Source: Cyclobacteriaceae bacterium
GTDB taxonomy: Bacteria; Bacteroidota; Bacteroidia; Cytophagales; Cyclobacteriaceae
Assembly (NCBI GenBank): GCA_019638285.1
Contig: JAHBUB010000016.1
Coordinates: 1 to 64,000 of the forward strand
Reading direction: 5' to 3'
Length of the DNA stretch: 64,000 nucleotides
Part shown: in pieces, positions 1-64,000 of the stretch
Position numbering within the stretch: position 1 is the first letter of the stretch
Layout: every line of letters starts with the position of its first letter
The notes under the pieces: model-generated
Seen by the model: only the letters and a program-made list of their open reading frames with translations
The model's database searches: none
What the model was told of the DNA's origin: nothing
Translations under genes and position numbers: made by a program

Positions 1-12
1 GAACCACTACCC

Positions 13-140
13 ATAACAATAGATATAAAAAAATAGGCGAATTAGTAATAAATTCAAGGGTTTTGGCTCGTATCAAATTTTGTGCTTCACTGAAAGTTTC
101 GTGCTTTCAAATCGCCTACTTTTCATATACTAACCGTTAT
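13..140. repeat. attC-like imperfect palindrome A
   Basis: The outer arms are ATAAC (13-17) and GTTAT (136-140). The inner arms are TAGGCGA (34-40) and TCGCCTA (112-118). The centre carries the 11-mer gtttcgtgctt (96-106), which recurs in the element at 3294-3422. The arrangement of TAAC/GTTA outer boxes around a longer inner stem resembles integron attC sites. No integrase gene is visible in the window, so recombination activity is only an inference. Bases 1-239 hold no gene that I can support. Confidence 0.35.
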
Positions 141-239
141 AACCAAGCCTAAATAACAAATCAATCTAAGAATTATTTTTTAAAGTGACATATGTCATAT
201 TCCTATTGAAAAAGAAAGAAGACATTTATAAAAAATATA

Positions 240-728
240 ATGGATCAAGCACACGTTCACTTAGTAATCACCCATCTTCCGATATTCGGTTCTATTTTGG
301 GTGGATTTGTTCTTGCTTATGGTCTTTGGACAAAAAGCAATGAGACGAAAATTGCCGCTTATGGTTTATTTATTATTTCTTCAATTGGTGCAGGCATTGC
401 TTACTTAACAGGCGAAGCCGCAGAAGAGAGTGTAGAACATTTACCAGGGATTTTTGAAGCAACAATCGAAAGACACGAAGATTTTGCAATCTACGCTTTG
501 GTTTCCCTAATCATTTTAGGATTGTCTTCCATCTTAGGTATATTCTTGACTTTGAAAAAATCGTCTGCAACAAGAACATGGGCATTTGTAATTTTTCTTA
601 TTTCATTAGTTAGTTTCGGACTAGTGGCAAGAACAGGCTATTTAGGTGGACAAATAAGACATTCAGAAATTGTAAAAGGAGCAACTACTCCAATAGATAA
701 TACAGAAAGTGAATCTTATGATGACTAA
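240..728 (+). CDS. DUF2231-family membrane protein
   Basis: This is a 162-residue integral inner-membrane protein with four predicted membrane segments, at about 12-30, 40-57, 84-105 and 113-131. The N-terminus carries several histidines (H5, H7, H12) followed by LP. An acidic TGEAAEE stretch lies near residue 57, His79 opens the third helix, and TGYLGGQIRH (132-141) follows the fourth. This pattern of histidines beside the helices matches the DUF2231 family, whose members are suspected to bind heme or metal; the function is not established. It sits 47 bases upstream of a P-type ATPase in the same direction, so the two may be co-transcribed and the protein could serve metal or ion transport. 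The ATG start is directly upstream of the first conserved histidines. Confidence 0.75.
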   Translation: MDQAHVHLVITHLPIFGSILGGFVLAYGLWTKSNETKIAAYGLFIISSIGAGIAYLTGEAAEESVEHLPGIFEATIERHEDFAIYALVSLIILGLSSILGIFLTLKKSSATRTWAFVIFLISLVSFGLVARTGYLGGQIRHSEIVKGATTPIDNTESESYDD

Positions 729-775
729 AGAAAGTTAGCCAATTCAATTTCCCAACAATATAGCTAGCTTTAAAA

Positions 776-3277
776 ATGCCTATAAATCAATTTAACATAA
801 AGGGATTAGATGGCGACCAGGTCAACTTATCGAGAGAAAATTTTGGACGTAATAAACTCGACTACAAAAAAGAAAACACCTTTGTAGATGTTTTACTTCG
901 GATAGTTAAAGAGCCTATGACCATCTTGTTATTGGTGGCCTCTACTATCTATTTTATTAGTGGCGAGACAGGCAATGGCATTTTTATGGTTGTGGCCATC
1001 TTGTTTATCGTTTCCATTTCTTTATACCAAGATTCCCGTAGTAAAAATGCACTTGAGAAATTAAAGGAACTGTCGCAACCCCATTGCAAAGTCATTCGGA
1101 ACGGAATCCTTGTTGAAATAAAAAGTGAAGAATTGGTGATTGGTGATTTTCTGTTGGTAGAAGAAGGCACCTCAATCACCGCAGATGGAATCGTAGTGCA
1201 ATCGAACGATTTCTCTGTCAATGAATCAATCCTTACAGGCGAATCGCTTGCTGTTTTTAAGGATAAAGACAAAGAAGACAGATTTATTTACAACGGAACC
1301 ATTGTAGCAAGTGGATTAGCCATTGCTGAAATTACGGCTATTGGCAACGAAACTAAATTAGGTAAAATTGGAAAGAGTTTAGAAAGCATCAGCGAAGAAA
1401 AAACACCTTTAGAAATTCAGGTATCTAGTTTTGTGAAGTGGATGGCTATTGTAGGAGCTATCGTATTTGTGCTTGTTTGGGTCATAAATTATTGGCAATT
1501 GCAACATATTTTAAACAGTTTACTGCAATCGCTTACTTTGGCAATGAGCATTTTACCCGAAGAAATTCCTGTGGCTTTTACCACCTTTATGGCACTCGGG
1601 GCTTGGCGTTTAATGAAGTTGGGAATTGTAGTAAAGCAAACCAAAACAGTAGAGACCCTTGGAAGTGCTACGGTAATTTGCACAGATAAAACAGGAACAA
1701 TTACCGAAAACAAAATGAGCTTGGCCAAACTGTTTGTTTTGAAAAATAATAAAATTGTAAGCCCTGAAGAAGAATTAAACGATAGCGATAAAGAGCTTAT
1801 AGAATTATCAATGTGGGCGAGTGAACCCATTCCATTCGACCCAATGGAAGTGGCATTGCATCAAGCTTATAAAGACCTAAAACAAAATGATGAACGACCT
1901 CATTACAACCTCGTTCACGAATATCCCTTGGGTGGTAAACCTCCAATGATGACGCACATCTTTTCGGAAAGCAATGGTCGCAAAATAATTGCAGCCAAAG
2001 GCGCACCCGAAGCATTAATCAATGTATCCAATCTTAACGAGACGGAAATACAGCAAATCCATTCAGCCATTGAACTTTTAGCAACAGAAGGATTTAGAGT
2101 TTTAGGTGTAGGCGTCTCATATTTTGTAGGTGAAGATTATCCTGCTCAACAACAAGATTTGCCTTTTGATTTTAAGGGAATTGTTGCTTTCTATGACCCG
2201 CCTAAAAAGAATATTCAGCGAGTAATGGAAGATTTTTATACCGCAGGCATACAAGTGAAAATTATTACAGGAGATAATGCCGCCACAACAGCTTCCATTG
2301 CAAAGCAAATTGGTTTTAAAGATTATGATAAAATCATTTCGGGAGATGAGTTAATGGCACTATCGGAAAAAGAATTGCAAACTCGGGTAATGGACACGGC
2401 CATTTTCACCCGAATGTTTCCCGAAGCCAAGCTGAAAATAATCAATGCTTTAAAATCCAACAATCAAATCGTTGCAATGACAGGTGATGGCGTGAATGAT
2501 GGCCCTGCTTTAAAAGCGTCACATATTGGCATTGCAATGGGACAAAAAGGAACTGAAATAGCCAAACAGGCAGCTTCCTTAATTTTATTGGAAGATGACT
2601 TGTCCAAAATGGTAGATGCCGTGGCAATGGGAAGAAAAATATATACCAATCTAAAAAAGGCTATTCAATACATCATTTCTATACATATCCCCATTATTCT
2701 TACTGTTTTTATTCCCTTAGCCCTTGGATGGATTTATCCGAATATTTTTTCTCCGATACACATCATTTTTTTAGAGTTAATTATGGGGCCAACTTGTTCC
2801 ATCATCTATGAAAATGAACCGATGGAGCCGAATACAATGTCGCAAAAACCGAAACCACTATCTACAACCTTTTTTAATTTGAAGGATATTTCTGTTAGTA
2901 TTATTCAAGGATTGTTCATCACAGTAGGAACATTGTCTATTTATCAGTTTGCTGTGGCAAGTGGTTATACCGAAGCAATTACACGAACGATGGTTTTCAA
3001 CGTTTTAATTACTGCAAATATTTTTCTTACATTAATCAACCGTTCATTTTATTACTCCATTTTAACAACCTTGAAGTATAAAAACAATATGGTTTTATTT
3101 ATTGTCTTTATTACAATCGCTTTAGAGGGTTTAATCCTTTATGTAAAACCACTGTCCACGTTCTTTGAATTTGAGACATTAAACTTATATCAACTTTTGA
3201 CCAGTATTATAATCGGTTCTATTTCCGTTATTTGGTATGAAATAGTAAAAGCCATAAAGAGAATAAAACACTTATGA
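776..3277 (+). CDS. P-type cation-transporting ATPase
   Basis: An 833-residue ion pump of the P2-like class that couples ATP hydrolysis to cation export across the inner membrane. The actuator motif TGES is at 154-157, the membrane ion-site motif PEEIP at 261-265, the phosphorylation motif DKTGT with acceptor Asp304, and the hinge motif GDGVNDGP near 570-577. Two membrane hairpins flank the actuator domain and a six-helix C-terminal domain follows. There are no N-terminal CxxC metal-binding domains and no CPC in helix 4, which argues against a P1B heavy-metal pump. PEEIP differs from the PEGLP of Ca2+ pumps, so I cannot name the ion (Ca2+, Mn2+ and Mg2+ are all possible). The gene appears intact and probably shares a transcript with the DUF2231 gene before it. 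Confidence 0.9.
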   Translation: MPINQFNIKGLDGDQVNLSRENFGRNKLDYKKENTFVDVLLRIVKEPMTILLLVASTIYFISGETGNGIFMVVAILFIVSISLYQDSRSKNALEKLKELSQPHCKVIRNGILVEIKSEELVIGDFLLVEEGTSITADGIVVQSNDFSVNESILTGESLAVFKDKDKEDRFIYNGTIVASGLAIAEITAIGNETKLGKIGKSLESISEEKTPLEIQVSSFVKWMAIVGAIVFVLVWVINYWQLQHILNSLLQSLTLAMSILPEEIPVAFTTFMALGAWRLMKLGIVVKQTKTVETLGSATVICTDKTGTITENKMSLAKLFVLKNNKIVSPEEELNDSDKELIELSMWASEPIPFDPMEVALHQAYKDLKQNDERPHYNLVHEYPLGGKPPMMTHIFSESNGRKIIAAKGAPEALINVSNLNETEIQQIHSAIELLATEGFRVLGVGVSYFVGEDYPAQQQDLPFDFKGIVAFYDPPKKNIQRVMEDFYTAGIQVKIITGDNAATTASIAKQIGFKDYDKIISGDELMALSEKELQTRVMDTAIFTRMFPEAKLKIINALKSNNQIVAMTGDGVNDGPALKASHIGIAMGQKGTEIAKQAASLILLEDDLSKMVDAVAMGRKIYTNLKKAIQYIISIHIPIILTVFIPLALGWIYPNIFSPIHIIFLELIMGPTCSIIYENEPMEPNTMSQKPKPLSTTFFNLKDISVSIIQGLFITVGTLSIYQFAVASGYTEAITRTMVFNVLITANIFLTLINRSFYYSILTTLKYKNNMVLFIVFITIALEGLILYVKPLSTFFEFETLNLYQLLTSIIIGSISVIWYEIVKAIKRIKHL

Positions 3278-3293
3278 ATAGAAAGGCCAGCTT

Positions 3294-3422
3294 ATAACAT
3301 CACCTATACGCAAGCAGGGGTTTCGTGCTTCGTAGGACAGGAAAGTGCTATATTTGAAGTTCAGTTCTTCGTAGGAATTTCGGTGGTTAAAATCCTTGCT
3401 TGCGTATAGCTGAGAACCGTTA
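3294..3422. repeat. attC-like imperfect palindrome B
   Basis: The perfect 13-bp arms ctatacgcaagca (3304-3316) and tgcttgcgtatag (3397-3409) are enclosed by ATAAC (294-298 of this kilobase) and GTTA (3419-3422). The centre contains gtttcgtgctt (3320-3330), shared with the element at 13-140. The two elements bracket the DUF2231 and ATPase genes. The architecture suggests a cassette boundary, but the boxes do not match the textbook core site perfectly. Confidence 0.4.
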
Positions 3423-3471
3423 ACCGTGCATTTATGCGGACAAAAACGCGATTAGGTAAATTCTGTGACCT

Positions 3472-3509
3472 TTCAGTGCAGTCAGGTCTTCCGACCTGAC
3501 TGCACTGAA
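3472..3509. repeat. Long perfect palindromic repeat, copy 1
   Basis: The 17-bp arms 3472-3488 and 3493-3509 are perfectly complementary around a TTCC loop. No T-run follows, so a simple terminator is unlikely. The core GTCAGGTC/GACCTGAC recurs at 3635-3654. It looks like a dispersed REP-type or MITE-type element. The rest of the 3278-3783 gap shows no open reading frame that I can support. Confidence 0.6.
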
Positions 3510-3634
3510 CTGGGGGGAAGGGATGACATGAGACATTGTTGCTAGTTATAGATTATAGGATGTATTTTGAGAAACTGGATAGGATGGATGCCCGATGTCA
3601 AGAAGTGACATTTCTCGATTGAAATTCCCGCTGA

Positions 3635-3679
3635 GTCAGGTCGGAAGACCTGACTGCACTAAATCTGACTGCACTAAAT
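3635..3679. repeat. Palindromic repeat, copy 2, with tandem 15-mer
   Basis: The stem 3635-3642/3647-3654 (GTCAGGTC, loop GGAA) repeats the core of the element at 3472-3509 with the loop inverted. It runs into a direct duplication of the 15-mer ctgactgcactaaat (3650-3664 and 3665-3679), which points to slippage or a partial second insertion. Confidence 0.55.
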
Positions 3680-3783
3680 TGTAACAAAGGACTTAAAACA
3701 TTGGCACAAAAAATCAAGAGAAATACAATGGGACTATAAAATCATAGTGAATAGAAAAGGACAATTATAAAGATTGCGATAGA

Positions 3784-4149
3784 ATGAAACCAACACCTGA
3801 ACACAATGAGCGAATGGCAAAAATGACATTTGCCTCGGTTTATCCTTTGTATCTCACGAAAGTGGAGAAGAAAGGGAGAACAAAAGAGGAATTGCATCAA
3901 ATAATAAGGTGGCTGACCGGCTTTACAGACAAAAAACTTCAAGAGCTCATTGACAAGAAAACCACTTTTGAAACATTCTTTAAAGAGGCAAATTTAAACC
4001 CAAATGCCCACCTGATAACAGGAATGATTTGTGGCTACCGGATAGAAGAGATTGAAAATCCATTGACACAAAAAGTTAGGTACCTGGATAAGTTGGTGGA
4101 CGAATTGGCGAAGGGTAAAAAGATGGAAAAGATTTTAAGAGTTGCATAA
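3784..4149 (+). CDS. DUF2200 family protein
   Basis: A 121-residue soluble, lysine-rich protein that matches the DUF2200 family over its full length. Family-like stretches are the N-terminal ASVYPLY, the central IIRWLTG followed by an aspartate/lysine-rich helix, and [11 protein letters not shown] near residue 80. No signal peptide or membrane segment is seen. The biochemical role of the family is unknown. The gene stands alone between a repeat-rich spacer and a 650-base gap, a typical setting for a horizontally moving single gene. The ATG at 3784 is the first in-frame start and gives the usual family length. Confidence 0.8.
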
Positions 4150-4553
4150 AACGAATCACCAACGAAACAGCAAAAAGAAATACTGCGGGTAACAGCCATT
4201 TGCAGAAGTAAAGTGATGGGAAAAATACCCAAGCTCCTGATGGCCCATCTTTTAATTGGCCTCTTTTGGCCTTCTGGCCACACAAGCACATTGTAATCAG
4301 GAAGTTCAATCCTTTTGCCTTCGATCGGTGGTGTTATTACCATTCCAAAAATGTTGATGTACGATAAAGTGGTTTGTGCAAGCACTGCCAGAGCCAAAAT
4401 TTCAATTTGGTGAAAAGGTTTTACGCCTTGAATGCACAATGCCATTTGTGTTGACAGAAGCTTGAAAGCTTTAATGCTTCGCGAAGCCTTCTGATAAGTA
4501 AAACCGCAAAGTCCCCAGGCTGAGACTCTGTAGAGTGCAAAAGGTACCAACAT
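4035..4553 (-). CDS. Doubtful small membrane protein ORF
   Basis: This 172-codon minus-strand frame faces the DUF2200 gene and overlaps its last 115 bases. The part outside the overlap (4150-4553) has two hydrophobic stretches ([11 protein letters not shown] and [13 protein letters not shown]) separated by a protein-like basic linker. The overlapped part is the antisense shadow of DUF2200 and cannot be original. I do not recognise the family. It may be the 5' part of a truncated membrane-protein gene or a chance frame. Bases 4554-4802 hold nothing that I can support. Confidence 0.25.
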
Positions 4554-4802
4554 TTTTATGAATAATTTTTACCTTGATTAATACTTCGGAAGTATAGATT
4601 ATGCATGAGTAATAACTAAAAGTGTAATTGATAGTTATAACAACAAAAGATTACATTTACCTTTAGTGCACAAACCCCTAATTGGTTTATAAAAATGCAA
4701 TGTACAGGAATGTTTAATCGGTAGCCATTTTATAGAAATTAACAGCTAAAACATGATGGTTCAAACATTAAACGACTCCCACAAAATGGAAATGTTCTGG
4801 GA

Positions 4803-6545
4803 ATGAAATTTGATTTTAAACTGCTCTATAGAACTGTATTTTGGATTAGCTTGATAGGCCTGATTGCTATTGTTTCAGACGCTGGCTTTTCGCAAAGTGA
4901 ATTCTCGCAGAATATTTTGGATGGATTTTACTTTATCGTTCTTGGGGCTGGTATACTATCGACTTTTACCCGATACATCCAAGATAAAATATTATTGAAA
5001 AGAAAGGCATTCGTTTTTGATTTTTTATCCGTTGTTTTTACGCTCTGGTTGTTTTATATGTACCTGTTTGTTGGTGTTGCGTTTGAAGCCGATTTGCTCC
5101 TTAGAAATCCTATTTGGATAAAAATTGCCGTCTTTTCTACTTTCATTCGAGAGTTTTCTGATCTCAGAATAAATTTCAAAAGAACATTTTTAAATCCCGC
5201 ACAACTTTTCATACTGAGTTTTTTAGCAATTATTTTCATTGGCTCCTTATTGTTGATTTTGCCCAGGGCTACTTATACTGGTATTTCTTATTTAGATGCA
5301 TTATTTACTTCAACAAGTGCAGTTTGTGTAACAGGTTTAGTTGTTGTTGACACAGGTTCACATTTTACAGTGTTTGGTCAGACTATTATTATGACTCTCA
5401 TTCAGGTGGGTGGTTTAGGCATTTTAACATTTGCCAGTTATTTCAGTTACTTTTTCAAAGGTGGAACGACTTATGAAAACCAACTTGCACTGGGCGATAT
5501 GACAAGCTCTAAGAAATTGGGAGAAGTATTCTCAACTTTGAAATACATCATTCTCATCACATTTGGAATCGAGTTATTTTCTGGAATTCTAATCTATACA
5601 AGTTTGGATTCGAGCAACTTTGGCTCTCAATCTGAACAACTTTTTTTTGCTGTATTTCATTCCATTTCGGCATTTTGCAATGCTGGGTTCTCAACACTGA
5701 ACAACAATTTGTACGAAACAGGTTTTAAGTTCAACTATTACCTTCAATTGGTGGTGATTCTCACATTTGTGCTTGGTGGATTGGGCTTTCCAATTGTGGT
5801 GAACATTCTTAAGTATTTAAAATACAAAATTATCACTTTGTTCTCGTCAAGGAAGAGCAAATACAGACCTTGGGTGCTGAATCTAAATAGTCGTATTACA
5901 TTGGTTACTACCCTTTCAATTTCATTGGTAGCATTTGTCATTTTCTATTTTCTTGAATACAACAACACCTTGGCTGAACATAGTGGATTCGGAAAAATAG
6001 TAGCAGCACTTTTTGGGGCCACCACACCAAGAACAGCGGGATTTAATACTATAAATACGGCAGCAATGGCATTTCCAACCTTAATGATGGTTTTCCTTTT
6101 AATGTGGATTGGTGCTTCTCCTCAATCTACTGGGGGTGGTATTAAAACAAGTACTTTTGCCATTGCAACACTCAATATTTTGAGTTTAGCAAAAGGAAAA
6201 TCAAGAATAGAAATTTACAGAAGAGAAATAGCAGACATTTCGGTACGCAGAGCATTTGCCATTATATCATTATCATTGATTGTTATCGGTTTCGCGATAA
6301 TGTTCATTTCTCTTTTTGATCCTGAAAAATCACTAATAGACATTGCATTTGAGTGTTTCTCGGCATACGGCACCGTGGGTTTAAGTTTAGGAATTACAGG
6401 CAACTTGTCCAGTGCCAGTAAACTTGTAATCATAGTGGTAATGTTTGTAGGGCGTATCAGCATGTTGTCATTGGTAATCGCTGTGTTTAAAAAAGTGAAA
6501 CATAAAAACTACAGTTACCCAAAGGAAGAAATCACAATAAATTAA
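4803..6545 (+). CDS. ktrB: TrkH/KtrB-type potassium transporter subunit
   Basis: A 580-residue channel-like membrane subunit of a Trk/Ktr potassium uptake system. An extra block of about four membrane helices (residues 8-115) precedes the TrkH core. The core shows the repeated pore-loop signatures: TSTSAVCVTGL in the first repeat, SISAFCNAGF in the second, GATTPRTAGFN in the third and SAYGTVGLSLG in the fourth. IQVGGLGI after the first pore loop is also typical of the family. It ends 12 bases before the RCK-domain partner, so the two form an operon. Na+ or H+ coupling, or simple K+ conduction, cannot be decided from sequence. The chosen ATG keeps the whole N-terminal helix block. Confidence 0.9.
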   Translation: MKFDFKLLYRTVFWISLIGLIAIVSDAGFSQSEFSQNILDGFYFIVLGAGILSTFTRYIQDKILLKRKAFVFDFLSVVFTLWLFYMYLFVGVAFEADLLLRNPIWIKIAVFSTFIREFSDLRINFKRTFLNPAQLFILSFLAIIFIGSLLLILPRATYTGISYLDALFTSTSAVCVTGLVVVDTGSHFTVFGQTIIMTLIQVGGLGILTFASYFSYFFKGGTTYENQLALGDMTSSKKLGEVFSTLKYIILITFGIELFSGILIYTSLDSSNFGSQSEQLFFAVFHSISAFCNAGFSTLNNNLYETGFKFNYYLQLVVILTFVLGGLGFPIVVNILKYLKYKIITLFSSRKSKYRPWVLNLNSRITLVTTLSISLVAFVIFYFLEYNNTLAEHSGFGKIVAALFGATTPRTAGFNTINTAAMAFPTLMMVFLLMWIGASPQSTGGGIKTSTFAIATLNILSLAKGKSRIEIYRREIADISVRRAFAIISLSLIVIGFAIMFISLFDPEKSLIDIAFECFSAYGTVGLSLGITGNLSSASKLVIIVVMFVGRISMLSLVIAVFKKVKHKNYSYPKEEITIN

Positions 6546-6557
6546 AAATATTTTGGA

Positions 6558-7250
6558 ATGAAATATATAATTATAGGACTTGGAAATTTTGGAGCATCAC
6601 TCGCCCAAAAACTAACTGAACAAGGCAATGAAGTTATTGGAATCGACACGAGTATGTCTAAAGTAGATGCTTACAAAGAGAAAATTTCACACACCATTTG
6701 TATGGATGCCACAGACGAGTTTACTGTTTCAGGCCTACCATTAAAAGATACAGACATTGTACTTGTTGCTATTGGAGAAGACCAAGGAGCAAATGTGATG
6801 TCAACCGCACTTTTGAAAAATCTTAAGGTAAAGCGTTTGATAAGCCGAGCCATCAACCCATTGCACGAAAATGTATTACAAGCTATTGGTGTAGATGAGA
6901 TTGTTCATCCCGAAGAGGAGACAGCCGAACGTTGGGCAAAAAAACTATGCCTTAGCAATGTGGTGGATTCTTTTGAATTAAATGATGATTACAGCATTAT
7001 TGAAGCTAAAGTACCTGATGATTATGTTGGCAAAACAGTTCGGGAAGTGGGCTTTCGTAAGGAGTTCAATTTACTGGTGCTCACGTTCATCAAAAAAGTA
7101 GAAGTGAAAAGTGCCTTAGGAAAAACAAAAACCGAGACACAAATTCAAGGTGTCGCCTCTGCGGATAACAAACTTGAGCATGGCGATATTTTGGTTTTGT
7201 ATGGCTCCAATAAAGATTTACAAGTATTTCTTAAACAAAAATTGAGATAA
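6558..7250 (+). CDS. ktrA: TrkA/KtrA-type RCK potassium channel regulator
   Basis: A 230-residue cytoplasmic regulatory subunit that forms the nucleotide-binding ring gating the KtrB/TrkH pore. The Rossmann glycine motif GLGNFG is at residues 7-12, with the acidic residue Asp30 at the end of strand beta-2 for ribose contact. The RCK_N domain spans about 1-125 and an RCK_C domain about 140-230. One RCK pair is present, as in KtrA, rather than the tandem pair of proteobacterial TrkA. It lies 12 bases after the transporter gene. The length is normal for KtrA and all key motifs are intact. Confidence 0.9.
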   Translation: MKYIIIGLGNFGASLAQKLTEQGNEVIGIDTSMSKVDAYKEKISHTICMDATDEFTVSGLPLKDTDIVLVAIGEDQGANVMSTALLKNLKVKRLISRAINPLHENVLQAIGVDEIVHPEEETAERWAKKLCLSNVVDSFELNDDYSIIEAKVPDDYVGKTVREVGFRKEFNLLVLTFIKKVEVKSALGKTKTETQIQGVASADNKLEHGDILVLYGSNKDLQVFLKQKLR

Positions 7251-7285
7251 TAAATGCTTGGTAATTGTCGTTCTACTTAACCCAT

Positions 7286-7332
7286 AAGCAGGGATGTATT
7301 AATTGCGTTCAATTCTTTTTTGATAAAGAACA
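7286..7332 (+). repeat. Direct repeat upstream of deaminase gene
   Basis: The string beginning aagcagggatgtatt is partly conserved at 8200-8245 (aagcagagatgtatt), followed in both by tgcgtt, a T-rich tract and aagaaca. The copies lie upstream of the deaminase gene and the TMEM175-like gene. They may be related leaders or remnants of one duplicated intergenic sequence. Confidence 0.4.
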
Positions 7333-7496
7333 TAAAAAAGCTTTATTAATTGGAATCTTTCGCTACAGCAAGTGATGAAGTTGAACTTTAACAATTGCAA
7401 GTGTTATCATAGATCCAAAAGATGGGAGCCTGAGTGTCGAGAACTCAACCATACAGTTTTATATTCTATTTTGAACACCCAAATATGGGAGGACTT

Positions 7497-7994
7497 ATGT
7501 TGAATGATAAAGAATTAAATCACTTACAACGTTGTGTAGAATTGGCTACTGAGGCGCTTATTGCGGGTGATGAGCCGTTTGGTTCTGTGCTTGTATCTGC
7601 CGATGGAGTTGTTTTATTGGAAGACCACAATCACGTGGTGACTTCTGGAAACAGAACCCGCCACCCAGAATTGAGAATTGCATTATGGGCTTCTGAAAAC
7701 CTGAATGCTGCGGACCGAGCAGGTGCAACCGTTTTTACTTCAGGCGAACATTGCCCGATGTGTGCTGCCGCTCACGGTTGGGCTGGTTTGGGTCGTATTG
7801 TGTATGCCAGTTCTTCTGAGCAATTGGTTTCATGGCTCAAAGACTTGGGCGTTCCAGCCGCTCCGGTACAACCGTTACCCATTCGGGATATTGTTCCTAA
7901 CCTTAAAGTAGATGGTCCAGTTCCTGATCTCGCGGAGCAAGTGCGAGCACTGCATTATCGTTTCCACGCTTTGTCTAAGAAACAAAAAAAATGA
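7497..7994 (+). CDS. Nucleoside/nucleobase deaminase
   Basis: A 165-residue zinc-dependent deaminase of the cytidine/guanine deaminase fold, expected to hydrolyse an amino group from a purine or pyrimidine base. His56-Pro-Glu58 supplies the first zinc ligand and the catalytic glutamate, and Cys86-x-x-Cys89 the other ligands; the glutamate-preceding residue is proline rather than the common alanine. The reading frame is open upstream to a GTG at 7434. I chose ATG 7497 because it is preceded by GGGAGGA and gives the N-terminus usual for the family. The substrate is unresolved; guanine or an antimetabolite is possible. The gene is monocistronic and flanked by similar intergenic repeats. Confidence 0.8.
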   Translation: MLNDKELNHLQRCVELATEALIAGDEPFGSVLVSADGVVLLEDHNHVVTSGNRTRHPELRIALWASENLNAADRAGATVFTSGEHCPMCAAAHGWAGLGRIVYASSSEQLVSWLKDLGVPAAPVQPLPIRDIVPNLKVDGPVPDLAEQVRALHYRFHALSKKQKK

Positions 7995-8199
7995 AAATTT
8001 TCATCTTCGATTTCCGCTGCCCAGATTTGAAAAGGGATATGTTGTAATTGGCGAAAATGCCAACGGTAGTTAAAAACATAAATAGTAATTGTTCTCGACC
8101 AATACTTAAGCAATTGCGAATAAAGCTAAGATGCAAGAGGAGAGGAAGAAGCAATCCCTTAGTTCCCACCCTTTGGTTTTGTTGACATTCTTTACCAGC

Positions 8200-8245
8200 A
8201 AGCAGAGATGTATTGAATGCGTTTATTTTTTGTTGAATAAGAACA
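8200..8245 (+). repeat. Direct repeat upstream of TMEM175-like gene
   Basis: Diverged second copy of the sequence at 7286-7332, 54 bases before the next start codon. The rest of the 7995-8298 spacer holds no gene that I can support. Confidence 0.4.
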
Positions 8246-8298
8246 CGATCAAAAGTAGGCGGATATTGAGAAATATGGTTATTTAGAAGAACGATATT

Positions 8299-8874
8299 AT
8301 GAAAACAGGAAGATTAGAAGCTTTTAGCGATGGTGTTTTGGCGATCATTATAACCATTATGGTATTAGAAATGAAGGTGCCGGAAGGTTCAGGTTTTGAA
8401 GCCTTGAAACCCACACTACCGGTTTTTCTTACTTATGTGCTGAGCTTCATTTATGTGGGTATATATTGGAATAACCACCACCATTTGCTCTATGCAGTGA
8501 ATAAAGTAAATGGAAAAATTCTGTGGACGAACCTTAATCTGTTATTTTGGTTGTCACTACTTCCGTTTGTCACAGGCTGGATGGGAGAAAATCATTTTGA
8601 GGCCAATCCCACAGCATTGTACGGAGTAATATTGTTTATGGCTGCGTTGGCATTTAAAATACTTGTTCATCATGTGATAAAAAATGAAGGCAAAAATTCG
8701 AACGTGGGAAAGATTTATAGCAATGACAGAAAATTGATTATTTCACTTTTGCTATATTTTTTTGGTATCGTTGCTTCATTTTTACAACCATTCATTGGCC
8801 TCCTGATTTATTTCGGGGTAGCCCTTATTTGGTTTGTTCCAGATAAAAGAATCGAGCAAACTCTTAAAGAGTAA
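8299..8874 (+). CDS. TMEM175-family (DUF1211) potassium channel
   Basis: A 191-residue six-helix membrane protein with the family hallmark RxxxFSDG at residues 5-12 (Arg5, Phe9-Ser-Asp-Gly12) in the first helix, which forms the pore in bacterial TMEM175 channels. The histidine-rich YWNNHHHLL stretch after helix 2 is also typical. The family conducts K+ with little selectivity and works as a tetramer. Length is normal for the prokaryotic single-repeat form. It is monocistronic. Together with the Ktr pair 1 kb upstream it makes this region rich in potassium-transport genes, though no shared operon is seen. Confidence 0.88.
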   Translation: MKTGRLEAFSDGVLAIIITIMVLEMKVPEGSGFEALKPTLPVFLTYVLSFIYVGIYWNNHHHLLYAVNKVNGKILWTNLNLLFWLSLLPFVTGWMGENHFEANPTALYGVILFMAALAFKILVHHVIKNEGKNSNVGKIYSNDRKLIISLLLYFFGIVASFLQPFIGLLIYFGVALIWFVPDKRIEQTLKE

Positions 8875-8965
8875 TTGAATGACGGAAAAGAATACTCCAA
8901 CGCAAAATTATTCCTGAACCCCTGGCCTTGTGGTTTTTTTGCTCAACAAACTTACCAATCCTATC

Positions 8966-9745
8966 CTATAATGGAACACGGATACCGGCCGTCCAAATGT
9001 ATTGAACAGAAAAGAAGGTTTGCCTGGCGCGGCCATCATTCACCAATTTGATGGCGGTGTAATTAACAAACGCTCCTTTGACACCACCCTCAATAAAGAA
9101 ATATTTAAAGGGCTCGTAGTGTAAGTTGGTACTCACACCCATCACATAGCCCGAAAGCCGAAAAGGGCCATCATTATGGCCACCCATAATATCTGAATCT
9201 GCTTTAGGAACAAGCCCTCCTCCACCCGCTTTGAATAGGAGACTTAACTTCCGATGGGCTTGTGGGTTTGTCAACGTAAGTCGCTTGACGAGACTGATCA
9301 TTAAATAATTGTTTCCATTGGTATGTTCCAGGTGCACAAAACCTGGGGTGACCAGGGTGTCAAGGTTGTAGTCTCTGCCACGAATAGTTCCTTGCATGTG
9401 CATCGTTTGATTGTCGCTCACAATGTATTTCAAGTGATCCCAACTCACTTCAATTCCCAGATCGTGTTTATTGTTAAATAAATACCCCACATTCAATACA
9501 TATTGAGGTACAGTGGGTGGCGATTCAAGGAGATGATCCATATCTGCCCGATCGTGCGCTTTTGAATGATAAAAAGTAAAAGCATACGCATCAGTGGTCT
9601 CGTCCTTAAAATGAATTGTGCTGCGCTAATATTGGTCGCGATGATATCCCCAGGTAAAATAGAGAGTGCCTTTAGGGTGAGAAGTTTCTTGAGCAAAAAG
9701 AGTACTGGTATTTAAGAACAGTAGAATCAGAATGTAAGGCTTCAT
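8966..9745 (-). pseudogene. Outer-membrane beta-barrel protein, nonsense codon 40
   Basis: The minus-strand frame begins with ATG at 9743-9745 and a clear signal peptide (hydrophobic core, then LFAQ, cleavage after residue 18). It reads through 39 codons, meets TAG at 9626-9628, and continues in the same frame without other stops to 8966 (259 codons). The residues on both sides of the TAG (YFTWGYHRDQY, then RSTIHFKD) read as one continuous conserved N-terminus of a Bacteroidota barrel family, so the TAG is an internal lesion, possibly TCG to TAG. The remainder has alternating barrel-like strands. The downstream ATG at 9541 could only make a signal-less fragment. Function unknown. Confidence 0.75.
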
Positions 9746-9989
9746 AAAATGACTATAGCTATCAAGATTGAGCCTGCGAATGTACAGTCTAAGGATTGGA
9801 TTTATCTCATTAAAAAATAAAAAAATTTATACTTTGGCTTTGGTCGGTGTTGTCATCGATGCGAAAAGAGGGAAACGATGTGACTGGTGGACCCATCAGA
9901 TCTCCGAATTCAATGGGCGATAGGATTCTTGTGTGCTACAATATGGAATATATGAGTAATACTCTTATTTTCGAATTCAAAACAGATAA

Positions 9990-10553
9990 ATGCAGGAAGC
10001 TTTTATACAAGACAAGACTTTTGACAAGAACAACTTACTAGCCAAGGGTGAGTATGAAAACTGCATTTTTAACAGTTGTGACTATGCCAATAGCGACCTT
10101 TCTGGATATAAATTCATAGGCTGCACTTTTAGCAGTTGCAATCTGAGTTTGGCAAAACTGAATAAGACGGTATTTCGGGATACAAATTTTAAGGAATGCA
10201 AAATGTTGGGACTTCGGTTTGACAATTGCAACGAGTTCGGACTTTCCTTTTCGTTTGACGGTTGTCAGCTTAATCATTCCTCCTTTTACAAAACAAAAAT
10301 AAAAAAGACGATTTTTAGGAATTCACAGTTACAAGAAATTGATTTTGCTGAAGCAGACCTGACAAGTGCAGTGTTTGATAACTGCGATATGTCAATGGCT
10401 GTTTTTAATCATACACTACTTGAAAAGGCAGACCTTCGAACTTCGTATAATTATTCCATTGCTCCTGAAGTAAACCGGATTAAGAAAGCCAGGTTTTCAA
10501 TTTCAGGCCTTTCAGGACTTTTAGACAAGTATGATATTATAATAGAAAACTGA
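9990..10553 (+). CDS. Qnr-like pentapeptide-repeat protein
   Basis: A 187-residue protein built of pentapeptide repeats with central Phe or Leu (units such as ADLSG, CTFSS, CNLSL, TNFKE, ADLTS), which fold as a right-handed quadrilateral beta-helix. The C-terminal tail, LSGLLDKYDIII, resembles the dimerisation helix of Qnr and MfpA, which mimic DNA and protect DNA gyrase. The missing turn insertions make gyrase protection only a possibility. No signal peptide. The gene is monocistronic, 126 bases before an MFS transporter in the same direction. Bases 9746-9989 hold no supported gene. Confidence 0.8.
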   Translation: MQEAFIQDKTFDKNNLLAKGEYENCIFNSCDYANSDLSGYKFIGCTFSSCNLSLAKLNKTVFRDTNFKECKMLGLRFDNCNEFGLSFSFDGCQLNHSSFYKTKIKKTIFRNSQLQEIDFAEADLTSAVFDNCDMSMAVFNHTLLEKADLRTSYNYSIAPEVNRIKKARFSISGLSGLLDKYDIIIEN

Positions 10554-10679
10554 AGCTAATAATTGAAGCATCCAACGAAAAAAAATTATTGACGAGCGAC
10601 TTACAATGTGTTTTGCTGATTGTAAAGAAGTTGCGCTTATACGCTTAAAGACTACACATAACGACTGACAAGAATACAT

Positions 10680-11867
10680 TTGAAATACATTACTCGAACA
10701 GTTTGGATTTTATCATTGGTCAGTTTGTTTACTGACACTGCCAGTGAAATGCTTTACCCAATTATGCCGATTTACTTAAAGACGATTGGCTTTTCCATTG
10801 TACTTATCGGAGTGCTTGAAGGTGTGGCAGAAGCAACGGCAGGCTTAAGTAAGGGATACTTTGGAAAGCTTTCAGACACCTCAGGCAAAAGAGTTCCATT
10901 TGTACAAATCGGTTACGCGTTTAGCGCTATTTCCAAACCCATGATGGCTATATTCATTTATCCGCTTTGGATTTTCTTTGCGCGAACCATTGACCGCTTT
11001 GGAAAGGGGATTAGAACAGGCGCAAGAGATGCAATGCTTTCAGACGAAGCAACCGTAGAAACGAAAGGCAAAGTTTTTGGGTTTCATCGTTCAATGGACA
11101 CTTTGGGTGCGGTAATGGGGCCTTCATTGGCTTTGGCTTACCTGTATCACTATCCGGAAGACTACAAAACGCTTTTTTTTATTGCTTTTATTCCAGGACT
11201 TCTGGCGGTATTTGCTTCATTTTATTTAAAGGACAAAAGTGCGAATGACATAAGTCCAAAAGTAGCAACACCTTTCTTTTCATTTCTAAAATATTGGAAA
11301 GTAGGCCCTGCAGAATACAGAAAATTAGTAATTGGCCTGCTTGTGTTTACTTTGTTCAATAGTTCTGATGTTTTTCTTTTACTTAAAGCAAAGCAATCGG
11401 GACTGGATGACACGATGGTAATTGGTATTTATATTTTTTACAATCTAATTTATGCCTTATTTGCTTTCCCCATTGGTATCATTGCAGACAATATTGGACT
11501 AAAAACAATTTTCATCATCGGGCTTGCTTTGTTTGCAATCGTATATTTTGGAATGTCTGTAAACACAAATCTTTATCTCTTTTTCGGTCTTTTCTTTTTG
11601 TATGGCATATATGCTTCAGCGACAGAGGGAATCTCTAAGGCGTGGATTTCAAATATCACCAACAAAAAAGATACGGCAACAGCCATTGGTACCTATACGG
11701 GACTTCAGAGTATTTGTACCATGTTAGCAAGTTCGCTTACAGGAATAATTTGGTTTAAGTTCAGTGCGACAACTGCTTTCATTACAACAGCGACAGCAAC
11801 CCTATTTGTCATTCTTTATTTTTTGACAATTCCTATGCCTACAGTAGTCAAAAACGAAATAAATTGA
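10680..11867 (+). CDS. MFS transporter
   Basis: A 395-residue 12-helix major facilitator. The N-terminal half shows TDTASEMLYPIMP, then a proline-containing second helix and the loop 2-3 signature with GKLSDTSGKR, as seen in NreB-like and other drug or metal exporters of this clade. The frame opens at TTG 10680; the first internal ATG would remove helix 1, so the TTG is the most likely start. The substrate cannot be named. It follows the pentapeptide-repeat gene after 126 bases, so a joint role in resistance is conceivable but unproven. Confidence 0.82.
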   Translation: MKYITRTVWILSLVSLFTDTASEMLYPIMPIYLKTIGFSIVLIGVLEGVAEATAGLSKGYFGKLSDTSGKRVPFVQIGYAFSAISKPMMAIFIYPLWIFFARTIDRFGKGIRTGARDAMLSDEATVETKGKVFGFHRSMDTLGAVMGPSLALAYLYHYPEDYKTLFFIAFIPGLLAVFASFYLKDKSANDISPKVATPFFSFLKYWKVGPAEYRKLVIGLLVFTLFNSSDVFLLLKAKQSGLDDTMVIGIYIFYNLIYALFAFPIGIIADNIGLKTIFIIGLALFAIVYFGMSVNTNLYLFFGLFFLYGIYASATEGISKAWISNITNKKDTATAIGTYTGLQSICTMLASSLTGIIWFKFSATTAFITTATATLFVILYFLTIPMPTVVKNEIN

Positions 11868-11969
11868 TCTTTAGGGCTTATCTGTGTTTATTCCAAACTA
11901 GCACCTTGAATAGCCTATGCATTTCGCTTTTGCTTCTACAAAGCAAGTAAACTTCTCATTAAATAATTT

Positions 11970-11977
11970 TATCTTTG
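11970..11977 (+). promoter_or_regulatory. Bacteroidota -7 promoter element for sulP
   Basis: TATCTTTG is a perfect match to the Bacteroidota TAnnTTTG element, 124 bases upstream of the SulP start. A clear -33 TTG at the usual spacing is not obvious. Confidence 0.45.
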
Positions 11978-12101
11978 CGCCAGGTAGGTGCACTCTTGAT
12001 AAGAGACGATCACATTGCTAAGCCACGCCTAACAAGCGCTTCTAAAATCGTCTTATCATCGGCATTTCACTTATCCATTCGGTAAAGGTTCAAACAGATC
12101 A

Positions 12102-13769
12102 ATGAAAGAAACACAATTCACTCCCAAATTATTTTCCCTACTTAAAGGAGGAATTAAAAAGGAACAAGTAGTAAAAGATTTAATAGCCGGAGTGATTGTG
12201 GGTATAGTAGCCTTACCGCTGGCTATTGCATTTGCCATCGCATCAGGCGTTTCACCTGATAAAGGACTTATTACGGCCATCGTAGCTGGCCTCATCATCT
12301 CAGTACTGGGGGGGAGCAGGGTTCAGATTGGAGGACCTACCGGAGCGTTTATCGTAATTGTATATGCCATTGTTCAGAAGTATGGTGTAGATGGATTGAC
12401 GATAGCTACGTTCATGGCAGGATTTATTTTGATAGCCATGGGGCTGGCACGCTTTGGCAACCTACTCAAGTACATTCCTTATCCGTTGATCGTTGGCTTT
12501 ACCAGCGGCATTGCGGTGATTATTTTCACTTCGCAGATAAAAGATTTCTTCGGGCTCTCTATTGATACGGTTCCCGCAGATTTTATAGAGAAGTGGGAGG
12601 TGTACGCCTTGCATTTCGATGAGGTAAACTGGATGGCTTTTGCGATTGCTTTAGGCACTGTGTTGATTGCTCTCCACTTTCGTAGGGTTACCACAAAAGT
12701 TCCTGGTTCTATTGTGGCCATTCTTTTGAGCACGATACTCGTACAGTGGTTGCAAATTCCAGTCACCACCATCGAAACCACTTTTGGCGAAATCCCTAAC
12801 AGCTTGTCAATGCCCTCTATTCCGCACATTGATTTAGCCACGGTAAAGGCGTTGATTCAACCAGCACTGGCTATTGCTTTTTTAGGAGGTATTGAGTCGT
12901 TGCTTTCAGCGGTGGTTTCCGATGGTATGATTGGAGGACGACATCGCTCTAATGCAGAGTTGGTGGCCCAGGGAGTAGCGAATTGTGCTTCGGCCATGTT
13001 TGGGGGCATACCCGCAACAGGAGCTGTAGCGCGTACTGCCACCAATGTGAAGAACGGTGGACGTACACCCATTGCAGGAATTACCCATGCGGTGGTGTTG
13101 CTCCTTATCATGCTCTTGATGGCTCCTTATGCTAAGCTCATTCCCATGGCTTGCCTGGCGGGGATATTGGTGGTAGTGGCCTATCATATGAGTGAGTGGC
13201 GGCAGTTCAAATCATTGTTGAAGGGAGACAAATCGGACGTACTTATATTGTTAGTTACCTTTTTTCTCACTGTTATTTTCGATCTGGTGATTGCCATTGA
13301 AGTAGGTATTGTGTTATCCAGTTTTGTGGTGATGAGAAGGATGAGTCATTCCATGAGTATTGAAAATGCAGAAGATATCCTGACAGAATCAAATGGAGAA
13401 AGATTGTTTGAGGATGAATTGCCAGCATTACCAGAGGGCATAGCTATTTATGAAATACATGGTGCTTTATTTTTTGGTGTGGCACAACTGTTTCAGGACA
13501 CCATTAATAACCTGCAAAAAAAACCGAAGGTTTTAATTTTAAGAATGCGCCATGTTCCTTTTATTGATGCCACTGGAGTTTACCGATTGAAAGAAGTCAT
13601 CAAACAATTTGGTGAAAGAAAGGTGACCATCATTCTCTCGGGTGTAAATAAAAAGATAAAGGAAGACCTTGAAAAGGCGGATATCTATTCAGTGCTCGAC
13701 AGGGACAATTTGCTGGATCATATCAGCAGTTCCCTGCAGCGGGCTAATGAGGTATTGGCAGATAAATAA
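12102..13769 (+). CDS. SulP family anion transporter with STAS domain
   Basis: A 555-residue SLC26/SulP transporter. The membrane domain spans about 25-405 with the conserved start DLIAGVIVGIVALPLAIAFAIASG and the GGPTGAF motif near residue 77. A cytoplasmic STAS domain follows at about 445-545 with the conserved IDATG turn. Bacterial SulP proteins carry sulfate, bicarbonate or dicarboxylates; no carbonic anhydrase gene is adjacent, so the anion is unresolved. The gene is monocistronic, with a perfect -7 element upstream. No lesion is visible. Confidence 0.9.
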   Translation: MKETQFTPKLFSLLKGGIKKEQVVKDLIAGVIVGIVALPLAIAFAIASGVSPDKGLITAIVAGLIISVLGGSRVQIGGPTGAFIVIVYAIVQKYGVDGLTIATFMAGFILIAMGLARFGNLLKYIPYPLIVGFTSGIAVIIFTSQIKDFFGLSIDTVPADFIEKWEVYALHFDEVNWMAFAIALGTVLIALHFRRVTTKVPGSIVAILLSTILVQWLQIPVTTIETTFGEIPNSLSMPSIPHIDLATVKALIQPALAIAFLGGIESLLSAVVSDGMIGGRHRSNAELVAQGVANCASAMFGGIPATGAVARTATNVKNGGRTPIAGITHAVVLLLIMLLMAPYAKLIPMACLAGILVVVAYHMSEWRQFKSLLKGDKSDVLILLVTFFLTVIFDLVIAIEVGIVLSSFVVMRRMSHSMSIENAEDILTESNGERLFEDELPALPEGIAIYEIHGALFFGVAQLFQDTINNLQKKPKVLILRMRHVPFIDATGVYRLKEVIKQFGERKVTIILSGVNKKIKEDLEKADIYSVLDRDNLLDHISSSLQRANEVLADK

Positions 13770-13921
13770 CTGTATTACTTATTTCTATATGTTTTCTTGT
13801 GTCAAGTGGTCAGGGCGCCAGTCCTTGTCTATTGAATAATCCATGTCAGGCAGAAAACTTAAGGGTTGTAACCTTTTGCACTGTTGTTATCTCTAAAGGA
13901 TAATAACAATAAAATACAACC

Positions 13922-14326
13922 ATGGATATATTGACAAGAAAACTAAGCGATATTCAAACTTTCATGAAATACACATACGGCTTAATCCCAATAGTAGCCG
14001 GTGCCGACAAGTTTACCAACCTGTTGACTGATTGGGTAACCTATCTCAATCCTGATATAGCACGATTAATACCTTTCAGTAGCATATTGTTCATGCAATT
14101 GATAGGCGTGATGGAAATTGGTGCCGGTATTATGGTATTTTTAAAACCGAAACGTGCTGCCTATGTAGTCAGCGCGTGGCTTGTATTGATTGCCATCAGT
14201 TTGATGGAAAGCGGTCACTACCTGGATGTGGCCATGCGCGATTTGGTGATAGCTGCAGGAGCCTATGTGCTGGGTAAACTTTCTGGTGTGCCGGGCATCT
14301 CCAAATCAAATAAGATAGCAGCCTGA
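13922..14326 (+). CDS. DoxX-like membrane protein
   Basis: A 134-residue four-helix inner-membrane protein. Helix 1 contains GLIPIVAGADKF, the motif at the start of the DoxX fold, helix 2 carries MQLIGVMEIGAGI, helix 3 AWLVLIAI and helix 4 VIAAGAYVLG. Arg226-type charged residues are absent; only ALRDL-like MRDLVIAAG precedes the last helix. DoxX relatives take part in quinone-linked or oxidative-stress functions, but this protein has no assigned role. It is monocistronic and begins 3 bases after an ATAAAATAC-type AT-rich leader. Confidence 0.65.
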   Translation: MDILTRKLSDIQTFMKYTYGLIPIVAGADKFTNLLTDWVTYLNPDIARLIPFSSILFMQLIGVMEIGAGIMVFLKPKRAAYVVSAWLVLIAISLMESGHYLDVAMRDLVIAAGAYVLGKLSGVPGISKSNKIAA

Positions 14327-14481
14327 GAGTTAACTCCATAAGTACACCTATCACATCAATACGGTTTTGACTTGTGGTGGATAGATGTAGTAATCGTTTG
14401 TTATTTACTTGAATTTGCTCTCTTTAGGTAAACGTCTTATTGCTCTTGTTGGTAAAGGATACCAATGAGCGCAATTTTTTT

Positions 14482-14489
14482 TAGTTTTG
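14482..14489 (+). promoter_or_regulatory. -7 promoter element for MepB-like gene
   Basis: TAGTTTTG fits the TAnnTTTG element, 22 bases upstream of the ATG. A GGAGGA ribosome-binding sequence lies between (14494-14499). Confidence 0.45.
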
Positions 14490-14510
14490 AAACGGAGGAA
14501 TCATTGGTGA

Positions 14511-15002
14511 ATGCATAGCATCATAAGTAGAATTACCGCTGAAGTGTACGACAAGTGTGGATTTATAATTTCTGACTATAAATCCGAACCCGAAAGTAAG
14601 GAATATGATGCTTGTCAATTTAAACTAAACGGCCAGATAATTATAAGTAGAACTGCAAAAATAACCCCTAAGAAGATTGGTCAGTTTGTGACCTTTTGGA
14701 AAAGAAACAAAAAGGGAATCATTGCGCCATTTTCTGAGCGGGACAACTTTGACTTTTATGTTATAAATGTGGAGAAAGAAGACACTCTTGGACAATTTGT
14801 TTTTCCGAAATCCATTTTGATTGATAAAGGAGTGGTGGCTACCAGGAAGAAAGACGGTAAAAGAGGATTTCGAGTTTATCCTTCTTGGGACATGGTAAAT
14901 AATGAACAGGCAACAAAAACTCAAAAATGGCAACTTGATTACTTCTTTGAAATTGGAGTAACGACTGATTTGAGACAGGTAGAGAAATTGTATAATCAAT
15001 GA
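14511..15002 (+). CDS. MepB-like protein
   Basis: A 163-residue soluble protein that matches the MepB family, named after the third gene of the Staphylococcus mepRAB multidrug operon but of unknown biochemistry. Family-like blocks are the N-terminal EPESKEYDACQF, KITPKKIGQFVTFWKR in the middle, and a C-terminal half with GQFVFPKSIL and GKRGFRVYPSWD. Here no MepA-type efflux pump or MarR regulator is adjacent, so it stands alone. A good GGAGGA ribosome-binding site precedes the ATG. The neighbourhood of single unrelated genes suggests acquisition. Confidence 0.8.
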   Translation: MHSIISRITAEVYDKCGFIISDYKSEPESKEYDACQFKLNGQIIISRTAKITPKKIGQFVTFWKRNKKGIIAPFSERDNFDFYVINVEKEDTLGQFVFPKSILIDKGVVATRKKDGKRGFRVYPSWDMVNNEQATKTQKWQLDYFFEIGVTTDLRQVEKLYNQ

Positions 15003-15146
15003 TAAACTAATATTGAACCTTTGGCATGGACATTCTGCAGTTATCCTTTCTTTATCTTGTCATCAGAATGTATTTGACCTGGCATTTAAAATTATTTTTC
15101 ACCCTTTAACTTCACTGAAAACAATGAAAGTGTTTATCAAAAATCA

Positions 15147-15629
15147 ATGAAGTATTTATTAATCATTATTTTTTTAATCAAATGTACTATGAATGTTCAT
15201 GCTCAATCCACTGAATTTTATGTGCCTACTGGTACAGCCTACTCTGCCCAACTACTTGATTTTCAGCATGAAGATGGAAAGATATCAGTTAGAATAGAAG
15301 TTACGCCAGCAGTATGGGAACACATTGATCTCGTTATGTTGTTTAACCTGACTTGGGACAATCGCAATGAAGGTTCGGTGAGTGGAGAAAAACCGCTGGA
15401 GATCACTATGATGTTTAGCAAGGATTTGTTTAGAGAAATGAAGGAGTCAGGGACTTTGCTCACCGATTCGATAGCATTCTTAAATGCCGATAAAGATCAC
15501 CCCATGAAAAGCACCAGAAATTGGTACATCACGGAAGTCACTGAAGAGGTCGATTTGCCAGACGATCTTAAAGCCATGGGAAAACTACGCCAGGGCTTTA
15601 CCACTAAATGGAGGGATGAATACAAATAA
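15147..15629 (+). CDS. Secreted protein of unknown function
   Basis: A 160-residue exported protein. The N-terminus is a hydrophobic signal sequence (KYLLIIIFLIK) ending at VHAQ, cleavage after residue 19. The mature part is mostly beta-strand with two tryptophan-centred segments (AVWEHI, LTWDN) and ends with a charged helix. I do not recognise a family. It is monocistronic and placed before another secreted protein gene, with 134 bases between them. Confidence 0.55.
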   Translation: MKYLLIIIFLIKCTMNVHAQSTEFYVPTGTAYSAQLLDFQHEDGKISVRIEVTPAVWEHIDLVMLFNLTWDNRNEGSVSGEKPLEITMMFSKDLFREMKESGTLLTDSIAFLNADKDHPMKSTRNWYITEVTEEVDLPDDLKAMGKLRQGFTTKWRDEYK

Positions 15630-15763
15630 ATATTTTTAATAATTGTATTAGATTTAAAGACAATGAATCATGACGATTCACCAGATATATAGACTGTCTG
15701 TGGAGATTGGTTTTTTAGTTTGTTTTTATTCCATAGTTTTGCCCAAAATATTATAAACATTAT

Positions 15764-16354
15764 ATGAAAAAACTGATTTTATTTATTTTCGCAGCAACAT
15801 TGGTAACCACTTCTTTTGCTCAGTTTAATCAAGGAGGCTTTATTGTTGGAGGAAGCAGTAACCTTTCGGGTAGCTTTACCACTAATAAAACAAAGACCGG
15901 TAGCAATACTACTACAAATAGCAAATCATCCAGCTTTTCCATTTCGCCACAGGTGTCTTATTTTGTTATTGACAATTTATCTGTAGGTGCAGGTTTGGAG
16001 ATTAGCACCTCTACTTATAAAGCAGATGGCTCATCTGATAAATCTACCACAACAGGTCTTGGCTTAACGCCTCTGGTAAGGTATTACTTTGATAATTTTT
16101 ATGTTCAGGGGGCTGTGAGAGTAGGTTCAAGCAAGACAAAAAATACGTATGGGTCAATTACCACGGAAAGCACTGCGGTACTGGGTGGCTGGTCACTACT
16201 AGGTGGTTACTCTTATTTTCTCAGTGATGCCATTTCTCTTGAGCCTCAGTTGGGGTATTCTTCTCGCTCTCAAAAGGCAAAGGGATCAGACACCAAAGGT
16301 GTCAACTCCGGAATTATAATTGGAATAGGTATCTATGCCTATCTGAATAGATAA
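15764..16354 (+). CDS. Outer-membrane beta-barrel protein
   Basis: A 196-residue protein with a signal peptide (KKLILFIFAATLVTTSFAQ, cleavage after residue 19). The mature part is built of alternating hydrophobic strands with Gly/Ser/Thr-rich loops, and ends IGIYAYLNR, as expected of a small OmpW/OmpX-like eight-stranded barrel of Bacteroidota (outer membrane beta-barrel domain). The serine- and threonine-rich loop at about 30-55 (SFTTNKTKTGSN and following) is probably surface exposed. A strong hairpin terminator follows 12 bases after the stop. Confidence 0.7.
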   Translation: MKKLILFIFAATLVTTSFAQFNQGGFIVGGSSNLSGSFTTNKTKTGSNTTTNSKSSSFSISPQVSYFVIDNLSVGAGLEISTSTYKADGSSDKSTTTGLGLTPLVRYYFDNFYVQGAVRVGSSKTKNTYGSITTESTAVLGGWSLLGGYSYFLSDAISLEPQLGYSSRSQKAKGSDTKGVNSGIIIGIGIYAYLNR

Positions 16355-16366
16355 TTTTTTGATTTC

Positions 16367-16414
16367 ATCCTTGCCCTCGTTGGGAGAAAACCATTACGAG
16401 GGCAAGGATTATTT
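16367..16414 (+). terminator. Rho-independent terminator
   Basis: A perfect 14-bp stem (16367-16380 with 16396-16409), 15-base loop, then the T-rich tract TATTTTAATT. It ends the barrel-protein transcript. Confidence 0.75.
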
Positions 16415-16577
16415 TAATTACTGCTTATCCCAGAAAAAAGCTATTCATCTCTGTTTTTATCGCTTCGTGTAATATTCATGAACCAAACAGACGGCTACCC
16501 AGTTATTAATAATGTGAATTAGGCTGGCCAGTTTAAAACATTTAACAAAATTAATGTTTACTAAAAAATATTAGGTC

Positions 16578-16931
16578 ATGAAAAAGCTTATGTTGGTTGC
16601 AGCCCTCTGGCTGGCCTCTGCGGGATTAATTTTTGCGCAGAATGGAAATGGGATGGAGAAAATTAAAAAGGTGAAACAGGATGAAGTTCCTGCGATCGTA
16701 CAATTTTCGCTTCACAACGAATTTGATCTTGCTCCTGAAGCAGGTACTTGGTCATTACAATACCTTAAGTCGAGCAATCGGGTTGGGCAACCAGCTCTTC
16801 TTAAACCACTTGCCTATACATTCCATCAGAAAAAGGATGGTAACAAAATCGAAATTCGTTTTAGCCCTGAGGGTGCGTTAGAGCATTCAAAAGGAATAGA
16901 GAAAACTGCAGTAGATAGCGCAGGCAGGTAA
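16578..16931 (+). CDS. Small secreted protein of unknown function
   Basis: A 117-residue protein with signal peptide (hydrophobic core LMLVAALWLASAGLIF, cleavage after FAQ at residue 21). The mature region has a lysine-rich start, a short beta-type segment EAGTWSLQYL, and no cysteines. No family is recognised. It is monocistronic, with a strong terminator 46 bases after the stop. Confidence 0.55.
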   Translation: MKKLMLVAALWLASAGLIFAQNGNGMEKIKKVKQDEVPAIVQFSLHNEFDLAPEAGTWSLQYLKSSNRVGQPALLKPLAYTFHQKKDGNKIEIRFSPEGALEHSKGIEKTAVDSAGR

Positions 16932-16977
16932 TCTTGAAGGTTTATAACAGTCTTTGAGATTGAAAGTTGAGCCAGAC

Positions 16978-17015
16978 AAAGTAAAGATACGAAAAGTGTC
17001 TTTACTTTTTTTATT
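16978..17015 (+). terminator. Rho-independent terminator
   Basis: A 13-bp stem (16978-16990 with 16996-17008, one G-T wobble), GAAAA loop, then a run of T. It ends the secreted-protein gene at 16578-16931. Confidence 0.85.
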
Positions 17016-17158
17016 ACTTTGTTTTGCCACCCAAAAAGAAAAGCAATTGGTAAAAGTACAGAAATACCAGTCAGCCTTATCTCGTTTCCTTATGTAGATT
17101 AATTCCGTATTTTAGAGCCGTTAATTCTTGTATAAACCTTCTTGTACTAAAACATTGG

Positions 17159-18706
17159 ATGATGAACAGAATAGTAAAATCTTTTTTTGTATTGTTTTTG
17201 GTTGCGCAAGTGACCTTCGCACAGCAAAGTGATATTGTCAATAAGATAGTTGCAGAAGGAAACGACAACTCTCAGTTGGAGAATCTTGCACACCAGCTGA
17301 TGGATGTAATTGGTCCACGTTTAGTAGGGACTCCACAGATGAAAGCTGCTAATGATTGGGCGGTTAATACATACAAAAGCTGGGGAATAGAAGCTAAGAA
17401 TGAGGCGTGGGGTAAATGGCGCGGATGGGAGCGAGGTATTAGCCATATTGATATGGTTTCCCCACGTGTGGTGAGTCTTCATGGAACACAATTGGCTTGG
17501 AGCCCCCCAACACCCAAGAATGGAACAATGGCTGAGACCATTACATTGCCAACGGTAAAAGATGCGCAAGCGTTTGCAAGTTGGTTGCCCAATGTAAAAG
17601 GTAAATTCGTACTAGTGTCCATGCCACAACCAACAGGCAGGCCTGACTATAATTGGCAGGAATTCGCTACAGACGAATCATTTGCTAAAATGAAAAAGCA
17701 GAGGGAAGAATTAACGGAACAATGGAGCAAGAATTTGGAAAATATGGGGCAAGGCCGCGACCTTAATAAGGTACTTGAGAAGGCGGGTGCAGTGGGTATT
17801 GTCCAATCGTATTGGTCCAAAGGTTTTGGTGCTAATAAGATTTTCAGTGCCAATACGGATAAGATCCCTGTAGTAGACCTATCACTGGAAGACTATGGAT
17901 TGCTGTATCGTCTGACGGAGAAGGGAGATAAGCCGGTAATAAAAGTAATGACACAATCAAAAGATTTGGGTGTAGTTCCTACTTTCAATACCATTGCTAC
18001 CATTCCAGGCAAAGAATTGCCCAACGAATACATTGTTCTTTCCGCGCATTTTGATTCATGGGATGGCGGTACGGGTGCGACAGATAATGGCACTGGCACC
18101 CTCACTATGATGGAGGCAGCGCGCATTTTGAAAAAGGTTTATCCTAATCCGAAAAGAACCATCATCATAGGACACTGGGGCAGTGAGGAGCAAGGCCTGA
18201 ATGGCTCTCGCGCCTTCGTAGAAGATCATCCTGAGGTGATAGATGGCCTGCAGGCATCCTTCAATCAGGACAATGGAACAGGCAGGGTTGTTGATATTTC
18301 CGGACAGGGCTTCTTAAATGCCTATGACTATATAGGTCGTTGGCTAGAGGCTGTTCCAAGTGATATCACCAAGCACATCGAGACTACCTTCCCTGGCACT
18401 CCCGGTGGTGGTGGCTCCGACTATGCTTCCTTTGTGGCTGTAGGAGCACCTGCATTTTCACTGAGCTCGTTGAACTGGAGCTATGGAACCTATACCTGGC
18501 ACACGAATTTGGATACGTATGATAAGATCGTGTTTGACGATGTCCGTAATAATGCTATTCTGACTGCGATACTGGCTTACAAAGCCAGTGAGGATCCACA
18601 GAAAACATCCAGGGTGAAGTCAGTGTTACCTCTCGATAAGCGAACAGGCGAGCAGATGACCTGGCCCGAACCACGTTCCCCTAATCGCAATGGTGGGCAA
18701 AATTAG
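17159..18706 (+). CDS. Exported M28 family metallopeptidase
   Basis: A 515-residue zinc aminopeptidase/carboxypeptidase-type exopeptidase, exported by a signal peptide ending TFAQ. A PA-type inserted domain occupies about 100-250. The di-zinc site is complete: His297 in HFDSWDGG, bridging Asp309 in GATDNGTG, catalytic Glu343 followed by Glu344 in GSEEQGL, Asp371 in NQDNGTG, and His448 in WHTNLD. GGGGSDYASF contributes the substrate pocket. It is a paralogue of the gene at 55464-57008. ATG 17159 is directly followed by a second ATG; either works. No neighbour in the same transcript. Confidence 0.9.
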   Translation: MMNRIVKSFFVLFLVAQVTFAQQSDIVNKIVAEGNDNSQLENLAHQLMDVIGPRLVGTPQMKAANDWAVNTYKSWGIEAKNEAWGKWRGWERGISHIDMVSPRVVSLHGTQLAWSPPTPKNGTMAETITLPTVKDAQAFASWLPNVKGKFVLVSMPQPTGRPDYNWQEFATDESFAKMKKQREELTEQWSKNLENMGQGRDLNKVLEKAGAVGIVQSYWSKGFGANKIFSANTDKIPVVDLSLEDYGLLYRLTEKGDKPVIKVMTQSKDLGVVPTFNTIATIPGKELPNEYIVLSAHFDSWDGGTGATDNGTGTLTMMEAARILKKVYPNPKRTIIIGHWGSEEQGLNGSRAFVEDHPEVIDGLQASFNQDNGTGRVVDISGQGFLNAYDYIGRWLEAVPSDITKHIETTFPGTPGGGGSDYASFVAVGAPAFSLSSLNWSYGTYTWHTNLDTYDKIVFDDVRNNAILTAILAYKASEDPQKTSRVKSVLPLDKRTGEQMTWPEPRSPNRNGGQN

Positions 18707-18743
18707 AGGGCATAAACGTAAAATGTGTTAAGGATTCATATAT

Positions 18744-18773
18744 ATCAGGAGTGCTGTAACTAGTGCTCCTGAT
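18744..18773. terminator. Weak stem-loop after M28 gene
   Basis: Arms ATCAGGAG (18744-18751) and CTCCTGAT (18766-18773) with a 14-base loop, 37 bases beyond the peptidase stop. No T-run follows directly, so termination is uncertain. Confidence 0.35.
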
Positions 18774-18934
18774 GCTGAATATTTTAAGAGATGTAGATAT
18801 AATTTACCCGCATGCAAAACTATTTTAAGGTTTTTGATCGTTCGGTATATAAGTCTACGTTAACCCATTTTTATATGAGGAGTTTTTTCTGTAAATTATA
18901 ATTCATGGATTATGCATAACTGTAAAAACTGCTT

Positions 18935-19132
18935 ATGAAAGATGGGCGAAATAAAATAAACATTGTGGCAGGCAATGAGGTAGAGGTGGTTAAAAAGGAA
19001 GATCAAGGGACTGGTAAGTTAACCTTGGGTGTAGTGAAGAAGATTCTTACCAAAGCCCCCACGCATCCTCATGGCATTAAGGTGCTCTTGGAGTCTGGTG
19101 AGGTGGGACGGGTGAAAGATGTGCTGGATTAA
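18935..19132 (+). CDS. ywbE: YwbE family protein (DUF2196)
   Basis: A 65-residue basic protein that matches the YwbE family over its whole length: GNEVEVVKKEDQGTGKLT, GVVKKILTK, HPHGIKVLLESGEVGRV. This is a small SH3-like or OB-like beta protein of unknown function, widespread in Bacillota and Bacteroidota. No signal peptide. It is encoded by itself with AT-rich leader and 74 bases to the next gene in the same direction. Confidence 0.85.
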   Translation: MKDGRNKINIVAGNEVEVVKKEDQGTGKLTLGVVKKILTKAPTHPHGIKVLLESGEVGRVKDVLD

Positions 19133-19206
19133 TAGGAATAGGTAAATTGTGCAAGCAGTCTGTTCAATAAACTGTGTTAAAATCGTAATCCATATTTTAA
19201 AAAATA

Positions 19207-19506
19207 ATGGCGAATAACACATCACAGCACATTCTTAGTACTTCTGCCAACCTTCTTGGGTTTTGCTTGTTTGTGATTACCTCACTGCACATTAGCAATC
19301 AGATAGAAACCCATCTGATTGATGAACTGACTTCTTTAGTTGCTATTATTCTAACCGCTTCTTGTATATTTTCATTTGTTTCTATAAGAACTTCCAACCC
19401 TCATAGGGAAAAGAGTAGTGAGGTGATCGCTGACTACTTGTTTTTTGTTGCTTTGATCGGAGTGGCAGTAATAATTTTATTGATTTCCTTCAATTTTATT
19501 GATTAA
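19207..19506 (+). CDS. Small membrane protein of unknown function
   Basis: A 99-residue protein with three predicted membrane helices at about 13-30, 41-60 and 76-97, the second followed by a short basic loop SIRTSNPHREK. I recognise no family. It lies 74 bases after ywbE in the same direction and converges on the next minus-strand gene, with only 18 bases between the stops. Confidence 0.5.
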   Translation: MANNTSQHILSTSANLLGFCLFVITSLHISNQIETHLIDELTSLVAIILTASCIFSFVSIRTSNPHREKSSEVIADYLFFVALIGVAVIILLISFNFID

Positions 19507-19524
19507 TAGGTTTTAGTAAAAAAT

Positions 19525-20007
19525 CTATCTCAAGTTTACAACCAACTTCTGTTGCGTATAATCAAGCGTCACCATTTTTATTACCACCCCTTTGGTTATT
19601 GTGATAATTATTTCTTTCTCAAAGCGTGAGTTATAATTGTAATGCTCGTATTGGGTCATCAGCCCTGCCGGAATGCGAAGCTTTCCTGAATACCAATTGG
19701 CAAGCACCCCCTTATTGTTACATCTGGGAAAGATATCTTTGATTGTAGTTTCTACCAATTTCTTACCCAAGAAGAAAGTGTTGACATTGCGACTTCCACG
19801 AATGTCATAAAGAATCAGTTGTTTGTTTTCGATTTTCCAGAAGGCAATGTACCCTCGCTTACAGTTTTCACTTAACTTGAAGTGAGGTTTTCTCTTTCCA
19901 GTTTTTTCCCAGAACGCTTCTAGTGGATTTGTATACAAATCCATTTCTTGAGATTCGAGTGTAATGATGTCGGGAAGTTGCGCTGCCATACCGTTTGCTT
20001 TTCCCAA
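19525..20007 (-). CDS. Conserved hypothetical protein
   Basis: A 160-residue soluble protein. It starts with a short LPDIITLESQEMDLYTNPLEAFW segment, in which the DLYTNPLE part is reminiscent of a scattered bacterial hypothetical family, followed by GYIAFWKIENKQLIL and LYDIRG-type beta strands. No signal peptide or catalytic motif is clear. A start at 19989 (second methionine) is also possible. Role unknown. The gene is transcribed leftwards and converges on the small membrane protein gene. Confidence 0.5.
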   Translation of the reverse strand: MGKANGMAAQLPDIITLESQEMDLYTNPLEAFWEKTGKRKPHFKLSENCKRGYIAFWKIENKQLILYDIRGSRNVNTFFLGKKLVETTIKDIFPRCNNKGVLANWYSGKLRIPAGLMTQYEHYNYNSRFEKEIIITITKGVVIKMVTLDYTQQKLVVNLR

Positions 20008-20176
20008 CTACAGACAACTTATTATGAAAGTAATGCTACAATTTCAAGAATAGAAATCATCGTCTGTTGATGACGCAGGGTGCGGTTGAGAGGCCGAAAA
20101 AGGCGATTGTTTTATTCAGCAAGGCCTTGGATAAGGCACTTCCATGGCGGATGTAGTAGTTTTTGAAGATGGGATA

Positions 20177-20209
20177 AGTCGATAGTTTATTGGAAATAAA
20201 CTATCGACT
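20177..20209 (-). terminator. Stem-loop downstream of DUF3078 gene
   Basis: A perfect 15-bp stem (20177-20191 with 20195-20209) with a GGA loop lies 7 bases after the end of the minus-strand DUF3078 gene. The T-rich tail is on the plus strand; on the minus strand the tail is weak, so it may act as a simple hairpin. Confidence 0.55.
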
Positions 20210-20215
20210 GAATAC

Positions 20216-21106
20216 TTATTTTTCCTTATAATTTCTAAAAGAGTACGCAAAGCCAATGGTTAGCGCCTGGCTTAACTGCACACTGGTATCCTGATCATAG
20301 TCGTAAAGCAGGATTCCTCCTACGCTCACGTTGATAAACTGATTTACCTTTGCCGTAATGTTGAGATCTAAACGATGGTCAATCTTCTTTCCTTCTAAAG
20401 TTTCATAGTTGGCAAACATTACATATCGCCACTTCAAATTTAGGTTTTCTGCAATGTCTTTATTGAATTCTGCCTGCATTTGAAATGCCAGCCACTCTAT
20501 CCGAGTTTCGTCAGGTGGTTCTACTCCGTAAGGTGCAGGCCCTACTACAGTAATAAATCTGGCAGGATCTTTTACTATGGTAAGTCTTGGCGCAAAGGGG
20601 GCAATGCGAAGTTTGAAATAATCTACAGGGTGATACTCCAATCCCCATGCAGAAGTAATGAATGCGGGTGCAAAAATATCAGAGATCATGTCCTTGGTAT
20701 CGTCATCGTTGTAATTATACCCCTTTGTAAACTGAGTGGTAAAAGTAAGAGAAGAGAATAATCCCCAATGGTCACTAAGATCCCGACCATATTTAGTATC
20801 AAGATAGATACGGTCTGAAGTTTTGCGGTATCCTTGCCCTTGGTTATTAACAAAACCGAACAGCATGTCAATTTCATTGTCCCATGAGTTCTTTCCGCTC
20901 TTGTAGTTGGCTTTATAATTGAATAGGGTGTTAAGCCCGATTGAGTTTACTCCACCTGCTTTCCAATTGGATGAAAATGAAGCCTGGTTTAAGTTAATCC
21001 CAAAATTGAGGCCTTTCTTCCAATGGGTGGTAGAGTCAACTTTTACTATTTGCGCCTGCGCGAAAATCGTTGAACAGATAATTATTGTTGTTAAAAATGA
21101 TTTCAT
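20216..21106 (-). CDS. DUF3078 outer-membrane protein
   Basis: A 296-residue beta-barrel-like protein of the Bacteroidota DUF3078 family. The signal peptide ends FAQAQ near residue 19. The family signature near the start of the mature part has TTHWKKGLNFGINLNQ, SNWKAGGVNSI and a WDNEIDM motif. The middle shows aromatic-ended strands, and the C-terminus is ALTIGFAYSFRNYK, as in barrels. Its role is unknown. It is transcribed leftwards, away from mscL in the same direction after 109 bases; a stem-loop follows. Confidence 0.82.
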   Translation of the reverse strand: MKSFLTTIIICSTIFAQAQIVKVDSTTHWKKGLNFGINLNQASFSSNWKAGGVNSIGLNTLFNYKANYKSGKNSWDNEIDMLFGFVNNQGQGYRKTSDRIYLDTKYGRDLSDHWGLFSSLTFTTQFTKGYNYNDDDTKDMISDIFAPAFITSAWGLEYHPVDYFKLRIAPFAPRLTIVKDPARFITVVGPAPYGVEPPDETRIEWLAFQMQAEFNKDIAENLNLKWRYVMFANYETLEGKKIDHRLDLNITAKVNQFINVSVGGILLYDYDQDTSVQLSQALTIGFAYSFRNYKEK

Positions 21107-21215
21107 GTGTGATGATTGATAGTGTTGATTTTACTTGATTTGGCTGGGTAAGGTAATAGCATACAGAGAACCATTGAAATGATCTGCTGCCAATTACCAT
21201 ACGGACACATATATC

Positions 21216-21587
21216 TTACTTTTTTAATAAATCTCTTATCTCTGTAAGAAGTTTAATATCAGCAGATGGCTCAGCCGGAGCAGCTGGGGCTTCCTCTTTC
21301 TTTTTCTTAACACTATTGATGCCTTTTATAAGGAGAAACAGTGCAAAGGCAGTAAGGGTAAAAATGAATATGGCTTGAATGAAATTACCATAGGATATGG
21401 AAGCTTCTCCTATTGAATAGGAAAGGCCTGTAAAATCAATACCGCCAGTAACTACGCCAATTATTGGCATAATGATATCTCCCACTAGAGACTTGACAAT
21501 GGCACCAAATGCGGTGCCAATAACAACACCTACTGCGAGGTCAATGACACTCCCACGCATGGCAAATTCCTTAAATTCCTTTAGCAT
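21216..21587 (-). CDS. mscL: Large-conductance mechanosensitive channel MscL
   Basis: A 123-residue osmotic safety valve that opens under membrane tension. It has the conserved N-terminal amphipathic helix FKEFAMRGSVIDLAVGVVIGTAFG, first pore helix 13-40 with the constriction AVGVVIGTAFGAIVKSL, periplasmic loop, second helix YGNFIQAIFIFTLTAFALFLLIK, and the basic C-terminal helix with a K-rich and E-rich stretch. Length is normal. The gene lies upstream of the DUF3078 gene on the same strand. The ATG follows a short AT-rich leader. Confidence 0.95.
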   Translation of the reverse strand: MLKEFKEFAMRGSVIDLAVGVVIGTAFGAIVKSLVGDIIMPIIGVVTGGIDFTGLSYSIGEASISYGNFIQAIFIFTLTAFALFLLIKGINSVKKKKEEAPAAPAEPSADIKLLTEIRDLLKK

Positions 21588-21796
21588 AGACTTATTTAGG
21601 TTTATTAAGGTGTAAATTTAAGCGAAAAATTATCATGATGATGTTTACTTAATCATAGATCGGTATTTGAGAGGGTAAATATCGAATTGAACAAGATCCG
21701 AGCAGATTGCAATCCATAATTTTTTACTAGTCAATTGGAATTGAAGTGTTTGATCTTATGGTATTAGATCGTTATCTGTTCTATATTGATCTCCTT

Positions 21797-22447
21797 ATGA
21801 CTATAAAATATCTATCGCTGATCTATTTATTGATATTGGGTGCATGTTCACCACAAACCGGGCGAGATGCATTATTTGACCCAGAAAATGAGGAATGGCA
21901 AAAAGAGGCACCTGACTTTTCAACGATTAGATTTGAGACGTCTAAAGGGAATTTTGTAATATCATTGCACAGAGAGTGGGCACCTATAGGAGTGGATCGA
22001 TTTTACAATTTGGTGCGACTCGGTTTTTATGATGACTCAAGGTTTTATCGGGTAAGGAAAGACTTCATTATGCAATTTGGGATTGCCGGGAAACCTGAAG
22101 TAGCGAAAATTTGGGAGAAAGTAGAAATAAATGATGACCCTGTGGTGGAGAGCAATAGGCGTGGATATATTTCTTTTGCCATGACGGGGCTGGATACCCG
22201 CACTACACAAGTGTATATTAATCTCTCTGACAATATTGAATTGGATGAACAAGGGTTTTCTCCGCTGGGGTATGTGGTGGAGGGAATGGATGTGATAGAT
22301 AGCATCTACAGTGGCTATGATGAAAATTCTGGTGGCGGAATGCGCAGGGGAGAACAACAAAAGCTTTTTGAATTAGGAAACGCATACTTAGACAAAGAAT
22401 TCCCGAAGCTGGATAAATTGATTGATGCAGAAATTATAAAAAAATGA
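21797..22447 (+). CDS. Lipoprotein cyclophilin-type peptidyl-prolyl isomerase
   Basis: A 216-residue lipoprotein with a signal peptide ending in the lipobox LGAC. The cyclophilin domain has the catalytic FYRVRKDFIMQFG (conserved Arg and the F-x-x-Q pair) and the hydrophobic core FAMTGLDTRTTQVYINL, so it should catalyse prolyl cis-trans isomerisation of periplasmic proteins. The frame is open further upstream to a GTG at 21746, but ATG 21797 alone gives a proper lipoprotein signal. The last four bases overlap the next gene (ATGA), showing translational coupling. Confidence 0.85.
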   Translation: MTIKYLSLIYLLILGACSPQTGRDALFDPENEEWQKEAPDFSTIRFETSKGNFVISLHREWAPIGVDRFYNLVRLGFYDDSRFYRVRKDFIMQFGIAGKPEVAKIWEKVEINDDPVVESNRRGYISFAMTGLDTRTTQVYINLSDNIELDEQGFSPLGYVVEGMDVIDSIYSGYDENSGGGMRRGEQQKLFELGNAYLDKEFPKLDKLIDAEIIKK

Positions 22448-23514
22448 GAACTCCAATTTTATTATTTTTATTAGCCATTGTATGTTTTATTGATACAGAG
22501 GCACAAAACCATCCAAAGCCAGTTGAGGGTGATTACGTGGTCAAAAACTTTAAGTTTTCGGAAGGAGAAACCTTACCCGAACTAAACCTGCATTACACTA
22601 CTATTGGAAAGCCAATTAAGGATGTATCCGGCCGAGTGGTAAATGCAGTATTGATAACACATGGAACCACAGGCAATGGAAAAGGATTTCTTAGTGAACG
22701 ATTTGCTGGTAATTTGTTTGGTCCTGGACAATTATTAGACGCTACAAAATATTATATAATTCTTCCTGATGGAATAGGGCATGGAAAATCCAGCAGGCCC
22801 AGTGATGGACTTCATATGAAGTTCCCTAAGTATACTTATGATGATATGGTGAGGGCGCAATACCTGCTATTGACTGAGCACTTAGGAGTTAATCATTTGC
22901 GATTGGCTATGGGTACTTCTATGGGGGGCATGCATACGTGGGTTTGGGGTTATATGTATCCCGATTTTATGGATGCATTAATGCCTCTGGCGAGTATGCC
23001 TATTGAGATAGCTGGGAGAAACAGGATGATAAGAAAGATGATCATTGATGCGATAGAGACAGATCCTGAGTGGAAAGGTGGTGAATATGCAAACCAGCCG
23101 CTTGGTTTGACCAATGCAGTGCATGCGTTGATTTTTATGGTGAGTAGTCCCCTTCAATGGCAAAAGGCGGCACCTACCCGCGAAGCGGCTGAATTGTTCC
23201 TTAAAGATAAAGTTGATAGTTACGTAGCTGGACTTGATGCAAACGATATGATCTATCAATTTGATGCGTCCAGATTTTACGACCCTTCGCCCTATTTAGC
23301 CAAGATCAAGGCTCCACTGTTTGCTATCAATTCAGCGGATGATCAGGTGAATCCTCCTGAATTGAGAATAATGGAAGAGGAAATTAAAAAGGTGAAAAAG
23401 GGAAGGTACATTCTTTTGCCAATCACTGACGAAACCAGTGGGCATGGGACACACTCTAATCCTAAAGTATGGGGAAAATACCTTGAGGAGCTGCTAAAAA
23501 TATCTGCTAAATGA
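22444..23514 (+). CDS. Secreted alpha/beta hydrolase, MetX-like
   Basis: A 356-residue alpha/beta-hydrolase of the homoserine O-acetyltransferase (MetX) superfamily, here with a signal peptide (LFLLAIVCFIDTEAQ). Conserved features are HGTTGNG (oxyanion), GTSMGGMHTW with the nucleophile serine, the DGIGHGKSS segment, Asp in SADDQVNPP and His in ETSGHGTH. The exported location makes a biosynthetic homoserine role unlikely; an esterase or lactonase role is possible. It overlaps the cyclophilin gene by four bases in one operon. Confidence 0.82.
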   Translation: MRTPILLFLLAIVCFIDTEAQNHPKPVEGDYVVKNFKFSEGETLPELNLHYTTIGKPIKDVSGRVVNAVLITHGTTGNGKGFLSERFAGNLFGPGQLLDATKYYIILPDGIGHGKSSRPSDGLHMKFPKYTYDDMVRAQYLLLTEHLGVNHLRLAMGTSMGGMHTWVWGYMYPDFMDALMPLASMPIEIAGRNRMIRKMIIDAIETDPEWKGGEYANQPLGLTNAVHALIFMVSSPLQWQKAAPTREAAELFLKDKVDSYVAGLDANDMIYQFDASRFYDPSPYLAKIKAPLFAINSADDQVNPPELRIMEEEIKKVKKGRYILLPITDETSGHGTHSNPKVWGKYLEELLKISAK

Positions 23515-23726
23515 AATTATTTGCACCTTTAAAACCTCCTCTAAAGTAATCTTTGCAATCCTGACCAAGGTAGTTGAAGCAACTTCAAAGCTGCGTCCAA
23601 CTTGGAGTATGATTGCTATTAGTTAATAAGCTAGGCCACACGAAGTATTTTGCGCAGTAAAGTTCTGGTATAGGTGAGTCTCACTTCCTTCACTTTACCA
23701 TGATTAGGTTTTATTGATACTCTTTC

Positions 23727-25002
23727 TTACTCGATTTTGTTTCCTCCAATCCATACTGATTCAATGGATCGGGTGTTTCTGATATCTGAGAGTGGATCTT
23801 TTGAAAGCACGATAAAATCCGCCTTTTTTCCTGATTCAAGGGTGCCCAGATTGTTCTTATTTTTAGGGTAAACAGCATTTCCAGTAGCAGCCACAATGAC
23901 TTGCATGGGCGTAAGGCCCGCATTTACCATTTGCTCAAGTTCCATGTGTTCAAAGTAGCCCTGGAAGCGAGTAGGTGGACCGGTGTCCGTGCCCATTGCT
24001 ATTTTTACACCCGCATCGGATAGTAGCTTTAGGTTTTTTTTCGCTATCACAAGTGCCTCCTTGTATTGCTGGGTACTTTTATTTTTCCTCACTTTTGTTT
24101 GCCAATCAGGGCTTTTAAGTTGATTGAGAATACTAGTATCTGCGTGTGCCAGAAAAAATGAATCCTGAAAGAAGAAAGGGGATTTCTGTAGACAAAGGTG
24201 ATATCTCCTTTGCATTGTGGGGCACAAGCTGCCTTGCTCTTCTTTCCTTATCATCGTAATGAGCTCATCTACTACCTGATCTCCTCAATGGTGTCCGATA
24301 AACTTGACCCCAGCCTAGCAGAGCTTTCATCCTTATGGGCAGGGAAAAGGTATGAACAACTACATCCAAATTATGTTTCCTAGCTTGATCGATGGCGGCT
24401 TCATAAATAAGTGGACTCATTTTTTCCGTTGTCCCAAGATTGTCGTCCACTTTTATTTTGATGAAATCAACACCCAATGCAGCATTTTTATCTACCTGGC
24501 TTCGGGCTGCTTCTGGTGTGTTGCCAGTGATCACTTCACCAGCAACGTAAAACCGGCTTCTATCTAAATTGATTGAATCTTGTTCATTTCGTATGGCTAC
24601 TGACGCTGGTTCGTCTCCACCCAAACTGTATACAGTTGTAATTCCGTACGCAGCATTGAGTTCTAAATCGCGAATTACATTTTGAGCGCTGTAAGAAGAA
24701 GTTAAACCTTTCGTTCCACCAATATGGCCATGCGCATTGATGATTCCCGGTATGATGGTTTTACCGGTGAGGTCAATGATTGATGCGTTTTTAGGGATGG
24801 CAATAGCGGTACGTGGGCCAGCAGCGATAATTGAACCATTTGAAATTAAGAGCGCAGCACCATCAATCGGGTTGTGGCCAGTGCCATCAATTAATCGCGC
24901 GCCAGTATAGGCAGTTACAAGTTCACCCTGTGAGTCTTTTTGATTGGTACAGGCTACTGTAAAACAGAAAATGGCGAGAGTAAAGAATATTCGAAAATCC
25001 AT
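23727..25002 (-). pseudogene. Exported amidohydrolase, frameshifted
   Basis: The gene is interrupted. The N-terminal half (24265-25002) has a lipoprotein-type signal (VACTNQ), the metal motif AHGHIGG, and a normal barrel start. Near 24310 the frame shifts: the native reading would continue GVKFIGHH and then DQVVDELI, in the frame that resumes at 24254 and runs to 23727. In that second frame there is a further TGA (24285-24287) where the family has a sense codon. So at least one indel and one stop lie within 30 bases. The C-terminal half keeps the GTDTG metal-aspartate motif and the ADFIVL end strands, showing the original was a typical 400-residue amidohydrolase. Both lesions may be assembly errors. 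Confidence 0.75.
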
Positions 25003-25143
25003 GACTTAATAATGTAGAGTTATACAATTTATAATTTATTTGTCAAACGGCCAGCCTGCCTTTAACCTATTGTGAGTTAGCGCTAAATACGCTATCTTTA
25101 GATAAGATCGTTTGGAACAATCATACCATAAAACTTCACTTAC

Positions 25144-25611
25144 ATGAATTTTAAGCCCAATTTCAAGACAAAGGAAGAATTAAGGGCCGATCAGCCCAAG
25201 TATGAGCCTGTAAGTAATTACATGGTAAACGTCAATGATTTGGTGACTTTCTCTCCAGATCAGACTATTAAAGAAGTTATAGATATTATAATAGACAAGA
25301 AAATTTCAGGCGCTCCCGTGCTTGACAACAGAGGAAAGCTCATAGGAATGTTGTCAGAGAAGGATTGTCTAAGAATTATTATTGATCAAGCCCCCCATAA
25401 ATTGCCTATTGCATCCAGAAAGGTGTCTGATTATATGACTGCAGATGTGAAGACTGTGCCCCCGGACAGTGACGTGGTATCTGCAGCCAATCAATTTTTA
25501 CATAGCCCAATGCGCAGGATGCCGGTGGTGGACAATGGGGTGTTGAAGGGACAAATCAGCAGACGAGATATCCTCAAGGCTGCAAAGAACTTCAAGGTTA
25601 CTACCTGGTAA
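25144..25611 (+). CDS. CBS-domain protein
   Basis: A 155-residue protein with two CBS domains (about 25-85 and 93-150), forming one Bateman module, the adenylate-sensing unit. The N-terminal 20 residues are charged. The motifs SGAPVLDNRGKLIGMLSEKDCL and RRMPVVDNGVLKGQISRRDIL are canonical. There is no effector domain, so it may regulate another protein in trans or sense energy charge. It is divergent from the amidohydrolase pseudogene and monocistronic. A near-consensus TATCTTTA lies about 50 bases before the start. Confidence 0.88.
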   Translation: MNFKPNFKTKEELRADQPKYEPVSNYMVNVNDLVTFSPDQTIKEVIDIIIDKKISGAPVLDNRGKLIGMLSEKDCLRIIIDQAPHKLPIASRKVSDYMTADVKTVPPDSDVVSAANQFLHSPMRRMPVVDNGVLKGQISRRDILKAAKNFKVTTW

Positions 25612-25749
25612 GCTTTTAGTCTCGTAATTGACATGTGCTTCCTTTATTAATTTGGTAGAGGCACATTCTATTTAAATTCAATTAAACATTAGTGTGCATA
25701 TATCCGTTATACTAATACTTAGTATGTCTATTTGAATAAACATTTTGCT

Positions 25750-26433
25750 ATGAAATTATTTCAATCGCCTGTCATATTTATCTCCATCCTTGGTTTGCTT
25801 ATTAGCTGTGGAGCAAAGCCTAAGAATGAAGGCAATGAGAACACTGAAATCTCAGCAGTACAAGATTCAGATGTGCGAAAGGTGGAATTAGTGGCTCCAA
25901 AAGACAGGGCCATTGCAGCTTTCGCAGAAGGTTGCTTTTGGTGTTCGGAGCATATTTTTGAAGCAGTCATTGGAGTTGACTCTGCGGTGTCGGGATATGC
26001 AGGGGGTAAAACAAATAATCCGACTTATGAAAGGGTTAATACAGAAACTACAGGTCATGCAGAAACAGTACTAGTTTATTATGATCCTTCCGTTGTTAGT
26101 TATGAGGAGCTCACTAAGGTGTTCTTCACATCACATGACCCAACTACTAAAAACAGGCAGGGGCCTGACGAAGGTTCGTCCTACCGATCCATTTTATTTT
26201 ATATGTCCCCGGCTGAATTGGAGATTGCCTCAAAGTCAATGAAGACTTTTGATGATTCTGGAATGTTCAAAAACAAGATTGTAAGTGAGATCATACCGCT
26301 CAAGGAATTTTACAGAGCAGAGGGATACCACCAGGATTATATTGAGCATAACCCCGGCAGCCCCTACGTGATCAATGTTTCTATTCCAAGGTACGAGTTG
26401 TTTAAGAAAATGTACAAAGGAAAACTAAAATAG
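25750..26433 (+). CDS. msrA: Lipoprotein peptide methionine sulfoxide reductase MsrA
   Basis: A 227-residue enzyme that reduces methionine-S-sulfoxide in oxidised proteins. The lipobox L17-I-S-C20 puts it in the periplasm or outer membrane, so it protects envelope proteins. The catalytic Cys62 is in GCFWC (61-65). SGYAGG, FFTSHDPTT with NRQGPDEG, and YHQDYIEHNPG complete the active site. The frame is open upstream to a TTG at 25732, but ATG 25750 gives the lipoprotein signal. It converges on the M20 gene, with eight bases between stop codons. Confidence 0.92.
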   Translation: MKLFQSPVIFISILGLLISCGAKPKNEGNENTEISAVQDSDVRKVELVAPKDRAIAAFAEGCFWCSEHIFEAVIGVDSAVSGYAGGKTNNPTYERVNTETTGHAETVLVYYDPSVVSYEELTKVFFTSHDPTTKNRQGPDEGSSYRSILFYMSPAELEIASKSMKTFDDSGMFKNKIVSEIIPLKEFYRAEGYHQDYIEHNPGSPYVINVSIPRYELFKKMYKGKLK

Positions 26434-26441
26434 CAAACACC

Positions 26442-27878
26442 TTATTTTGATTTTCTAATGTCCAATGGGGGAGGGATGTCTCCCACCAGCGATTCATATT
26501 TAAAGTTGGGTCCTCGTTTGTCGTTAAACTCCTTTTTGGCAGCCTCCAGTAGTTTGGCATCATTGAAAAGATCCATGATAGTCATGGTCATTGTCTTGGC
26601 GGCTACCATCATTCCCTTCATTCCAATGGTTGAGCCCGTACATGACACTGCTTGCCAGCTATGCCCAGGTGTGCCTGGCACGTAAGTAGCAGCTGTCATA
26701 GAAACGGTAGGCACCACCCAGCTTACATCACCCGTATCGGCAGATGCGTTGGTATGGCTGTAACCAAATGGCTCAATGCGTTCAGCGTTTTCTACGGGCA
26801 CTTTCTTATTGCCAAAGGTGAGGCTTAGTTTTTCTGCAAATGCTTTTTCTTCAGGCGTATATTTCACACCACCTACACTAAGGAGATTTTGGTGCATGAC
26901 CTTAGCAAGGGTTTCATTAGGAAGGCGATCAAATGTACCGCCCACTACATCAACCTCCACCTTTGTTTCTGTTCCGAGCGCGGCACCTTCAGCACACTTC
27001 ACAATGCGATCCCAAAGGCTGCGTACTTCTTCACGATCACGATGGCGCACGAGGTATTCTACCTCAGCATATGCCGGAACGACATTAGGAGCCTCACCAC
27101 CTTTCAAGATCACATAATGAATCCGAGTGGGTTCGGTTGTGTGCTCTCGCATCATGTTGACCATGATGTCCATTGCCTCTACGCCATCTAATGCGGAGCG
27201 ACCTCTTTCAGGAGCAGCTGCAGCGTGCGCTGCAACACCGTAAAACCGAAAGACCCCTGATTTTGTAGCCAGATTGGTGCTTGGTCCTGCATTGTTGCGG
27301 TCGGCAGCATGCCATGAAACAACAGCATCTGCATCATTAAATAGTCCTGCTCTCACCATAAATACTTTCGCATCTCCTGCCTCTTCAGCAGGCGTTCCAT
27401 AAAAGCGAATGGTTCCTGATTTCTTATTTTGTACCAACCATTCTTTTACTTCTATGGCTGCTGCTATGGAGCCTGTTCCAAACAGGTTATGTCCACAGCC
27501 ATGTCCTGGAGCGCCCTCGTTAATGATCTTTCGTTCAGGAGCGAATGCTTCCTGGGAAAGACCGGGCAAGGCATCGAATTCGCCAAGTATTCCTATAATA
27601 GGTTTCCCAGATCCATAGGTAGCTACAAATGCGGTGGGAATACCGGCTACCCCTTTTTCAATTTCAAAACCGGCTTTTGTCAATTCGCTTTGCAATAGGG
27701 CCGAGCTTTTTTCTTCGAGATATCCCATCTCTGCAAATTCCCATATCTGCATGGCAACTTCGGCATAATGGTCTTGCTTCGAATTTAAGGTTTGGATTAC
27801 TTTCTCTTTATCCTTGTTTTTTTGAGCAAATACAAGTGCGGGGAGTAGGAGAAGAAAGCAGAGTTGTTTCAATTTCAT
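26442..27878 (-). CDS. Exported M20D amidohydrolase, AbgB-like
   Basis: A 478-residue M20-family peptidase/amidohydrolase. A signal peptide ends VFAQ. The metal-binding motif GEFDALPGLSQ and catalytic HGCGHNLFGTG follow, with GTPAEEAGDAKV containing the general base glutamate, and the dimerisation domain with HAAAAPERGRSALDGVEAM (a known AbgB-like stretch). It would hydrolyse an amide such as p-aminobenzoyl-glutamate or a similar N-acyl amino acid. Length is normal. The intergenic space 27879-28257 upstream shows no gene and carries a perfect -7 element for the opposite gene. Confidence 0.88.
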   Translation of the reverse strand: MKLKQLCFLLLLPALVFAQKNKDKEKVIQTLNSKQDHYAEVAMQIWEFAEMGYLEEKSSALLQSELTKAGFEIEKGVAGIPTAFVATYGSGKPIIGILGEFDALPGLSQEAFAPERKIINEGAPGHGCGHNLFGTGSIAAAIEVKEWLVQNKKSGTIRFYGTPAEEAGDAKVFMVRAGLFNDADAVVSWHAADRNNAGPSTNLATKSGVFRFYGVAAHAAAAPERGRSALDGVEAMDIMVNMMREHTTEPTRIHYVILKGGEAPNVVPAYAEVEYLVRHRDREEVRSLWDRIVKCAEGAALGTETKVEVDVVGGTFDRLPNETLAKVMHQNLLSVGGVKYTPEEKAFAEKLSLTFGNKKVPVENAERIEPFGYSHTNASADTGDVSWVVPTVSMTAATYVPGTPGHSWQAVSCTGSTIGMKGMMVAAKTMTMTIMDLFNDAKLLEAAKKEFNDKRGPNFKYESLVGDIPPPLDIRKSK

Positions 27879-28116
27879 GGGCTTTAGGTTTGATGTGGAA
27901 TATATCCAAAAGAAGATGAGAATAAAAGTGAATTGTATAGAAGGTATTGTTTTCTTATTGGTAATGGTGAAAATGAGCTACTCAACTGGCCAATATAATT
28001 GCCATGGTGGTGGTCTACTACGACCTCTAATGGTTTAGCATGGAGGCGTGTACTGGAAAAGACACCTTTTCTACAATTAACTATCTTCCATTAACTGGGA
28101 TCATATAACAGTTGTA

Positions 28117-28124
28117 TATTTTTG
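28117..28124 (+). promoter_or_regulatory. -7 promoter element for M14 gene
   Basis: TATTTTTG fits TAnnTTTG, 133 bases upstream of the carboxypeptidase start, in the 379-base divergent spacer that otherwise has no gene. Confidence 0.4.
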
Positions 28125-28257
28125 TTTGTCAAGAAGTTCTATCAACGCAATGGTTTAATACCTTAGCGTCTTAGCAGGCTGGTGTCTATTATAGCTAGAT
28201 AAGAATTGCATTGCTAAAGGACACAAGGTTTTAATATGAACACAATTTATTGACATT

Positions 28258-29646
28258 ATGAGAGTAATTACTTTTTTCCTTATCATTTTATCACTTCCAA
28301 GTTTTGGTCAGCTCAATACACAATTGTACAATGCGTATGATCACTACCAGGAGAAATCCCTCACTACCAGGCGGTTTAAGCACAATGACATTATGGCTGT
28401 CATTGATAAACTCGGGAAGGACTTTAAAGTAAATCAAGTAGGTACTTCCGTAGAGGGTCGCGCAATCAAAAGAGTCACCTATGGCAATGGCCCCATCAAT
28501 GTATTGATGTGGTCGCAAATGCATGGGGATGAAACCACAGCCACAAGGGCTATCATGGATGTATTTCATTGGTTGGAAGCAGACGATCAATTCAATGCAG
28601 TTAGAAACAAAATAAAGACAGCCATTACATGGCACTTTATACCTATGCTCAATCCTGATGGCGCCTCACGGTTTACAAGAAGAAACCATTTTGGCATTGA
28701 TATCAATCGCGATGCCGTGCATTTACAAACTCCGGAGGGGCGAACCTTAAAGCATGTACGAGACAGTTTACAGGCGGACTGGGGATTCAACCTGCATGAC
28801 CAGAGCAGGGGCACTTCGGTAGAGAATAAAATGCCTGCAACGATTTCTTTATTAGCACCCGCTTTCGATGTAAGCAAAAGCATAAATGAAAAAAGAGGAG
28901 ATGCCATGCAGTTGACCAAACTGATGTTTGATCAGATCGCTCAATATCTTCCGGGACAGATGGCCATCTATGATGATACATTTGAGCCAAGGGCTTTTGG
29001 CGACAACATTCAAAAATGGGGTACACGCACTATCCTTATTGAATCAGGTGGCTATAAAGATGACTATGAAAAGCAGGAGATACGCAAGTTGAATTTTGTG
29101 TTATTGATCACAGCGGCTAATGCCATAGCTAACAAAGATTTCGAAAAAATTCCGGTAGCAGACTATAACAAAATACCCTCCAATGGCGATGGGCGCATTC
29201 GAGAGCTTATCTTGAAAAACGTTCAGTATGAAGGCCTACTTCGCGATGTGGCCTTTGACCGCAGTGAAGTGGACAGTGAAGATTATCGAAATTACTATGC
29301 GCGTGGCTATATTACAGACTTGGGTGATCTAAGTACTTCACAAGCATTTTTCACTTTGGATGCCAAGGACTATGAAGTGTTGCCCGGTAAAGTATACGAA
29401 AAAGAACTTGCAAACGTAGACGCGCTGAATACACTGGATGTTGAGCAGTTGTTGAAAGATGGATATACTGATTATATAGTGCTCAAGGATTACGATCCTT
29501 TTACAATGAAGAAACCAATTCATGTTCATACAAAAATGCCTGTTGCTAATGAGACGATCCGAATGGGCGGAGATCCTTCTTTGTTATTCAAAAAGAATGG
29601 CAAAATAATTTACTCAGTAATTAATGGCCACTTAATTAAGCTGTAG
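28258..29646 (+). CDS. Exported M14 zinc carboxypeptidase
   Basis: A 462-residue metallo-carboxypeptidase of family M14. The signal peptide ends SFGQ. Zinc ligands His89 and Glu92 in MHGDETT, NPDG at 132-135, the substrate arginine in NRDAVH (150-155), third zinc ligand His180 in GFNLHDQ, and catalytic Glu262 in ILIESGGY are all present. A C-terminal region of about 180 residues beyond the catalytic domain has no recognised fold. It is the first gene of a plus-strand run but 100 bases precede the MarC gene, so co-transcription is possible only. Confidence 0.9.
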   Translation: MRVITFFLIILSLPSFGQLNTQLYNAYDHYQEKSLTTRRFKHNDIMAVIDKLGKDFKVNQVGTSVEGRAIKRVTYGNGPINVLMWSQMHGDETTATRAIMDVFHWLEADDQFNAVRNKIKTAITWHFIPMLNPDGASRFTRRNHFGIDINRDAVHLQTPEGRTLKHVRDSLQADWGFNLHDQSRGTSVENKMPATISLLAPAFDVSKSINEKRGDAMQLTKLMFDQIAQYLPGQMAIYDDTFEPRAFGDNIQKWGTRTILIESGGYKDDYEKQEIRKLNFVLLITAANAIANKDFEKIPVADYNKIPSNGDGRIRELILKNVQYEGLLRDVAFDRSEVDSEDYRNYYARGYITDLGDLSTSQAFFTLDAKDYEVLPGKVYEKELANVDALNTLDVEQLLKDGYTDYIVLKDYDPFTMKKPIHVHTKMPVANETIRMGGDPSLLFKKNGKIIYSVINGHLIKL

Positions 29647-29746
29647 CGATCGGTGTTTATTTTGATAGTGTAAGCAGAACAATTCCATTAGGATAGGTCA
29701 GGTTTTAAAAGATATTTTAAATTTAACAGCAGATTATAATACCCCT

Positions 29747-30370
29747 ATGATAGAAGCATTGCTTACGTTTTCTTTAACAGTATTCACTGGATTTTTTGCC
29801 ATCATGAATCCCATTGCCAACATTCCCATTTTCATCGGGATGATGGAAGGAAGGGATAAAAAGGCACAGCGGGTAATTGCAAAAACGGCAACCCTGACCG
29901 CATTTTTTATCGTAGTATTTTTTGTGATGCTGGGAAAATACATTTTTCAAATTTTTGACATTACCATTCCTTCTTTTAAACTGGCGGGTGGTATCCTCAT
30001 CTTTTTCGTGGGGTTCAATATGCTGCAATCCAAAAAGAAGGAACAAAAAAACGTAGGTGAGCATGCTACCGATGACGGCATTGCCATCTCGCCATTGGCG
30101 ATTCCTATATTGGCCGGTCCCGGTACTATCGTTACGGCCATGAACTATGCGGCTGATGCGAGCTACTTACAAATAGGGATTATCATTGTCATCTTTGCCC
30201 TTATTACCTATATGACATTTGTTGCTTTTATCTGGAGCGATATGATCGTTAAGAAAATGGGTAACAGCTTGATCAAAGTGATTGGAAAAATAATGGGGTT
30301 AATCTTAGCCATCATCGGCACAGGCATGGCTGTGGAGGGAATTAAATTAGCATTTAATTTGAAGATTTAA
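29747..30370 (+). CDS. MarC family membrane protein
   Basis: A 207-residue protein with six predicted helices, matching the MarC family across its length: the N-terminal FFAIMNPIANIPIF, then ILIFFVGFNML and SPLAIPILAGPGTIVTAM. The family has no proven substrate; it was once linked to multiple antibiotic resistance but that is not supported. It follows the carboxypeptidase gene and precedes an S9 peptidase; no shared overlap is seen. Confidence 0.9.
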   Translation: MIEALLTFSLTVFTGFFAIMNPIANIPIFIGMMEGRDKKAQRVIAKTATLTAFFIVVFFVMLGKYIFQIFDITIPSFKLAGGILIFFVGFNMLQSKKKEQKNVGEHATDDGIAISPLAIPILAGPGTIVTAMNYAADASYLQIGIIIVIFALITYMTFVAFIWSDMIVKKMGNSLIKVIGKIMGLILAIIGTGMAVEGIKLAFNLKI

Positions 30371-30595
30371 CCAGTTGGGTTGAAGTTGGCGGATGCCGAA
30401 AGCCCGTCTGTATGGTCTGATTTAAACTGATAAGGGAAATCACTATTGGGGTTAGGTGCCTTTGCAGGTGAGTGATTGATTTTCATTCGTCAGGTTAGTG
30501 TTCATTGTTCTACAGCATTAATCGACTTTTAGTTGGTAAAACCAAACTCAACATTAATAATTGATACCTATATTCGTATTTCAACTACACTATAT

Positions 30596-32536
30596 ATGAA
30601 ATCCACAATACGCTTATTGGTACTCCTGTGCATTGCAAACACAGTCAGTCAGGCCCAACCTTCCTTTGAGCAACTCAAGCAGGAAATCACGCAGTTCGTA
30701 AAAGTCACAGAAACCAAATCTATCAGCGACTTTCAGTTGTCACCGGATAAGATGACCATTGCCTACACGGTACGCGAACCGCTTGCCGACAATAAATCGA
30801 AAACCAACATCTGGTTGTATACCATAGCTACTGCAGCTACCTCCCGATATACGACTTTCGCAAAAGCAGACACCCACCCCCGTTGGTCTCCGGATGGAAA
30901 GACACTGGCATTTCTTTCCGATCGCGGTGATAAAACCCAAATCTATCAGGTAGCCATGACCGGAGGCGAAGCAAAGCAGTTCACTGAAAGTGAAACCAAT
31001 ATCGAAACATTTGAATGGTCAACACAGGGTGACTACATCGCCTTCACTTCTCCCGATCCTAAAACCAATGCGGAGGAAGAAGCGAAAAAAAATAAAGACG
31101 ATGCGGTGGTGGAAGACTTTACAGGAGAAAAGTCGCGACTGCGTATTATCTCGTTAAAAGATAAAGTGATTACCACACTCGTAGGCAACGAATGGAATAT
31201 CGAGCAATTCCAATGGATACCCGGAGAGCAGGCCTTGATCGTGTCTGCCAACACCAATCCGTACCCTGAGATGGCGAGAAATAGACTCTACCTCATTGAC
31301 ATCACTACCAAGACCATGAAAGAGATAGCAAGTCCTGCAACTCCATACGGTGAATTTCACATTTCCCCGGAAGGGAAAACCATAGCCTATCACGGTACCA
31401 GAGAGGATGGGCCTGTGGCATTTGATCTATACACCATGCCTATCACCGGTGGGAAGTCTACCAACCTCACCGCCAAATCCATTGACAGAAGTATAGATGG
31501 GTTTTTGTGGATTGACAATGGCAGCCTGTTGGTAGAGGCAGAGACAGGCACCACCAGTACTTACTACCAGATCGACATGAAAGGAAGTGTTAAAAAGAAG
31601 AGTCAATTTGATCTTTCCGGTTCTGGTACGTTAGCATTCGACTCAAAAATGTTGGTGTTTGTAGGACACACATTTACCTCAGCACCAGAAATATATACGT
31701 CAGCAGATTTTGCTACCGCAAAAAAGGTAAGCACCTTCAATGCAAGCCAGGATACCCTTGGGTTTATCGCACCCGAGGTAGTGCGCTACAAAAGTTTTGA
31801 TAAACAGGAGATAGAAGCAGTGGTGTATAAACCGAAAAATTTTACGCAGGGTAAGAAGTATGCTGCGGTGGTGTATGTACATGGTGGACCCACCGGAAGG
31901 TTTGCCAATTATTTTAATACGTGGCCGGAGCTACTGGCGCAACGCGGCTATGTAGTGGTGTGTCCAAACATACGCGGATCATCCGGCTATAGTTTTGATT
32001 TTCTGGCTTCTAATAAAGGTGACTGGGGTGGTGCCGACTATAAAGATGTGTTGGCTGCAGCAGACTATATTATAAATGAAGGCTGGGCTGATCCTGAGAA
32101 AATTGGAATAGGAGGATGGTCTTACGGAGGATACATGAGTGCATGGGCCGTCACACAAACTACACGATTCAAAGCCTCCGTTTCCGGGGCACCGATGATA
32201 GACCTAGCCGTAGAATATGGCGCAGAAACCAGTTCTATAAATCCGTATGACACCTGGTTTCTGGGAACACCCTATGAGAATCATGAGGATTTCATACGGA
32301 TGTCACCCATCACGTTTGTAAAGAATGTGAAGACTCCTACACTATTATTATGTGGTGAAAACGATGTGATCGATCCGATCGAACAATGCAGTCAATTTTA
32401 TCGTGGACTAAAGCGCTATGGAGTAGATACCCGCTTTGTACGCTATCCCCGTGAAGGGCACGGCATAAGGGAAGAAGCCCATCGCATTGATGTGCTCGTG
32501 CGCATGCTCGATTGGTTTGGAAAGTATCTGAATTAG
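30596..32536 (+). CDS. S9 family prolyl oligopeptidase-like peptidase
   Basis: A 646-residue exported serine peptidase. The signal peptide ends TVSQAQ. A seven-blade beta-propeller with WSPDGKTLAFLSDR-type blade motifs fills residues 30-400. The alpha/beta-hydrolase domain follows with nucleophile Ser509 in GWSYGGYMS, Asp590 in ENDVIDP and His622 in EGHGIREE. It probably releases dipeptides or oligopeptides in the periplasm. The frame is open upstream to a TTG at 30533; ATG 30596 is chosen for the signal peptide. Monocistronic. Confidence 0.92.
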   Translation: MKSTIRLLVLLCIANTVSQAQPSFEQLKQEITQFVKVTETKSISDFQLSPDKMTIAYTVREPLADNKSKTNIWLYTIATAATSRYTTFAKADTHPRWSPDGKTLAFLSDRGDKTQIYQVAMTGGEAKQFTESETNIETFEWSTQGDYIAFTSPDPKTNAEEEAKKNKDDAVVEDFTGEKSRLRIISLKDKVITTLVGNEWNIEQFQWIPGEQALIVSANTNPYPEMARNRLYLIDITTKTMKEIASPATPYGEFHISPEGKTIAYHGTREDGPVAFDLYTMPITGGKSTNLTAKSIDRSIDGFLWIDNGSLLVEAETGTTSTYYQIDMKGSVKKKSQFDLSGSGTLAFDSKMLVFVGHTFTSAPEIYTSADFATAKKVSTFNASQDTLGFIAPEVVRYKSFDKQEIEAVVYKPKNFTQGKKYAAVVYVHGGPTGRFANYFNTWPELLAQRGYVVVCPNIRGSSGYSFDFLASNKGDWGGADYKDVLAAADYIINEGWADPEKIGIGGWSYGGYMSAWAVTQTTRFKASVSGAPMIDLAVEYGAETSSINPYDTWFLGTPYENHEDFIRMSPITFVKNVKTPTLLLCGENDVIDPIEQCSQFYRGLKRYGVDTRFVRYPREGHGIREEAHRIDVLVRMLDWFGKYLN

Positions 32537-32642
32537 GCTTCAGGCGTATAAATAAGAATCAAATACTGCCTTCTCTGCCCTGAAAGAAGTTAACATGGTA
32601 ACGAATTGAAAAACGCTGGTGTATTTTTCTTATCTTAGAGGT

Positions 32643-33089
32643 ATGGCGGAACTGTCTACCATACGACCCTACCAACCTGCAGACCGGCAGGGTGTCATTG
32701 AAGTATTCAGACGCAACACACCGGAATTTTTTGATACCAATGAGCAACTTGATTTAGAAAAGTACCTTGACGCACATTGGAATACCTATTTTGTGATGGA
32801 GGAGAAAGGAAAGATTATTGGATGTGGGGGTTATTACTTTGAGAAGGACGGGATTACTGGTCGATTGTCCTGGGATTTTTTTGATCCAAGATACAAGGGA
32901 AGAGGACTGGGCAGGCAGATGATCAACCATTGCCTGGAAGAGTTGAGGAAAAATCCACATTTAGAAAAGACTGAAGTATGGACGAGCCAGTTGGCCTGGC
33001 AGTTTTACGCAAAGTTTGGCTTTGAGACACAGGAGGTGAAGGAGGACTTTTGGGGCCCCGGTTTGAATTTGTATCGAATGGAGATGTAA
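32643..33089 (+). CDS. GNAT family N-acetyltransferase
   Basis: A 148-residue acetyl-CoA-dependent acetyltransferase. Strands beta-2 to beta-4 read FVMEEKGKIIGCGGYYF; motif A with RGLGRQMI binds the CoA pyrophosphate; the C-terminal AWQFYAKFGF contains the family's helix and strand. Substrate unknown. The frame is open upstream to a GTG at 32619; ATG 32643 is the better start, with a near-consensus TATCTTAG at about 10 bases upstream of it. Monocistronic. Confidence 0.85.
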   Translation: MAELSTIRPYQPADRQGVIEVFRRNTPEFFDTNEQLDLEKYLDAHWNTYFVMEEKGKIIGCGGYYFEKDGITGRLSWDFFDPRYKGRGLGRQMINHCLEELRKNPHLEKTEVWTSQLAWQFYAKFGFETQEVKEDFWGPGLNLYRMEM

Positions 33090-33247
33090 TACTGGCTGTG
33101 TAGCAAGATGCATACCCCTTATCTTTGAGGAGCATGGAATATGAGTACAGGATTGTTGACGTTCATTGAAGAGAGTCTGGTGCGATATGAAAAATATAAT
33201 TAAAAAACACTAGCTAAATAAAAATATAAACAATTAATAAACCAACA

Positions 33248-33352
33248 ATGAGACACGAGCGATTACAATTAAGTGCCATTCTCTTATTGAGTTTTATATT
33301 GAAGAGGGTGCAAGTACAAGAAAGTATTAGCGCCACAGGAGTATCATTCTAA
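33248..33352 (+). pseudogene. Truncated leader of a T9SS-type exported protein
   Basis: A 34-codon frame reads MRHERLQLSAILLLSF, then ILKRVQVQESISATG and stops after VSF. The signal peptide followed by QESISATGG-like sequence is the start of a common class of large Bacteroidota exported proteins (sequences with ASGSGGSVSYSVGQV next in the mature part). Here the rest is missing, and the stop is only five bases before the next gene. It therefore looks like the truncated head of a gene whose body was deleted. Confidence 0.5.
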
Positions 33353-33356
33353 AATA

Positions 33357-34325
33357 ATGATTAAATATTGCGCCTACCTTATTGTTATTTTAGCCTTCGT
33401 TTGCGGGCATAGACAGTCATCGAAAGAGATTATCACGAACGAGAAAACTTTAACGACCAAGCCTACTTCATTGGTCATTCTCGGCACTCTTCAGGATGGG
33501 GGGGCTCCGCATATAGGCTGTATTAAGGAATGTTGCAGGAGACTATTTGAAAACCCTGATCCGGACAGGCAAGTTGTTTCTTTGGGTTTGTATGATAGCG
33601 AGAGTAATAAGAGATACTTATTTGAAGCAACGCCCGATCTGCCTCGACAAATGAAAGCATTAATGAACTATGGCATATCCAACAACAAAGAAATAGCAGA
33701 TGGAATATTTATTACCCATGCTCATATAGGTCATTATACGGGGTTGATGTATTTGGGGAAGGAAGCAGCAGACACAAGGGGTATTAACGTTTACGCAATG
33801 CCGCGGATGAAAGAATTTATAGAGACAAACGGTCCTTGGAGTCAGTTGGTATCGCACAAAAATATAGCTATAAAACAAATCGATAATGAGCAACCTATTT
33901 CACTTTCAGAGAATCTCAGTGTTACGCCACTTTTAGTACCTCATAGAGATGAGTACGCTGAAACCGTGGGCTACATCATAAAAGGACCAAATAAAAGCGC
34001 GTTGTTTATTCCGGATATTGATAAATGGGAGAAATGGGAGAAAAATATTATTGAAGAAGTAAAAAAAGTAGATTATGCATTTCTAGATGCTACATTTTAT
34101 AGTGGAGATGAAATAGATACTCGGGACATTTCTCAAATCCCACACCCTTTTATTGTTGAGAGCCTTGAAAAATTCAATGGACTTGATAGTCAGGAAAAGA
34201 ACAAAATTATTTTCATTCATTTTAACCATACCAACCCTGTGATTAATCCTGCGAGTGATGAAACTAAAAATGTTCTGAGCCGAGGATATAGAATAGCAAG
34301 AATCAATGACATTTTTGAATTGTAG
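33357..34325 (+). CDS. PqqB-like metallo-beta-lactamase-fold hydrolase
   Basis: A 322-residue protein with an N-terminal hydrophobic segment (probable export signal) and a metallo-beta-lactamase fold. The metal motif is THAHIGHYTGL (His121, His123, His126); the canonical aspartate before the last histidine is glycine, which from memory is common in this PqqB-like subfamily. Other ligands fit VPHRDE (histidine), DIDKW (Asp), and FIHFNHTNP near the end. No PqqA or PqqCDE gene is present, so it does not make PQQ; a hydrolase of unknown substrate is likely. Confidence 0.8.
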   Translation: MIKYCAYLIVILAFVCGHRQSSKEIITNEKTLTTKPTSLVILGTLQDGGAPHIGCIKECCRRLFENPDPDRQVVSLGLYDSESNKRYLFEATPDLPRQMKALMNYGISNNKEIADGIFITHAHIGHYTGLMYLGKEAADTRGINVYAMPRMKEFIETNGPWSQLVSHKNIAIKQIDNEQPISLSENLSVTPLLVPHRDEYAETVGYIIKGPNKSALFIPDIDKWEKWEKNIIEEVKKVDYAFLDATFYSGDEIDTRDISQIPHPFIVESLEKFNGLDSQEKNKIIFIHFNHTNPVINPASDETKNVLSRGYRIARINDIFEL

Positions 34326-34799
34326 CTTATACGGTTTATACCAAGCTCACTTTACTATGAAGAATTATTATAGTATCAGATGAGAGATTTGTTGGGCTGT
34401 AATTGGTCAAATAAAAAAAACGGAAAACATCACTCCAAAATATGCTTGGCGAGTACGTGTTGTTTTCTAGGGGTAAGAGTCTTACCCTCATCTGTGATAA
34501 TAAGCTTTTTATAAACCCAACAGCAGATGCTAAGGCATTTATAAAAGTGGAGATGGCAACCTAGCCTTACCTAGGAGGGAAACCTCGCTTTCTGATTGAA
34601 GAACAACCCGAAGACCGTAAATGGCTTACCCAACTGGTGCAAATAGGCCGACCTTAAGGAGCTAAATGAGCCAAACCCACGGAAGGAAGCAGTTAAGTCA
34701 AGATAGAGCATTTATCGGCTCCGTAGAATAGGTTTTTCAAATGGGCAAACACGCTAGGCGCTGTTAAAAGAACTTATTTTGTGAACTTGACCAATATAG
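34326..34799. other. Gene-free, apparently decayed spacer
   Basis: The stretch of nearly 500 bases before the RrF2 regulator has no open frame that I can support. A plus-strand reading around 34500-34650 gives protein-like fragments interrupted by stops (for example FLIEEQPEDRKWLTQ), as in a dead gene. An inverted repeat GGGTAAGA/TCTTACCC lies at 34471-34487 (8-bp arms, one-base centre). Confidence 0.4.
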
Positions 34800-34841
34800 T
34801 GGACAATATTGTCCATTATTAAAATTGAATAGCTATATTTG
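34800..34841 (+). promoter_or_regulatory. Operator palindrome and promoter of RrF2 gene
   Basis: TGGACAATATTGTCCA (34800-34815) is a perfect 16-bp palindrome. Its right half includes TTG (34809-34811), which sits 22 bases before TATATTTG (34834-34841), a perfect TAnnTTTG element, so the palindrome would cover the -33 region. The start codon of the RrF2 gene is 21 bases beyond. The layout suggests an autoregulatory operator bound by the RrF2 protein; the identity of the binder is inferred. Confidence 0.65.
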
Positions 34842-34862
34842 TTCATCGAATAGGGAAGGGAT

Positions 34863-35297
34863 ATGTTTTCAAAAGCTTGTGAATATGGCATACGTGCCTC
34901 CATCTATATGGTAGGGCAGTCACTTTTAGATAAAAAGGTGAGTCTAAAAGAGGTGGCCATGGCCATTGATTCCCCCGTGGCATACACTTCAAAAATCTTA
35001 CAACAACTTTCTCGCAACAATATTATTAACTCTGAAAAGGGACCCACGGGTGGTTACTTTATCGACAAGTTAAAACTTGAGGAAATAAAGTTAAGCACAA
35101 TCGTATCTGCGATTGATGGCGATACGGTGTACGAAGGATGCGGTTTGGGACTCCAAGATTGTGATCAAAGGAAGCCTTGTTCCATTCATAACCAGTTCAA
35201 ATTAATAAGAAGGGATCTGAAGCAGATGCTTGAAACAACTACGTTGCTTGCCCTATCGAATGAAAATAATAATGGAATAACATTTTTAAAACGCTAA
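34863..35297 (+). CDS. RrF2 family iron-sulfur transcription regulator
   Basis: A 144-residue regulator of the Rrf2 family (relatives NsrR, IscR, RirA). A winged helix-turn-helix covers residues 5-68 with the wing GPTGGYF; the sensor cysteines are Cys93, Cys100 and Cys106 in the pattern CGLGLxxCDQRKPC, as in Fe-S-binding members that respond to nitric oxide or iron. It is the first gene of a run with a cupin gene (5-base gap) and a RIC repair gene, and lies behind a 16-bp palindrome that overlaps its promoter. This context favours an NsrR-like NO sensor. Confidence 0.88.
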   Translation: MFSKACEYGIRASIYMVGQSLLDKKVSLKEVAMAIDSPVAYTSKILQQLSRNNIINSEKGPTGGYFIDKLKLEEIKLSTIVSAIDGDTVYEGCGLGLQDCDQRKPCSIHNQFKLIRRDLKQMLETTTLLALSNENNNGITFLKR

Positions 35298-35301
35298 TTA
35301 T

Positions 35302-35601
35302 ATGGAAACGATAACAAAACCCGCGATGACAGTGGCTCAAGTAGGGGATAAATTCAAAGTGTTTAAGGTAACAGGAAGCAGAGGTGCGGAGATGCCATCC
35401 CACATTTCCACTAAGGAGGCTGTTGTAGTGGTGCAATACGGAGAGGCAATACTGACATTACAAGGAAAAGAGATACATTTAAAAACAAACGACTCTGCCA
35501 TAATACCAGCCCAAGCTCCCCATACATTACTAATAGAAGAAGACTTTGAGTCTTATGTGATTATGGGAAATGATTCTGAAATACAATTTACTAACCAATA
35601 A
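35302..35601 (+). CDS. Small cupin-domain protein
   Basis: A 99-residue single-domain cupin. The fold is evident from strand-rich sequence with the conserved glycine and histidine turns EMPSHISTKEAVVVVQYGEA and IPAQAPHTLLI. Metal-ligand histidines are partly present (His49-like in SH, His74-like in PHT), so metal binding is likely but incomplete. It lies 5 bases after the RrF2 gene and 14 bases before the RIC start, within one operon, and probably supports NO or redox response; the exact role is unknown. Confidence 0.75.
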   Translation: METITKPAMTVAQVGDKFKVFKVTGSRGAEMPSHISTKEAVVVVQYGEAILTLQGKEIHLKTNDSAIIPAQAPHTLLIEEDFESYVIMGNDSEIQFTNQ

Positions 35602-35614
35602 AAACCAATCAAGC

Positions 35615-36352
35615 ATGAATATTAGGGAAAATCAAATTATAGGAGAACTGGTAGCACAAGACTACCGCACGGCATCCGTATTTAAGAAATATGCCATTGA
35701 CTTCTGTTGCCAGGGTAATAGAACCATCACCGATGCATGTGAAAAGAAAAAGATTGATGTACAGTTGGTGGTAAATGATTTAGATGCTGCTGTTCGTGTG
35801 AGCAGCGCGGGCAACACTGACTATCAATCTTGGCCATTGGATTTATTGGCTGACTATGTCGAGAAGAAACATCATCGCTATGTAAGAGAAAGATCTGCGG
35901 AAATTAAACCATTCTTAACTAAAGTATGCAGGGTGCATGGAGAACGGCATCCCGAACTGCTCGAAATCAATAAGCACTTTAATGCCACTGCAGATGAAAT
36001 GGCTATGCACATGGAAAAGGAAGAATCAATTATATTCCCGTACATACGCGAGATGGTAAAGGCAAAGCAGGGCAATTCAAAGATAGATGCACCGCATTTT
36101 GGTTCTATTCAAAATCCCATTCAAGCAATGATGGATGAACACCTTACGGAAGGAGATAGATACAGAAAGATTGAAGAATTGAGTAATAACTATACACCAC
36201 CGCAAGATGGTTGCAGTACTTATAAAGTAACGTTTGCTTTGCTACAAGAATTCGAACAAGATTTGCACTTACATATTCATTTGGAAAACAATATTCTGTT
36301 CCCTAAAGCGATAGAACTGGAAAAGACTTTAAGCTCAATGGTATTGAGTTAA
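35615..36352 (+). CDS. ric: RIC di-iron iron-sulfur cluster repair protein
   Basis: A 245-residue protein of the RIC/ScdA/YtfE family, which repairs Fe-S clusters damaged by NO or peroxide. The N-terminal DUF542 domain contains FCCQG (Cys31, Cys32). A hemerythrin-like four-helix domain follows with histidine and glutamate iron ligands in KKHHRYV, HGERHPEL, MEKEESIIFP, MDEHL and HIHLENNILFP. The frame is open upstream into the cupin gene (to 35570); ATG 35615 is chosen as the family start. It has a paralogue at 42419-43375, with an extra DUF2249 domain. A terminator follows. Confidence 0.92.
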   Translation: MNIRENQIIGELVAQDYRTASVFKKYAIDFCCQGNRTITDACEKKKIDVQLVVNDLDAAVRVSSAGNTDYQSWPLDLLADYVEKKHHRYVRERSAEIKPFLTKVCRVHGERHPELLEINKHFNATADEMAMHMEKEESIIFPYIREMVKAKQGNSKIDAPHFGSIQNPIQAMMDEHLTEGDRYRKIEELSNNYTPPQDGCSTYKVTFALLQEFEQDLHLHIHLENNILFPKAIELEKTLSSMVLS

Positions 36353-36374
36353 GGTGCAAAATAGGTATAGCTGC

Positions 36375-36417
36375 AGAATAACACAGGGTTTAAATCTCTC
36401 TGTGTTATTCTTCTTTA
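36375..36417 (+). terminator. Rho-independent terminator after ric
   Basis: A perfect 12-bp stem (36375-36386 with 36400-36411), followed by TCTTTATAT. It ends the RrF2-cupin-RIC operon. The rest of the gap up to 36654 shows no gene. Confidence 0.75.
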
Positions 36418-36654
36418 TATAGATGTACTAATTATCTTTTTAAACCAATAAAATATGTTTGAAATGGCTGGTTCTATACATGTTTTGAGTGCTGTAATTT
36501 GAGTTATAAAAACTATGCATTTTTTCTTATTTTTTTTGGGTAAAATGGAAGGAATTTGCTGATTTTATGGTTACACATAATATAATAGCAGTTATCTCCC
36601 TAAACCAATTCTTGTGACTTGGATGTGCTTTGGAGTTTAGTAAATAAAATAAAA

Positions 36655-37332
36655 ATGGCTATGGAACAGAATTTGGTAAAAGTAAAATCAATAGAAAAAG
36701 TAACACATGATGTACTGAAGATTATTATAGAAAAACCTCAGCAATATATCTTCCACCCAGGACAAGCGACTGATATAGCTATTAACAAGGAGGGTTGGCA
36801 AAAAGAACTAAGATCCTTCACTTTTACCTCTCTTCCGGATGACGATTACCTAGAGTTTAATATAAAGACCTACCCCTCGCACAAGGGGGTAACCAATGAA
36901 TTACTGAGACTGAAGTCAAATGATGAATTGATTATTGGGGACCCCTGGGGCACAATAGGCTACAAAGGAGAGGGCGTATTCATTGCTGGTGGTGCAGGGG
37001 TAACACCTTTTATTTCTATTTTTAGGTACCTCCATTCTAAAAATGAAATTGGAAATAGCAAGCTCATCTTTGCGAACAAAACAAAATCCGATATCATCCT
37101 CGAACAGGAATTCGGAAAATTATTAGGTAAGAATTTCATTAATGTACTCTCAGAAGAAAAAGTAGATGGATATGAACATGGGTACATCACTGAATATCTT
37201 TTAAAGCAAAGTCTGACAAAAAAAGGAACAATGATTTATTTGTGCGGGCCTGATCCTATGATGGAGGCTGTTGAAAAGCAATTAGCCAATTTGGGTGTTG
37301 ATTCAGAGGCGATTGTTAAAGAGAAGTTTTAG
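36655..37332 (+). CDS. Ferredoxin-NADP reductase-like flavoprotein
   Basis: A 225-residue FAD/NAD(P)H reductase. The FAD domain has RSFTFTS, the nicotinamide-binding domain GGAGVTPF, and the CGPDPMM motif near the end; the length is that of short ferredoxin reductases or the reductase domain of flavohemoglobins. No globin domain is present. The frame extends upstream to a TTG at 36619; ATG 36655 or 36661 (MEQN) is preferred. In this NO-response neighbourhood it could supply electrons to RIC or another partner; that is an inference. Confidence 0.85.
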   Translation: MAMEQNLVKVKSIEKVTHDVLKIIIEKPQQYIFHPGQATDIAINKEGWQKELRSFTFTSLPDDDYLEFNIKTYPSHKGVTNELLRLKSNDELIIGDPWGTIGYKGEGVFIAGGAGVTPFISIFRYLHSKNEIGNSKLIFANKTKSDIILEQEFGKLLGKNFINVLSEEKVDGYEHGYITEYLLKQSLTKKGTMIYLCGPDPMMEAVEKQLANLGVDSEAIVKEKF

Positions 37333-37356
37333 AATGATACAATATTAACACTTTAA

Positions 37357-37372
37357 CCAGATAGTTATCTGG
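37357..37372. promoter_or_regulatory. 16-bp inverted repeat
   Basis: CCAGATA GT TATCTGG, 7-bp arms and 2-base centre, between the reductase gene and the DUF488 gene. Either a weak terminator of the reductase transcript or an operator for the next gene. No T-run is seen. Confidence 0.35.
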
Positions 37373-37490
37373 GGTAGTGATTGAGTAATTTTTGAGGTCT
37401 TAATGGCATTAATTGATGAAAAAGAGATCGTGCTCTAAAACTATTTACTCAAAAAAATCCTTATAGAGATAGAAATTTCGAAAGCATCAC

Positions 37491-37838
37491 ATGGTGGCCA
37501 TTAAGATCAAGAGAGTATATGAGAAGCCGTCCAAGTCTGACGGCCAACGTATTCTTGTAGACAGACTTTGGCCGAGGGGCCTGACAAAAGAGAAGGCGGC
37601 TGTTGATTTGTGGCTAAAAGGTATTGCGCCTTCTACAGAGCTCAGGAAATGGTTCGGCCATGATCCGGACAAATGGAAGGAGTTTCAAAAAAGGTATCAT
37701 CAGGAACTTAAAAAGAACAAAGAACAAGTTTCGCTATTGAATGAAGAGATAAAAAAGGGTGAAGTTACGTTGGTATATGGAGCGCGAGATGAGGAACACA
37801 ATGAAGCGCGTGTTCTTAAAGAATGGTTAAGCCGTTAA
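37491..37838 (+). CDS. DUF488 family protein, YeaO-like
   Basis: A 115-residue basic cytosolic protein of the DUF488 family (short YeaO-like form), with the conserved start [17 protein letters not shown], the central [15 protein letters not shown], and the C-terminal [17 protein letters not shown]. Function unknown; relatives are often found with Fe-S or stress genes. A second, longer DUF488 gene lies at 49915-50460. It precedes a uspA gene by 49 bases in the same direction. Confidence 0.88.
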
Positions 37839-37886
37839 ACAAACTATTTAAGTGTTGAAGATTGTAAAAAACTAAAGTCCAATAAA

Positions 37887-38357
37887 ATGAAAAAAGTATT
37901 AATTGCGTTAGATTATAATCCAAGTGCACAAAAAATTGCAGAGATCGGTCATCAATTCGCAAAGTCAATGAATGCCAAAGTAACTTTAATGCATGTGATT
38001 TCGGACTATACGTATTATTCGTCTTTGAATTATTCTCCCATCATGGGGTTTGACAGCTTCAGCAATGCAATTGAAACAGAGGGTAGTGGGGAATTGAAAA
38101 GAGTGGCACATAATTATCTGGAAAGGGCAAAAGAACATCTGAAGGATGAAACCATTCAAACGACCATAAGAAGTGGTGTATTTGCCAAAACGATATTGGA
38201 CACTGCAAAAGAATTAGAAGCCGACATAATAGTTATGGGTACTCACAGTAGGAGAGGATTAGAAAAGATTTTACTAGGAAGTGTGGCAGAGCAAGTTTTA
38301 CACAGCAGCGTGATACCATTATTCATTATACCTACCCGAACAATAGAGGAAAAGTAG
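37887..38357 (+). CDS. Universal stress protein UspA family
   Basis: A 156-residue UspA-fold protein. The C-terminal nucleotide-binding signature GTHSRRGLEKILLGSVAEQVL fits the ATP-binding G-x2-G-x9-G(S/T) type. Located 49 bases after the DUF488 gene, 85 bases before aconitase, so the three may share a transcript. Usp proteins accompany anaerobic, NO and starvation responses in many bacteria; no specific partner can be named. Confidence 0.88.
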   Translation: MKKVLIALDYNPSAQKIAEIGHQFAKSMNAKVTLMHVISDYTYYSSLNYSPIMGFDSFSNAIETEGSGELKRVAHNYLERAKEHLKDETIQTTIRSGVFAKTILDTAKELEADIIVMGTHSRRGLEKILLGSVAEQVLHSSVIPLFIIPTRTIEEK

Positions 38358-38442
38358 GAGTGTAGGTGAGATGAGTAGATATTACTTGAAATGAAATAAT
38401 TACAGAAAGGCACTTTAATAGGAAACAAAAAACTATAAAACC

Positions 38443-41232
38443 ATGTCCAAAGATCCATATAAGATAAAAAAGTCATTAACTACTAAAAATGGTGCATTCA
38501 ATTATTTTAGCCTTGAAGAACTTGTAAAGCAAGGACATGCTATTGAGAAGCTGCCTTTTTCCATACGGATTTTGTTGGAAAATGCCTTGCGCAATTTTGA
38601 TGGTTTTGCAGTAACCAAGGAAAATATAGAAACTCTTTTGCATTGGCAGCCAAAAGGTTCGGACAAGGATATTCCGTTTAAGCCAGCTCGTGTATTAATG
38701 CAGGATTTTACGGGAGTTCCTGCTGTGGTTGATATTGCTGCACTCCGTGCTGAGGTGGCGAGAAAAGGGAAGGACCCGAATACCATCAATCCACTCATTC
38801 CTGTCGACCTGGTGATAGACCATTCGGTACAAGTAGATTTTTTTGGAACGGACTATTCCTATGGACGCAATATAGACGAAGAGTACAAGCGCAATAAAGA
38901 ACGATACCAGTTTCTGAAGTGGGCACAGAATTCATTTGATAATTTTACAGTAGTGCCTCCTGGAATGGGTATTTGCCATCAGGTAAATCTGGAATATTTA
39001 TCCAAAGGTGTCATTGAAAGAAATGGGGAAATTTTTCCTGACACGTTAGTAGGACTTGATAGTCACACGCCAATGGTCAACGGAATTGGGGTAGTAGCTT
39101 GGGGAGTAGGCGGCATCGAAGCCGAAGCGGCTATTCTGGGACAGCCTCTCTATTTTATTATGCCGGAAGTGATCGGGCTTAAACTCACAGGAAAACTTCC
39201 ATTGGGAACCACTGCCACTGATCTGGTATTGACCATCGCCAATTTGTTGAGAAAGCGAGGCGTAGTAGGAAAATTCGTAGAGGTATTTGGTTCTGGATTA
39301 GACAATCTTTCAGTTCCTGACAGGGCAACCATTGGCAATATGTCACCCGAATTCGGAAGTACAATTACCTATTTCCCCATAGATGATAAAACGTTGGAGT
39401 ATATGCGGAAAAGCAATCGCTCAGAAGAGCAAATCGCTCTTGTGGAAACGTATTGCAAAACCAATATGCTATGGCGTGAACACGAAGATAAAATCACTTA
39501 TACAGATGTTGTAGAACTAGACATTTCAACCATCGAGCCCACTGTGGCGGGCCCTAAAAGACCACAGGATAAAATCCTTTTAAAAGATTTCAAAAATAAG
39601 TTTATTGATTTGCTGGATGAATCCTTCGATAGGAAATATATCTCTCATGAAGATCGTGCTATGGAAAAGGCGATTACACGATTTGATGGGGAGGGTGGAG
39701 ATTTACCGTATACTTCTGCCAGTGCAAGTCCGCTTCCAACAGAAATAGAAGCCAAAGAAAAGGATGGTTTAAAAACGGTTTGGATCACCAGAGGACAAGA
39801 GAAGTTTATGCTTTCTGACGGTTCAGTGGCTATAGCAGCCATAACATCATGCACCAATACCTCCAATCCGTTTGTGATGGTGGGCGCAGGGTTAGTAGCC
39901 AGAAAGGCTAGGGAACATGGGATTGGCGTAAAGCCCTGGGTGAAAACTTCGCTCGCACCAGGCTCTAAAGTCGTGACCGACTATCTTGAGAAAGCAGATT
40001 TGATGAAAGATCTGGAGGCGCTTCAGTTCCATTTGGTGGGCTATGGCTGTACTTCATGTATTGGAAACTCCGGTCCTTTATCTCCCAAAATCGCAAAAGC
40101 AGTGGACGACCATAACCTGGTTGTGGCTTCTGTTCTTTCCGGAAATAGGAATTTTGAGGCCAGGATTCATCCCCAGGTAAAAATGAATTTTTTGATGTCG
40201 CCTATGCTCGTGGTTGCTTATGCCATTGCAGGTCGTGTAGACATTGATCTAATCAATGAGCCCATTAGTTTTGACTCCAATAGACAACCTGTTTATCTGA
40301 AAGATATATGGCCAACTGATGATGAAATTAATGAAATCCTGAGCCGAGTCCTATCTCCGAAAGATTTTGAGAAAAATTATGGTGAGATATTTGAAGGCAA
40401 TGAAATCTGGAGAAATCTGGAGGTACCAACGGGCAAGCTGTATGAGTGGGATACAAACTCTACTTATATTAAGGAAATTCCATTTTTCCACGGCATTTCC
40501 GAAAAGCCAAATCCACTGGAGGATATAAAGGGTGCACGCGCCTTAATGGTATTAGGGGATAGTGTAACTACCGATCACATCTCTCCGGCAGGTGGTTTCA
40601 ACGAACATTCTGCTGCTGGTAAATATTTGTTGAGCCAGGGTGTGAAGAAAGAGAATTTCAATTCGTATGGGTCACGAAGGGGAAATGATGAGGTGATGGT
40701 ACGCGGTACATTTGCCAATGTACGGATCAAAAATAAACTAGCCGGAAAAGAAGGCGGCTACACGAGCCATTTGCCTTCTGGTAAAGAAATGACTGTTTAT
40801 GATGCTTCCTTAAAATATAAGGAAGAACAAACCCCATTGCTGGTTTTGACCGGAAAGGAATATGGCAGCGGCTCTTCACGTGACTGGGCAGCCAAAGGGA
40901 CCTTCTTATTGGGGATAAAGTTTGTGTTGGCTGAGAGTTATGAGCGTATTCACAGGAGTAACCTGGTAGGACTTGGTGTGCTGCCACTTCAATACAAAGA
41001 AGGAGAAACTGCTGAGGGTTTAGGTCTAACAGGCAAAGAAATATTTACAGTAACAGGAATTGCCAATGACATCAAGCCATTAAAGGAAGTACAGATTGTA
41101 GCAAAAAATGAAAAAGGGGAGGAAATCAAGTTTCTGGCCATTGCCCGCCTCGATTCACAAATAGAGATCGAGTATTATCGCAATGGCGGCATTTTGCAAT
41201 ATGTATTACGGCAATTTCTAAGTAAAAGCTGA
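38443..41232 (+). CDS. acnA: Aconitate hydratase A
   Basis: A 929-residue TCA-cycle enzyme that interconverts citrate and isocitrate through a [4Fe-4S] cluster. The three cluster cysteines are Cys470 (in TSCTNTSNP), Cys536 and Cys539 (in CTSCIGNSG). The C-terminal swivel domain has GSGSSRDWAAKG. Length and order are those of AcnA/IRP-type. The exposed Fe-S cluster is known to be destroyed by NO and superoxide, so its location among RIC, SufT and RrF2 genes fits a replace-and-repair response. It is followed after 28 bases by a zinc-ribbon protein gene. Confidence 0.95.
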   Translation: MSKDPYKIKKSLTTKNGAFNYFSLEELVKQGHAIEKLPFSIRILLENALRNFDGFAVTKENIETLLHWQPKGSDKDIPFKPARVLMQDFTGVPAVVDIAALRAEVARKGKDPNTINPLIPVDLVIDHSVQVDFFGTDYSYGRNIDEEYKRNKERYQFLKWAQNSFDNFTVVPPGMGICHQVNLEYLSKGVIERNGEIFPDTLVGLDSHTPMVNGIGVVAWGVGGIEAEAAILGQPLYFIMPEVIGLKLTGKLPLGTTATDLVLTIANLLRKRGVVGKFVEVFGSGLDNLSVPDRATIGNMSPEFGSTITYFPIDDKTLEYMRKSNRSEEQIALVETYCKTNMLWREHEDKITYTDVVELDISTIEPTVAGPKRPQDKILLKDFKNKFIDLLDESFDRKYISHEDRAMEKAITRFDGEGGDLPYTSASASPLPTEIEAKEKDGLKTVWITRGQEKFMLSDGSVAIAAITSCTNTSNPFVMVGAGLVARKAREHGIGVKPWVKTSLAPGSKVVTDYLEKADLMKDLEALQFHLVGYGCTSCIGNSGPLSPKIAKAVDDHNLVVASVLSGNRNFEARIHPQVKMNFLMSPMLVVAYAIAGRVDIDLINEPISFDSNRQPVYLKDIWPTDDEINEILSRVLSPKDFEKNYGEIFEGNEIWRNLEVPTGKLYEWDTNSTYIKEIPFFHGISEKPNPLEDIKGARALMVLGDSVTTDHISPAGGFNEHSAAGKYLLSQGVKKENFNSYGSRRGNDEVMVRGTFANVRIKNKLAGKEGGYTSHLPSGKEMTVYDASLKYKEEQTPLLVLTGKEYGSGSSRDWAAKGTFLLGIKFVLAESYERIHRSNLVGLGVLPLQYKEGETAEGLGLTGKEIFTVTGIANDIKPLKEVQIVAKNEKGEEIKFLAIARLDSQIEIEYYRNGGILQYVLRQFLSKS

Positions 41233-41260
41233 AAATTTTTTAGTACTTAAAACTTTAGAT

Positions 41261-41545
41261 ATGGATTTTTTTGAGAGTATACTTGATTATCTGAAGAGAC
41301 CGAAAGAGGAAACTGAAAGTCAAGCACCAGAAGGTGTTTGCCCTGTGTGCTGGGGCTATCAGGAATATGATCATAAGATACGCAAACTCTTCAAGGATGA
41401 TCAAATTGATGTGATACACCACAAGAAAAAATATACACGCACCCTCTGGTTCGTCAAAAAGTATATTGAAGGTATCCGGCTAAGGGAGGGCGAGACGCAA
41501 ACCTGCCCTACATGCGGTGAGAAGCATGATACGAAACATGAATAA
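41261..41545 (+). CDS. Small zinc-ribbon protein
   Basis: A 94-residue protein with two CPxC motifs, CPVC (residues 27-30) and CPTC (82-85), expected to bind one zinc as a ribbon. The central part is basic, with IHHKKKYTRTLWFVKKYIEGIR, which may contact nucleic acid or membrane. Small Bacteroidota family of unknown role. It lies 28 bases after aconitase and 19 bases before osmC, so it belongs to the same operon. Confidence 0.65.
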   Translation: MDFFESILDYLKRPKEETESQAPEGVCPVCWGYQEYDHKIRKLFKDDQIDVIHHKKKYTRTLWFVKKYIEGIRLREGETQTCPTCGEKHDTKHE

Positions 41546-41564
41546 TTTAACTAAATAAAATACA

Positions 41565-41981
41565 ATGAAACGTACAGCCAATGCCGTGTGGAACGGCTCA
41601 TTAAAAGAAGGAGAAGGAAAACTAACTACTCAAAGCAATGTTTTGAATAATTCAATATACTGCTTCAATTCGCGATTTGGAACTGGCAAGAGCACCAACC
41701 CGGATGAATTGCTTGCTGCGGCCCATGCCGGATGTTTTGCCATGGCCTTAAGTCTTATTTTGGGCGAGGCCGGTTTTACCCCAGATTCCTTAGAGGTAAC
41801 CGCTACCGTCTCTATGGATGTGGACAAACTTGAACTTACCGGTTCTCATTTAGTACTTAAAGCAAAAATTCCAAGTATAAGCAAGGAGAAGTTCATGGAA
41901 TGTGCCAATGCTGCTAAGAAGGGTTGCCCAGTAAGCAAAGCCCTGAGCTTTAAGATTACACTGGATGCTACCTTGGCTTAA
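41565..41981 (+). CDS. OsmC family peroxiredoxin
   Basis: A 138-residue thiol peroxidase of the OsmC/Ohr family. Both redox cysteines are present: in HAGCFAMALS (about residue 56) and in KGCPVSKALS (about 125). OsmC proteins reduce organic hydroperoxides and protect against oxidative stress. It lies 19 bases after the zinc-ribbon gene. The length and both cysteines are normal. Confidence 0.92.
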   Translation: MKRTANAVWNGSLKEGEGKLTTQSNVLNNSIYCFNSRFGTGKSTNPDELLAAAHAGCFAMALSLILGEAGFTPDSLEVTATVSMDVDKLELTGSHLVLKAKIPSISKEKFMECANAAKKGCPVSKALSFKITLDATLA

Positions 41982-42150
41982 TTTTGAAAGTTAGATATGA
42001 CAGGTAACACAATACAAAGAAGGTGTCAAGGTACGGGATAGGTTCGTTGTGATTTTTATTTTAACCCTATAAGGAATAAAAGTACTTAATTACTTTTATT
42101 AATCAAGATAGTTTATTTCTTTTAGGGCTTAATTATTAAACATTAAGGCA

Positions 42151-42387
42151 ATGACAGAATCAAACGAAAACATTCTTGACGCAACGACAATTGAGCCCAG
42201 ATTAAAACACCCCACTATTTTCGCTCGATTTGATGAGCTGAAATCTGGAGAGAGCTTTAGATTGCACAACGATCACGACCCCAAACCACTGTATTATCAA
42301 TTGATGGGTGAAAGGGGTGATATTTTTACTTGGGAATATTTAGAGCAGGGGCCCGATTGGTGGAAAATTAAAATTACAAAAAAATAA
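42151..42387 (+). CDS. DUF2249 domain protein
   Basis: A 78-residue single DUF2249 domain with conserved HPTIFARFDELKSGES, HNDHDPKPLYYQ and WEYLEQGPDWWKIKI. The family is structurally related to the SirA/TusA sulfur-carrier fold but lacks its cysteine, and frequently accompanies hemerythrin and NO-related genes. It is about 70% identical to the N-terminal domain of the RIC protein at 42419, 31 bases downstream, so it arose by tandem duplication. Confidence 0.85.
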   Translation: MTESNENILDATTIEPRLKHPTIFARFDELKSGESFRLHNDHDPKPLYYQLMGERGDIFTWEYLEQGPDWWKIKITKK

Positions 42388-42418
42388 ATATCTGGTATAC
42401 CCATTAAATCATACAAAA

Positions 42419-43375
42419 ATGGAAGTAACATCAGAAAATATCCTGAATGTGACCTTGTTAGAACCGAAACAAAAACATCCTACTATTTTTGTGCGGTATG
42501 ACGAATTGAAAGAGGGTGAGAGTCTGATAATACACAACGACCACGATCCTAAGCCACTATACTACCAACTGTTGGGTGAAAGAGGCAATGTCTTTACCTG
42601 GGAATACCTGGAGGAAGGGCCAGATTGGTGGAAAGTAAGAATACGGAAACGCATTATTGGCGAAAATGAAGAAACACTGGGGCAACTGGCTGCAAAAGAT
42701 TTACGTAAAGTAGCAGTTTTTAAAAAATATGGCTTAGACTTTTCTTGTGGTGGCGAAAAAACAGTAAAAGAAGCGTGCGCTGAAAAGGGCTTGGATGTGA
42801 CTAAAGTAGAGCAGGAGTTACAACAAACTGAAAAAGCACCGGCATCACGTCCTATTCCATATGATGAGTGGAATTTGGATTTTCTTTCAGATTATATTGT
42901 GAACACACATCATAGTTACATCCGAAAAAATTTACCGGATATTACTACTTATTCCAATAAAGTAATGGAAGTGCACGGTGATCGTCATCCTGAATTGATT
43001 GAAATAAATAATCTAGTAAAAAAAATGGGTTCGGAATTAAATGCCCATATAGAGAAGGAAGAAAAAGGATTGTTTCCAATAATTAAGGTATTGGTAAATG
43101 GAAATAGGGATGCATCTCCGCAAAAAATTCCTGGTTCTAAAGATTTTCAACACTTTCTAGATATACATGAAGCAGAACATGCGTCAGTTGGCAACGAATT
43201 AGATCAGATCAGAATACTATCTAACAATTATACTCTACCTGAAGATGCCTGTGCCAGTTACACTCTGCTATATCGTATGTTAGATGAATTTGAAGACGAC
43301 CTTCATTTACACATCCATCTTGAAAACAATATCCTTTTCCCAAAGGCGATTAAATTGGTTAAGCAATTATCATAG
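42419..43375 (+). CDS. ric: RIC protein with N-terminal DUF2249 domain
   Basis: A 318-residue protein. Residues 1-78 form a DUF2249 domain; 85-140 a DUF542 domain with FSCGGEKTV; the rest a hemerythrin di-iron domain with HHSYIRK, HGDRHPEL, IEKEEKGLFP, HEAEHASV and HIHLENNILFP. This form combines a redox-partner-like DUF2249 domain with the Fe-S repair machinery. It is a paralogue of the RIC at 35615-36352. It lies 31 bases after the single DUF2249 gene. The remaining 43376-43482 gap shows no gene. Confidence 0.9.
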   Translation: MEVTSENILNVTLLEPKQKHPTIFVRYDELKEGESLIIHNDHDPKPLYYQLLGERGNVFTWEYLEEGPDWWKVRIRKRIIGENEETLGQLAAKDLRKVAVFKKYGLDFSCGGEKTVKEACAEKGLDVTKVEQELQQTEKAPASRPIPYDEWNLDFLSDYIVNTHHSYIRKNLPDITTYSNKVMEVHGDRHPELIEINNLVKKMGSELNAHIEKEEKGLFPIIKVLVNGNRDASPQKIPGSKDFQHFLDIHEAEHASVGNELDQIRILSNNYTLPEDACASYTLLYRMLDEFEDDLHLHIHLENNILFPKAIKLVKQLS

Positions 43376-43482
43376 GGTAAGGAAATATTCGTATATTTTT
43401 CAAACGAAGAATGGACGAATATGAATGAATAAAAAGAATCATGATAAAGACCTTATGATCAGAGAAAATCTAATTTGTAATC

Positions 43483-44292
43483 ATGAAATCCATTAATGCT
43501 AATACTAAAATCGCTTACCTAATTAAAGAGCACCCTGATGCATTGGAGGCAATCATAAGCATTGATTCTAAGTTTCAAAAACTGAGGAACCCGTTGCTGA
43601 GAAAAGTGCTTGCAGGCCGCACTAGTATTGCCATGGCATCAAAGATGGCAGGCTGTAAGGTCAGTGATTTCTTTCTTAAACTTAAACCACTGGGATTTGA
43701 AATTGATACCAATAACTTACCTGTAAATGAGGAAAGAAAAGAATTGCCTTCCTTCATCACCTCTCTTACCAAAAATCAAATTATTGACTTTGATGTACGT
43801 GATATACTGGCATCTGGCAAAGATCCATTAAATCCTATTTTAGAAAAAGTAAAGTCTATTCAGACTGGGGAGGCATTAAGGATTATCAACACCTTCGAAC
43901 CGGTACCTTTAATTAAAATGCTGGAGAAGAAGGGGTTCCTTACCTATGCTGATGTAATTAGCAATGACTTGGTTGAAACCTACTTTTATAAGAAATCGGA
44001 TAAGGCTGGCATTGATATGGCGCCAGCCGAAAAAGCAGGGCATGGTTGGGAAGATGTAATGCAACGATTTGTTGATAAATTGGTTACAATAGATGTAAGA
44101 GAGTTAGAAATGCCTCAACCCATGCTTACCATTTTATCGGAACTTGATAAATTACCAGCTGAAAACGCACTGTATGTGTATCACAAACGCATACCTGTTT
44201 TTTTGTTACCCGAACTTACAGATAAAAAATTTGACTATCGCATAAAAGAAATAAGTGATGGCGAAGTCCATCTTTTGATTTTTAAGAACTAA
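43483..44292 (+). CDS. DUF1858-DUF2249-DUF2249 fusion protein
   Basis: A 269-residue cytoplasmic protein. Residues 1-75 form a DUF1858-like helical domain (AYLIKEHPDALEAI, AGRTSIAMASKMAG). Residues 95-165 form a DUF2249 domain (IDFDVRDILASGKDPL, IINTFEPVPLIKMLEKKG). Residues 195-269 form a second DUF2249 domain (IDVRELEMPQPML, VYHKRIPVFLLPEL). The set is recurrent next to NO-linked oxidoreductases; the function is not known. It ends 2 bases before the next gene. Confidence 0.82.
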   Translation: MKSINANTKIAYLIKEHPDALEAIISIDSKFQKLRNPLLRKVLAGRTSIAMASKMAGCKVSDFFLKLKPLGFEIDTNNLPVNEERKELPSFITSLTKNQIIDFDVRDILASGKDPLNPILEKVKSIQTGEALRIINTFEPVPLIKMLEKKGFLTYADVISNDLVETYFYKKSDKAGIDMAPAEKAGHGWEDVMQRFVDKLVTIDVRELEMPQPMLTILSELDKLPAENALYVYHKRIPVFLLPELTDKKFDYRIKEISDGEVHLLIFKN

Positions 44293-44293
44293 T

Positions 44294-45584
44294 ATGTTCA
44301 TAGCAGGCAGCAATAGCCCTATTAAAAACATTTCGTATAAAGTGGTGCTGCCATTTTACGGATATGCTGCTTTATCGTTTTTGCTTGCTACAATTTTAAT
44401 GCTGATGGACACCTCAGCGTTTACTCAACATTATTTTAGCCCTCATACATTAAGCCATTACCCATACCATGGCCTTAGGTTGGGGCAGCAAGATTATTCT
44501 GGGTGCGAGTCACCAGTTGTTTCCGGTATTGATTGAAGGGAAACTACATAGCAACTTCTTGGCTTACCTCTCGTTTATTTTTGCAGCTACAGGCATCCCT
44601 TTGCTAGTTTTTTCTTTTTACGAATTTGATATGGGTATGATGGCCCGTACAGGGGCAACGCTTATCAATCTTGCTGTAATTAGCTATTTCGTCAATCTTT
44701 GGTTAAGCATGTCGAATACTAAAAAGCAAAATGTACATGCTGTATTTGCTTTTACGTCAGTTTTGTGGCTATTCTTAACGACCGGACTGGGACTTCTGCT
44801 GATCTGGAATTTTACATCACATACACTTTCAAATGATTCCCTTCACTACCTTTCACTTCATGCGCATCTGGGTATAATAGGATGGTTTTTATTGATGATA
44901 ATAGGAGTGGGCTCCAGGTTGATACCTATGTTTCTCATTTCTAAGTATGAAAACACAACAAAATTATGGTGGATTTATGCGCTGATCAATATTGGATTGT
45001 TAAGTTTCCTCTTCCTTTTTCTTTCATCACCCCGATCAGAATTGTATTTTATTCCAATTGCTCTTATTAGTTCAGGTATAATTCTATTTGGGAACCATAT
45101 CTACCGATCATTTGCTAAGCGCATCCGCAAGAAAGTGGATGAACAGGTAAAAATTTCTATGCTTTCGGTGGCCTTTATTATCATTCCAATAATTGTCATG
45201 GTCGCAATTATTGCATTCTTTACAACAGTAAGTAGTACCCAGTTGGCACTACTTTATGGATTCACTATTTTTTTTGGTTGGATAACGGCCATTATTTTAG
45301 GTATGACTTTCAAGACACTTCCCTTTATTGTTTGGAATAAGGTGTATCATAACATTGCGGGTTTGGGAAAAACGCCTAACCCCAAAGAGTTGTTTCTCAA
45401 TAGTGTTTTCATTGTCAGCGGAGTTTCCTATCTCATTGGCTTCCTGGTTTTTGGATTGGGGATCATTCAAAGAAATACTTTAATATTAAATGTTGGAGCT
45501 ATTCTTCTTCTCGTAACCGCTGTGTTATATAATTTCAATGTTTTTATAATTCTATTTCATAAAGCAAAAATAAATGAACGTTAA
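44294..45584 (+). pseudogene. Heme-copper-oxidase-I-like/NnrS-like membrane protein, frameshifted
   Basis: The reading frame is split by a one-base insertion. The first 53 codons (from ATG 44294) run to about 44452 (FSPHTL), where the sequence TTAAGCC should be TTAGCC; the next frame then continues HTMALGWGSKIILGASHQLFPVL and runs to 45584. Without the extra base the product has about 429 residues and about 12 membrane helices. The histidine-rich motifs HTMALGWG, GASHQLFPVL and HAHLGIIGWFLLMIIGVGSRLIPMF suggest heme or metal ligands as in the heme-copper oxidase or NnrS superfamilies. It sits between the DUF1858-DUF2249 gene and sufT. Assembly error cannot be excluded. Confidence 0.72.
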
Positions 45585-45897
45585 AACTAATAATAGCAAA
45601 AAAGGCGATATCGCTATATCCGGTTTATATGATGTGATTGATCCTGAGATTGGTTTGAATATTATTGACCTTGGGTTGGTTTATCAAATTGATTTTGTGG
45701 AAGAAAACAAGGAAATCATTGTTACTATGACATTGACTACGCAATTCTGCCCTATGGGTGACGCAATTGTAAGTTCCACCACGCAATCCATGCAACAATC
45801 TTTTCCTGAAGATAAGATACAGGTGAATTTGACTTTTGATCCACATTGGGATGCCAGTATGATTTCTGAAGAGGGGAATAAGTTTCTAAACTATTAA
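45574..45897 (+). CDS. SufT-like metal-sulfur cluster assembly factor
   Basis: A 107-residue MIP18/DUF59-family protein with VIDPEIGLNIIDLGLVY and LTTQFCPMGD (Cys around residue 55), as in SufT and PaaD-like proteins, which help to mature Fe-S clusters. It starts 11 bases before the end of the preceding membrane-protein gene and ends 2 bases before an RrF2 gene, so the three are translationally coupled. Confidence 0.88.
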   Translation: MNVKTNNSKKGDIAISGLYDVIDPEIGLNIIDLGLVYQIDFVEENKEIIVTMTLTTQFCPMGDAIVSSTTQSMQQSFPEDKIQVNLTFDPHWDASMISEEGNKFLNY

Positions 45898-45899
45898 CA

Positions 45900-46331
45900 A
45901 TGCTTAGCAATACTTGTAAAACTGCTATAAAAGCTGTCATTTATCTTGCTTCGAAGGATGAGTCTGGCGAAAAGTCTGGCGTAAAGGAGATAGCTAGATT
46001 TATCAATGCAAGTGAACATACTGTTAGCAAGATATTGCAAACACTGACAAAGCAGAAAATAATTAATAGCATTAAGGGGCCAACCGGTGGATTTTACATT
46101 ACTACAAAGCAGCGCAAAAAACCGATAATAACCATTGTTGATACCATTGATGGGAAGGATCTATTTAATGAATGTGGTTTGGGATTGAGTAAATGTTCTT
46201 CTACACATCCTTGCCCCATTCATGATGAATATAAGAAGGGAAGAGAGGTTATTCAAAAATTGTTTAAGACTAAAACGATCAACGTATTGTGTGAGCCGGT
46301 AGAAAGCGGGTTGGCTTATCTGATAGGTTGA
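45900..46331 (+). CDS. Second RrF2 family iron-sulfur regulator
   Basis: A 143-residue RrF2 regulator, paralogous to the one at 34863-35297. The helix-turn-helix lies in residues 5-68 with wing GPTGGFY. The cysteine trio is Cys92, Cys99 and Cys105 in CGLGLxKCSSTHPC. It starts 2 bases after the sufT-like gene, in the same operon. A palindrome 46339-46357 lies between it and the next gene. This suggests a second NO- or Fe-S-sensing circuit. Confidence 0.88.
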   Translation: MLSNTCKTAIKAVIYLASKDESGEKSGVKEIARFINASEHTVSKILQTLTKQKIINSIKGPTGGFYITTKQRKKPIITIVDTIDGKDLFNECGLGLSKCSSTHPCPIHDEYKKGREVIQKLFKTKTINVLCEPVESGLAYLIG

Positions 46332-46338
46332 ACACTGA

Positions 46339-46357
46339 ATATTATTAAGAATAATAT
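46339..46357. promoter_or_regulatory. Perfect 19-bp inverted repeat
   Basis: ATATTATT AAG AATAATAT, 8-bp arms and 3-base centre, between the second RrF2 gene and the CopD-like gene. It may be an operator. Being all A/T except the centre G, it could arise by chance. Confidence 0.35.
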
Positions 46358-46377
46358 TGTTAATGAACTAATTATAA

Positions 46378-46866
46378 ATGAGTCATGGCGTATACATTCT
46401 TTCTGTTTTTATTCATGTGATCGCAGCATGTACATGGATAGGCGGTATGTTATTTTTGATACTAGTATTTATCCCAGGTATAAAGAAGCATCCTGACAAA
46501 GTGAGTTTAATAGCGGATGTATCACTAAAGTATAGAGGTGTTGGTGCGGTGGCCCTTACGACCTTATTTATTACTGGTATATTGCAACTTGAGTACCACG
46601 GTGTACAATGGACGGTAGAGTATTTTACTACTTCTTCCTATGGTGTGACAGCTGGTTTAAAAATTATTGTTTTTACCATTATTGTAATCATCAGTTTGAT
46701 ACACGATTATTATCTAGGCACAAAAGCGATTGATCAATGGAAAAACCAACCAGACCACGCTAAAACAAAAACATTGAGAACTCTTTCTCGATTCCTAGGT
46801 AGAGTCAGTTTTATACTTGCTTTGGTAGCTGCATGGTTAGGTATTATCTTGGTAAGAGGATGGTAG
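46378..46866 (+). CDS. CopD-like four-helix membrane protein
   Basis: A 162-residue inner-membrane protein with four helices. Helix 1 carries FIHVIAACTWIGGMLF, a motif of the CopD and related families in which the histidine may bind metal or heme; helix 3 ends with SLIHDYYLG. Copper import or heme-linked electron transfer is possible. It is placed between an RrF2 regulator and an AhpD-like gene, 46 bases after the former. Confidence 0.62.
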   Translation: MSHGVYILSVFIHVIAACTWIGGMLFLILVFIPGIKKHPDKVSLIADVSLKYRGVGAVALTTLFITGILQLEYHGVQWTVEYFTTSSYGVTAGLKIIVFTIIVIISLIHDYYLGTKAIDQWKNQPDHAKTKTLRTLSRFLGRVSFILALVAAWLGIILVRGW

Positions 46867-46897
46867 GTAAATAAGATTTAACACTAAATTATATATC

Positions 46898-47233
46898 ATG
46901 GAAAATGAAAATTTGTATCCAATAACAACCAAAGAATTAGCAGATAAAAAGGCTGCTTTGGCCCCTAAAAACCTGGAGGCATGGCGCAATTTTAGTAAAA
47001 CTGTATTTGAGGCATGTGCAATTGATGAGAAAACGAAACAACTCATTGCTGTTGCTGTAGCGCATGTCACTCAATGTCCCTATTGCATTCGGTCACATTC
47101 CAAGCAGGCGATGAGAAAGGGTGCTAGCAAAGAGGAAATTATGGAAGCCGTATGGGTGGCTTCTGAGATGCGGGCTGGGGCCGCTTATGCTCATGCTACC
47201 ATTGCCATGGATGAAATGGAGAAACATAAGTAG
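46898..47233 (+). CDS. AhpD-like carboxymuconolactone decarboxylase-family protein
   Basis: A 111-residue alkylhydroperoxidase D-like protein with the redox motif CPYCIRSH (around residues 65-72) on the active helix and the surrounding QLIAVAVAHVTQ and AGAAYAHATIAM stretches. The family is thiol-based and reduces peroxide or related oxidants. It begins 31 bases after the CopD-like gene and ends 6 bases before pncB. Confidence 0.88.
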   Translation: MENENLYPITTKELADKKAALAPKNLEAWRNFSKTVFEACAIDEKTKQLIAVAVAHVTQCPYCIRSHSKQAMRKGASKEEIMEAVWVASEMRAGAAYAHATIAMDEMEKHK

Positions 47234-47239
47234 CAGGTA

Positions 47240-48661
47240 TTGAATTTATTAAATAAACATTCTGGATTGTTTTTGGATCACTATGAGTTAACCATGGCAG
47301 AAGGCTATTTTTTAACCGGTAGAGAAAATTCCAGCGCTAACTTTGATTATTTTTTTAGAAAGAATCCTTTTGGCTCAGGGTTTACCGTTTTTGCTGGACT
47401 GCAAGATCTAGTTGAAATGATTCAGGACTTTAATTTTGATTCTTACGCTATTGATTATTTATATAAAGGAGGATTTCGAGACAGTTTTATCGAATACTTA
47501 AGAGGCTTTTCTTTTAGGGGGAACTTATATGCACCCAAGGAGGGTGAAGTTGTTTTTCCTGAGGAGCCTATCCTTAGGGTAGAAGGTACCCTTATTGAAA
47601 CACAATTATTAGAAACACTTATTCTGAATACATTGAATTTTCAATCGCTTATTGCTACAAAAGCAAGCAGGTTGCGACATTCTGCAGGTGACAGAGGATT
47701 GATGGATTTTGGAATGCGCAGGGCACAGGGATGGGGTGCAATTCATGCTAGTAGGGCGGCAGTAATTGGTGGGGTGGATAGCACTTCCAATGTTTTAAGT
47801 GCATTCTTATATGATATGATCTCTTCTGGAACCCAGGCGCATTCATGGATTCAGAGTTTTGATGATGAATTAACGGCCTTTCGAAAGTTTACTGAAACCC
47901 ACCCTAATAATTCTGTCTTGCTTGTAGACACCTATGATACTTTAAAAAGTGGAGTGCCACATGCGATTGTTGTGGCAAAAGAAATGGAGGCAAGAGGACA
48001 AAAACTTTTAGCCATTAGATTAGATAGCGGTGATCTTGCTTACATTTCAAAATCAGCCAGAAAGATGCTTGATGAGGCTGGATTAAATGACGTGAAGATT
48101 CTTGCCTCTAACCAATTAGATGAATTCTTAATAAATAGCCTTGTTCAACAAAATGCACCAATTGATGGTTTTGGAGTAGGAACAAGTTTAATTACTGGCC
48201 AAAAAGATGCTGCTCTTGATGGTGTGTATAAATTAAGCCTCGTAGACAATCGGCCGACCATTAAACTATCTGAAGACATCAGCAAAATGACTTTGCCTGG
48301 AAAAAAGAAAATTGTGAGATACTTTGATGAGAGCAATAAATTTTATGCCGATGCCATTGTACTTGTTGAGGAAAACGAAAACGAAATTGATTCAGTCTTT
48401 CATCCTCAGCATGCCAATAAAAAATCTTCACTAAAGGGTCTAAAGAGAGAAGTTCTTACTTCTAAAGTCATTGAAAATGGTAAGGTGTTGGTTGGGGAGA
48501 AAACTATAAATGAAATTTCTGCATATCGAAAATTTCGAATCTCTCAGTTGCCAGATGAACATAAACGATTTGAATTCCCACATATTTACAAAGTGGGCTT
48601 AAGCAATGACTTGTTGAAAATGAGAGATCAACTATTTACGGAATTCAATCAGAAAGGATGA
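47240..48661 (+). CDS. pncB: Nicotinate phosphoribosyltransferase
   Basis: A 473-residue enzyme of the Preiss-Handler NAD salvage route that makes nicotinate mononucleotide from nicotinate and PRPP. Family features are LDHYELTMAEGYF at the N-terminus, LETLILNTLNFQSL, and FGMRRAQGWGAIHASRAAVIGGVDSTSN. The start is TTG at 47240; the first internal ATG lies inside the conserved ELTMAEGYF block and is too late. It overlaps pncA by four bases (ATGA). Confidence 0.92.
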   Translation: MNLLNKHSGLFLDHYELTMAEGYFLTGRENSSANFDYFFRKNPFGSGFTVFAGLQDLVEMIQDFNFDSYAIDYLYKGGFRDSFIEYLRGFSFRGNLYAPKEGEVVFPEEPILRVEGTLIETQLLETLILNTLNFQSLIATKASRLRHSAGDRGLMDFGMRRAQGWGAIHASRAAVIGGVDSTSNVLSAFLYDMISSGTQAHSWIQSFDDELTAFRKFTETHPNNSVLLVDTYDTLKSGVPHAIVVAKEMEARGQKLLAIRLDSGDLAYISKSARKMLDEAGLNDVKILASNQLDEFLINSLVQQNAPIDGFGVGTSLITGQKDAALDGVYKLSLVDNRPTIKLSEDISKMTLPGKKKIVRYFDESNKFYADAIVLVEENENEIDSVFHPQHANKKSSLKGLKREVLTSKVIENGKVLVGEKTINEISAYRKFRISQLPDEHKRFEFPHIYKVGLSNDLLKMRDQLFTEFNQKG

Positions 48662-49215
48662 AAGCATTGCTCATTGTCGATTTACAAAATGATTTTTGTC
48701 AAGAAGGAACCTTACCTACACCAAAAGGGGATAGCATAATTCCTGTAATCAATAAATTGATGAGCGAGTTTGATTTTGTACTTGCTTCAAAAGATTGGCA
48801 TCCCGAAAAAACCATTCATTTTGAAAAGTGGCCTGTTCATTGTGTTCGAGAAACGCTTGGTGCAGCATTTCACTCGGCCCTAGATACTTCAGAAATTGAT
48901 CAAATATTTTTAAAAGGAACAGGCAATAAAGATGACGGTTATTCTGCATTCGAAGCTACCAATGAAAGCCTTGTCGACTACCTCAAAATTAATAAAATAG
49001 ACAAACTCTATGTCACTGGTTTGGTCATTGAGTATTGTGTAAAACAAACGGTGCTTGATGCATTAAAATATGGCTTTCGAACATTTGTAATTAAAGAAGC
49101 TGTTGAAGGAATTTATCAAAGAGAAGAGGATGTGCCCAATGCATTAGAGGAAATGAAGGCTGCGGGGGCATCAATTATTAGTGCTAAGGAAATCTTAAAT
49201 GAGATTGAACAATAA
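48658..49215 (+). CDS. pncA: Nicotinamidase
   Basis: A 185-residue isochorismatase-fold amidase that hydrolyses nicotinamide to nicotinate. Asp8, Lys86 and Cys127 (in VIEYCVKQT) form the catalytic triad, and Asp46, His48 and His54 (DWHPEKTIHF) hold the metal. It overlaps pncB by four bases. Together they regenerate NAD precursors from nicotinamide, a pathway often induced when NAD is consumed in stress. Confidence 0.93.
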   Translation: MKALLIVDLQNDFCQEGTLPTPKGDSIIPVINKLMSEFDFVLASKDWHPEKTIHFEKWPVHCVRETLGAAFHSALDTSEIDQIFLKGTGNKDDGYSAFEATNESLVDYLKINKIDKLYVTGLVIEYCVKQTVLDALKYGFRTFVIKEAVEGIYQREEDVPNALEEMKAAGASIISAKEILNEIEQ

Positions 49216-49226
49216 AAAGAACATTT

Positions 49227-49880
49227 GTGAATAAAGATAGAAAAACTACTCCTCCATTTTTTTCTATAATTATAGCTACCTATAATCGATCGGAGCTATT
49301 AAAAAGGGCAATAGAATCATTACTTACTCAAACAGAAGAGGATTGGGAGGCAATTATTGTAGATGATGAAAGCACAGATGATACCTATACACAAATTTTA
49401 CCTTACCTGTTAGATAATAATAAAATTAAGTATTTAAGGAAATCACATAGTGGAGAGGTGCCAACTAAAAATAAAGGATTACATGCTTCAAGAGGTAAAT
49501 TTATTTCCTTTTTAGATTCGGATGATGAATACCACCCTGAACACCTCAAATTCAGGAAACGCCTTTTATTGAAACACCCTACCGTAAGATTTTTGCATGG
49601 GGGGTTAGAGGTAATCGGAAGTTCTTATGTCCCGGATAGGTTTGACTATTCAAAGATGATACATCTCAATGATTGTGTGGTGGGAGGGACTTTTTTTATT
49701 GAAAGACATCTTTTTCTTTTATTAAATGGATTTAGAGAAATGCCGATAGGTGCAGATGCCGGTTTATTTGAGCGTGCACAAGAGGCTCAGGTAGAGATGA
49801 TGAAAACTAGGATACCCACTTATATCTATCATCGAGATACGCAAGATTCAATTACAAATAGAGGATGCATGTGTTTGTAG
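49227..49880 (+). CDS. Family 2 glycosyltransferase
   Basis: A 217-residue GT-A-fold glycosyltransferase of family 2. The nucleotide-sugar site is PFFSIIIATYNRSELL at the N-terminus, followed by IIVDDESTDDTY, GKFISFLDSDDEYHPEH (the DxD metal motif) and a C-terminal acceptor part. Start GTG at 49227, 11 bases after pncA; no ATG fits better. Donor and acceptor are unknown. It ends within a short spacer before a DUF488 gene. Confidence 0.82.
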   Translation: MNKDRKTTPPFFSIIIATYNRSELLKRAIESLLTQTEEDWEAIIVDDESTDDTYTQILPYLLDNNKIKYLRKSHSGEVPTKNKGLHASRGKFISFLDSDDEYHPEHLKFRKRLLLKHPTVRFLHGGLEVIGSSYVPDRFDYSKMIHLNDCVVGGTFFIERHLFLLLNGFREMPIGADAGLFERAQEAQVEMMKTRIPTYIYHRDTQDSITNRGCMCL

Positions 49881-49914
49881 TTTTATTAATTGAAACAAAA
49901 ATGGATAGTAGGTT

Positions 49915-50460
49915 TTGAACGAGAGCAACTGCAATAAGGAAATTTGGACAATTGGACACTCTACGCGAAGCATAGAAGAGTTTATTGCTATACTAATGTC
50001 CTTTCGAATTGGAGCGGTGGTGGACATAAGAAGCTTCCCTGGTTCACGCAAATTTCCTCAATTCAATAAAGAGGCACTTGAGGTTTCTTTGCCACAAAAC
50101 GAGCTCCGGTACATTCATTTGAAAAATCTGGGTGGAAGGAGAAAAGTAAACACCCACTCAAAGAATACATCATGGAGGCACCTTTCATTTCGTGGCTATG
50201 CAGATTTTATGGAGACAGATGAATTTAAGGAAGGGATAAAAGAATTAGAACAAGTAGCATCCAAACAACGCACAGCTTATATGTGTTCAGAGGCGGTGTG
50301 GTGGCGCTGTCATCGCTCTTTGGTTTCTGATTATTTGAAAATCAATGGATGGAAAGTTATGCATATTATGGGTATTGGGAAAGCTGTGGAACATCCGTAC
50401 ACTCAACCTGCAAGAATTGTAAATGGGGCATTGACTTATGAAGCTGAACTACAAGAATAG
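49915..50460 (+). CDS. DUF488 family protein, long form
   Basis: A 181-residue DUF488-type protein with WTIGHSTRSIEEFI, DIRSFPGSRKFPQFNK and CSEAVWWRCHRSLVSDYL. The TrpTrpArgCysHisArg segment is conserved in the family; the cysteine may be redox-active. Function unknown. Start is TTG at 49915; the upstream ATG at 49901 is in another frame and meets a stop. Its short relative is at 37491-37838. Confidence 0.82.
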   Translation: MNESNCNKEIWTIGHSTRSIEEFIAILMSFRIGAVVDIRSFPGSRKFPQFNKEALEVSLPQNELRYIHLKNLGGRRKVNTHSKNTSWRHLSFRGYADFMETDEFKEGIKELEQVASKQRTAYMCSEAVWWRCHRSLVSDYLKINGWKVMHIMGIGKAVEHPYTQPARIVNGALTYEAELQE

Positions 50461-50505
50461 GAGGACAGATCAATGCTTATTATTAAATAATTAAAAACTA
50501 AAAAA

Positions 50506-50958
50506 ATGGAAGAAAGATTAAACTATTCGAAAATTTCTCCCCAGGCATTAACAGCCATGCTGGGAGTGGAAAAATATGCAGCAAACTCCGGTTTGGAGCA
50601 TTCCTTATACGAGTTGGTGAAAACCAGAGCTTCTCAAATAAATGGCTGTGCCTATTGTTTGGATATGCATACCAAAGATGCACGAAAGGCCGGAGAAACT
50701 GAACAGCGTTTATATGCGCTAAGCGCGTGGAGAGAAACACCTTTTTATACTGAAAGAGAACGTGCTGCTTTGGCCTGGACAGAAGCGTTGACTTTGATTT
50801 CAGAAAATGACGTGCCTGATTCATTGTATGAAGCTACGCACCAGTACTTTGATGAAAAGGAAATGGTTGCGCTTACCATGGCAATTATAGCAATTAATGG
50901 ATGGAATCGTTTGGCGATTAGTTTTCGTACTGTTCCCGGAACCTATCAAACTCAATAA
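50506..50958 (+). CDS. AhpD-like alkylhydroperoxidase family protein
   Basis: A 150-residue carboxymuconolactone-decarboxylase-fold protein with GCAYCLDMHTKDARK, whose two cysteines form the redox pair. ERERAALAWTEALTL is also typical of the AhpD family. It begins 45 bases after the DUF488 gene and ends 1 base before an SDR gene, in one operon. A palindromic AT-rich 13-mer lies at 50479-50491. Confidence 0.9.
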   Translation: MEERLNYSKISPQALTAMLGVEKYAANSGLEHSLYELVKTRASQINGCAYCLDMHTKDARKAGETEQRLYALSAWRETPFYTERERAALAWTEALTLISENDVPDSLYEATHQYFDEKEMVALTMAIIAINGWNRLAISFRTVPGTYQTQ

Positions 50959-50959
50959 A

Positions 50960-51673
50960 ATGAAACTGGAGGAGAAAGTTGCAATTGTAACGGGAGCAAG
51001 TAGCGGATTAGGAGCAGCTTTCGCAATGGCTTTAGTTGCGAAGGGGGTTGTGGTTTATGGATTGGCTAGAAATTTGGAAAAGCTTACGACTCTTCAAAGC
51101 AAGCTGGGAAATGGTTTTATTCCAGTGGGTATGGATATCACTCACTATGAAGGAGTAGCCTCTTGGACACAGAGTACCTTCACAGATTCCCATCTCCCTA
51201 ATATTCTCATTAACAATGCAGGAGCTGGTTATTTCAATAAAATTGATGAACTTACATTGGAACAATGGCATGCGATGGTTAATACCAACTTGAATGGAAT
51301 GTTTTATCTTAGCTCTAACATCGTTCCTTTCATGAAAATGAACAGCTCCTCTTGTCACATCATCAACATCGGCTCCATTCTTGGAAAAACATCAAGAATA
51401 GGCGCAGCAGGCTATTCCACTTCTAAATATGGAATTCAAGGATTTAGTGAGGCTTTGTTTAAAGAACTCCGTAATGATAATATTAAAGTCACTTGCGTTA
51501 ATCCTGGGAGTATTGATACTCACTTTTTTGAGGACTCAGGAATAGAGCCACATCACAATATGTTGCAGCCAGATGACATCGCAGCATTTGTAGTTTCTAT
51601 TTTAGAAACCCCAGATAATTTTTTGGTAGATGAAATTACCTTGAGACCGTTAAACCCAAAGCGTGTGACATAA
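50960..51673 (+). CDS. Short-chain dehydrogenase/reductase
   Basis: A 237-residue classical SDR with Rossmann motif TGASSGLG (11-18), NNAGAG, serine of the triad in IINIGSIL, and YSTSK containing the catalytic tyrosine and lysine. Uses NAD(P)(H); substrate unknown. ATG 50960 is chosen; the frame is open upstream inside the previous gene. It starts one base after the AhpD-like gene's stop, so they are coupled. Confidence 0.9.
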   Translation: MKLEEKVAIVTGASSGLGAAFAMALVAKGVVVYGLARNLEKLTTLQSKLGNGFIPVGMDITHYEGVASWTQSTFTDSHLPNILINNAGAGYFNKIDELTLEQWHAMVNTNLNGMFYLSSNIVPFMKMNSSSCHIINIGSILGKTSRIGAAGYSTSKYGIQGFSEALFKELRNDNIKVTCVNPGSIDTHFFEDSGIEPHHNMLQPDDIAAFVVSILETPDNFLVDEITLRPLNPKRVT

Positions 51674-51747
51674 AGAAAAGAAAAAGTAGGCATTACCAAA
51701 GTATAGCGCCCGTACCAGCATTTAACGACCCTTAAAACAATTTTACT

Positions 51748-52299
51748 ATGCATCAAAATTCTATATTATTATTATTTCTAGCTTTAGCAGTTATAGCTGT
51801 CATTGTTTTTACCTATGTATATCTTTCTTCAAAAAACGCAGAGCAATCGGAACAGGGAATGGCACAGCCGTTGAAGAAACGATTTTGGTTTCTACTTATC
51901 TTGTTTGTGATACTTGCAATTTTTGCTTCGGTGACTATTCCAAAGTCACCCTATTTTCTTTTTGCGGATGAAACTCCGGCAAAAATCGTTCATGTTTCGT
52001 CCATGCAGTTTGCCTTCTTTTTATCCGAGCATGCCATTGACCCAAAAAATCCATCTGGAGAACCCATAGAATTACCAGTAAATGAACTCGTTGAATTCAG
52101 GGTGACGAGCTTAGATGTAAATCATGGCTTTGCAATTTATGATGGATCCAATAGATTAATTACCCAAACTCAGGCAATGCCCGGTTATGTAAACCGCCTT
52201 CGTTATAAGTTTACGGAACCAGGTACCTATAACATCCTATGTTTGGAGTACTGTGGAATGGCACACCAGATCATGAGATCATCTTTTATTGTTAAGTAG
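51748..52299 (+). CDS. Heme-copper oxidase subunit II with CuA site
   Basis: A 183-residue electron-entry subunit. Two N-terminal membrane helices (about 7-26, 45-62) anchor a cupredoxin domain that has all CuA ligands: His126, Cys165, Glu167 backbone, Cys169, His173 and Met176 (CLEYCGMAH). The complete site indicates that cytochrome c or a similar donor delivers electrons. It is followed after 22 bases by subunit I, whose active site is unusual, so it may belong to an NO reductase rather than an oxidase. Confidence 0.88.
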   Translation: MHQNSILLLFLALAVIAVIVFTYVYLSSKNAEQSEQGMAQPLKKRFWFLLILFVILAIFASVTIPKSPYFLFADETPAKIVHVSSMQFAFFLSEHAIDPKNPSGEPIELPVNELVEFRVTSLDVNHGFAIYDGSNRLITQTQAMPGYVNRLRYKFTEPGTYNILCLEYCGMAHQIMRSSFIVK

Positions 52300-52321
52300 G
52301 AATCTGTAAAATATACATGTC

Positions 52322-53764
52322 ATGGAATCAATAAAATTAAGAAAAATCACTTCTGTTTGGATATTAGCTGTATTCGTTTTGTTTATCGTCAGCATCATCC
52401 TGGGGATACTCATGCGGCTCAATCAAGGAGGGGTTATAAATCAAAATCCTGTTACTTTTTACGCTAATATGACTACTCATGGACTTACTATGATTGGTAT
52501 TTGGTTTGTGGCTGGGATGGCAGCGATTAATTATTTGATGGAGCGGTATGTAAAAACAAGCTATACTGTCAATTTGATTGCATTAGTACTTACTGTGATT
52601 GGGGTGTTAATGTTCTGGGTTTCTACTTTCATAGGAAAATTTCATGCTGCGTGGACTTTTCTTTATCCGTTGCCCTTTAAGCTTTTGGGAGCTGAGTCTT
52701 GGTCAACACTTTTATTTTTGTTAGCCTTAACAATATTTGGTATAGGATGGCTGATTTGGAGCGTCAGTTTAATGACCCAGATACTTAGGAAATATTCTAT
52801 ATCTCAAGCATTTGCCTGGCAACATTTTAAGAAAAACCCTTCTGTTGATACGCCTCCGTTTATTCTTATTTCCATGATTACGTTGATTGGCGTTATTGCC
52901 AGTCTTTTAGCTGCGGTGGTTTTACTTGCTTTGTTGTTCGCTGAGTATTTCTCTAATGGAAGCTTTGTGAATGATGCGCTGTTGATGAAAAACCTTACCT
53001 ATTTCTTTGGACATACCATTGCCAACGAAATGCTTTACTTAGGCTTGGCTGTTATTTACGAGTTATTCTCTGAAGTGAGTGGAAGACCAAAATGGAAAAC
53101 CACATGGTATGTAGCTCTGGCATGGAATTGTACCCTAGTATTTATTCTTACTGCCTTTTTCCATCATTTGTACATGGATTTCGTGCAACCGGAAGGGTTT
53201 CAAATTATTGGACAGATGGCTTCCTATCTGGCAAGTTTACCTGCCGCAGGGGTCACCGTGTTTAGTGTTCTTATTGCTGTCTATAGGACTAAAATGAAAT
53301 GGACACTGACCAACTTATTATTTTTTATTGGTGTTGCTGGATGGGTTATTGGAGGATTGGGTGCGGTAATTGACGCTACAATCTCAAATAATGTGGTACT
53401 GCATAATACGCTTTGGGTGCCCGCCCATTTTCACACTTACAACGCTATGGGGAATGTGTTGTTTAGTATCGGATTCTTTTACTGGTTCTCTACTCAATTT
53501 GCAGAGAATATTAAACCAGAGAGATTTACAAAATGGACATTGGCTACGCTGCTTATTGGCGGGGCTGGGTTTCTGTTGGCTTTTTATTATGGAGGAGCCG
53601 ATTCAATTCCTCGCAGGTACAGTGTTTACCCCGCGGAGCTTTCTATTGGGGCACCTTGGGCTGTAGTCGGAGCTATTTTTGCGACTGTTTACCTGATCGC
53701 GATCTTGGTATTCTTTTATAATATTTCTAAAAGATGTTTAAAAATATTGTCTTCACCATCATAA
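52322..53764 (+). CDS. Heme-copper oxidase subunit I, no active-site tyrosine; candidate NO reductase
   Basis: A 480-residue catalytic subunit with about 12-14 helices. It is closest to the B (ba3-like) group: VVLHNTLWVPAHFHTYNAMG resembles the ba3 signature. Low-spin heme histidines are His53 and His371; CuB ligands His231, His281 and His282; high-spin heme ligand His369. In the B and A families a tyrosine stands four residues after the first CuB histidine (HPxVY). Here the sequence is HTIANEMLY, with Asn235 at that place, Glu236 next, and no tyrosine at the C-family position of the next helix (I275). Loss of this tyrosine is a mark of NO-reducing members of the superfamily. An O2-reducing role cannot be ruled out. 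SCO starts inside its last 31 bases. Confidence 0.82.
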   Translation: MESIKLRKITSVWILAVFVLFIVSIILGILMRLNQGGVINQNPVTFYANMTTHGLTMIGIWFVAGMAAINYLMERYVKTSYTVNLIALVLTVIGVLMFWVSTFIGKFHAAWTFLYPLPFKLLGAESWSTLLFLLALTIFGIGWLIWSVSLMTQILRKYSISQAFAWQHFKKNPSVDTPPFILISMITLIGVIASLLAAVVLLALLFAEYFSNGSFVNDALLMKNLTYFFGHTIANEMLYLGLAVIYELFSEVSGRPKWKTTWYVALAWNCTLVFILTAFFHHLYMDFVQPEGFQIIGQMASYLASLPAAGVTVFSVLIAVYRTKMKWTLTNLLFFIGVAGWVIGGLGAVIDATISNNVVLHNTLWVPAHFHTYNAMGNVLFSIGFFYWFSTQFAENIKPERFTKWTLATLLIGGAGFLLAFYYGGADSIPRRYSVYPAELSIGAPWAVVGAIFATVYLIAILVFFYNISKRCLKILSSPS

Positions 53765-54486
53765 CGATAATCTTTGCTTTAATAGCAAATGCGCAAACGG
53801 CATCAACAGGTATGGAGGAGGAGTCGAATATCTATGAAAAGTTATTTGATGTACCTCTACATGTAAATGATGGGCAACAGATTGCCTTCAGTACACTGTA
53901 TCATCAAAAGCCGTTGCTGGTAGCGCTTATCTTTACCCGATGCTCGGGCATATGCAGTCCGTTTTTATTGCAGTTAAAAGACAATGTGCAATTAAAACCG
54001 GATGATAAGTCATTTCAGATTTTAGTAATAAGCTTTGATCCCAGAGACGATCTGGAGGACATGGGTGTTATGGCGCGCAAATTTGGATTGGAAAACGACC
54101 CTCAATGGGTTTTTGCCGTAACCGATAGCATTGAGCAACTCAATCACTCCATCGGATTCCATCCCGTTTGGGATAGTGAGAGTGATCAATTCGATCATGA
54201 TGCACTTTTGGTTGGCATAAATGGAGAAGGTTACATTACCAAAAAATTAATTGGAATCAGGAAAAGACATGATCTAGATTTGCTGATCAGTAGCGTGAAT
54301 AATGTTTTCTCTCCTACCTATCGTTTGCCAAGTAAGAACTCCTTGTTTTCCTGTTTTAATTATGATCCTAAAACAGGAAAGAATACACCTGGATTGGGGC
54401 TGCTCTTCATAGCATTGCCGGCAGTTTTAACGGTATTGTTGCTTATTTTTATCAGTCGTGTTGTGCACAACAGATTGCCTGATTAA
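53734..54486 (+). CDS. SCO family copper chaperone
   Basis: A 250-residue periplasmic thioredoxin-fold protein that inserts copper into the CuA site of subunit II. The signal peptide ends IANAQ. The copper-binding set is Cys70 and Cys74 (FTRCSGICSPF) and His155 (DHDALLV). A C-terminal membrane helix (about 218-245) anchors it. It overlaps the subunit I gene by 31 bases, so the two are translated together. Presence of SCO supports a working CuA site in subunit II. Confidence 0.9.
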   Translation: MFKNIVFTIITIIFALIANAQTASTGMEEESNIYEKLFDVPLHVNDGQQIAFSTLYHQKPLLVALIFTRCSGICSPFLLQLKDNVQLKPDDKSFQILVISFDPRDDLEDMGVMARKFGLENDPQWVFAVTDSIEQLNHSIGFHPVWDSESDQFDHDALLVGINGEGYITKKLIGIRKRHDLDLLISSVNNVFSPTYRLPSKNSLFSCFNYDPKTGKNTPGLGLLFIALPAVLTVLLLIFISRVVHNRLPD

Positions 54487-54548
54487 ATGAGATGCCAGAT
54501 TTATCTATTCCTTATTTTAATAACGGATTAAGATAACAAGCACCATTT

Positions 54549-55331
54549 CTACCTAAGGAGTTCCAGCGTTACCAGATAAGCGCAGTGGTCAGATGCAATA
54601 GGATCGACTACCACTTCTGTTTTCAACACGCGCCATCTGTTTTTTGGATAATACATTACATAATCAATTTTCTTAATGGGATTATCGGAAGGGAAAGTGA
54701 ATTGAGGGTTTTCTTTATTATAAGAGGGTTTCCACATTTGCTCCAGTATAGAGATAGGCGCACTTCCTGGCTCATCATTTAAATCGCCTGCTAGAATGGT
54801 AGGGTAGGCGTTGCTCGAAAACACCCTGTTGATTTCATTTGCCTGTTTAATCCGGTCTGTGTCCTTATTAAGGTGATCGAGATGTGTTCCAATAAATGCA
54901 ATGGTGTCTCCTGAGGGTAGGAGAGTAGTAATCTCCAATGCAGCACGGGGTTCATTGCCCGGAGAAAACGGCAATGGTACATTACGTGTTTTAAGAAAGG
55001 AATATCGAGATAACACACCTTCACCATACTCACCGCCATCGTACTTCATGGCCCGGGCAAACAAGGGTGCCATCTTGGTTCTCCAGCCTAATTCGGTAAC
55101 AAGGTCATATCTTTTTGCTCTTTTAGTTTTGAAGTCCACTTCTTGTAAAGCCACAAAATCCGGGTCTGCGTTGATGATTACTTTGGCAATCGCATCCAGA
55201 TCAAAATCACCTTTGGTTGTGGCTCCATGAAGAATATTAAAGGAGAGCACTTTTACAATTCTGCCCTGACTTTCCTGAGCAGCGGCTGAAAGGTGACAAA
55301 TAACGACAAACAAAATTGTAAATATTTTCAT
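54549..55331 (-). CDS. Exported endonuclease/exonuclease/phosphatase family protein
   Basis: A 260-residue protein of the EEP fold with a signal peptide ending SAAAQ. The active-site set is ALQEVD (metal Glu), GTHLDH (His), AGDLNDEP (Asp and Asn) and ASDHCAYLVTLEL (Asp-His pair). Secreted EEP proteins are nucleases, phosphodiesterases or sphingomyelinases; the substrate is unknown. It is transcribed leftwards, converging on the sco gene. Confidence 0.88.
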   Translation of the reverse strand: MKIFTILFVVICHLSAAAQESQGRIVKVLSFNILHGATTKGDFDLDAIAKVIINADPDFVALQEVDFKTKRAKRYDLVTELGWRTKMAPLFARAMKYDGGEYGEGVLSRYSFLKTRNVPLPFSPGNEPRAALEITTLLPSGDTIAFIGTHLDHLNKDTDRIKQANEINRVFSSNAYPTILAGDLNDEPGSAPISILEQMWKPSYNKENPQFTFPSDNPIKKIDYVMYYPKNRWRVLKTEVVVDPIASDHCAYLVTLELLR

Positions 55332-55463
55332 GAATGAATAAGGGATTGGATGATGCGTAGGTCAAAATGACGGATTTCTATTAACTCCATTTATCAATTT
55401 TTATGTAAAATCATATTAAGTAATTCTTAAATTGAAAGCTTGAAACAAATTACATATAAGAAT

Positions 55464-57008
55464 ATGAAAAAGATAATTGCTTTCCTTCTCTTTTCTCTTA
55501 GCCTGACCTTCGTCCTTGCGCAGGAGGTAGACCTTAATGCAGTTCATCGCATTAAAGAGGAGGGACTTAACAACTCTAAAGTGGAGGATATTGCCTTTCA
55601 TCTCACGGATGCTTCTGGGCCCCGTCTCACCAATTCCGCTGGGTATAAGCGCGCTGCAGATTGGGCGGTAAAACAACTTTCAGAGTGGGGATTGAAAAAT
55701 TCCAGCCTTGAAAAATGGGGTGACTTTGGAAAAGGATGGCAAGTAGAGAAAAGTTATGTGGCCATGACTGCACCCTATTATTTTCCGATTAGTGGAACTC
55801 CCAAGGCATGGACCGATGGAACCAACGGCCCCATATCTGGTGATGTCACTTTATTGGCAATAGAAAAAGAGGAAGATTTCAAGAAATTTGAGGGCAAAAT
55901 TGCTGGTAAAATTGTATTGATAAAATCTACTGCCAATACCCATCCTACATTCGAGGCAGATGCCTCCCGGATGACAGACAAAGAATTAGAAGAATTAGCA
56001 AAACAACCCATCGGCTCCTCTAGTAGATATACACCTGAGGTAATTGCTCGATATATGGCATTAAGGGCTTTTAGTCGCAAGGTGGATGATTTTTTGAAAA
56101 ATGAGAATGTGAAGCTTGTGATAAGAGGGCGGAGTGGAAAGCATGGTACTTATTTTACAAGCAATGGCGCCTCTTATAGTGTAGATGCTATCCCGGCAAT
56201 TGCTGAGTTGGAGACCGCTCCTGAGCACGCAGACTTGATGGCACGATTAATAGAAAAAGGAATTCCCGTAAAAGTGGAGGCAGATATCAAGACTTCTTTC
56301 ACTTCAGACCCTGCATCCTATAATGTGATAGCGGAAATACCCGGAACAGATAAAGACCTTAAGGCAGAGTTGGTGATGTTGGGTGGTCACCTTGACTCTT
56401 GGCACTCTGCTACTGGCGCTACGGACAATGCCGCAGGCAGCACAGTAATGATGGAAGCAGTAAGGATTTTACAAGCAGTCGGTTTGAAACCAAGAAGAAC
56501 AATTCGTATTGCTCTGTGGGCTGCTGAAGAGCAGGGCCTCTATGGCTCAAGAAATTATGTAAAAAATCATTTTGCTGATCCTGCCGATATGAAGATCAAA
56601 CCAGAACATAGTAAAGTATCCGGCTATTTTAATATTGACAATGGAACAGGCAGAATAAGAGGGATTTATTTACAGGGCAATGATGCCGTACGTCCCATCT
56701 TTGAAAAGTGGTTTGCACCATTTTCAGATATGATTGACAATACCACAGTAACCATTCAGAATACCGGGGGAACTGACCACTTGGCATTTGATGCGGTAGG
56801 TATCCCTGGATTTCAGTTTATTCAGGATCCGATTGAGTATGATACAAGAACTCACCACTCCAATGCAGACACCTATGAGAGATTGATGATGGACGACTTG
56901 AAACAAATGGCAGTTATAGTGGCCACATTTGTTTACAACACTGCGCAGATGCAGGATAAGTTGCCCCGTAAACCACTTCCTACAGCGCAAGGACCAAGTC
57001 AGTTTTAG
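55464..57008 (+). CDS. Exported M28 family metallopeptidase
   Basis: A 514-residue paralogue of the peptidase at 17159-18706, with the same architecture: signal peptide ending VLAQ, PA-type insert, di-zinc site beginning with His309 and Asp311 in GGHLDSW, then bridging Asp321 in GATDNAAG, Glu-Glu in AAEEQGLYG, and Asp in NIDNGTG. The late histidine is in HHSNADTYE. It likely trims peptides in the periplasm. The frame extends to TTG 55440; ATG 55464 gives a good signal peptide. A strong terminator follows. Confidence 0.9.
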   Translation: MKKIIAFLLFSLSLTFVLAQEVDLNAVHRIKEEGLNNSKVEDIAFHLTDASGPRLTNSAGYKRAADWAVKQLSEWGLKNSSLEKWGDFGKGWQVEKSYVAMTAPYYFPISGTPKAWTDGTNGPISGDVTLLAIEKEEDFKKFEGKIAGKIVLIKSTANTHPTFEADASRMTDKELEELAKQPIGSSSRYTPEVIARYMALRAFSRKVDDFLKNENVKLVIRGRSGKHGTYFTSNGASYSVDAIPAIAELETAPEHADLMARLIEKGIPVKVEADIKTSFTSDPASYNVIAEIPGTDKDLKAELVMLGGHLDSWHSATGATDNAAGSTVMMEAVRILQAVGLKPRRTIRIALWAAEEQGLYGSRNYVKNHFADPADMKIKPEHSKVSGYFNIDNGTGRIRGIYLQGNDAVRPIFEKWFAPFSDMIDNTTVTIQNTGGTDHLAFDAVGIPGFQFIQDPIEYDTRTHHSNADTYERLMMDDLKQMAVIVATFVYNTAQMQDKLPRKPLPTAQGPSQF

Positions 57009-57036
57009 AAGCCTAGTTTAAAGATAAGAGGATGAA

Positions 57037-57089
57037 AAAGGGATTTGTGATAAAGCCTTCATTCGGTTTTATCCAAGTCCCTTTCTTTT
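57037..57089 (+). terminator. Rho-independent terminator
   Basis: An 11-bp stem (57037-57047 with 57074-57084), continued by the inner GATAAA/TTTATC pairing (57049-57054 with 57068-57073), and a CTTTT tail. It ends the second M28 gene. Confidence 0.7.
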
Positions 57090-57194
57090 AAAAAGAGTAG
57101 CGATTACTTTCTTTATTGTTTTCTTAACAGAAGTTTACCGGTATGAGTTCACAGAGTTGGCAAGAAGACAGTAGCTTCGCATAACCTAAATATT

Positions 57195-59051
57195 GTGCAA
57201 GATTATTTACCTCTATTTATAATTTTTGTGGTGGCATGGCTGGTACCCATGACACTTTCATGGTTTGGGGTTTCTAAATTACCTTCTGTCATTGTCGAAA
57301 TTATGATGGGGGTAATCATTGGTCCATTTGCCCTAAATTTTGTTACGGGCACTGAAGCCTCTCTAAACTTCCTATCTAGCATTGGATTTCTTCTTTTGAT
57401 TTTCCTCAGTGGCTTGGCGTTAGATATTCAAAAGATAATATCCTCCTTCCCGCGTGGCCGATTAAGAGCTATCGATTTTGTGAGTAATACTTTTTTGATT
57501 GCTTTTCTGATATATCTGAGTAGTATGCTTTTGTCTGTTTTAGTGGTCTATGGCCTTCCTTTTTTTGACGGGCTAGATAAAATGTTTATGGTAATACTGT
57601 TACCATCAGTAGCACTGAGCATCATTGTACCTATCATTAAAAATGATGGAGAAATTGACAAGAAATTAGGACAAGTCATGTTGCTTGAGGGTGCTATTGC
57701 CACCATCATGACAATTTTATTGATTGCAATTTACTCTGGTGTGTATCGCAACAATGGATTTAAATTTGAGCTTCTTCTATTCGTTCTCATATTCATTTTG
57801 TTTTTTATAGCCTATAAAGTAGGTACTGTCTTAATTAAAGTAAGTCTATTTAAAAAACTATTATACAAGCTGGAACATGCGGCTTCACAAATAAAAATAC
57901 GTGGCTCCATGGCTGTGTTGCTACTTTTTGTTGTAGTGGCCAGCGCTATTAATTCGGAGCCTGCGTTAGGTGCATTTTTCGCAGGTACTTTGTTATCCAT
58001 ATTTTTTATTAAAAATCGTTCTGCTCTGCTATTTAAGTTGGATGGAATGAGTTATGGGTTTTTTATCCCCGTATTCTTCATTATGGTGGGAGTAAATCTG
58101 GATATGAATTCTCTAAAAGACTTCGATACCAGTTTTGGTTTTATTGTTACCTTTTTTATTGCCTTGTATTTTATTCAGTTGATCCCTTCCATTTTTATGG
58201 TGAAGTCATTCGGTTGGAGGAGGTCCCTATCGGCAGGTATGCTACTTTCTTCCAGAATGGGATTGGCCATTGCTACCGCTCAAATTGGGTTACGTCTTGA
58301 ATTGATATCTCCCGCTACTAATGCTGGCATTGTGGTCACCGCGATATTGACGAGTATTTTATCACCACTGATTTATAAATACTTAAATACGGGTACAGGC
58401 AATTACTATAGTATATATATTGTAGGGGGCGGAAAGGCCGGACTAGAGCTTGCCAAGCGTTTCGATTTACATAGGACACCCTATCTTGTGATCGAATCGC
58501 AAGATGATCAATGGTTCGAACTTCAGGCGTTGGGTATTGAATCGATCCACGTCAATGATCTAAGTGTTGATGTTTATCGATTGCTAAATATAAGACCTGA
58601 GGATACTGTTGTTTTACTTACGCAATCAGATACAAAGAATAAAAAAATTGCTAATATCTTAAGAAATGAATTGGATCATAGCAAACTTATTACGGTTACT
58701 ACTAAATCTAATTTGTTTACTAGCGATGCGACTTTGAATGAAATGCTTGTAGTGGATGCTTATGAGATAGTGGCGAGTCGTATTGAAAGTGAAATTATGC
58801 GACCGTCCATAGATTCTTTAGCGGAGAGCTTTGGGGTATACAGTGTTGAAGAAATAGCAATTAGAAATAATGATATTGACCGAAAACTTGTAATGGATAT
58901 ACCATTTCCACAATCAGGCTCTATTATTGTGGTAAAACGTGCGGGTGAGATATTTATCCCTCATGGTAAAACACACCTTCTGACTGGAGATCTATTGACA
59001 GTTATTGGAAATGCCAATGCGTTGGAAGAATTTAGAAAATTGCTGGATTGA
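57195..59051 (+). CDS. CPA2-type cation/proton antiporter with RCK domain
   Basis: A 618-residue membrane antiporter. The first 400 residues form about 12 helices of the CPA2 (KefB/GerN-like) fold, with GPFALNFV-type ion-path sequences and the conserved polar residues in LEGAIAT. A cytoplasmic RCK_N domain begins near 405 (IYIVGGGKAGLELAKRF) and an RCK_C domain near 530-615. It should exchange K+ or Na+ against H+ under nucleotide control. Start GTG at 57195. No neighbour in the same transcript. Confidence 0.86.
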   Translation: MQDYLPLFIIFVVAWLVPMTLSWFGVSKLPSVIVEIMMGVIIGPFALNFVTGTEASLNFLSSIGFLLLIFLSGLALDIQKIISSFPRGRLRAIDFVSNTFLIAFLIYLSSMLLSVLVVYGLPFFDGLDKMFMVILLPSVALSIIVPIIKNDGEIDKKLGQVMLLEGAIATIMTILLIAIYSGVYRNNGFKFELLLFVLIFILFFIAYKVGTVLIKVSLFKKLLYKLEHAASQIKIRGSMAVLLLFVVVASAINSEPALGAFFAGTLLSIFFIKNRSALLFKLDGMSYGFFIPVFFIMVGVNLDMNSLKDFDTSFGFIVTFFIALYFIQLIPSIFMVKSFGWRRSLSAGMLLSSRMGLAIATAQIGLRLELISPATNAGIVVTAILTSILSPLIYKYLNTGTGNYYSIYIVGGGKAGLELAKRFDLHRTPYLVIESQDDQWFELQALGIESIHVNDLSVDVYRLLNIRPEDTVVLLTQSDTKNKKIANILRNELDHSKLITVTTKSNLFTSDATLNEMLVVDAYEIVASRIESEIMRPSIDSLAESFGVYSVEEIAIRNNDIDRKLVMDIPFPQSGSIIVVKRAGEIFIPHGKTHLLTGDLLTVIGNANALEEFRKLLD

Positions 59052-59155
59052 TCAACTTCTACAGTTGGGATTTATTCTTAGTGATCCTCTGTTCATAAAT
59101 TGGAGATTGTTTTATCATAGTGTAAAAATTAATTTGGAATTTAATTGTATGTACA

Positions 59156-59872
59156 ATGGCGATTGAAATGAAAACTGCGCTGATCACTGGTGGAAGTAAG
59201 GGTATTGGTTATGGCATTGCGGAAGCTTTGTCAAGGAAAGGGATAAAGGTAATGCTCACCAGCAGAAACAAGAGAGAAGCTGAAGATGCTGCTGTTCAGC
59301 TGAATAAGTTGGGAGGAGCTGAAGTGATAGGCATAGAGGCGGATGTACGAGATCGAGCTTCCCAGGAAAAAGTAGTTAAAACCCTTTTAGATAAATGGGG
59401 TCAACTCGATATTCTAATCGCCAATGCGGGGGTGGGAGTATTTGGTTCAATAGAAACTTTAACACACGAACAGTGGAAAGATACGATAGACACCAACCTG
59501 ACTGGTGTATTTAACACTGTAAAAGCAGGACTGGATGCCTTGATAAAATCAAAAGGATATATAATTACTATTTCCAGTTTGGCGGGGACTAATTTCTTTG
59601 CAGGTGGCTCCGCTTACAATGCCAGTAAATTTGGCCTTACTGGTTTTACGCAATCTATTATGTTAGATCTTAGAAAGCATGGAGTAAAAGTAAGTACTAT
59701 TATGCCAGGTTCGGTGGCGACTCATTTCAATGATCACACACCCAATGACGGTGATCATTGGAAAATTCAAATAGAGGATATCGGTCAGTTGGTAGTAGAT
59801 TTGCTGGAGATGAATCCCAGAACTTTACCCAGTAAAATTGAAATCCGCCCTACTACACCCCCTGGAGCATAA
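59156..59872 (+). CDS. Short-chain dehydrogenase/reductase
   Basis: A 238-residue classical SDR with TGGSKGIGYG at about 11-20, NAGVG, serine in ITISSLAG, and YNASK with the catalytic Tyr and Lys. NAD(P) as cofactor; substrate unknown. It is 13 bases upstream of the next gene and likely co-transcribed with it. A second ATG at codon 5 is an alternative start. Confidence 0.88.
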   Translation: MAIEMKTALITGGSKGIGYGIAEALSRKGIKVMLTSRNKREAEDAAVQLNKLGGAEVIGIEADVRDRASQEKVVKTLLDKWGQLDILIANAGVGVFGSIETLTHEQWKDTIDTNLTGVFNTVKAGLDALIKSKGYIITISSLAGTNFFAGGSAYNASKFGLTGFTQSIMLDLRKHGVKVSTIMPGSVATHFNDHTPNDGDHWKIQIEDIGQLVVDLLEMNPRTLPSKIEIRPTTPPGA

Positions 59873-59885
59873 TTATAATAATAAG

Positions 59886-60422
59886 ATGTTTGGTCTCTTT
59901 GAAAATAAAAATCCTGAGGTTTCAATTTCTGATCAGGTTTGGTTGTCGAAACAATCGAAGTGGGATGCTTGTGTAAAAATGGCATTCGCTGACAGTCATT
60001 GTGTTTTTGTAGCTTGGTTCCCTCACACAAAAGAGGAACTATCAGTCTTTTTCGATCAACACAAAATGAAACCGATTTTGATGTTAGCGAGCGATATAAA
60101 ATTATCCCGACCAGATGGATTCTTGATTTTTGTAGAGCACTATCCTTTATCAGAAGTAGAACAAGAGCTCTTCAAAAAATTGAATCTAAGTAATGTACCT
60201 GTACTTTCATCCCTTGACGAACCTCTGTTTGCCATGTTTGGAGGAGAAAAGAGTATTCAACTGATGAAAACAATGGGGATGAAGGAGGATGAAATTGTTA
60301 GCCACCCGATGATTACCCAATCCATAAGAAGTGCCCAGAAAAAAATTGCTAAAAAAGTTCGAGTGGAGTTAATGGCCGAATCCCAAAAGGCTTGGCTGGA
60401 CAAGAATTTAAAAATGGTGTAG
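59886..60422 (+). CDS. Conserved hypothetical protein
   Basis: A 178-residue cytoplasmic protein. It contains an alpha/beta part with FAWFPHTKEELSVFF-like content and a C-terminal basic helix ending in QKAWLDKNLKMV. No motif names a function. The start ATG at 59886 (MFGLFENK) is chosen over a more upstream in-frame ATG inside the SDR gene. It follows the SDR by 13 bases and probably belongs to that operon. Confidence 0.55.
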   Translation: MFGLFENKNPEVSISDQVWLSKQSKWDACVKMAFADSHCVFVAWFPHTKEELSVFFDQHKMKPILMLASDIKLSRPDGFLIFVEHYPLSEVEQELFKKLNLSNVPVLSSLDEPLFAMFGGEKSIQLMKTMGMKEDEIVSHPMITQSIRSAQKKIAKKVRVELMAESQKAWLDKNLKMV

Positions 60423-60562
60423 CGATATTTCCCCACTTGTAGAATTTCATCTAATTGAATTTTGACAGAACCCTTCAAACTGCCATTCCTCAGCGCTTCC
60501 GAAACTGGCATGTTATTCTCATAACTAGGTTAATGATTATTCAATTATTAACTACCAAAGCG

Positions 60563-61057
60563 ATGAAGAAATTAATAGTATTATTTACCTTGATTACAGT
60601 AATAGGTGTGATAACCTTACCCGCACAAAGTTTAGGGCAAACCTATAAGACAGCCCTAGGGGTCAAGGTTTGGGGTGATGGAGGAGGAATATCTGTGAAA
60701 AACTTTGTTACCTCAACCAATGCAGTGGAAGGTATAGGGTATTTTTGGGAGCGGGGTGCGCGGATTGTTGGTCTTTATGAATTTCATGGGAGAATTGATG
60801 GGGCACCAGGCTTGAATTGGTACATCGGCCCTGGAGCTCATATTGGTTTTTATAATGATCACTATTATGATCAACGATACTTTGATGGGGACGGATCGGG
60901 CGCCTATCTTGGCTTGGATGGAGTTTTAGGGCTTGACTACAAGTTTGATGGCGTCCCCATCAATCTATCAGTCGACTGGCAGCCATCCTTCGAATTTGGG
61001 TCAAGCAGAGGGTTTATTGGATCTTGGGGAGGTCTGGGTGTACGCTATACCTTTTAA
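60563..61057 (+). CDS. Outer-membrane beta-barrel-like protein
   Basis: A 164-residue exported protein. The signal peptide runs to SLGQ (about residue 27). The mature part is strand-rich with aromatic ends (IGYFWERGARIVGLYEF, SWGGLGVRYTF), typical of small Bacteroidota barrels. The frame is open upstream to 60455, but ATG 60563 gives a proper signal. A terminator hairpin follows 55 bases after the stop. Confidence 0.65.
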   Translation: MKKLIVLFTLITVIGVITLPAQSLGQTYKTALGVKVWGDGGGISVKNFVTSTNAVEGIGYFWERGARIVGLYEFHGRIDGAPGLNWYIGPGAHIGFYNDHYYDQRYFDGDGSGAYLGLDGVLGLDYKFDGVPINLSVDWQPSFEFGSSRGFIGSWGGLGVRYTF

Positions 61058-61111
61058 CAACCCCATGCGCTTTCTTTTTATACCCTTTTGAGAAAACAAA
61101 ATGACTCTCAT

Positions 61112-61169
61112 CTGTTCCAAAATCATACCCCGTCTTTTAGGGGCATGGTTTTGGAACAGTTTATTTTCT
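61112..61169 (+). terminator. Rho-independent terminator
   Basis: A 20-base hairpin stem with two imperfect pairs (61112-61131 with 61140-61159), followed by TTTATTTTC. It ends the barrel-protein gene. Confidence 0.7.
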
Positions 61170-61335
61170 GGTGTAACAAACGCCTGATAATTACCATTCG
61201 TATAGCGCTTCCATTACCCTTGTAAGGTTATTGTGATGATCGTACAAAAACCATTTTGTGGAACGGAGCTCTTAGCCTAATTTTATTACATAAATTTAAC
61301 GAATTAGGTTTTCCATTTTTGTTGTACGAGGCGAT

Positions 61336-63286
61336 ATGACACTTAGCTTTTCCATATTCTTAATTTCTATTACCTCAACTTTTGGATTCAGACAGACAAG
61401 CACTGATTCATTAATTTCCAAATGGCATCTGGTTGAGGCCGGACGCTTAGAAATGCCCGATAGCATACGTACCCAATTACTTTTTGATATTGGAGAAGGG
61501 ATGAGTTATGATACGCCCGATTCAGCAATAGATTATTATCAAAAGGCCCTTGTGTTGTCTAAGAAGGGAGATTATACCCAGTTGACTGGGAATATTCTAA
61601 ATAAGGTTGGCTATGCCAATTATATACTTGGCAATTATGATCTTGCGCTTACATATTATGTAGAAGCGCTCGAGATTCATCAACAACTCAAGAATGATAT
61701 TGGTATTGTTATGAGCCTGAACAACAATATCTCCATGATTTATGAGACACAGAAAACCTTCAGCACTACAGTATCAGTGGAGATCTATTGTTCACGCAAT
61801 CCGATCAAATGATTTGACGAGACTGACCTCTAATTATTTTAACCTTTCGATTATTCATGATGGTCTCAAAGACTACGATAGTGCTTTATTCTATTTGGAG
61901 AGATCTCTTCATCTAAGCAATGAAACAGAAAACCATCATTTGTATTCTATGGCACTTAACAGGAGAGGGGAAGTATATTTACACGTGGGCAAATATGAAG
62001 AGGCTGCAATGAGTTATAAACAGGTGCTTGATAGCAAAAATTATCAGAACAGCTGGGAAAATTGTTTTGCCTATGCTGGATTGGCCAAAGTGAACCAAAG
62101 ACTGGGACATTATGATAAGAGTATTGAGTATGGATTAATAAGTCTTGCGATCGCACGCCAAATGAATTCTAAGTGGGAGATTGCACAAGATGCTCATATT
62201 CTGTATGAAAGCTATAAAGCAAAAAATGACTTTGTAAAGGCATTGGAAATGCATGAATTTTATAAACAGTATAGCGATAGCCTTTTAGTGAAACAAAAGA
62301 AAAGGAAATTAATTTTTTTACACCTAAAACAAAATGAATTGAGCGGCGCGGCTCGCTAAGGAAAATGAACTCAATAAAGTAATTATAAAGCAAAAGCTAC
62401 ATTTGGATTTGAGGCTTTTTGCTATAATCGGAATCATCCTGGACGATTGGGGGTAATCCTCTACAGAAACAATAGGCATAAGCAAATCTTGAATAAACGC
62501 CTTACTATAAAGAACCAAAATATTGCTGATCGAAATGAAAAGATTGAAAAACAGAATGTTTCATTGAATGAATTGAATGAAACAAAGAATCAGTTGTTAT
62601 CTATTATTGGACACGATATGCGTGGACCTATTAATAATATTAAAGCCATACTTGAAATTATAAAGGAGGGAGGGCTGGATGAGGTCGAGCAAAAACGGAT
62701 ATTTAATGATTTGTATAAGACCATTGAAAATGTTTCTGGAACGATGAATAATATGTTAGCATGGGCTAGCCGACAGCTTAATGGCATTCAGATCCATCCA
62801 ACACAAGTTTCGTTATGCGAAGTGGTGAATAGCCTAATGGATTTTTTCAGTCAATCTGCAAATGAAAAGAGGATTGAAATGATTCACAATCGCAATGAAA
62901 GTGTCCATGTGTGGTTTGATGTGGATCACCTTAAAACTATACTAAGGAATATATTAAGTAATGCAATAAAATTCACAAATCGAAATGGCAGAATAACAGT
63001 CACCTATCAAGTCGATCATGGGTTTGCTAAACTTGTGGTAGCTGACACAGGTATTGGTATTGACGCCAAAGACATTAAGGATGTGTTTAGATTTAGTGGA
63101 CGAAGCAAAAGCCTGGGTACTGATAATGAAAGAGGCACTGGTATTGGGCTTATGTTATCCAAAGAATTTATTGAGAGAAATGGAGGACAAATTGAAGTGA
63201 GTAGTAAACTTGGAATGGGTTCTGAATTTACGCTATATCTTCCCATAATAGAAATAATGAAAGAGAACAGTGCAATGGCTATTTAG
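61336..63286 (+). pseudogene. TPR-containing sensor histidine kinase, multiply frameshifted
   Basis: Three partial frames together make one protein. The first (61336-61812) has a signal-like N-terminus and two TPR repeats (YANYILGNYDLALTYYVEALEI). Around 61760 the frame changes, and the second (61742-62359) carries further TPRs (NYFNLSIIHDGLKDYDSALFYLE). Around 62355 and 62445 it changes again through the transmembrane segment. The last (62447-63286) is the catalytic core: H-box SIIGHDMRGPINN with the phosphorylated histidine codon at 62612, N-box ILRNILSNAIKF, G1 DTGIGI and G2 GTGIGLML. No receiver or DNA-binding domain. The Bacteroidota TPR-kinase type is common. Sequence errors are an alternative to true decay. 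Confidence 0.7.
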
Positions 63287-63489
63287 TAGTTTGTTCTCGT
63301 CTGCCAAAGCGTTGCTTTTACCTTCATGGGTAAGACTCCAAAATCTCGTATTCACCTAATGGTGAAACCTCATACCAATCTTTTTGGTGCAGATTTCATT
63401 AGATAAGTTTAATTGATAGGCGATTTGTGGCTATATCTATAGTATTCTATTTTATTGCTGAAATTAATATCTTAGTGTTAAATCTAAGA

Positions 63490-64000
63490 ATGGCAATGGA
63501 AGAAATAATTAGTCAGTTGAAACTGAGTATTGAAGATGAAATATTTTCTCGTTCAGAAAAAAATCAATAAAGGATTTGATTGGTGAACATCCGCTTGATG
63601 TGGATCAACTTAATTTTCTTCGCAGTAAGATATATGAGATTGCCAATGAGAAGGTGACACCTGATAATTATTCGTTTGTATTAGAGTGGATCAAAAATGC
63701 CAATAGCGCGTTGCTCCCAAAAAGCACAGAGAAGTCCGATGCTTACTTTAGCCCTAGGGATGCCTGCCGAAATATTATCATTAATCAAATCATGTACGCA
63801 TCAACTAAAATTAGTATTTGCGTATTTACAATTAGTGATGATCGAATTACAAGTGCAATTCTTGATTCACATAAGGGAGGGAGAGAAGTAAGGATTATTA
63901 CCGACAACGATAAGTCTTTAGATCTTGGGTCAGATATAGCACGACTGGCCAATGAAGGTGTTGCCGTGAAGATGGACGCTACTCGCAATCATATGCACCA
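63490..64000 (+). pseudogene. Phospholipase-D-fold protein, frameshifted, cut by window end
   Basis: The ATG at 63490 opens a frame that stops after 27 codons. At the A-run 63557-63563 (seven A), one more A would give a frame that reads on without a stop to the end of the window. That frame gives a helical N-terminal part and then ICVFTISDDRITSAIL, REVRIITDND and RNHMH, the start of a phospholipase-D/nuclease domain whose HxK motif would lie just beyond the window. The lesion is a single homopolymer count and could be phase variation or a sequencing error. Confidence 0.65.

Follow-up and report, generated by a model that had tools for sequence, protein, structure and literature searches.

By its sequence, the haem-copper subunit I operon described here belongs to sNOR (norSY-senC), a family with a published name that has been proposed to reduce NO. 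We further infer from sequence, with a probability of about 0.75, that its three genes code for a nitric oxide reductase of the sNOR type, with NO as the substrate. The operon lies in 64,000 nt of DNA from a Cyclobacteriaceae bacterium (GCA_019638285.1, JAHBUB010000016.1, positions 1-64,000; hereafter the window), where three closely packed genes on the forward strand (51748-54486) encode a CuA subunit II, a haem-copper subunit I and an SCO/SenC protein. The features are as follows.

51748..52299, +, CuA subunit II (NorS-like), 183 aa; PF00116, 33.5 bits
52322..53764, +, haem-copper subunit I (NorY-like), 480 aa; PF00115 (COX1), 181.9 bits
53734..54486, +, SCO1/SenC copper chaperone; PF02630, 28.8 bits; CSGIC at 70-74
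53012..53014, +, codon of His231, first CuB ligand, from the translation; His in 89/89 covering rows
53024..53026, +, codon of Asn235, where O2 reductases have their cross-linked Tyr, from the family alignment
53036..53038, +, codon of Tyr239, the same in all covering rows of the family alignment
53057..53059, +, codon of Tyr246; the ba3 O2 reductase too has a Tyr in this alignment column
45900..46331, +, Rrf2-family regulator (PF02082, 76.6 bits), 5.4 kb upstream; nearest candidate regulator, context only
42419..43375, +, DUF2249-ScdA_N-hemerythrin (RIC-type) protein, by domain matches; context only

Subunit II and subunit I are separated by 22 bp, and the start of the SCO gene overlaps subunit I by 31 bp. 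All six metal-binding histidines of subunit I (53, 231, 281, 282, 369 and 371) are present in the translation. These residues, Asn235 in place of tyrosine, the adjacent Glu236 and Tyr239 had been read exactly in the first-pass annotation, which had also reported a full CuA subunit II before and an SCO gene after subunit I. Both neighbours were confirmed. Subunit II matches PF00116 and, when aligned to T. thermophilus CuA (2lln/3eh3), has the ligands His126, Cys165, Cys169, His173 and Met176, while the downstream protein matches PF02630 and has a CxxxC motif plus a His further on. An AlphaFold2 model of subunit I (pLDDT 85.8, pTM 0.89) has 12 transmembrane helices when residues 291-320 are taken as one. 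The top whole-fold matches of subunit I were O2 reductases, which shows a shared fold and no more.

Of 85 subunit II rows, 84 show the CuA motif; L060, with an insertion ahead of the last Met, is not matched by the pattern. Seven of the 85 rows (L078, L082, L085, L086, L087, L088 and L092) carry an extra N-terminal CxxCH stretch, and it matches Cytochrom_C in Pfam in both of those scanned (L078 and L092). This stretch points to cytochrome c as a donor in the family, and the donor of the window's enzyme is most likely a periplasmic cytochrome c.

In the proposed mechanism, electrons would enter subunit II at CuA and move on to the low-spin haem in subunit I, whose ligands we take to be His53 and His371 by the usual ligand pattern. 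From there they would reach the haem/CuB site (His369; His231, His281 and His282), where two NO and two protons would be converted to N2O and water. SCO would load the copper. With Asn235 in place of the cross-linked Tyr, the enzyme would lack the residue that serves in O-O cleavage in O2 reductases. In the host, NO would come from NirK and N2O would go on to NosZ.

Placement among haem-copper oxidases

In a maximum-likelihood tree of 62 rows, the window fell into a 26-row clade (support 100/100) with 21 relatives, two rows labelled AOB-type by their AMO genes alone, Ruegeria pomeroyi and Thermomicrobium. The A-type, B-type (with ba3), C-type, eNOR-like (Gln) and cNOR rows formed separate clades, with 100/100 for the eNOR-like one, while the gNOR-like row L115 and the host's NorB-like row L005 sat on long branches with unsure placement. 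When the helix-VI columns 231-246 and four long rows (L115, L005, L094 and L182) were dropped, the remaining 25 rows retained an SH-aLRT of 100. Grouping within an O2-reducing clade had been named beforehand as a test, and the window falls outside such clades, in the sNOR clade (100/100). The earlier proposal of a candidate CuA-type NO reductase was probably right. A new class of CuA-NOR was also considered and was ruled out, since the clade contains sNOR-type rows.

The NOR families were reportedly defined by Murali et al. in 2024. Our sNOR label comes from three sources, the first being the operon on the Ruegeria pomeroyi megaplasmid; this species was formerly named Silicibacter. Table A4 of PMC8756737 puts Silicibacter under sNOR, and we infer that the megaplasmid operon is the sNOR meant there. 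The second source is the AMO-bearing genomes, 12 among 399. Haem-copper proteins were looked for in the eight whose AMO matches scored best, and two of these eight genomes, from a Burkholderiales-order sample, have the subunit II / I / SCO set. The norSY-senC set is described as a gene set of ammonia oxidisers in the relevant part of PMC4940428. The third is a Methylomirabilis row (L070), and sNOR is reported in other Methylomirabilis members in passages of PMC6094997 and PMC8906906. Moreover, Table A4 of PMC8756737 gives Asn for sNOR at the place of the oxidase Tyr. With a profile made from six close relatives, the AOB-type, Ruegeria, Parasedimentitalea (a 363-residue piece) and Thermomicrobium rows scored 246-389 bits and the best O2 reductase scored 83.

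Named genome contigs were scanned, giving 250 matching stretches; a relative is encoded by 228 of them, and the best 80 of the 228 were kept. These best 80 are mainly from Bacteroidota, and also from Ignavibacteriota, Acidobacteria, Methylomirabilis, Burkholderiales and others. The same scan found the three-gene operon in Cerina litoralis F89 and Gelidibacter japonicus. Among the loci of the best 80 of 228 with enough flank, subunit II is directly upstream of subunit I in 73/75 and SCO is directly downstream in 74/77. Together with class relatives, plasmid copies and AMO-bearing genomes, the best 80 of 228 make up a family set of 96 rows, 90 of them distinct, of which 89 cover helix VI. Virus-borne copies were also searched for; 182 stretches matched the pattern and none of them encodes a relative.

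Helix VI and the substrate

In the profile alignment, His231 coincides with the first CuB His, and Asn235 takes the position of the Tyr in the mitochondrial oxidase; in the Thermomicrobium relative (L094) the same Asn is aligned to the Tyr of T. thermophilus ba3. Counted from the first CuB His (H), which is itself retained in all 89 covering rows, Asn at H+4, Tyr at H+8 and Tyr at H+15 are found in 89/89. Residue 236 varies (Glu in 67 rows, Ile in 10, Leu in 7, Ala in 4 and Val in 1). In 25/25 A-type rows, H+4 is Tyr and H+8 is Leu; the H+4 Tyr that marks A- and B-type enzymes is Asn235 in the window. In C-type (cbb3) enzymes, the helix-VII Tyr sits six residues ahead of the HH pair, and the C-type rows of the tree display this pattern. 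No such tyrosine stands in as a replacement in the sNOR rows, where column 275 is Ile or Val in 89/89. The cNOR rows (L139, L144 and L145) have Glu at both H+4 and H+8, the places of Asn235 and Tyr239 in subunit I. For eNOR, Table A4 of PMC8756737 gives Gln at H+4, again the place of Asn235.

Going by PMC6967387, the role of sNOR may be either NO removal or O2 respiration. For Nitrococcus mobilis, its passages on sNOR refer to indirect evidence that the enzyme reduces NO, the sole kind of activity evidence named in the literature consulted. The same source notes that sNOR transcripts of N. europaea are up under O2 limitation, and it argues from them for a high-affinity terminal oxidase, in passages that do not name Tyr239. 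Along this line, sNOR might be a high-affinity O2 reductase, or an enzyme for both O2 and NO, that manages without the cross-linked Tyr and has a redox-active Tyr239. The retention of Tyr239 in 89/89 family rows, against Leu in 25/25 A-type rows, agrees with this idea, and so does the predicted sharing of helix 219-252 by Tyr239 and His231. However, going by helix spacing alone, the AlphaFold2 model puts Tyr239 two turns along from His231, probably more than the usual His-Tyr bond could bridge unless the helix is distorted, and we consider an O2-reducing role unlikely. The first-pass annotation had kept Tyr239 as an alternative to the lost tyrosine; the shared helix supports it, but the model places the residue two turns on and cannot show a covalent link.

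In a related but still more doubtful scenario, the invariant Tyr239, one turn past the lost Tyr, would take over the function of that Tyr, so that NO and O2 are both reduced without a His-Tyr cofactor. If true, this would break the rule of the superfamily that separates O2 from NO reductases. Under the NO-reductase reading that we prefer, the two invariant tyrosines of this helix, Tyr239 and Tyr246, probably border a route by which protons reach the active site. The useful details added to the known sNOR are the Asn235/Tyr239 pair, residues that may bear on the question of NO versus O2, and the cytochrome c fused to subunit II in 7/85 relatives.

Host genome and neighbourhood

The host genome encodes a NirK (473 bits) and a clade II NosZ (940 bits), and a search of it for cytochrome cd1 gave no match. 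Five host proteins match PF00115, namely the window's subunit I, an A-type oxidase, a cbb3 CcoN, a ccoN-like protein whose score falls short of the ccoN cut-off, and a NorB-like protein. No second NOR-type site was found among these five. The host thus already has A-type and cbb3 oxidases, which argues against an O2-reducing role for sNOR. The co-occurrence with NirK argues in the same direction: NirK scored over its cut-off in 4/7 sNOR-bearing genomes and 16/288 other genomes (Fisher p 4.8e-4), in a sample of 295 genomes of one class that has seven positives, one of them (G066) with a broken copy, and by a statistic that ignores kinship. Without the window's own genome the counts are 3/6 and 16/288 (p 0.004). 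With NirK and NosZ both in the host, a role in denitrification is as likely as one in detoxification.

The host NorB-like protein (L005 / L170:3596-5420, G000:C42) scores 39.6 bits to cNOR 4xyd. A small cytochrome c gene precedes its gene, and an Rrf2 gene is beside it. In alignments, the first FeB His and the two Glu are missing from it, and the second of the paired C-terminal haem His is replaced by Met. No relatives of it were found on plasmids at 1e-10. C-type-like subunit I frames were also seen (L003, L122, L123, L138 and L143). Of these, the two scanned against Pfam (L003 and L138) have about 200 and 140 N-terminal residues without a match; both are stop-to-stop frames and the true starts may be later. 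The host's C-type-like copy (L169) is close to RIC and Rrf2 genes. The Bacteroidota MAG SZAS-44 has two distinct sNOR copies (L022 and L083), 79% and 64% identical to the window's.

The stretch of about 17 kb upstream of the operon encodes two RIC/ScdA-type proteins, one DUF2249 protein and two Rrf2 regulators. The surroundings had been called rich in NO-repair genes, and these genes are indeed present, but the NnrS label of 44454-45584 is sub-threshold (11 bits, cut-off 28) and there was no significant excess over controls. An Rrf2, RIC or DUF2249 gene lies within 6 kb in 17/65 sNOR loci and 4/23 control haem-copper loci (p 0.29), after 15/80 sNOR loci (from the best 80 of 228; <10 kb) and 1/24 control loci (<9 kb) were left out. 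The counts were 17/65 and 6/23 (p 0.61) with an NnrS-like model included, which picks up the cbb3 subunit itself in controls L163 and L168. Against the 17 A-type/cbb3 controls outside the own genome, a subset picked post hoc, they were 17/65 and 1/17 (p 0.06). As evidence for the substrate the NO-repair neighbourhood was set aside, the difference being not significant, and it is at most a weak hint for NO. A compact DUF2249-NnrS-like-PaaD cassette was found in 4/65 sNOR loci (L014, L025, L060 and L083) and 0/23 controls, too few to weigh.

Rrf2 is directly upstream of subunit II in 7/83 loci, including Ruegeria and Parasedimentitalea, a count in which L007/L041 and L008/L046 are the same contigs. 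NO-responsive control is therefore possible in some lineages. With Rrf2 adjacent so seldom and the neighbourhood signal weak, the suggestion that the operon detoxifies NO sensed by its Rrf2 neighbours is speculative. The reading frame at 44280-45584 encodes a multi-helix protein next to DUF2249 with a weak NnrS-like match, and some of its relatives weakly match COX1. It is out of frame with its N-terminal part when compared with the uninterrupted homologue in L014, either because the gene itself is frameshifted or because the assembly is wrong here.

Named systems and annotation

The norSY-senC(-orf1) genes of Nitrosomonas and other ammonia oxidisers resemble the window's in the order subunit II / I / SCO, in Asn at H+4 and Tyr at H+8 and H+15, and in clade. 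In contrast, orf1 is absent after the window's SCO, where the next gene is on the other strand, and the residue after Asn is Glu in the window and Ala in both AOB-type rows, one of which (L147) is 32% identical to the window's subunit I. The Ruegeria pomeroyi operon (L093) has the family's Asn/Tyr/Tyr and gene order, and its subunit I is 34% identical to the window's over 89% of the protein. It has an Rrf2 gene directly upstream and divergent, whereas the nearest Rrf2 of the window is 5.4 kb off, and it adjoins a cbb3 operon and a formate/nitrite transporter gene. T. thermophilus ba3 (B-type) shares the haem-copper fold, the CuA subunit II and the Tyr at H+15, but it has the cross-linked Tyr at H+4, Leu at H+8 and a separate clade.

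CuA NOR type II of Bacillus azotoformans and Geobacillus is described in part of PMC3475470 with 12 helices, a Tyr-to-Asn change and an SCO/SenC gene. By that account, type II has 12 rather than 13 helices, a shorter subunit I and two rather than one N-terminal helices in subunit II. Compared by description only, this 'qCuANOR type II' build (12 helices, Tyr to Asn, SCO gene) is like the window's, and the window's subunit II has two N-terminal hydrophobic stretches by eye. The Bacillus and Geobacillus type II is also described with a protein of 4-5 helices, a possible third subunit (PMC3475470).

Asn at H+4 is also given for CuANor in Table A4 of PMC8756737, and PMC3475470, where it treats naming, writes sNOR beside type I and notes that its Nitrosomonas eutropha homologue had received the name sNOR, so that sNOR and type I are joined in the older naming. 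The window might accordingly belong with bNOR (CuANOR type I) instead of sNOR, which we regard as very improbable. Later work separates bNOR (formerly CuANOR) from sNOR, as stated in PMC11388526, and we follow this use rather than that of PMC3475470 from 2012. Moreover, the window has a type II build (480 aa, 12 predicted helices), as has an AOB-type row by length (507-residue frame), and these are comparisons of build, the tree having included no bNOR row.

A relative in G066 (L010) has two internal stop codons in its sNOR subunit I, which suggests that the gene is decaying in some lineages. Such decay, and a plasmid copy (L095) in pieces with a 363-residue frame, might hint at a decayed or moonlighting oxidase paralogue without a catalytic role, but this is highly implausible for the window, with its ligands, CuA site, SCO and operon intact and with the first CuB His and Asn/Tyr/Tyr retained in all 89 rows covering helix VI.

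Annotation tends to label such genes cytochrome c oxidase, and in PMC11388526, where KEGG is discussed, sNOR is said to be named coxA there. NO reduction in Bacteroidota with NirK and NosZ may therefore be overlooked. The best NCBIfam match of the window's subunit I is CtaD/CoxA, far under its cut-off, and the Ruegeria and Thermomicrobium copies carry cbb3-type oxidase labels.
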